Virus record (IMG/VR): IMGVR_UViG_3300042090_001054
Location: 1-22,528 of that record
Length of the DNA: 22,528 nucleotides
Direction: 5' to 3' (one strand)
Origin: a virus
Below the pieces are notes generated by a model. That model did not search any database. It saw nothing but the letters and a program-made list of their open reading frames with translations, and was not told the DNA's origin. The position numbers were made by a program, and so were the translations under genes. This document shows, piece by piece, positions 1 through 22,528 of this stretch; within the stretch, counting starts at the first letter, position 1; each line of letters opens with the position of its first letter.

Positions 1-711
1 TGCCACCGAAGCAATCCAGTTTACCGGGGAGTTTATCCCCTTCTGCTTTGAAAGCTCTTTAACTGCATGCTCTAAGGCAGCATCTGAATAGCCAGCAAGC
101 ATCTCTTCTTGTTGTTTTGATAAGCCATAAGCGTCTGCCAATAGCTGTATAACTGCTTTTTCTTCCATACTACTCTCTCTTTGAGGCAGTTGCATCGATG
201 GCGCTGCCTGCTTGTTTATAAATATGCATTCTGTTGCTTCTTCGGTGTAACCTTCTTCGTAAAAATGAGATTTTGCGGGGGGCAATATCACTCTTTCATA
301 TGGTTTATAATTACCTATATCAGTTAGTGTAGCGGCACCACTAAAAACAGCGGTGGAAAGCATAGAAACTAACAATACATATCTCAAAGAAGGAAGCTTC
401 TTTTTGAGGCGTTCACGCTCTTCAAAAATGAGGGGATTGACATAATAGTTGCAGGATTGATTGAAACCTCGTTGCTTATACTTAATAAGCCCCTTTTTTG
501 CAAGTCTCTTTGCTGCTCGGCAAACAGTAATACGATGGCAATTTAAACGCTCAGAAAGAAAACCATCCTGAGCAGGAAAAACATGAGTAAATTGATGGCC
601 TAAACCTATAAGAAGGTCTAAAATTCCTAATTCAATCTCATTATTATTATCAAGAAGTCCCTTGATTAAGGGCTTTATTTGAGATTCTTCTTGATTTTTA
701 GTGATGTTCAT
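1..711 (-). CDS. Replication-initiator-like winged-helix protein (partial, runs off left edge)
   Basis: 237 codons are visible, starting at the ATG whose complement is 709-711 behind a weak AAGAAGAG ribosome site; the C-terminus lies beyond base 1. Residues about 45-93 look like a helix-turn-helix/winged helix (FLSERLNCHRITVCRAAKRL, then LIKYKQRG as wing). The visible tail (YGLSKQQEEMLAGYSD ... INSPVNWIASVA) resembles the C-terminal region of phage and plasmid replication proteins of the HTH_36 kind, where a helical domain ends with an 'NPxxYL'-like motif. Odd feature: residues about 111-130 (YVLLVSMLSTAVFSGAATLT) form one hydrophobic segment after a KKK cluster, which could be a membrane helix and is not usual for an initiator. 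It is separated from the next leftward operon by a 248-base gap with repeats and hairpins. A plain transcriptional regulator is the alternative. DNA binding is well supported; the replication role is inferred. Confidence 0.6.
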   Translation of the reverse strand, partial: MNITKNQEESQIKPLIKGLLDNNNEIELGILDLLIGLGHQFTHVFPAQDGFLSERLNCHRITVCRAAKRLAKKGLIKYKQRGFNQSCNYYVNPLIFEERERLKKKLPSLRYVLLVSMLSTAVFSGAATLTDIGNYKPYERVILPPAKSHFYEEGYTEEATECIFINKQAAPSMQLPQRESSMEEKAVIQLLADAYGLSKQQEEMLAGYSDAALEHAVKELSKQKGINSPVNWIASVA

Positions 712-725
712 CTATACTCTTCTTT

Positions 726-790
726 AGTTAATTATACTTTCCGTATATTTACTTAATTAATTAATGTTTTGTTTCTTACAGACTTAATTA
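726..790. repeat. Three iteron-like AT repeats, A(C/G)TTAATTA
   Basis: The 9-mer occurs at 726-734 (AGTTAATTA), 751-759 (ACTTAATTA) and 782-790 (ACTTAATTA), in the same orientation, 25 and 31 bases apart, in the AT-rich leader of the Rep-like gene. This placement would fit initiator-binding iterons or an autoregulatory operator. The motif is low in complexity and could arise by chance in AT-rich DNA. Confidence 0.3.
731..760 (-). promoter_or_regulatory. Leftward promoter for the Rep-like gene
   Basis: On the minus strand there is a perfect -10 TATAAT (complement of 731-736) and, 18 bases upstream, a weak -35 TTAATT (complement of 755-760). Transcription would begin about 13 bases before the start codon at 711. 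The -35 overlaps one of the AT repeats, so a protein bound there could block it. Confidence 0.4.
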
Positions 791-803
791 GTGCTAACAA
801 AAC

Positions 804-829
804 AGCTCGCTTAAAACGTGGGCTTTTTT
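804..829. terminator. Hairpin with U-run, probable terminator
   Basis: AGCTCGC (804-810) and GTGGGCT (818-824) pair through 7 bp, two of them G-U when read on the plus strand, followed by five more T. Flanking AACAAAA and TTTTGTT can lengthen the stem, which gives A/T tracts on both sides. It lies about 130 bases beyond the end of the leftward DUF551-to-YifB operon and could end that transcript. The G-U pairs form only in plus-strand RNA, so a rightward RNA is an alternative. Confidence 0.45.
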
Positions 830-867
830 GTTCAACGCTCGATCATCTTGTCGTGGGACGGAGAGAG

Positions 868-910
868 CTAAAAGTTAGATCGCTGGCTTAGGCTGGCGAT
901 TTGCTTTTAG
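868..910 (+). other. Two-part stem-loop, possible structured RNA
   Basis: The outer stem is CTAAAAG (868-874) with CTTTTAG (904-910). The inner stem is ATCGCTGGC (879-887) with GCTGGCGAT (892-900), with a TTAG loop. The inner stem contains two adjacent G-U pairs in plus-strand RNA that become mismatches on the minus strand, suggesting that a plus-strand transcript may be the functional form. No open reading frame covers it. It could be a small regulatory RNA, part of an origin, or a chance hairpin. Confidence 0.35.
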
Positions 911-959
911 AAAGTTATCATTTCAATAGCGTCTATTTTAGCTGTTTTCAGGTTCAAAA

Positions 960-1160
960 TCAATCCTCTTCTCCTGGCTTTGGAATATCTTTTTCATACA
1001 TCCAATGCGTTACTTCATCTGCTGAAAGGCCCGTTTCGTGTTCAAACTCAAATTCTAAACTGTAAGATCCTACTGCTATTCCATTGGGATAAGGTTTCTG
1101 AAAAAATACAATCCCTTTACCTGGCGATGGCAATCTATCTTTTACGCTAATCCACTTCAT
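960..1160 (-). CDS. DUF551 domain protein
   Basis: A 66-residue protein that is almost entirely a DUF551 domain: N-terminal WISVKDRLPSPGK, a central beta-rich part, then the characteristic VTHWM motif (residues about 50-54) and a Pro-rich end (DIPKPGEED). DUF551 proteins are common in phages and mobile elements; their function is unknown. Its ATG overlaps the TGA of the upstream XRE-like gene by four bases (ATGA), so it is probably translationally coupled and is the last gene of the leftward operon starting at 4059. A broken relative lies antisense at 5765-5926. Family assignment is firm; role unknown. Confidence 0.8.
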   Translation of the reverse strand: MKWISVKDRLPSPGKGIVFFQKPYPNGIAVGSYSLEFEFEHETGLSADEVTHWMYEKDIPKPGEED

Positions 1161-1456
1161 ACTTCGTCCTCTTGTAATGGAACCATTGCATTGCCCAATT
1201 TGTTATATCTCTTCATCATAGAATGAAGCGCAACCGGTCCTTCTACAACAAACTCTTCCTTCTTCTCAAAGAAATGCTTCAATACCATCAATGTCACGTA
1301 ATTGCATGGCTTCTTGCCCTCCAGCAAACGAGCTAAAGTATGCCGACTTATCCCCGTCATATCTGCTATCTGTACAGCTGATGCCTTATTCTTCCCCATA
1401 TAATCCAATAGCAAGTGTCGTATCTCTAACGCTAATGCTTTCTTATCTTTGTCCAT
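1157..1456 (-). CDS. Small Cro/XRE-like helix-turn-helix regulator
   Basis: 99 residues. Residues about 25-62 form a Cro/C1-type helix-turn-helix: ASAVQIADMTGISRHTLAR, with recognition helix around ISRHTLARLLEGK, then a helix (NYVTLMVLKHFF) typical of small XRE proteins. A charged tail of about 35 residues follows and may serve dimerisation. The start overlaps the recombinase-domain gene by 14 bases and its stop overlaps the DUF551 start (ATGA), so it is embedded in the YifB operon. It is a plausible regulator of the divergent promoter region at 4089-4125, where an inverted repeat spans both -10 boxes. That target is inference. Confidence 0.75.
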   Translation of the reverse strand: MDKDKKALALEIRHLLLDYMGKNKASAVQIADMTGISRHTLARLLEGKKPCNYVTLMVLKHFFEKKEEFVVEGPVALHSMMKRYNKLGNAMVPLQEDEV

Positions 1457-2531
1457 GCTCGCTCCTTACATACTCTTTATATTCATTTATCTTTAATATA
1501 TTTCTATCAATCATCCCCGATAGCATTATCTTCAATTCTGATGGGGCAATATTCGATTGTAGCGAAAGATCTTCTATATCTAATGGAACTGATAGGCAAT
1601 CATAGATCGTTTGTTCTTGCTCAGTTAATGTGATCTGCTGTTTGTCGGGTGGTTGATATTCAGCCCTGCTGTGTTTCGTATTGTTTGCTAAAACAAATTG
1701 AACTCGATCAAAGAGATCTTTCGATATAAAAGTAGGATATACATGCGGAAACTCTTTTCCTTTATATTCCATAATCCCTATATAGAACTTATTAGTAAGA
1801 ATCGTATGAACATTATGAGTGCTCATCTTGATATCGGTATATTTGCTACTGATATATTTCGATAACGAAAGAACTGAATAGTTGCCAGTTGCATACGATG
1901 TCATTATATCTTTAACTATTGTGCTATCTCTTTCATATACATATACCTCTCCACGCGAATGAAAACGATTTGGCTGAGGATTTTTTATAACTTTGTAACC
2001 TCTTGGATAGGTCGTAAGCCAAAGACCATCCATTAATCGCTTCAATTTATAGTTGGGAATCGGAGTATTGTCATAACGCTTTCTTTTTTTGTCAGGAGAA
2101 ATAGTGCTTGCAGACTTGGAAAATGATTTTTTTGTATCTCTTATCTTCTGCACCTTATAAAATAATTCTTCAGAAATAAGAGTAGGATAATTATGGGGAT
2201 ACCATTCTCCATTCCAGCACATAAATCCTGCATAAAACTTATTAGCAATGATCTCTAGAACCCTTGCCTTTCCCCATATCTGCCCATGCTTCTGATGGAT
2301 ATATTCTCCAAGACTTATAGCCGTATAATTACCGGTAGCATACAATTCAAATACTTCCTTTATAAGAAGAGCTTCTCGCTCATTAACAACAATTGGATTG
2401 CGCCCTTTTCCCCTTTGAATCTCTCGAGGAGTAAATTCAAATATTCTCTTGTAGCCAAATGGAGCAGGGCCAATCCAATAGCCTTCTTTTATAACGCGCA
2501 AAAATGCAAGCGAACGACTATTCAATGACAT
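1443..2531 (-). CDS. Tandem serine-recombinase 'Recombinase' domains without catalytic domain, plus winged helix
   Basis: 362 residues from ATG 2531 (AGGAAG ribosome site); the start lies inside the end of the YifB gene. Residues about 9-130 match the DNA-binding 'Recombinase' domain of large serine recombinases: GYWIGPAPFGYKR, a VVNEREALLIKEVFELYATG helix and NKFYAGFMCWNGE. Residues about 165-283 are a second copy: TYPRGYK, DIMTSYATGNYSVLSLSKYI, NKFYIGIMEYKGKEFPHVYP. The N-terminal resolvase domain with its nucleophilic serine is absent; the protein begins where the linker after that domain would be. The cysteine zinc ribbon common in the family is also absent. Residues about 301-359 resemble the DprA C-terminal winged helix (TLTEQEQTIYDCL ... 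NIAPSELKIMLSGMI). By itself it should not cut DNA; a role as DNA-binding partner, excision factor or regulator is inferred. Confidence 0.8.
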   Translation of the reverse strand: MSLNSRSLAFLRVIKEGYWIGPAPFGYKRIFEFTPREIQRGKGRNPIVVNEREALLIKEVFELYATGNYTAISLGEYIHQKHGQIWGKARVLEIIANKFYAGFMCWNGEWYPHNYPTLISEELFYKVQKIRDTKKSFSKSASTISPDKKRKRYDNTPIPNYKLKRLMDGLWLTTYPRGYKVIKNPQPNRFHSRGEVYVYERDSTIVKDIMTSYATGNYSVLSLSKYISSKYTDIKMSTHNVHTILTNKFYIGIMEYKGKEFPHVYPTFISKDLFDRVQFVLANNTKHSRAEYQPPDKQQITLTEQEQTIYDCLSVPLDIEDLSLQSNIAPSELKIMLSGMIDRNILKINEYKEYVRSEHGQR

Positions 2532-4059
2532 CAAACTTCCTCAATAACTTATCAAATCCTCTATAACTCAATGCTTCTTTCAGATGAGCTACTTCAACCG
2601 CATCGCTATTCTCTAGATCCGCTATAGTTCGCGCTACTTTAATAACTTTATGAAATCCACGCATAGACAGATCAAATAATTCAAACGCTTCCTTCATGTA
2701 TTCTTGGGCTTCTCGTGAAAAAGCAGCGTTTCTATCCATAAACTCACCCGCGATGAGCCCATTATATTTACCCTCACTATTACGATCGAACTGTCGCAAC
2801 CGTGCCATATCAACTCGCTTGGCAACATCCCTTGATGCTTCCGTCGATCCTCTTGACTCGATATCAGAATAGTCGACCGCCGAAAGGCAAACTTGCATAT
2901 CAATACGATCCAAAAGTGGGCCAGAAAGCTTGGACATGTAATATTTAATCTTGGCCAAGGAGCACACACACTTGTTTTTCTTATCCCCGAAATAACCACA
3001 CGGACATGGGTTAAGGGCAGCGAGCAACATGAATGACGCAGGATATGTAGCATTATGCTTTCCCTTCTTTAAATGAATCCTTCTTTCTTCGAGGCATTCT
3101 CGCAGAGATTCCATGCAATACTTAGAGAACTCTAAGAACTCATCCAAAAATAGAACTCCATTATGTGCCATACTAATCTCTCCAGGATACGGAGGCTGTC
3201 CGCCTCCTATCAATCCAGTATGGGACGTAGAATGATGGGGAGACCTAAACGGCGGATTGAGAATCGGCCTGTTATTCTCTAACTTACCCGCTGAAGAATA
3301 GATACGGGTAGTCTCTATCATCTCTTGAAGCGTTAATGAAGGCATAATCGTACTGATGCGCTTAGCCAACATAGTCTTACCAGAACCAGGAGGGCCATAG
3401 AATAGAATGTTATGCCTGCCCGCTGCTGCTATCTCTAAAGCGCGCTTTGCCTGTTGCTGGCCGTAAATCTGATTGAGATCAAGATCATATTGAGCAGATA
3501 TAAGCTGTTGCTCCTGATGATCTACTCGTTTGAAATTCTGAATATCAAATACCTGGAGGATATTCTCAATACTATATATCTCAACATCAGGCACTAAGGA
3601 GCATTCGGTACGGTTAGATGCCGGTACCACGAGTCGCTTTTTGCCCATCTGTTTCAGGCTGAGAGCTATAGATAATGCATTATTAACCTGAAATAGATCG
3701 CCAGAAAGAGATAATTCACCCACTACTACAGCATCTTTTAGGAAATCTATGATCTCTTGGTTTATCTTATGATTGGCAATAAAGAATAAAATAGCCAAAG
3801 ACAGGTCAAAATAAGACTCATTCTTATACATATCGACCGGCAATAGGTTAAAGATGTACTTAGCTTCATTAACGGTAATGTTATTACGAGCAATAATGCT
3901 TCCTATCTTCTTCCTAAAATTATTACCTATTACAGGATTGATACCTATAAAAGAAAATGAAACATCATCAGCAGGCAATGCTACCATCTCTGCTCTAATA
4001 AGATGGACATCTATCCCCTCTGATAAAGCCGTATATATAGTTAGTGAATTGTTCGTCAT
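2518..4059 (-). CDS. YifB/ComM-family Mg-chelatase-like AAA+ ATPase
   Basis: 513 residues, the usual full length for YifB/ComM. The N-terminal Lon-protease-like domain shows FDLSLAILFF (about 84-93) and VVVGELSLSGDL (111-122). The AAA+ module carries Walker A GPPGSGKT (222-229), Walker B GVLFLDEF (301-308), a CPCG...CVC cysteine set (352-366) typical of the family, and LLDRIDMQV (382-390) with the expected arginine. A C-terminal helical domain contains SMRGFHKVIKVARTIADLE. ComM is a hexameric helicase that extends branch migration when incoming DNA is integrated during natural transformation. All key motifs look intact. It is the first gene of a leftward operon and overlaps the recombinase-domain gene by 14 bases. 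A full-length copy in a phage-like neighbourhood is unusual and suggests capture from a host. Confidence 0.93.
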   Translation of the reverse strand: MTNNSLTIYTALSEGIDVHLIRAEMVALPADDVSFSFIGINPVIGNNFRKKIGSIIARNNITVNEAKYIFNLLPVDMYKNESYFDLSLAILFFIANHKINQEIIDFLKDAVVVGELSLSGDLFQVNNALSIALSLKQMGKKRLVVPASNRTECSLVPDVEIYSIENILQVFDIQNFKRVDHQEQQLISAQYDLDLNQIYGQQQAKRALEIAAAGRHNILFYGPPGSGKTMLAKRISTIMPSLTLQEMIETTRIYSSAGKLENNRPILNPPFRSPHHSTSHTGLIGGGQPPYPGEISMAHNGVLFLDEFLEFSKYCMESLRECLEERRIHLKKGKHNATYPASFMLLAALNPCPCGYFGDKKNKCVCSLAKIKYYMSKLSGPLLDRIDMQVCLSAVDYSDIESRGSTEASRDVAKRVDMARLRQFDRNSEGKYNGLIAGEFMDRNAAFSREAQEYMKEAFELFDLSMRGFHKVIKVARTIADLENSDAVEVAHLKEALSYRGFDKLLRKFDVIE

Positions 4060-4088
4060 GCCTTATTATCCTTTGTTATTGTTAATAG

Positions 4089-4116
4089 TTGACATTATTA
4101 TACTACGTGCTACAAT
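4089..4116 (+). promoter_or_regulatory. Strong rightward promoter for the early gene array
   Basis: A perfect -35 TTGACA (4089-4094), a 16-base spacer and -10 TACAAT (4111-4116) preceded by TG (extended -10, GTGC). It lies 36 bases before the first rightward gene at 4152. It shares DNA with the leftward promoter at 4097-4125, so the two probably cannot be occupied together. Confidence 0.75.
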
Positions 4117-4125
4117 AATAAGCAA
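4097..4125 (-). promoter_or_regulatory. Leftward promoter of the YifB operon, overlapping the rightward one
   Basis: On the minus strand -35 TTGCTT (complement of 4120-4125), a 17-base spacer and a perfect -10 TATAAT (complement of 4097-4102). Inverted arms TTATTAT (4095-4101) and ATAATAA (4115-4121) straddle both -10 elements and could be an operator. The ribosome site for YifB lies just downstream. Confidence 0.65.
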
Positions 4126-4151
4126 GTAACAACTTCTATCGGGAGAAAAAG

Positions 4152-4460
4152 ATGGAAATTAAACAAGACTGGACCTTTAAGAATCTTCAAGATTGGTTTG
4201 GAGATCGTGGAGAGATAGTAGAAGAAAAAGACTTCAAGAAATGGGCAGTATATAAAATAGATGTGAGCCCATTGTATAAATCAGCGCATGGATCAAATCC
4301 ACGACTCTGGCTATTCTGGATACCCAAAAAGAATCCTTCTAATTGCTGGCTTGAAAATGAATTCCCTCATATACCGGGAATAGTCTGCGCGCTTCCCTTG
4401 CAAAGCATGTATATAGAAGGCGCTTATATAGAAGAATCTAAAGAAACAATCCTCAAATAA
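4152..4460 (+). CDS. Hypothetical protein, first gene of rightward array
   Basis: 102 residues, not recognised. It starts at an ATG behind GGGAGAAAAAG and directly follows the strong promoter at 4089-4116. The protein is rich in aromatic residues: six Trp (WTF, DWFG, KWAVY, LWLFWIP, CWLEN), with an acidic N-terminal half and no membrane segment or cysteine cluster. The alternating pattern in KWAVYKIDVSPLY and RLWLFWIP suggests a compact alpha/beta fold. As the promoter-proximal gene it would be made early, but no function can be assigned. Confidence 0.7.
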   Translation: MEIKQDWTFKNLQDWFGDRGEIVEEKDFKKWAVYKIDVSPLYKSAHGSNPRLWLFWIPKKNPSNCWLENEFPHIPGIVCALPLQSMYIEGAYIEESKETILK

Positions 4461-4486
4461 TTGGGCATAAAATTATAGGAGATATC

Positions 4487-4663
4487 ATGCCGATCTGTGA
4501 TTATTGCTATCAACAATTCAAAGATACGCTTATAGAAAGAAAGTATACCTATCGTGAAGGAGCTACGGCGCAATACTGTTCGCCAGAATGCTACGATAAG
4601 TTCATGAAAGACCAGATAGAAGACAGTAAATACGATAGAAGATATAGATCAAAGGGACGATAA
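4487..4663 (+). CDS. Small zinc-ribbon-like protein
   Basis: 58 residues with a good AGGAGA ribosome site and ATG at 4487. Two cysteine pairs, CDYC (residues 4-7) and CSPEC (31-35), are spaced like a treble-clef/TRASH-type zinc finger, followed by a strongly charged tail (DRRYRSKGR). The stop overlaps the next start as TAATG at 4661-4665. The last codons (AAAGGGACGA) also provide a purine-rich ribosome site for the next gene. Zinc binding is inferred from the cysteine spacing; the partner, nucleic acid or protein, is unknown. Confidence 0.7.
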   Translation: MPICDYCYQQFKDTLIERKYTYREGATAQYCSPECYDKFMKDQIEDSKYDRRYRSKGR

Positions 4664-5331
4664 TGAAAGAAATAATAATACAATTCGATGACGGCAAAGA
4701 AATCAAGCGGGCATTAGAGGAACGAAACGAACAAATCAAGCAACGATTCTTAAGGTATGTATCGGGAACATTCACCGAACAAGAAATACAAGAACTAAAA
4801 ACGTGGGAAGAAAAACAAAAAGCCGCAGGCAAGCATTATATATTTGTAGGAATGCAACCATTCTCCTTTACCAACGTTGAATTGCTTGATGCAAAGAGCG
4901 TCCAAAACAAGCTCATGAAAGCGGTTTTAGAACTAGAGCAATGGCAGAATGCCAAAGAAACTAAAGATATTCTTACAGAAGCAGAATTCATCGGCAAAGA
5001 AATGGCCAAGATCGACGCATTCTTTAAGCAAGTCGAACCAGTTCGTCAAGAACTTATCAAACAAACCAATGATGTTTGGCAAAAAATTACCGTGACGCTT
5101 CCGCAATGGAAGCAGTTCATACAAGATAATGGCAGCGAGCCGCTTAATTGGACTAATGAACAAACGATTATGCATAATTGCCTTGCATGGAAAATGGCAC
5201 AACCTTGGCAAGAACTCAAAAACATGGGCGTTGATAAGATCATTCTTCAAGGCAATAAATGGTTCAAGCCAATTGCTGAAATATTAACCGATGCTTACAA
5301 AGATATGAAGAAGGCTATGAAGGGACAATAA
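4663..5331 (+). CDS. Hypothetical charged helical protein
   Basis: 222 residues, not recognised. It is predicted mostly helical and highly charged: an N-terminal IIIQFDDGKEIKRALEERN strand-helix, a long amphipathic stretch (residues about 78-145) with coiled-coil character, and Trp-rich segments (VWQKITVTLPQWKQF, AWKMAQPWQELK). There is no signal peptide, membrane helix or catalytic motif. Both ends are translationally coupled: the ATG overlaps the preceding stop (TAATG) and its own stop overlaps the next ATG. It ends in KGQ, like the 69-aa protein after it. Confidence 0.7.
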   Translation: MKEIIIQFDDGKEIKRALEERNEQIKQRFLRYVSGTFTEQEIQELKTWEEKQKAAGKHYIFVGMQPFSFTNVELLDAKSVQNKLMKAVLELEQWQNAKETKDILTEAEFIGKEMAKIDAFFKQVEPVRQELIKQTNDVWQKITVTLPQWKQFIQDNGSEPLNWTNEQTIMHNCLAWKMAQPWQELKNMGVDKIILQGNKWFKPIAEILTDAYKDMKKAMKGQ

Positions 5332-5540
5332 TGATGGAAGAAGATAAATTATTAGAATTTATAAATCATATACGAAATATAGAGCAATTATTCACGTCAT
5401 GCCATACAACATTGATGGCCGTTCTTGCCAGATTAGGTGGTGATAAAGAAGCATTCGATGAATTGTGTGATGCTCGAAAGAAATGGGACGAACAAATAGA
5501 AAGCATTTCAGAATTATTTATGAAATCAAAGGGACAATAA
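5331..5540 (+). CDS. Hypothetical small acidic helical protein
   Basis: 69 residues, not recognised. It is helical and acidic, with a heptad-like middle (LLEFINHIRNIEQLF) and a Cys at position 23. The start at 5331 overlaps the upstream stop (TAATG); a second in-frame ATG follows directly. The stop overlaps the next start in the same way and the C-terminus is KSKGQ, whose codons act as the next ribosome site. It is probably co-translated with its neighbours. Confidence 0.6.
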   Translation: MMEEDKLLEFINHIRNIEQLFTSCHTTLMAVLARLGGDKEAFDELCDARKKWDEQIESISELFMKSKGQ

Positions 5541-5704
5541 TGGAAGATTTTACTATACCTTGTCATTATTGCGAAAAAGAAATAGAGACGTCTTCTTCAG
5601 AAGGATTGCCAGGACTATTCAGTCTTCTTGAGGGAAGATATATGATCGTCAATAGCGATCATGATAAAGAAGCTGTATGTAATGATTGCCTACAGGATAA
5701 CTAA
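5540..5704 (+). CDS. Small zinc-finger-like protein
   Basis: 54 residues from the ATG at 5540, chosen over an upstream in-frame start because it forms the TAATG overlap with the preceding stop and has AAAGGGACAA before it. Cysteines CHYC (residues 8-11) and CNDC (47-50) form two knuckles that could bind one zinc ion, separated by a 35-residue insert with GLPGLFSLLEGRYMIV. It is one of three Cys-rich small proteins in this array. Function unknown; nucleic-acid or protein binding is possible. Confidence 0.65.
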   Translation: MEDFTIPCHYCEKEIETSSSEGLPGLFSLLEGRYMIVNSDHDKEAVCNDCLQDN

Positions 5705-5748
5705 TGGACATTGGATTATTAGTAGCCCAAAAAGAATATAAGATTTAA
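5704..5748 (+). other. 14-codon mini-reading frame after a TAATG junction
   Basis: An ATG at 5704 overlaps the preceding TAA and opens a 14-residue frame (MDIGLLVAQKEYKI). It repeats the TAATG junction of the three previous genes but stops at once and has no strong purine-rich site. It is most likely the remaining 5' end of a lost fourth gene rather than a functional peptide. The gap to 5967 holds a broken DUF551 frame on the other strand, a -10-like box and a hairpin. Confidence 0.3.
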
Positions 5749-5764
5749 AGTAGAGCCTTCCATT

Positions 5765-5926
5765 TTATACCTCTTTATCCGGTTTAGGAATATCGTCTAA
5801 TGCCATCCAATATACAACAGACTTAATATACCTACATTCATCACACCAATGCAATAAATAAAATATGGTCCTGCTTTCTATAATCGGAAGAGAATAGAAA
5901 GTACTCTGTGAATGGAGGCAGATATG
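5765..5926 (-). pseudogene. Remnant of a DUF551 gene
   Basis: The minus-strand frame ending at TAA (5765-5767) reads ...SVVYWMALDDIPKPDKEV, closely matching the C-terminus of the DUF551 protein encoded at 960-1160 (VTHWMYEKDIPKPGEED). The frame is closed upstream by a stop at 5927-5929, lacks the N-terminal WISVKDRLP block and has no ATG or GTG start before the conserved part. It therefore looks like a truncated, inactive copy, left between two rightward gene groups and opposite to their direction. Confidence 0.5.
5879..5884 (+). promoter_or_regulatory. Perfect -10 box, possible promoter for 5967 onward
   Basis: TATAAT at 5879-5884 lies 82 bases before the ATG at 5967, in the gap after the first rightward gene group. 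No good -35 is found at 16-18 bases (5856-5861 reads AAATAA), so activity would need an activator or another -35. The site would make a leader containing the 5918-5938 hairpin. Confidence 0.3.
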
Positions 5927-5938
5927 TTAACTATCTGC
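5918..5938 (+). other. Perfect 7-bp hairpin in the 5967 leader
   Basis: GCAGATA (5918-5924) and TATCTGC (5932-5938) form a perfect stem around the loop TGTTAAC. It is 28 bases before the next start codon and has no T-run, so a terminator is unlikely. A leader-stabilising element or protein-binding palindrome is possible. Confidence 0.35.
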
Positions 5939-5966
5939 GGACCTTAATATTACTAGAAAGAGCAAT

Positions 5967-6527
5967 ATGAATTTTGAAGAATTAAAAGAAATCGTAAATA
6001 ATCGAATGGCTTTTTTAGACGAACGACAGAAGAAATATCTTGAATGGTCAGACACTATTAGAAAGCTGAAAATATCAGGATTCATGGTTGTCATTGTTTA
6101 TGATCATTCTATAAAAGAAAATGTTGAGGGAAATCCTCAAGAAGTAGATCATGCCTTGATCTGGCAATCTTGCAAGAAAGATGATAATAAAAAAGAAGCA
6201 TCACGATTTTACATAGCTACCATAGAAAAAAATGATTCAGATATGGAAAGAATATATGTATTCCCTCTTATAGAATCAAAAATAGAACTTAGAGAAGAAT
6301 TCTTTCAAAAGATAAATGATGATGAAGTGGAAAAGATTATCACCAACTGCATGAAAATAAATCCACTTGGGTTTCATTATATCAATGCATTAACCGATAC
6401 AACAACATATGACGGAACTCAATATTATTTTGAGAGAGCCATAGAAAGATACGACGAATACCGCAGAAACCAGTCACTCAGAGGAAATCATGGAAGTACG
6501 AGAAATAAAATTTCTATATCACGATAA
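5967..6527 (+). CDS. Hypothetical protein
   Basis: 186 residues, not recognised. ATG 5967 follows AGAAAGAGC. The protein is soluble-looking: an N-terminal amphipathic helix (MNFEELKEIVNNRMAFLDERQ), then alternating strands and helices (GFMVVIVYDHSI, RIYVFPLIESKIELREEFF) with many Lys and Glu. The last 38 bases overlap the start of the next gene in another frame, and the corresponding Arg/Asn-rich tail probably has little structural role. It begins the second rightward gene group, after the gap with the DUF551 remnant. Confidence 0.65.
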   Translation: MNFEELKEIVNNRMAFLDERQKKYLEWSDTIRKLKISGFMVVIVYDHSIKENVEGNPQEVDHALIWQSCKKDDNKKEASRFYIATIEKNDSDMERIYVFPLIESKIELREEFFQKINDDEVEKIITNCMKINPLGFHYINALTDTTTYDGTQYYFERAIERYDEYRRNQSLRGNHGSTRNKISISR

Positions 6528-6768
6528 TGATAGCGATTGCTCATTTGTAAATGTAACTTACACGCTTCCTAAAGAGAAAGTTGATTCTCTAGAAGCTCTT
6601 ATGAAAGAAAAAGGATTCGATACATTCTTCGAAAGTCTACCTAAAATATTAGGCAACATTGATACAAATAATATGCTGAGCGTTTCTTTTCCTACAGATA
6701 TATTCACAATGCCTACTAAAGAAGAACATAAAGAACAATTAAGAAAAGAAATTCCCGGATATGAATAA
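6490..6768 (+). CDS. Hypothetical small protein
   Basis: 92 residues, not recognised. The start at 6490 is supported by the AGAGGAAA ribosome site although it lies 38 bases inside the upstream gene. The sequence begins with strands (VREIKFLYHDNDSDCSFVNV), then a helix (KEKVDSLEALMKEKGFDTFF) and a central hydrophobic segment, and ends acidic/basic (EEHKEQLRKEIPGYE). There are no cysteine pairs or membrane helices. The tight overlap suggests it works with, or is at least expressed with, the 186-residue protein. Confidence 0.65.
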   Translation: MEVREIKFLYHDNDSDCSFVNVTYTLPKEKVDSLEALMKEKGFDTFFESLPKILGNIDTNNMLSVSFPTDIFTMPTKEEHKEQLRKEIPGYE

Positions 6769-6777
6769 GGACTAGCA

Positions 6778-7002
6778 ATGCAACAATGTTATCGATGCAA
6801 GATCATTATTGACGATTGTGAAGAATGTAGAGAAGAAAAAAACATAGCTCATGGATGCCAAAATGGAACGTGGCGTGTATGGACTCCAGATCCAAGAACA
6901 GAAAAAGATATAATATGTTTATGCAATTGGTGCCATAAAGAATATAGCGATTTTGTAGCTACAAATTGCCGTCGATGGATGAACTTATTTGAGGAAAAAT
7001 AA
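6778..7002 (+). CDS. Cysteine-rich probable zinc-binding protein
   Basis: 74 residues with ATG 6778 behind AAGGACTAGC. It has eight cysteines: CYRC (4-7), CEEC (14-17), a single Cys near 27, CLCNWC (about 47-52) and a late Cys (about 63). This fits one or two zinc sites of a zinc-ribbon kind. Its stop overlaps the ERF gene start (TAATG), so it is translationally coupled to the recombinase and may act on the same DNA or complex. Function is not assignable from sequence. Confidence 0.65.
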   Translation: MQQCYRCKIIIDDCEECREEKNIAHGCQNGTWRVWTPDPRTEKDIICLCNWCHKEYSDFVATNCRRWMNLFEEK

Positions 7003-7745
7003 TGGATACTATAGAACTCATAAAAATTCAGGATATGATCAACGATCTTTATAAGAAGATCCAAGCTATGACCGATAGCAAGATCGTGCAACCTGAGTCA
7101 CATTCATCCGCAGATATCAAAGAGCTTGCTACTGCTTTGGCTAAAGCTCAAGCTGAATTCGAAGTAGCAGCTGAGAATAAGAGCAATCCTTTCTTTAAGA
7201 GTGCATATGCTGACTTGATGTCGGTAGTTCAAGCATCTCGGCCATCTCTAACCAAGAACGGCTTGTCTGTTATGCAGATCATCACTGATAACGATGAAGG
7301 CAAATGGCTCACCACTAAGCTTATGCATACTTCTGGCGAATGGGTGCAATCTAAAGTGCGCATAGTACCTCCAAAAAACGACGTACAGAGCATATCTTCT
7401 ACTATCACATACATGAAGCGCATGTGTTATGTATCGTTGGTTGGGGTTGTTGTTGGCGATGAAGATGATGATGGCGAGGCCAGTGTAGCAACCAGTAGAG
7501 ATACATTTGCTAAGGGCGTTGCTTTGAATACAAAATATAATGCTCGAGAAGATACCACTGAAACCATAACAAAAGAGCAGTTAGAAGAATTAAACCTGGA
7601 GCTCGCAGAATATCCTGATGTGGCAGAGATGGTACTCGACGGATTGAAGATACAGAACTTAGCCGATATCCCTCGTAGTAAATATTTCCCTGCTTTAAAG
7701 CGCATCCGTGAAATAAAAGATGCTAGAAATAATCCAAGAAAATAA
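7002..7745 (+). CDS. erf: ERF-family single-strand annealing recombinase
   Basis: 247 residues. The core (residues about 36-160) shows the ERF signature: ELATALAKAQAEFE, NPFFKSAYADLMSV (62-75), NGLSVMQ (86-92), LTTKLMHTSGEW (103-114), SSTITYMKRM (132-141) and the acidic end GDEDDDGEAS (152-161). ERF proteins such as P22 Erf bind single-stranded DNA as rings and anneal complementary strands, serving genome circularisation and recombination. The C-terminal part (about 185-247) is a separate helical tail, probably for oligomerisation or partner contact. The length is in the usual range. It is coupled by TAATG to the Cys-rich protein. With the YifB-like ATPase it makes this a recombination-rich phage region. 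Confidence 0.9.
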   Translation: MDTIELIKIQDMINDLYKKIQAMTDSKIVQPESHSSADIKELATALAKAQAEFEVAAENKSNPFFKSAYADLMSVVQASRPSLTKNGLSVMQIITDNDEGKWLTTKLMHTSGEWVQSKVRIVPPKNDVQSISSTITYMKRMCYVSLVGVVVGDEDDDGEASVATSRDTFAKGVALNTKYNAREDTTETITKEQLEELNLELAEYPDVAEMVLDGLKIQNLADIPRSKYFPALKRIREIKDARNNPRK

Positions 7746-7756
7746 AAGGAATAGTA

Positions 7757-7990
7757 ATGTCGCGCACCGTTATCATCCGTCATGGAGCCCCCTCAAAATA
7801 TGACCATGCTCCCTTTGGGGCTGCTTGTAAATTAATCAATCAATCACGAGATGGATTCGAACTGTTTATACAATACTCAAAGGATGAGACCAATCCCATA
7901 TGGGAATCATTGGGACACTTCTATGGAGAGATAGATGATCACTTGTGCGATGCACTAGAAAAGAATATAAAAATAAAATTCCTGAGATAA
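7757..7990 (+). CDS. Hypothetical small protein
   Basis: 77 residues, not recognised. ATG 7757 has a clear AAAAGGA ribosome site. The sequence alternates short strands and loops (TVIIRHGAPSKYDHAPFGAA, FELFIQYSKD) and ends with an acidic-to-basic helix (HLCDALEKNIKIKFLR). No membrane segment or metal motif is seen. It lies between erf and a single-helix membrane protein and is probably on the same transcript. Confidence 0.6.
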   Translation: MSRTVIIRHGAPSKYDHAPFGAACKLINQSRDGFELFIQYSKDETNPIWESLGHFYGEIDDHLCDALEKNIKIKFLR

Positions 7991-7995
7991 ATAAT

Positions 7996-8160
7996 ATGGA
8001 TAGCAGAGTACCGATAAACTTAGATCCCGAAACAGCAAGAAAATACATAGAATTACAAACAAAATATATAGAGTGGAATATGTTTTGCGAGAAAACATTC
8101 TTCTATCTCATCATATTTGGAATTGCTTTGTTTATATTAATAGGATTATTTAAGGATTAA
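7996..8160 (+). CDS. Single-span membrane protein, last gene of the rightward array
   Basis: 54 residues from ATG 7996, preferred because an earlier in-frame start would overlap the upstream gene by 46 bases. The first 33 residues are polar (RVPINLDPETARKYIELQTK). Residues about 34-51 (TFFYLIIFGIALFILIGL) form one membrane helix, followed by FKD. The layout resembles small phage inner-membrane proteins, including some one-span holins, but no lysis gene is adjacent and the role is open. The terminator-like hairpin at 8196 follows it. Confidence 0.6.
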   Translation: MDSRVPINLDPETARKYIELQTKYIEWNMFCEKTFFYLIIFGIALFILIGLFKD

Positions 8161-8195
8161 AAATTCTAACTCCTTATGGGATTAGATGCACTGCA

Positions 8196-8223
8196 AACAC
8201 CCCTCCGTTAAAAGAGGGGTGTT
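8196..8223. terminator. Bidirectional terminator hairpin between convergent blocks
   Basis: AACACCCCTC (8196-8205) and GAGGGGTGTT (8214-8223) form a perfect 10-bp GC-rich stem with an 8-base loop. It sits exactly between the last rightward gene (ends 8160) and the last leftward fibre gene (ends 8243). Only short T-runs follow on either side. Position and stem strength support a shared terminator. Confidence 0.8.
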
Positions 8224-8242
8224 CTTATGATGAAGAATCAAT

Positions 8243-9718
8243 TTATTGAATTAATACACCAGAGAAGTAGTTAATACCGACACCTGATCCATGTATTCCT
8301 ACAGTCTTTGTAGATCCTGCAGCGATAACTTCTACTTGAACCGTATTACCTGCGGTTAATGGAATCAATATAGAACCTGAACCACTAATGCCATCATTAT
8401 CACCAGGCATATACACATTGCCCGCATTAACGCTAAATGGATACCAAGGACCAACGCCCGTAGTATAGATAATAAACGTTAATTGATTATGACTAGCGTT
8501 AAAATTGGTAAAAAATGCTCCAGCTGTTATTAACCAGAATCCTGTTGTAGGAACCGTATATTGTCCAGTCAACGTACTAAATCCACTGGCTGTATCTACT
8601 ACTACGGTATCCCACAATATAGTGTATTGAGTAGCATCACCCGTTACGTTAGTAACGCCTGTAGTGAGAGATGCTTGAAAGTATGGCTTGGCTGTAGCAA
8701 TCGTAATAGATCCAGCACCATTCGTTATGGATATACCTGTTCCTGCTGTAAGTGTAGCTATAGTCGGATTGGCACCCGTAGAACCTATAGGTAACTGACC
8801 ATTAGTTGCCGCAGCAAGCGACGTTAATGATCCAGTAGCATTCCCTATCTGAAGAGCATGATTCGTTGTTCCTGTAACGTTTATGGTTACTGTATTAGCT
8901 ACAGCAGCTGTTGTTCCTATATTGTTTCCACCATGGATATTAATAAGGCCTGCCACAGTTGGTAACGCATTATTTCCATCATCGGCATGCAATTCTGTAA
9001 CGGCACCATCAGCAGATATGGATGCCCAACTTGGCGCTCCTCCTGTTGTTGCGGTTAATACTTGTCCCGTTGTTCCATTCGGTAACAATGATGGTATTCC
9101 TGTATTAGACGTTATTAAGACGCCATCATTAACAACGGTAAGAGATGTTAATGATCCGGTAACATTACCTACTTGAATAGCGTTATTCGTAGTACCAGTT
9201 ATTGCTATAGCAACAGTATTTGAAGCACCAGGCGCAGAAGTAGATATATTGCCGCCTGCTAATCCTTTAATATTCAGCACGCCAGCCACAGGTGCAGCAG
9301 TACCCGAATCTGTAGGGAAACTATTAGCCGCTTCGCCACCTATTGCACTTATAGTAATAGTATTGGTCGAAGGATTAGATGTTGTTGTTATGGTTGTCCC
9401 ATCACCCCATATATTGATATTACCTGTCAAAGTAGGAAATACTGTCGCTCCTGGAATATTTGGCGTTAAGTGTAACAGTGGACCAACGCTTCCAGACAAT
9501 AATACCCAATTAGCAACATTACCAGATAGGCCCATTAAAACCCATAACTGACTGTTGTTACTCGTTTTACTTATACGATATACCCAGAAGTCTCCTATTG
9601 AAAATCCCTGGTAATTGGTTGGTAAAGGGGCTACATTCTGAACCGTTATATTTGGTGGCGTAGGCGCATTTGTGCCTTGGTAGGCTAATGAACTTATACC
9701 TGATAAACCATTGCTCAT
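8243..9718 (-). CDS. Tail-fibre/adhesin-like protein with C1q/TNF-like C-terminal domain
   Basis: 491 residues. Residues about 37-75 (GFSIGDFWVYRI ... NVANWVLLSG) form a short domain also seen near the N-terminus of the 339-aa protein at 15205-16224, probably an attachment module. Residues about 90-343 are Gly/Thr/Ala/Asn-rich beta repeats, with two similar units containing TGTTN(N/H)A(I/L)Q(V/I)GN(V/A)TGSLTSL. Residues about 345-491 resemble a C1q/TNF jelly roll: YFQASLTTG, TILWDTVVVD, LTGQYTVPTTGFWLITAG, ISGSGSILIPLTAGNTVQVE, NYFSGVLIQ. C1q-like tips trimerise and bind ligands, so this is probably a trimeric receptor-binding fibre. The ribosome site TAGGAGATATC is strong. It is the last gene of the leftward fibre block. 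Confidence 0.75.
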   Translation of the reverse strand: MSNGLSGISSLAYQGTNAPTPPNITVQNVAPLPTNYQGFSIGDFWVYRISKTSNNSQLWVLMGLSGNVANWVLLSGSVGPLLHLTPNIPGATVFPTLTGNINIWGDGTTITTTSNPSTNTITISAIGGEAANSFPTDSGTAAPVAGVLNIKGLAGGNISTSAPGASNTVAIAITGTTNNAIQVGNVTGSLTSLTVVNDGVLITSNTGIPSLLPNGTTGQVLTATTGGAPSWASISADGAVTELHADDGNNALPTVAGLINIHGGNNIGTTAAVANTVTINVTGTTNHALQIGNATGSLTSLAAATNGQLPIGSTGANPTIATLTAGTGISITNGAGSITIATAKPYFQASLTTGVTNVTGDATQYTILWDTVVVDTASGFSTLTGQYTVPTTGFWLITAGAFFTNFNASHNQLTFIIYTTGVGPWYPFSVNAGNVYMPGDNDGISGSGSILIPLTAGNTVQVEVIAAGSTKTVGIHGSGVGINYFSGVLIQ

Positions 9719-9727
9719 TGATATCTC

Positions 9728-11740
9728 CTAAGCCGATACATATTCAGTAACAATAACTATTCCCGCACCGCCTGCGCCACCTGCTTGTTGTGTTTGACTC
9801 GTATAGCAATATGCTCCACTTCCACCACCACCGTAGGTGCTTCCTGCATTTCCTGCCGCAGCTACAGCTCCTGTAATAGTAGGTTGTCCGCCACCACCAA
9901 AGATAGAATTACCGCCAGCACCCGACGCACCATAACTAAGAGTAGTTAAGTTACTAAATGAATAGCCACCTATTTGACCTGATGCTAAAAAATCTCCCGC
10001 GGTTCCTGCGCCACCATTTCCTCCTAGAGATCCTGTAGATCCCGCACCAGCACCGGCACCAACGCCACCAAGGCCACCAGTTGCAGAACAAATAGATCCT
10101 ACAGAAGAAGTTCCACCTGTACTTCCAGCGTGATTACCTGCTGCTCCGGCAGTTCCACCAGCTCCAACAGTCACTGTTTGTGAAGCGCCTATAGAAGCCG
10201 CAGTTGATGTTTTACGGGCATAGCCACCACCGCCACCGCCGCCAGCCATACTTACTGTTCCACTAGCAGTCGTACTACAGCCGCCACCGCCACCGCCGCC
10301 ACCAACAACTTCAATAGTGCAATACACCATGCCAGAAGTTGGGGTATAGTTTCCATTAGAAGTAAATGTTTGAACAACTACTTCAGTTATTGCTTTGTTT
10401 GCTATTGCTAATGATCCTAGAGCACCAGTACTTGTATTGATAGTTACATAGTTGGTATTAGAAACAGTATTACCGGCAACACCAGCCATTAAAACACCAC
10501 CAGCAGGGGCGTTAATATTCACTGAGGAAGAAGCTGTTGTTGTTCCTATAGTCGTAACATTGGCTACTGCACCTGTCGCAATATTGACCGCTTTTGCATT
10601 CGTTGCACCACCAGCAATATTAACTGTCGTAGCACCAGTTCCTGCACCTATGGCAACAATGTTCGTTCCTGTTGAAGAACCAACGGTAATTGTACCTGTC
10701 TGTGCAGTGCCTCCTAAAAGAATCGTGCCTGTTGTTAATCCTGTTCCTAGAGTAATAGTAGAACTTGCTGCTCCTGTTAATAGGAAGTTTCCAGTTCCAA
10801 TGTTCGCTGCGATACCAGATGCACCGGTAGTATTGCCAATATTTGTAGTTGAAGCTGCAGCACCTGTGGCTATGTTAACCGTCTGAGTTCCTGAAGTAGA
10901 AACTCCAGTTAATATATTGACCGTAGTTCCTGCACCTGCTGCTGCTGAAGCAATATTGATAGTATTAGCACCTGTATTAACTACGTTAGCAATATTAACC
11001 GCTTGCCCCGCCGTTGAGTTAGCGATCGTTAAAGTTCCAGTTTGACCCGTAGCTCCAATGGTAATAGTTCCGGTAGTAAGACCAGTTCCTAGAGTAATAG
11101 TCGATGTAGTAGCTCCAGATAATACATAGTTACCAGTACCAACCTTTTGAGCAATTCCAGAAGCACCTGTGGTGTTACCGATATTTGTTGTAGAAGCAGC
11201 AGCACCTGTAGCAATGTTTACGGTCTGTGTGCCAGCAGTAGATACGCCATTTAGAATGTTAACAGTAGAAGTAGCTCCGGCTGCGCCAGAAGCAATATTA
11301 ACTGTTTGGGTAGATGTATTTACACCATTACCTATTGATATTGTGTTTCCTGTAACACCGTTGGCAATATTAACCGTTGTTGCACCAGCACCTGCACCTA
11401 TTGCAACTATATTCGTTCCTGAAGAAGAGCCAAGCGTTATCGTTCCTGTCTGGGCAGTGCCACCGATAGTGGTTGTACCCGTCGTTAAGCTGGTACCTAT
11501 AGTAATTGTAGAGTTAGTAACTCCATCAAGAAGATAATTTCCAGTACCAACGTATTGAGTAAGTGATGATGCGCCATTAGTAGATCCGACGGTGACAAGC
11601 TTTGCGCCTGCTCCGGTCCCCACATCTACTGTAGTCCCTGCTGCATCCGTCGATATATTTATTTGATTTGTTCCAGAATTCAATGTTATAGCGCTATTGG
11701 CAGCGGCTATAGCGTTGTTCCACGAATTCGTAGTAGACAT
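9728..11740 (-). CDS. Long repeat fibre protein with polyglycine-rich tip
   Basis: 670 residues with AAGGATAATCT before ATG. Residues about 30-400 are beta-solenoid-like repeats. The largest unit begins VGTGNY(L/V)L and recurs at about 64, 200 and 315, each with STITLGTGLTTGT, GG(T)AQTGTIT and TQTVNIATGAAASTTNIGNT. Residues about 453-670 form a glycine-rich domain opened by VVVQTFTSNGNYTPTSGMVY, containing two runs of seven to eight Gly and ending GGAGGAGIVIVTEYVSA. Similar domains end many phage fibres and adhesins and may pack as polyglycine helices exposing variable loops to the receptor. A virion surface fibre or adhesin is the best reading. Much of the repeat region is shared in style with the 339-aa protein upstream. 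Confidence 0.75.
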   Translation of the reverse strand: MSTTNSWNNAIAAANSAITLNSGTNQINISTDAAGTTVDVGTGAGAKLVTVGSTNGASSLTQYVGTGNYLLDGVTNSTITIGTSLTTGTTTIGGTAQTGTITLGSSSGTNIVAIGAGAGATTVNIANGVTGNTISIGNGVNTSTQTVNIASGAAGATSTVNILNGVSTAGTQTVNIATGAAASTTNIGNTTGASGIAQKVGTGNYVLSGATTSTITLGTGLTTGTITIGATGQTGTLTIANSTAGQAVNIANVVNTGANTINIASAAAGAGTTVNILTGVSTSGTQTVNIATGAAASTTNIGNTTGASGIAANIGTGNFLLTGAASSTITLGTGLTTGTILLGGTAQTGTITVGSSTGTNIVAIGAGTGATTVNIAGGATNAKAVNIATGAVANVTTIGTTTASSSVNINAPAGGVLMAGVAGNTVSNTNYVTINTSTGALGSLAIANKAITEVVVQTFTSNGNYTPTSGMVYCTIEVVGGGGGGGGCSTTASGTVSMAGGGGGGGYARKTSTAASIGASQTVTVGAGGTAGAAGNHAGSTGGTSSVGSICSATGGLGGVGAGAGAGSTGSLGGNGGAGTAGDFLASGQIGGYSFSNLTTLSYGASGAGGNSIFGGGGQPTITGAVAAAGNAGSTYGGGGSGAYCYTSQTQQAGGAGGAGIVIVTEYVSA
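10541..11551 (-). repeat. Coding tandem repeats in the long fibre gene (115-136-residue units)
   Basis: Three long units encoded from about 11551, 11143 and 10798 (reading leftward) share amino-acid blocks such as GTGLTTGTI, AQTGTIT, VNIATGAAASTTNIGNTTGASGIA and NIVAIGAGxGATTVNIA. At DNA level the copies differ at many third codon positions, so they are diverged protein repeats rather than recent exact duplications. Confidence 0.7.
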
Positions 11741-11752
11741 AGATTATCCTTT

Positions 11753-12466
11753 TTAAGCTATAGTCAAGTTACCCACCGCATTAATAACGGTAAAAATTGG
11801 AGCTGATGCAGATGCAGTTGTACATACTAACCAGCAACAATCGTTAGTATTAGTTGATGACAGGCTACCAGAAGTTGTTGTTGTCGTTGAAGACCCGAAA
11901 ATAATGTTCTGATTAGTAGTATAGACTATCGTCCAACCACCAGTTCCTTTACCAACAATAACAATCGTATCGCCGAGTGCATTATTAGTAGGAAGCGTGA
12001 ATGTTGTTAATGTGCTCTTATCGGCAATATAACCATTCTGAGCTGCAACTGTAGCAGAACCGCCGGTGACATCATGCCAAGTAAATCCTGCTCCTGTTGA
12101 AGCAATAGTGATCGTTCCAGCACCATTAGATACAGTGATACCAGCACCTGCAGAAATGGTACCTGCTGCTGGGCTTGCTCCGGTTGAACCAATAGCTAAT
12201 TGTCCGTTAGTTAAAGTTACTGCTGCTAAAGCACCTGTGCCAGTTGTATTGGATACTACCACACCATTGGTATTGAAACTTACTGCTGCAGTACCACCAC
12301 CTGCTACTAAAGCAGTAGAGAAGGTTGGGTTTGCCGATGAACCATTAGATACTAATGGAACACCTGAAGTAGCCGAAGGCGCAATGTTTGTTAAGGTACC
12401 ATTAGCTCCACCAACTTGAGCATTATATTGCGTTGGACTGTAATCTGCTGCGTTATTTGTAGCCAT
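11753..12466 (-). CDS. Fibre-like protein with shared C-terminal domain
   Basis: 237 residues with an AAAGGAAAA ribosome site. The N-terminal part (1-127) is Ala/Gly/Thr/Asn-rich with units such as LTNGQLAIGSTGASPAAGTI and GAGITVSNGAGTITIAS, like blocks in the C1q-type fibre. Residues about 128-237 (GFTWHDVTGGSATVAAQNGY ... PIFTVINAVGNLTIA) are a compact domain that also ends the neighbouring 412-aa protein, including TFTLPT, LGDTI, GWTI and SLSSTN. The shared domain implies duplication between adjacent genes and may be a trimerisation or receptor-binding tip. A virion surface role is inferred from composition and context. Confidence 0.7.
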   Translation of the reverse strand: MATNNAADYSPTQYNAQVGGANGTLTNIAPSATSGVPLVSNGSSANPTFSTALVAGGGTAAVSFNTNGVVVSNTTGTGALAAVTLTNGQLAIGSTGASPAAGTISAGAGITVSNGAGTITIASTGAGFTWHDVTGGSATVAAQNGYIADKSTLTTFTLPTNNALGDTIVIVGKGTGGWTIVYTTNQNIIFGSSTTTTTSGSLSSTNTNDCCWLVCTTASASAPIFTVINAVGNLTIA

Positions 12467-12475
12467 TATTTTCCT

Positions 12476-13714
12476 TTAAGTTATTGAAAGATTTCCGATA
12501 GAAGAGAAGACTGTAAACAAGGGCTGCGTAATACTTGCAGTACTACATATTAATTCAACACAATCTGCTGCATTTGTTGATGAAAGACTACCAGTAGTTA
12601 CACTCGTAGAGTTTTTACCATAAATAATCTGTTGATTTGCGCCATAGGTTATAGTCCAGAGACCTGCGCCCTTACCCATAATTCGTATAGTATCTCCAAA
12701 TGCTGCTGAAGTAGGAAGCGTGAAGGTTATTAGCAATGCTGAGTCGGCTATATAGCCATTCTCTTTTACCATGGCTATAGGACCTGTAGTAGTTACATCA
12801 GTCCAAGTAAACCCTGATGCTGTTGCTGCAATCGTAATCGTGTTTGCTCCTGGAGTTACCGTAATGCCAGCACCTGCCGTAATCACGGCAGTTCCCAATT
12901 GATCCGAGTGTTCAGTGACCACTGTAGCAGTAGACGCAACATCGACGCCTGATATACCGCAGATGTATGCTGCTGCTAATTGCTGATTCCCTGACCCGGT
13001 TGCGGCACCTATTCTGAGAACGTTTGATTCCGCGAGGACGCCTTCATGATTAAGAAGGATATTAGATGACTCTGCCCCAGTGTAATTAATACCACTATTG
13101 TCCCCTGCGGCGATATTATATGATCCACTTGTCAAATAGTAAAGAGAATCGGTTCCTAGGGCAGTATTGAATGCTGAGGATCCGGCACTGGCCAAGGCAG
13201 ACCAACCGACAGCTACGTTATTCGCTGCTGTTAATGCACCAATAAGAGCATTATAGCCAACACCTACGTTATAGGATCCCGATGTTAATGATCCAAGGCT
13301 ATTGACGCCTATACTTACGTTATTTTCTCCAGAAATAGAAGCATTCCCTGCTTCATTACCAATTATTACGTTCCCGTTTGCATCAGTAACATTGAGTTGA
13401 ACTAGATGCCCAGATCCCGTAAATTCAACCGAAGATCCACAGAGTTGCGCAGAATTGCCTGCATTGATATCAAGCACACCAGCTGATGGAGTTGCGGTGC
13501 CTGAGTCAGTTACAAAGCTATCAGCTACGGCTCCTGAATTAGATATGGTTAGAGTATGAGTTCCTGGATTGCCTACAACAGTTATCGTTCCAGATCCAAC
13601 TATATTAATATTACCAGTACCATCAGATGATACTTTACCGCCAACATCACCCTCAAGCGTTTCAACATAGGTGCCCGGTGGAATTGGTTTTTGATAGCTA
13701 CCAGCTTGGCTCAT
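12476..13714 (-). CDS. Fibre/adhesin with YadA-like head repeats and shared C-terminal domain
   Basis: 412 residues from ATG 13714, chosen because it overlaps the stop of the HNH gene as ATGA and has AAAGGG upstream; an earlier in-frame start lies inside that gene. Residues about 115-205 contain trimeric-autotransporter (YadA-type) head motifs in 20-25-residue steps: NNVSIGVNSLGSL, YNVGVGYNALIGAL, NNVAVGWSALASA, YNIAAGDNSG. Then comes SNVLRIGAATGSG ... YICGISG, a motif often found before fibre tips. Residues about 301-412 match the C-terminal domain of the 237-aa neighbour (GFTWTDVTTTGPIAMVKENG ... FTVFSSIGNLSIT). YadA-like heads are trimeric left-handed beta rolls that stick to surfaces, so a host-binding fibre is likely. 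Confidence 0.75.
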   Translation of the reverse strand: MSQAGSYQKPIPPGTYVETLEGDVGGKVSSDGTGNINIVGSGTITVVGNPGTHTLTISNSGAVADSFVTDSGTATPSAGVLDINAGNSAQLCGSSVEFTGSGHLVQLNVTDANGNVIIGNEAGNASISGENNVSIGVNSLGSLTSGSYNVGVGYNALIGALTAANNVAVGWSALASAGSSAFNTALGTDSLYYLTSGSYNIAAGDNSGINYTGAESSNILLNHEGVLAESNVLRIGAATGSGNQQLAAAYICGISGVDVASTATVVTEHSDQLGTAVITAGAGITVTPGANTITIAATASGFTWTDVTTTGPIAMVKENGYIADSALLITFTLPTSAAFGDTIRIMGKGAGLWTITYGANQQIIYGKNSTSVTTGSLSSTNAADCVELICSTASITQPLFTVFSSIGNLSIT

Positions 13715-14214
13715 AGAATACCGCCCTTTCTTTTCTCGTCGCAATTTATTCTTGAAACAAGTTTATGCGATATATTAAAAATATTTGCAATATCACGCTG
13801 TTTCTTACTTTCTGCAAGCAACGCTTTTATTTTATCTCTATCCGAATCAGATAATTTAGACCTTGGATTCTTCTCGCCCTTTTGATGTAAGACAGGACTT
13901 CTTTTTTTAAGAATCATATCTCTCGCATTGTCAGTTCGAGTACCAAGAAATAAATGGTCAGGATTAGTACAAGAAGCATTATCGCATTTATGCAAAACAC
14001 ATAATCCTTCTGGAATTTCTCCAAAAAATATCATCCAAGAGCCTCTATGAGCCAATATTTGTCTATTTTTATAAAAATACATTCCATAACATTGCTTATT
14101 CTTTATGCCATTCCATTCCCAGCATCCTTCTGGCCGCTTCAGAACATATTTCTCGAATCCTTGCTGCAATGTTCTACATGGTCTTTTGTTTTTTTGGCTA
14201 TAAAAAATTCCCAT
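13711..14214 (-). CDS. HNH homing endonuclease with C-terminal helix-turn-helix
   Basis: 167 residues with AGGTGATTG before ATG. Residues about 30-105 are an HNH_3-type nuclease: CWEWNGIKNKQCYGMYF, AHRGSWMIFFGEIPEG, VLHKCDNASCTNPDHLFLGT (73-92) and DNARDMILKK. His75, Asn84 and His87 are the probable HNH residues, with Cys pairs as in the family. Residues about 120-156 (KLSDSDRDKIKALLAESKKQ ... IFNISHKLVSRI) are a helix-turn-helix for target recognition. This is the usual layout of free-standing phage homing endonucleases that cut an intron- or gene-less allele and spread by repair. It lies inside the fibre block, with its TGA overlapping the next gene's ATG, and does not visibly interrupt any reading frame. 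It probably nicks or cuts a related phage nearby. Confidence 0.9.
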   Translation of the reverse strand: MGIFYSQKNKRPCRTLQQGFEKYVLKRPEGCWEWNGIKNKQCYGMYFYKNRQILAHRGSWMIFFGEIPEGLCVLHKCDNASCTNPDHLFLGTRTDNARDMILKKRSPVLHQKGEKNPRSKLSDSDRDKIKALLAESKKQRDIANIFNISHKLVSRINCDEKRKGGIL

Positions 14215-14222
14215 ACAATCAC

Positions 14223-14570
14223 CTATACATCAGAGCCAAACATGACGCTAAAGTAAACAGAACCAGTTGATGGAGTCCCTATCTCTTTAACATACAACCG
14301 AGTTCCTTCAGCAATATAGAATCCGCCTTGCTGGGTCTTGTTGCTGGTTACATCGTCTAAAAGAAAGCCATTGCTTGGTAAGGGAAAATGATCATTGATT
14401 CCATCAAACGAAAACATAAGCGTTACATCAGTCAGATTCTGTATAAAGAACTGTCGGGCTGGATTAGCAATAGGAGTTCCTACGCCCATATAACCAGCGC
14501 CTATAGATGCTTCGCCCAGAGATCGAACTGGCTCAAATTGAAGTCGTATCGCTAAATTTGGGGTTGCCAT
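14223..14570 (-). CDS. Small virion-like beta protein (paralogue of next upstream gene)
   Basis: 115 residues with a TAGGAGAATAGT ribosome site. The core QFFIQNLTDVTLMFSFDGIN, then DHFPLP, LYVKEIG and STGSVYFSVMFG, matches the 113-aa protein encoded just upstream (NATDETITISYDGVNDHEIM, IYVKGTAG, TGSVYLSGFY). The two genes are a tandem duplication separated by one base. Such small beta proteins occur in phage structural regions, perhaps as head or tail decoration or fibre-base subunits; the exact role is unknown. It is probably co-transcribed with the fibre genes from 16247-16276. Confidence 0.65.
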   Translation of the reverse strand: MATPNLAIRLQFEPVRSLGEASIGAGYMGVGTPIANPARQFFIQNLTDVTLMFSFDGINDHFPLPSNGFLLDDVTSNKTQQGGFYIAEGTRLYVKEIGTPSTGSVYFSVMFGSDV

Positions 14571-14571
14571 A

Positions 14572-14913
14572 CTATTCTCCTACTGGTTGGTAGAATCCTG
14601 AAAGATACACGCTTCCTGTGCCCGCCGTCCCTTTAACATATATAATCTGACCGATAGGGAATAATGCTACTTTTCCTGCAGGTAATGCATTATTCTGCGT
14701 TGTTGGAGTTTCATAGACGGTATTTTCCAGCATAATCTCATGATCATTAACGCCATCATAACTAATGGTTATTGTTTCATCTGTCGCATTATTTATTCTG
14801 AAAAAGAAAGCTGCACCTTCAGCTCCACTAGGATTGATAGCTATATATCCTACCGTGATATCTGCAGATGTAATGCTTGTTAACTTTAAAGGGAATACTC
14901 TATTATTGGCCAT
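14572..14913 (-). CDS. Small virion-like beta protein (paralogue of downstream gene)
   Basis: 113 residues, ATG after AAGGATCAGGCG. Motifs are FFFRINNATDETITISYDGV, NDHEIML, GQIIYVKGTAGTGSVYLSGF. It is clearly related to the 115-aa product of 14223-14570, about one third identical by eye in the core. Its start overlaps the end of the 73-aa gene by 11 bases. No signal peptide, membrane helix or enzyme motif is present. Two diverged copies side by side suggest hetero-oligomers or two decoration proteins. Structural role inferred from context only. Confidence 0.65.
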   Translation of the reverse strand: MANNRVFPLKLTSITSADITVGYIAINPSGAEGAAFFFRINNATDETITISYDGVNDHEIMLENTVYETPTTQNNALPAGKVALFPIGQIIYVKGTAGTGSVYLSGFYQPVGE

Positions 14914-15124
14914 CGCCTGATCCTTCTACCACTTCTGGTTCTAGAGGGGCTTCTTCTGCGGGCTTCGTTGCTCCCAAGGCTTTTTTAGCTTGTTCACAGA
15001 CCTCTAAAAGAAGGTCGTTAGTAGCATCAACTGCAGTACCCCATGTAGTTCCTACTGGAATGTGGAATGTAAAGTCGTGTTCGCCTTTGGTTACTTTGAT
15101 CTGTACTAATTGCGTAATTTGCAT
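14903..15124 (-). CDS. Hypothetical small acidic protein in fibre operon
   Basis: 73 residues from ATG 15124. This start is preferred to one at 15259 because it has AAAGGAAAAGC upstream and avoids overlap with the 339-aa gene; the longer frame would also run through a strong hairpin. The N-terminal part (MQITQLVQIKVTKGEHDFTF) is beta-like. A helix follows (AVDATNDLLLEVCEQAKKAL), then an acidic Pro/Glu tail (PAEEAPLEPEVVEGSG). Not recognised; it could be a chaperone or assembly factor for the adjacent structural proteins. Confidence 0.65.
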   Translation of the reverse strand: MQITQLVQIKVTKGEHDFTFHIPVGTTWGTAVDATNDLLLEVCEQAKKALGATKPAEEAPLEPEVVEGSGDGQ

Positions 15125-15143
15125 TGCTTTTCCTTTGTATGTG

Positions 15144-15181
15144 CATAGCCCCCTGGAAGAGTGAAAGACCAAGGGACTATG
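15144..15181 (-). other. 13-bp hairpin in the fibre-operon RNA
   Basis: On the minus strand CATAGTCCCTTGG and CCAGGGGGCTATG pair along all 13 positions, two of them G-U, around a 12-base loop. On the plus strand those two pairs are mismatches, so the structure is favoured in the leftward RNA. It lies between the 339-aa gene (ends 15205) and the 73-aa gene (starts 15124). No T-run follows, so an RNA-stability or processing element is more likely than a strong terminator. Confidence 0.5.
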
Positions 15182-15204
15182 ATATGAGAATATTATTAAT
15201 TTTA

Positions 15205-16224
15205 TCAGGCACCTGTGACGACGTAAGTCCATGTAGTTGCGCCATTGGTATTTATCCAAAGACGGTTATTCACACCAGAACCTGCAGTATATAAATAAAT
15301 AGATCCCTGTGCAGCATTGACCGAACCGTTAGGCAATCCAGAACCAAATAAGATAGCAGGGCCAGTATTGAATGATATACCGGCAGTATCAAGTATAAGC
15401 TCAGTTCCAGTAGCAGTTTCTAACGTTAAAGTAGTGCTCGCTGTGGTAGAACCTATAACGATAGATTTAGCCGCTGCGCCTGTACCGATATTGACACTAG
15501 ATATAGTTGCATCTGAGGCAATATTTGTAGTACCTGTACCTGAATTAATCGTAATGCCCGCTGTTCCACCGTTAATAGTAGTTGAAGCAGCCCCTGTTGT
15601 AGAACCTAAGGTAACTACGTTAGCAGCTGCACCATCACCCACGTGAACTGTCTTAACGCCTGTACCGCCTGTACCAAGGTTAACTGTTTGAGCACCAGTA
15701 CCACCACCAAAAGTAATAGCTCCTGTTTGAGCAGTTCCGCCTATAGCTATAGTACCTGTTGTAGTAGCAGCACCAACGGTATACGTTGTAGCAGCAGCGC
15801 CATTTAGGACAAAGTTACCAGTACCTGTTTCTAAGGTAAGCGAACTTGCACCAGTAGCTGAACCAATACTCACAAGCTTAGCACCAGCACCAGTACCTAT
15901 GCCAATTGTGGTATTTACCGCATCGCCAGAAATACTCACTGCGCCAGTTCCTGTAGTCGTCACTGGGCCAGGATTAACAGTCAGGCTTGTAAATACACCC
16001 GCGCCACCTGAAGCTTCTAATAGTTGCCAGTTTGCTGCACCAGCTGTAATAGAAGAAAGACAATAGATAAGATTAGATGGTTGGTCGATCCATAAAGTGC
16101 CATACGGACTCGTATCACTTGTGGTTGGGGCCCGTTGGGAAATTATAGGTGATGGAGGAAGTGTTTGGAGGGCATTATCTATGCCGTATCCCACCAATAA
16201 TCGTGTTCTTCGTTGAATTGCCAT
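15205..16224 (-). CDS. Repeat fibre protein, first gene of leftward fibre block
   Basis: 339 residues with a CAGGAGAATATA ribosome site. Residues about 35-72 (TSPYGTLWIDQPSNLIYCLS ... AANWQLLEASGG) resemble the N-terminal module of the C1q-type fibre and probably attach it to the virion. Residues about 95-280 are Gly/Thr/Ala repeats such as IGTGAGAKLVSIGSATGASS and IGGTAQTGAITFGGGTGAQT, closely related to those of the 670-aa fibre. The end (AAQGSIYLYTAGSGVNNRLW ... TTWTYVVTGA) is a module often seen at the C-terminus of phage fibre or tail proteins. As the promoter-proximal gene it may be the main fibre shaft. Confidence 0.75.
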   Translation of the reverse strand: MAIQRRTRLLVGYGIDNALQTLPPSPIISQRAPTTSDTSPYGTLWIDQPSNLIYCLSSITAGAANWQLLEASGGAGVFTSLTVNPGPVTTTGTGAVSISGDAVNTTIGIGTGAGAKLVSIGSATGASSLTLETGTGNFVLNGAAATTYTVGAATTTGTIAIGGTAQTGAITFGGGTGAQTVNLGTGGTGVKTVHVGDGAAANVVTLGSTTGAASTTINGGTAGITINSGTGTTNIASDATISSVNIGTGAAAKSIVIGSTTASTTLTLETATGTELILDTAGISFNTGPAILFGSGLPNGSVNAAQGSIYLYTAGSGVNNRLWINTNGATTWTYVVTGA

Positions 16225-16246
16225 TATATTCTCCTGGCTAGAGTGA

Positions 16247-16276
16247 AGTATATTTTTATCCCATCATAAAGGTCAA
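16247..16276 (-). promoter_or_regulatory. Leftward promoter of the fibre block
   Basis: On the minus strand -35 TTGACC (complement of 16271-16276), an 18-base spacer and -10 TATACT (complement of 16247-16252). It lies just upstream of the 339-aa gene start at 16224 and diverges from the promoter at 16298-16326. Confidence 0.6.
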
Positions 16277-16287
16277 TAGATCATAAA
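16263..16287. repeat. Direct repeat ATCATAAA, possible operator
   Basis: ATCATAAA occurs at 16263-16270 and 16280-16287, 17 bases apart, overlapping the leftward -35 region and lying before the rightward promoter. It is a candidate site for the ribbon-helix-helix protein encoded next to it. The repeat is short and could be coincidental. Confidence 0.3.
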
Positions 16288-16297
16288 AGCAAGATGA

Positions 16298-16326
16298 TTG
16301 ACTCTTTAGTAATGTATTTGTATATT
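16298..16326 (+). promoter_or_regulatory. Rightward promoter for the RHH regulator and head genes
   Basis: -35 TTGACT (16298-16303), a 17-base spacer and -10 TATATT (16321-16326), 26 bases before the ATG of the 48-aa regulator. It is the only good promoter seen upstream of the portal gene. Confidence 0.65.
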
Positions 16327-16352
16327 CCACAAAAACTGTATTTAGGATGAAT

Positions 16353-16499
16353 ATGTACAAAAGAAAGACAATCACATTCGAGCTAAGCGAAGATCAACAT
16401 AAAACCATAAAGATTGCTGCTGCAAATAAGGGAATAAGCATGAGTCTCCTTATGCATCGGGCTATTATTGACTACTTAAAGAAGTTGGAAAAAGAATAA
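16353..16499 (+). CDS. Ribbon-helix-helix (CopG/Arc-like) regulator
   Basis: 48 residues from ATG 16353 behind AGGA; an in-frame ATG two codons earlier overlaps that site. The pattern is typical of a ribbon-helix-helix protein: a basic strand RKTITFELS (residues 4-12), helix A EDQHKTIKIAAANKG, turn GIS, and helix B MSLLMHRAIIDYLKKLEK. Such proteins bind DNA as dimers with the paired strands in the major groove. It sits between divergent promoters for the fibre block and the head block, so autoregulation and control of both is likely, though inferred. It is the first gene of the head transcript, 67 bases before the portal gene. Confidence 0.8.
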   Translation: MYKRKTITFELSEDQHKTIKIAAANKGISMSLLMHRAIIDYLKKLEKE

Positions 16500-16508
16500 G
16501 AGAGAAAT

Positions 16509-16558
16509 TCCTTGATATTATAGTCCCTCAGTCCTAGACTGAAGGAAATTTTCAAGGA
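16509..16558 (+). promoter_or_regulatory. Stem-loop covering the portal ribosome site
   Basis: An inner stem pairs 16524-16533 with 16537-16546 (10 positions, one mismatch, loop CTA). An outer stem pairs TCCTTGA (16509-16515) with TCAAGGA (16552-16558), which contains the AAGGA ribosome site of the portal gene. When folded, the site would be partly hidden, so portal translation may be tuned or coupled to translation from the RHH gene. Predicted by eye only. Confidence 0.45.
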
Positions 16559-16566
16559 GACTTTGA

Positions 16567-18663
16567 ATGCTGTTTCCCATACTTGGACCTCAATATTACG
16601 ATCAAAAAGATCAAGCAATTCTTTCCAGAATGGAATCGTTCTATGCAGAAGCTATTACGATCAATCAATCTTTCTGGGGTGAAGCTGACACTGATACTCG
16701 ATTTGAGGTAGGCGATCAAACTCTCTGGACCGATCTATACGGTAACCTTCCTGCAAATCGTCGCAGGCAATTTAATTTTAACCGCATCCGACGCGTTATA
16801 GAGATGGTTTCTGGCTATCAACGCCGTAACCGTAAATCAACCATCTGCATTCCTGAAATCAATGCTGATGCAGAGACTGCTGATCAGTTCACCAAAGTAC
16901 TCATGTATGTTAATAAGACTGGAAATGTTCTTGAGACTATCTCAGAAGCGTTTCATGGTGCGTTAGTAACCGGCATGAACTTCTTACATGTATGGACAGA
17001 CTATAGAACCGATCCGGTTAATGGTGAGATTAAGGTAGATTGTTGTCCGTATAACTCATATATGGTTGATCCGTACTTCAGAAAATTAGATATGTCCGAT
17101 TGCAATGGTATATGGAAAAGATCTTTTCTTACCAAAAGAGAATGTATTTCGCTCCTACCAGAATCTACCGAAGAAATACTTGGGCTTACAGGATTGGATG
17201 CCGGTACTGGTCGTGATGGAAAATTCCAATTCATGCCCGAATCCTACAATTATGGGTATAAAAACTTACTTACCTACGATGAGTTCTATTATCGTGACTA
17301 TCGACAGCAAAAACTTCTGATTGACAGCCAGACTGGCGACACCATGGAATGGAAGTCGGATGACGAAGATGCATTACGAATGTTCTTGGAAATGAATCCA
17401 ACGATAACCGTAACTAAGCAAGAGATACCAACAGTGACGTTGGCTATTGTAGTACAGGGTAGAGTTTTCTACCACGGGCCTCAACCACAGGGAATTGATT
17501 CATACCCTATGGTGCCCGTGGTTGGTTATTACAATCCGCAGATGCCGTATTTTCCATATCGTATACAAGGTATGGTTCGTGGCTTAAGAGATGCTCAGTA
17601 TCTCTACAATCGTCGTCGTATCATTGAACTAGATATCTTAGAATCACAAATCAACTCTGGTTGGATATATAAAGAGAATGCTTTAGTTAACCCTAAAGAT
17701 GTGTTTTTGAATGGTCAAGGCCGTGGTTTAGCGCTCAAGTCTGATGCTCAGATGACTGATGTGCAGCAGATTCTTCCTCCTCAAGTACCGCCATCTATGA
17801 TTCAGCTATCAGAATTGTTAGCGCGTGAAGTTATGGAGATATCAGGTGTCAATGAAGAACTATTGGGATCAGCCATTGATGATAAGGCTGGTATATTATC
17901 GATGCTTCGCCAAGGAGCTGGTCTTACAACATTACAATCCCTTTTCGATCATCTTGATTTGGCTCAAAAAGCTGTGGGCAAGATAATGCTTGATATTGTT
18001 CAAGCTAACTGGACTCCAGGAAAGATCGCTAAGATATTAGAAGATCAGCAGCCTGCTGCCCAGTTCTACAATAAAAACTTTGGGAAATATAATGCTGATG
18101 TTGAAGAAGGTCTCAACACTACTACACAAAAGCAGATGCAGTTTGCGCAAATGTTACAACTTCGGGAAGCTGGTGTACCGATATCTCCGGTTGACCTCTT
18201 GGAAGCGGCGACAATTCAAGGCAAGAAAAAAATCATAGAGAACTCTGTAGCAATGCAGCAAGCTCAAATGCAAGCTCAGCAGATACAGCTACAAGCTGGC
18301 GTTCAAGAGCAACAAGCCCGTACAAACTTGGCACATGCTCGAGCTCAAGCAGACCGAGGCTTAGGATTGGAACGCGTATCACGTATTCAAGAGAATCAAG
18401 CATTGGCGCAAGAGCGTAGAGCTGCAGCTGAGAAAGATCGCGAGATGGCTTTACTCAATCTCGTAAAAGCTCTAAAAGAAATAGAAGGTGTCGATCTGGC
18501 TCATCTTGAAAAGCTCATCAATCTTAATCAATTGGTTCAATCAGGCGAGCAATCCTTAAGTGAAGAACAACCTATGATGCCACAACAAGCTCCAATGCAG
18601 CAATCGCCTATGCAGCAGAATTTAGAAGCTATTGGACAACCTCAACCAATGGCAGGTAGTTAG
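16567..18663 (+). CDS. P22-type portal protein
   Basis: 698 residues, close to the 725 of P22 gp1. The N-terminal part has DTDTRFEVGDQTLWTDLYGN and NFNRIRRVIEMVSGYQRRNR (70-89), typical of P22-like portals (the 'N-R-I...I...GyqR' block). The middle contains the expected alpha/beta wing and stem: GMVRGLRDAQYLYNRRRIIE and EISGVNEELLGSAIDDKAGI. The C-terminal 120 residues are a Gln/Ala/Arg-rich helix (QQAQMQAQQIQLQAGVQEQQ, ARAQADRGLGLE) like the portal barrel, then a Pro/Met/Gln-rich tail. Portals form a dodecameric ring at one capsid vertex through which DNA enters and leaves. The ribosome site CAAGGAGA lies inside a hairpin. Head genes follow downstream; no terminase gene is seen before it. 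Confidence 0.92.
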   Translation: MLFPILGPQYYDQKDQAILSRMESFYAEAITINQSFWGEADTDTRFEVGDQTLWTDLYGNLPANRRRQFNFNRIRRVIEMVSGYQRRNRKSTICIPEINADAETADQFTKVLMYVNKTGNVLETISEAFHGALVTGMNFLHVWTDYRTDPVNGEIKVDCCPYNSYMVDPYFRKLDMSDCNGIWKRSFLTKRECISLLPESTEEILGLTGLDAGTGRDGKFQFMPESYNYGYKNLLTYDEFYYRDYRQQKLLIDSQTGDTMEWKSDDEDALRMFLEMNPTITVTKQEIPTVTLAIVVQGRVFYHGPQPQGIDSYPMVPVVGYYNPQMPYFPYRIQGMVRGLRDAQYLYNRRRIIELDILESQINSGWIYKENALVNPKDVFLNGQGRGLALKSDAQMTDVQQILPPQVPPSMIQLSELLAREVMEISGVNEELLGSAIDDKAGILSMLRQGAGLTTLQSLFDHLDLAQKAVGKIMLDIVQANWTPGKIAKILEDQQPAAQFYNKNFGKYNADVEEGLNTTTQKQMQFAQMLQLREAGVPISPVDLLEAATIQGKKKIIENSVAMQQAQMQAQQIQLQAGVQEQQARTNLAHARAQADRGLGLERVSRIQENQALAQERRAAAEKDREMALLNLVKALKEIEGVDLAHLEKLINLNQLVQSGEQSLSEEQPMMPQQAPMQQSPMQQNLEAIGQPQPMAGS

Positions 18664-18707
18664 AGGTATAACCTTGCCCTCGGGCAGTTACTATCAAAGG
18701 AGCCGGT

Positions 18708-19034
18708 ATGGCTATGAAAAAACGACATCATTCTTCAATGAAGATGAAGATGTCAGAGCATAAGGTTGATAAACTTCATTATCGACAAGGATTAGGTTCT
18801 GAATACTATGCAGGATCCGATCCACGTCGTCGTTTAGAACGAGAAGACGGCGCTATGATTCGTGAGGATCGTAATGCAGTTGCAAATCTTCCTCAAGAAG
18901 TGATTTATCACGCATGGGAAAAGACTCCTCATTATGCAAATTATGAGTTAGACGACACTATACATGGTATTGACCGTCAAGAAAGTGAAGATGGATCAGA
19001 AATGATGAAACACCTTCAACCAGGTAAATACTAA
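18708..19034 (+). CDS. Hypothetical head-region protein
   Basis: 108 residues with AAAGGAGCC before ATG. A basic, His/Met/Lys-rich N-terminus (KKRHHSSMKMKMSEHK) precedes a conserved-looking core: SEYYAGSDPRRRLEREDGAM, IREDRNAVANLPQEVIYHAW, then LDDTIHGIDRQESED. I do not recall a named family, but a similar short gene commonly lies between portal and scaffold in phages with this capsid type, from memory only. Its stop overlaps the next gene (TAATG). Binding to DNA or to the portal is possible given the charge. Confidence 0.65.
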   Translation: MAMKKRHHSSMKMKMSEHKVDKLHYRQGLGSEYYAGSDPRRRLEREDGAMIREDRNAVANLPQEVIYHAWEKTPHYANYELDDTIHGIDRQESEDGSEMMKHLQPGKY

Positions 19035-19183
19035 TGGCACAAGCTCCTCGTTTAAAAGGTAAACCACAGAAAATAGCATGGGCTATCTTAGGGAAACCTA
19101 ACAATCTTGCGGTCAAAAAGACAGCAAGAGAGAAGGAAATAGACCATCGCCTATTATACCAATATTCGTTTAGAGTTCGTTAA
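19034..19183 (+). CDS. Small basic hypothetical protein
   Basis: 49 residues, coupled to the preceding gene by TAATG at 19032-19036. It is basic throughout (RLKGKPQKIAWAILGKPNNL, AVKKTAREKEIDHRLLYQYS) and ends in FRVR. Not recognised. Its length and charge match the neighbouring small basic proteins, which may package with DNA or assist head assembly. A hairpin at 19191-19228 follows closely. Confidence 0.5.
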   Translation: MAQAPRLKGKPQKIAWAILGKPNNLAVKKTAREKEIDHRLLYQYSFRVR

Positions 19184-19190
19184 CACGAGA

Positions 19191-19228
19191 CAGAGGCGAG
19201 TGCTTTTCCTTTTTTGAACTCGCCTCTG
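19191..19228 (+). other. 11-bp hairpin between small head genes
   Basis: CAGAGGCGAGT (19191-19201) and ACTCGCCTCTG (19218-19228) form a perfect stem around a T-rich 16-base loop. There is no T-run after the stem, and the next ribosome site (GGAGGA) starts 7 bases later. Partial termination or RNA protection is possible. Confidence 0.55.
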
Positions 19229-19243
19229 CACGTTGGAGGATCC

Positions 19244-19561
19244 ATGAAGAAATCAGAAAAAAAAATAACCGTTGCTAAAGGCGTAAAAGTTAAGCGCGGT
19301 GAAGAAGAAAAGATGCGAGAAAAGAAAGGCTCATCAAGCGCAGGGAAGTATAAACATGTGGCTCCAAAAGATTTCGCTGGTTCTGCTGGCGGTGCTTCTA
19401 AATTTAGTTTTCCAATTAATGATATTGCACACGCTCGGAATGCTCTCGCAAGAGCGCATTATGCGGCTAACCCAGAAGGCATCAGAGCCAAAGTCTATAA
19501 AAAGTACCCCGAGCTAAAGATGCGTCATGAAGAACGCGAGAAAAAGAAAGGTGAAAAATGA
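19244..19561 (+). CDS. DUF6582-like basic head-region protein
   Basis: 105 residues from ATG 19244, which has an ideal GGAGGA site five bases away; an earlier TTG start would begin inside the hairpin. The first 45 residues are Lys/Glu-rich. The core FAGSAGGASKFSFPINDIAH, ARNALARAHYAANPEGIRAK, VYKKYPEL matches the DUF6582-type pattern 'FPI-x-ARNALAR-x-KVxxKYP', a family common in phages and of unknown function. The C-terminus is again very basic. Its stop overlaps the start of a 17-aa Cys-rich frame (ATGA). Confidence 0.7.
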   Translation: MKKSEKKITVAKGVKVKRGEEEKMREKKGSSSAGKYKHVAPKDFAGSAGGASKFSFPINDIAHARNALARAHYAANPEGIRAKVYKKYPELKMRHEEREKKKGEK

Positions 19562-19611
19562 TGAAACCATGCTCAAAATGCGCTAACTGTTCTTGTAAGA
19601 AAAAGAAATAA
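19558..19611 (+). CDS. Tiny Cys-rich peptide (17 aa)
   Basis: ATG 19558 overlaps the upstream stop as ATGA and follows GAAAGG. The peptide MMKPCSKCANCSCKKKK has four Cys in CxxCxxCxC and a Lys tail. The compact cysteine spacing, good coupling signal and exact fit between two genes make it more than a random frame, and it could bind zinc or another metal. It is far below usual gene length, so expression is unproven. Confidence 0.4.
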   Translation: MMKPCSKCANCSCKKKK

Positions 19612-19619
19612 GGAAAGCC

Positions 19620-19829
19620 ATGCCTAAACTAAAGAAAACAGCGCCTAAAAAGGCTAAGAAACAACGAATGAAAATCGAGATGGATAAGTTCGATACTGGA
19701 GAATTGCATTCAGGCTCTAAAAAAGGCCCTATTGTAACTAATCCTAAACAAGCCATTGCGATTAGCTTGAGTGAATCAGGACAATCAAAGAAGAAAAGCA
19801 AAGTTGCAAAAAAGAAAAAGAAGAAATAA
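19620..19829 (+). CDS. DUF6496-like small lysine-rich protein
   Basis: 69 residues with AGGAAAGCC before ATG. The core MDKFDTGELHSGSKKGPIVT, NPKQAIAISLSESGQ matches the short DUF6496-type pattern 'F-x-GxLHSGSKxGxxVxxxxQAIAIALSEAG', found in many phage and bacterial genomes with unknown function. Both ends are extremely Lys-rich (KLKKTAPKKAKKQR; a C-terminal run of lysines). Such charge suggests DNA or RNA contact in the virion or during packaging. It is followed by a strong terminator at 19872. Confidence 0.75.
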   Translation: MPKLKKTAPKKAKKQRMKIEMDKFDTGELHSGSKKGPIVTNPKQAIAISLSESGQSKKKSKVAKKKKKK

Positions 19830-19871
19830 CATAGAGCTATCATTTTTCTCCCGAATCATGATGATAAAAAT

Positions 19872-19911
19872 CACAAAAGCCCCTGCATATAGTCCCGTAG
19901 GGGCTTTTGTG
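19872..19911 (+). terminator. Strong rho-independent terminator
   Basis: CACAAAAGCCCCT (19872-19884) and AGGGGCTTTTGTG (19899-19911) form a perfect 13-bp stem with a 14-base loop; the descending arm contains TTTT. It ends the small basic gene group. Only 19 bases separate it from the next ATG and no clear new promoter is seen there, so the downstream scaffold genes probably depend on read-through. Confidence 0.8.
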
Positions 19912-19930
19912 TGTATAAAAAAGGATACAT

Positions 19931-20467
19931 ATGAGAAATAAAAAGACAGTCGGCGCGGTCGCGTCCGATCTCAAGAAACAAGCTGATCAAGCTCTTAATC
20001 CCCAAGAAATCCAACAAGCAACCGAAAAAGAATATCTAGACAATCTCGTATGGGCAGTCGATCATGCACGCAAGAAAGTTGAGTGCGCAGATGAAGCATG
20101 TAAAAAAGTTTGTTCTACAAGAGATGCATATATTGGTGATTTCTACATTGTAGGGTTACTTAAGAAAGAACGATTGATCGATAACGTCTTGCGTAACTAC
20201 TTTATTCCTACTATTTCCTGTCCTACGCCATTCTTTGATCAGACTTTATATAAATATAATGCTCATGATGATAACATAGAGTTTGTTTGGACAGTTCCAG
20301 ACCAAGAGACATGTGAGATATTTAGAGAAAATGCAATGCGTATAGTCCCTGAAGAACAATCATTATTGAAGTTTGTTCTTGAATATTATGACGGCACATT
20401 GTATAAACTGGCTAAGAAGCTCAATGGAGAGACAGATAAGCCAGGTGTAGCATTAAAGGAGAATTAA
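19931..20467 (+). CDS. Hypothetical protein upstream of scaffold
   Basis: 178 residues with AAAAAAGGA before ATG. The N-terminal half is helical and polar, with two Cys pairs spaced as in a coiled segment (KVECADEACKKVCSTRDAYI). The second half looks like a compact domain: FYIVGLLKKERLIDNVLRNY, TLYKYNAHDDNIEFVWTVPD, ETCEIFRENAMRIVPEEQSL, LKFVLEYYDGTLYKLAKKLN. Not recognised. Its place directly before the scaffold gene (one base apart) suggests a head-assembly or packaging role. Confidence 0.65.
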   Translation: MRNKKTVGAVASDLKKQADQALNPQEIQQATEKEYLDNLVWAVDHARKKVECADEACKKVCSTRDAYIGDFYIVGLLKKERLIDNVLRNYFIPTISCPTPFFDQTLYKYNAHDDNIEFVWTVPDQETCEIFRENAMRIVPEEQSLLKFVLEYYDGTLYKLAKKLNGETDKPGVALKEN

Positions 20468-20468
20468 T

Positions 20469-21404
20469 ATGGCACAAGGAAGAGCATTAAATAGAAAGAG
20501 TTTTTACGGCAGCACAGAGTCGGGAGAAGCGCCTGATATCGCAATGCCTCCATTCGATGAAACGCCCGCTATAGCCAAATCTGCCCCAGATCCATGGGAA
20601 AATCAACCTACTACACAAGAAGCACACTTTGCATCACAAGTTCCTGATTCAGTAACGCCAGAGCAATTGAAAGCTGTACAGCAAGTAGATGAGCAACCAG
20701 TCTATGATGAAGACGATGATGTTGAAGAAGAAGTAGAAATAGCACAAGCTCAAACTCCTCATAAACCAACTCCAAAAGAATCATGGAATGAAGTAAAGTC
20801 TGCTAAAGAACGCGCAGAATATGAACGCGATCTGTATATGAAAGAGCTTTTGCAGTTAAAGATGCAGATGCAGCAGCCGGCTAAGCCAGAAGCACCTAAA
20901 GTAGAAGATGAGCCGATAGACTTTGATATTGACGATGATGCTTTAGTTGAAGGCAAACATGTTAAGAAGATCTTAACTCGGTTTAAGAAACTAGACTCTA
21001 ATCTCAAAGAACAAGAGCATAGGACACGAGATTCTATGGAAGAGACGCGCGTGCGCTCTGAATTCCCTGATATTGATACGGTTGTTTCGCGTGAGAATGT
21101 AGCGATACTAAATGAAAAGTATCCTCATTTAGCACGATCATTAAATGCCGCTCCGAGCCTCTATGATAAAGCATCTTCTGCTTATACTATGATAAAAAGC
21201 TTGGGCATATATAAGGATAAAGTCTATGAAGCCGATCGTAATCGTGCTGTTGCTAATTCTAACAAGCCTCGCCCTCTTTCTTCAGTATCGCCTCAACAAG
21301 GAGATAGCCCGTTATCCAGAGCCAACGCGTTTGCTAATGGATTGACTGATGAAGTGAAAGAACAGCTTCGTAAAGAAATGTTTGCGGCAAGAAGGGCATT
21401 ATGA
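20469..21404 (+). CDS. Probable capsid scaffolding protein
   Basis: 311 residues with AAAGGAGAATTAAT before ATG. The composition is that of a scaffold: a disordered Pro/Glu-rich N-terminus, an acidic run (YDEDDDVEEEVEIAQAQ, about 78-94), a helical coiled-coil-like part (about 107-137), a second acidic patch (DEPIDFDIDDDALVEG), then helices through about 215 and a basic C-terminal helix (DEVKEQLRKEMFAARRAL) of the type that binds coat protein. No enzyme motif is present. It precedes the major capsid gene with one gene between, the usual order in portal-scaffold-coat modules. A virion-internal protein is the alternative. Confidence 0.7.
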   Translation: MAQGRALNRKSFYGSTESGEAPDIAMPPFDETPAIAKSAPDPWENQPTTQEAHFASQVPDSVTPEQLKAVQQVDEQPVYDEDDDVEEEVEIAQAQTPHKPTPKESWNEVKSAKERAEYERDLYMKELLQLKMQMQQPAKPEAPKVEDEPIDFDIDDDALVEGKHVKKILTRFKKLDSNLKEQEHRTRDSMEETRVRSEFPDIDTVVSRENVAILNEKYPHLARSLNAAPSLYDKASSAYTMIKSLGIYKDKVYEADRNRAVANSNKPRPLSSVSPQQGDSPLSRANAFANGLTDEVKEQLRKEMFAARRAL

Positions 21405-21889
21405 TTAATTGCAAAGAGTGTTCATATGATAGTAGCGTGTTTGTTTTGTGTGATGATCATAGAAAACAAAGAAGTAGAAGGCCAGCCAATAAACAATACG
21501 ATGAATTATACAAAGACTGTAAGACCGAACTTCAAATAGAGCCGGCAATGGTTGCGCTAGGCCACTCGGGCATGAAACATGCTTCTCTTGATGAATATAC
21601 TGACTTTAATACATCTAAGTTCTATGAAGGCCGTACCGATATACCCGTACCTGAATTCTTTATGCCTCATGTAAAGCGCATAAAAGGATATGATCTACAG
21701 CCTGAAGATATAAAGAAGATGTGGGGACTGCTTCATCAACCTGCAAAAGCATTAGCTTCATGGGAATTTAATCAGACATTTGATGTAGAGCCATGGAAAG
21801 CAAAATTCGAAGAAGAATATGATATGAAGATTGTTGAAGAGATATTTCAATTGCTTTCAAAAATGAAGAAAGTCAAAAGAATCAAATAA
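21401..21889 (+). CDS. Hypothetical protein between scaffold and capsid
   Basis: 162 residues, ATG overlapping the scaffold stop as ATGA. The N-terminus has CKEC (residues 4-7) and VLCDDH (12-17) like a small zinc knuckle, followed by a basic stretch (HRKQRSRRPANKQYDELYKD). The rest is helical and acidic (YTDFNTSKFYEGRTDIPVPE, WGLLHQPAKALASWEFNQTF, EEEYDMKIVEEIFQLLSKMK). Not recognised. Coupled translation with scaffold suggests a head-assembly factor. Confidence 0.65.
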   Translation: MINCKECSYDSSVFVLCDDHRKQRSRRPANKQYDELYKDCKTELQIEPAMVALGHSGMKHASLDEYTDFNTSKFYEGRTDIPVPEFFMPHVKRIKGYDLQPEDIKKMWGLLHQPAKALASWEFNQTFDVEPWKAKFEEEYDMKIVEEIFQLLSKMKKVKRIK

Positions 21890-21891
21890 TC

Positions 21892-21920
21892 TTGAATCTC
21901 AGAGCCAATAATCGTATAGT
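21892..21920 (+). promoter_or_regulatory. Promoter for the major capsid gene
   Basis: -35 TTGAAT (21892-21897), an exact 17-base spacer and -10 TATAGT (21915-21920), starting two bases after the previous gene stops. It would give the capsid gene its own abundant transcript with a leader of about 155 bases containing the hairpin repeats. Confidence 0.6.
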
Positions 21921-21951
21921 AGTAGCAGCTTGAAACGAATTCGCGAATAGT

Positions 21952-22042
21952 TTTAGGCTATCTCTTGGACCCAAAAGCCTTTTAGGAGTTGGTCCAGCCT
22001 AAAGATCTCGGACCCAAAAGCCTTTTTAAGATCTGGTCCAGC
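21952..22042 (+). repeat. Two tandem hairpin-forming repeats in the capsid leader
   Basis: Units at 21967-21998 and 22010-22042 (43-base step) share GGACCCAAAAGCCTTTT and TGGTCCAGC. Each can pair GGACC with GGTCC and has the internal AAAAGCCTTTT palindrome. Around the first unit TTTAGGCT (21952-21959) pairs with AGCCTAAA (21996-22003). They lie after the promoter and before the capsid ribosome site (AAGGAA, 22073-22078). A stabilising or regulatory 5' leader is likely; weak tandem terminators are an alternative. Confidence 0.65.
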
Positions 22043-22082
22043 TTAGAGTTAATGTTTAATGACATTCTCTTTAAGGAATTCT

Positions 22083-22528
22083 ATGTCAACTACTACTACA
22101 TCTAGTTTGCCAGCACCGGTGCAACAGAGCTTTAGTTATAAGCTCCTGTCTGTACCCGTGCCAAACATGATTCATAAAATCCCGGCGATGCTCAAGCAAA
22201 TGCCGAGAAACGGTGGTACAACTCTACGTATGCGTAGATATAATCCACTACAAACTGCTATGGTTCCACTAGGAAATACTGGCGTTACTCCCCCAGCTCA
22301 GAATCTGACTGCTGTGGACATTGATGCCAAAATATCTTTCTACGGAACATATGTGATCCTCAATGAGCAAGTTACCCTCCAAAATCAGGACCCAGTCTTG
22401 AATGAGTGTGCTGCTCGTCTTGGTGTATCACTCCGTCAAACTGAAGACCAACTTACTCGTGACATGCTTGCTGGTACTGCTGCCTTCATTAACTGTACTG
22501 CTGGTGTGAATGGTGACGTTCCGACTGA
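22083..22528 (+). CDS. N4-gp56 family major capsid protein (partial, runs off right edge)
   Basis: 148 codons are visible from ATG 22083, with TTAAGGAATTCT upstream. The pattern is that of N4-gp56-type capsid proteins: an N-terminal region ending VPNMIHKIPAMLKQMPRNGG, then TLRMRRYNPLQTAMVPLGNT, GVTPPAQNLTAVDIDAKISF (the E-loop/P-domain start), YGTYVILNEQVTLQNQDPVL, NECAARLGVSLRQTEDQLTR, DMLAGTAAF. These coat proteins have the HK97 fold and build the icosahedral shell with the scaffold and portal encoded upstream. The C-terminal half is outside the window. It has its own promoter and a structured leader, consistent with high expression. Confidence 0.92.
   Translation, partial: MSTTTTSSLPAPVQQSFSYKLLSVPVPNMIHKIPAMLKQMPRNGGTTLRMRRYNPLQTAMVPLGNTGVTPPAQNLTAVDIDAKISFYGTYVILNEQVTLQNQDPVLNECAARLGVSLRQTEDQLTRDMLAGTAAFINCTAGVNGDVPT

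Follow-up and report, generated by a model that had tools for sequence, protein, structure and literature searches.

In a phage genome fragment, a gene for a ComM-type ATPase (yifB) is followed by an overlapping gene, here called REC, whose product carries two tandem DNA-binding domains of the large serine recombinase type and a C-terminal DprA-type winged helix, with no catalytic domain. The window, i.e. the whole stretch of DNA analysed (22,528 nucleotides of IMGVR_UViG_3300042090_001054), comes from a phage in IMG/VR; this linear 22.5-kb piece encodes a portal of the P22 type as well as an ERF annealase. Each part of this arrangement is known already; the combination was found in three phages and not elsewhere among the collections searched. 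The two genes overlap, and our leading but tentative reading of their role is that REC may be a sequence-specific DNA-binding adaptor which recruits or loads the ComM-type motor, the pair being carried as optional phage cargo.

Domain content and structure of REC

The coordinates of the features are collected in Table 1. The ATG at 2531 was retained as the start of REC, an in-frame TTG at 2534 being judged less likely. The protein is basic (pI about 9.4) and is made up of a stub of helix alphaE, two tandem Recombinase domains and the winged helix. PF07508 matches it twice (E=5.8e-24, 84.7 bits for a Pfam cut-off of 21.1), the second half included, and the two halves aligned to each other are 39.5% identical over 119 aa (E=1e-27); the duplication proposed in the preliminary description is thus borne out. 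In PHROGs, domain a was matched by an integrase profile and domain b by one for a 'DNA invertase'. Matches between REC and the CcrA/CcrB models were weak.

The same description had REC begin where the catalytic domain should end. No resolvase domain (PF00239) was found at E<=10 in any of the six frames of the contig, which excludes a catalytic domain nearby, whether frameshifted or encoded separately, and hence also one just upstream. In alignments with full-length recombinases, the first residues of REC fall on helix alphaE and the alphaE-beta6 linker, which confirms that REC begins where the catalytic domain ends. In LI integrase this linker tracks the minor groove (PMC3783163). The zinc ribbon, also said to be missing, gave no family match in REC with Pfam, and the whole protein holds two cysteines only (C105 and C312). 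No coiled coil was present in the AlphaFold2 model, and the Rossmann-fold DNA-processing domain of DprA was found neither by Pfam nor in the model.

The AlphaFold2 model of REC (16 rows; mean pLDDT 85.4, pTM 0.45) shows a pair of recombinase domains, a winged helix at residues 304-356 and a flexible linker, poorly predicted at residues 141-149, in agreement with the domain content given above; the relative placement of the domains is undefined in this model. When the model was compared with the PDB using Foldseek, A118/LI integrase-DNA complexes came first (4kis, 2.6e-6; 6dnw), followed by phiC31 and Bxb1, and winged-helix proteins appeared later and weakly. A PDB sequence search with the REC profile supplemented with recombinase rows returned SPbeta YokA and A118 integrase. 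A PR10 protein, the sole PDB match of a two-member REC profile, was judged to be a chance match.

In a phylogenetic tree, the six recombinase domains of the three phages were set apart from full-length recombinases as a single clade (support 98), within which the b copies grouped together (support 76). A single duplication, most likely preceding the split of the three phages, is therefore suggested by the tree.

The likeness of the C-terminus to DprA, which had been noticed at first sight, was below the cut-off in Pfam (E=0.1) and yet held up when a winged-helix profile built from three sequences was run against 97 bacterial genomes of one phylum: the five best matches were all DprA C-terminal winged helices (E 2.8e-5 to 0.013), recognised as DprA by their Rossmann-domain sequence. 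With one DprA the identity is 34% over 56 aa. Searching the PDB with this profile by itself gave no match.

Table 1. Features of the window discussed in the text (positions in the window).
Feature	Position	Strand	Description
Winged-helix replication-type protein (Nrep)	1..711	-	Continues past contig end; homologues in L016, L120, L032 and others
DUF551 protein gene	960..1160	-	4-nt overlap with HTH gene; PF04448 3.2e-7
HTH protein gene	1157..1456	-	14-nt overlap with REC stop region; same operon; weak HTH matches
REC gene	1443..2531	-	362 aa; ATG at 2531; ORF list, Pfam, AlphaFold2
DprA-type winged helix of REC	1464..1634	-	Residues 300-356; Pfam, AlphaFold2, profile search
Recombinase domain b	1683..2030	-	About residues 168-283; second PF07508 stretch, phrog_7701 195-304, AlphaFold2
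Putative DNA-recognition helix alphaH, domain b	1794..1820	-	Residues 238-246; AlphaFold2; varies more between phages than the domain core
Recombinase domain a	2112..2483	-	About residues 17-140; PF07508, AlphaFold2
Putative DNA-recognition helix alphaH, domain a	2244..2270	-	Residues 88-96; AlphaFold2, homology with LI integrase alphaH Tyr207/Asn208
REC residues 1-28, MSLN...EGYWIGPAPFGYKR	2448..2531	-	C-terminal part of helix alphaE and alphaE-beta6 minor-groove linker; alignment with full-length recombinases
yifB/REC overlap ATGTCATTGAATAG	2518..2531	-	14 nt; equal length in all three phages
Shine-Dalgarno GAGGAAG of REC	2536..2542	-	Within yifB 3' end; GAGGAA in all three phages
YifB/ComM-family AAA+ ATPase	2518..4059	-	513 aa; Lon-like N-domain, intact Walker A/B, zinc-finger cysteines
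YifB Walker B LFLDEF	3136..3153	-	Residues 303-308; alignment to 8rxd
YifB Walker A GPPGSGKT	3373..3396	-	Residues 222-229; alignment to 8rxd
ERF single-strand annealing protein	7002..7745	+	PF04404 1e-17, phrog_2324 1e-38; left of variable region in relatives

The YifB motor and its coupling to REC

Over its full length (model positions 1-499), the phage YifB matches TIGR00368 at 2e-133 (445.6 bits, with a curated cut-off of 362.4). Aligned to L. pneumophila ComM (8rxd; 4.8e-93, 468 residues aligned), it has intact Walker A, Walker B and conserved arginines; judged by these motifs, the ComM ATPase core is kept. ComM, a branch-migration motor, is a hexamer with two tiers and loads itself on DNA in vitro; its self-loading on substrates in vivo and its partners are stated to be unestablished or poorly documented (PMC11612176).

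The start of REC falls in the last codons of yifB, which confirms the overlapping operon described earlier. The neighbourhood of comM/yifB and dprA in bacterial chromosomes, which had been put forward in the same context, did not hold in this sample: dprA overlaps yifB in one genome with a DprA winged-helix match, but the two genes are no more than about 1.5 kb apart in just 1 of the 36 yifB loci checked, so that the synteny argument is weak here.

Recurrence and conservation among phages

Successive queries and exact peptide patterns were used to scan 2.9 million viral contigs, from which two further copies of REC were retrieved, in L016 (4223-5308, 361 aa, 38-39% identical) and L120 (341-1462, 373 aa, 41-42%). 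Among the three phages REC is 39-42% identical and its architecture is the same. In both L016 and L120 it follows yifB, with a 14-nt overlap and a GAGGAA Shine-Dalgarno sequence inside yifB. YifB of L016 is 75% identical to that of the window; yifB of L120 is cut by the contig end, and the C-terminal part seen (the last 117 aa) fits TIGR00368. All three phages that have REC thus have yifB with it, in keeping with the pairing and the conservation elsewhere that were anticipated. The replication-type gene (Nrep) lies near the pair in each of them. RusA and the terminase are also shared by L016 and L120, and the portal by L120.

The winged helix is the best-conserved domain of REC (54% pairwise identity among the three phages), followed by the cores of domain b (50%) and domain a (37%). 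For the stretch of domain b that corresponds to the recognition helix, identity falls to 18%, a value that comes from three sequences and 11 columns. In LI integrase, alphaH contacts bases via Tyr207 and Asn208 (PMC3783163), and the REC residue pairs aligned to these two (our numbering of the alignment) are different in every copy. Within the limits of three sequences, a variable helix together with a constant winged helix is the pattern that a shifting DNA target and an unchanged partner would produce.

YifB is absent from 42 other related phage records, and PF07508 was found in none of these except for one fragment below the cut-off. Many related records are themselves fragments, in which single absences carry little weight. 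Near-complete relatives have ERF, variable genes, the replication gene, RusA and the terminase in this order. The closest relative by replication gene and ERF (L032/L112) is without the pair and keeps ERF, DUF551 and the replication gene, its variable region being occupied by other small genes. As the pair is missing from these relatives, yifB and REC are accessory, and a core replication function is argued against; they are read as optional cargo of one phage lineage.

The REC profile was run on a sample of one phylum and the collections were scanned by exact peptide patterns. The 240 Patescibacteria genomes gave only ordinary single-domain recombinase matches, and phage and plasmid records gave recombinase matches none of which covered 80% of REC. 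Across the viral contigs, the phage and plasmid records and the bacterial genomes searched, the tandem recombinase domains, DprA winged helix and yifB were not found together outside the three phages. No recombinase free of its catalytic domain and no link between ComM and a DprA winged helix was found in the literature, mostly that available without subscription. The plasmid recombinases most like REC (H61 and H62) belong to Legionella adelaidensis and Neochlamydia. Both are associated with amoebae, which hints weakly at the ecology of the phages.

Proposed role of the pair and alternatives

REC would descend from a large serine recombinase, through loss of the catalytic domain and the zinc ribbon, duplication of the DNA-binding domain and acquisition of a DprA-type winged helix. 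By their fold and known homologues, the two linked recombinase domains would bind a specific double-stranded DNA site, and the winged helix may dock on YifB or hold single-stranded DNA. The winged helix of H. pylori DprA binds DNA, not double-stranded DNA, according to a title cited in PMC7314969, and a role with RecA was suggested by the radiodurans work of that source; given the behaviour of the H. pylori domain, docking on YifB is only one option. REC might thereby recruit or load the hexameric branch-migration ATPase at its site, for use on phage recombination or replication intermediates, beside the ERF annealase and, in L016/L120, the RusA Holliday-junction resolvase.

Three roles had been proposed for REC at the outset. 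An adaptor directing a helicase fits best, given the intact ATPase, the conserved overlapping pair, its joint presence and absence, and the DNA-binding folds without a catalytic domain. The two others, a dominant regulator of a recombinase and a recombination directionality factor, are unsupported as roles internal to the phage, since the catalytic domain of serine recombinases is absent from the window and from 44 related records. A directionality factor or subunit poison of the phage's own integrase was accordingly rejected (0 of 44 records with a cognate catalytic domain, many of them being fragments). The anatomy of REC favours a DNA-binding partner of YifB over a remnant, over a directionality factor and over a regulator acting on its own. 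Against the adaptor stand the absence of the pair from most relatives, the self-loading of ComM in vitro, and the repeats around yifB and REC, among which no convincing binding site near the genes was found.

A more specific version is drawn by analogy and is speculative, on balance doubtful: the ComM-type hexameric translocase would be aimed at specific double-stranded sites by a catalytically empty tandem-recombinase specificity subunit whose recognition helices change fast and whose DprA-type docking domain is conserved, a logic resembling that of the specificity subunit of restriction systems. If REC does load YifB, a ComM-type motor would have a dedicated partner with sequence specificity, and serine-recombinase DNA-binding domains would have been cut from strand exchange and reused as pure targeting modules, a case of interest for putting such domains to new uses in DNA targeting.

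REC could instead aim YifB at competitor or host DNA in a conflict system (anti-plasmid, anti-satellite, anti-defence or superinfection exclusion). The accessory status of the pair, which sits in the variable stretch bounded by ERF and the replication gene, where L032 has other small genes, and the fast change of the putative recognition helices make such a role a serious rival to one in phage recombination; the closest single-domain relatives of REC are, moreover, recombinases of the mobile-element type. The pair is, however, without a nuclease, and PADLOC gave no match for REC and only generic AAA+ matches for YifB. We regard this role as unlikely, though still deserving attention.

An equally unlikely explanation is that REC regulates transcription of an early operon (YifB-REC-HTH-DUF551) independently of YifB, the overlap reflecting compact packing. 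REC is indeed a protein of the DNA-binding type without an enzyme domain, its gene has yifB on one side and an HTH gene on the other within a divergent early region, and overlaps are common in this operon. On the other hand, the HTH gene shifts, standing before yifB in L016 and after REC in the window, whereas yifB and REC are always joined by the 14-nt overlap and are present or absent together. In the window the four genes form an overlapping chain at 960-4059 (14, 14 and 4 nt). A promoter and terminator scan gave results at chance level.

It is improbable that REC blocks the att sites of other elements' serine recombinases, such as a site in yifB, with the phage YifB serving as an intact copy of the interrupted gene. 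The NPCPCG codons of yifB are indeed an integration site for elements with serine recombinases: in a Bacteroidetes genome (G045, L128/L129), yifB is split at these zinc-finger codons with a recombinase abutting, and in Acetoanaerobium phage ANDSL2_ph1 (L130:4452-6092) the 3' end of the integrase overlaps a fragment of yifB that stops at codon 354. REC retains the DNA-binding half of such an enzyme. The yifB-targeting recombinases nevertheless had no match to REC in a search that matched 13 other recombinases, and REC is without the zinc ribbon, the more sequence-defined recognition domain in LI integrase (PMC3783163).

That REC is a decaying integrase remnant, as its missing catalytic and zinc-ribbon domains might suggest, is very hard to credit: in three diverged full-length orthologues, both Recombinase domains and the winged helix are preserved, as are the position of the start and the ribosome-binding site, in line with the initial view that this is not random decay.

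Comparison with known systems

REC shares with A118/LI integrase (4kis; PF07508) the Recombinase-domain fold, the alphaE-beta6 linker and the alphaH helix. It differs from large serine recombinases by what it lacks (resolvase domain, zinc ribbon, coiled coil) and by its duplicated domain, its added DprA-type winged helix and its fixed partner gene yifB. With DprA it has the C-terminal winged helix alone in common, the Rossmann domain that loads RecA being absent.

The phage YifB shares with L. pneumophila ComM (8rxd) the Lon-like N-domain, the Walker A/B motifs, the zinc-finger cysteines and the C-terminal Mg-chelatase domain. Its identity to the sampled bacterial YifBs does not exceed about 40%, and it differs from ComM/YifB in being phage-encoded, in its C-terminal tail containing the ribosome-binding site of REC and in its pairing with REC. 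A role of the phage YifB in natural transformation is not expected.

SCC elements have an MCM-like AAA+ helicase, Cch, beside the Ccr serine recombinases. They resemble yifB-REC in placing an MCM-like AAA+ motor next to serine-recombinase DNA-binding domains. The Ccr proteins, in contrast, are complete catalytic recombinases, the helicase belongs to another family, and tandem domains and a DprA winged helix are absent.

Other features of the window

Between ERF and the portal, a minus-strand block (8246-16224) contains repetitive glycine/threonine-rich ORFs of the tail type, one of which (9728-11740) has a Gly_rich_2 domain at its end. An HNH endonuclease with a C-terminal HTH, probably a homing endonuclease, is encoded within this block at 13711-14214. 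The order ERF, tail block, portal was not seen in the relatives mapped. The portal (16567-18663) is 100% identical to that of L017 (IMGVR_UViG_3300014654_000127), identities with the other listed relatives being about 66-75%.
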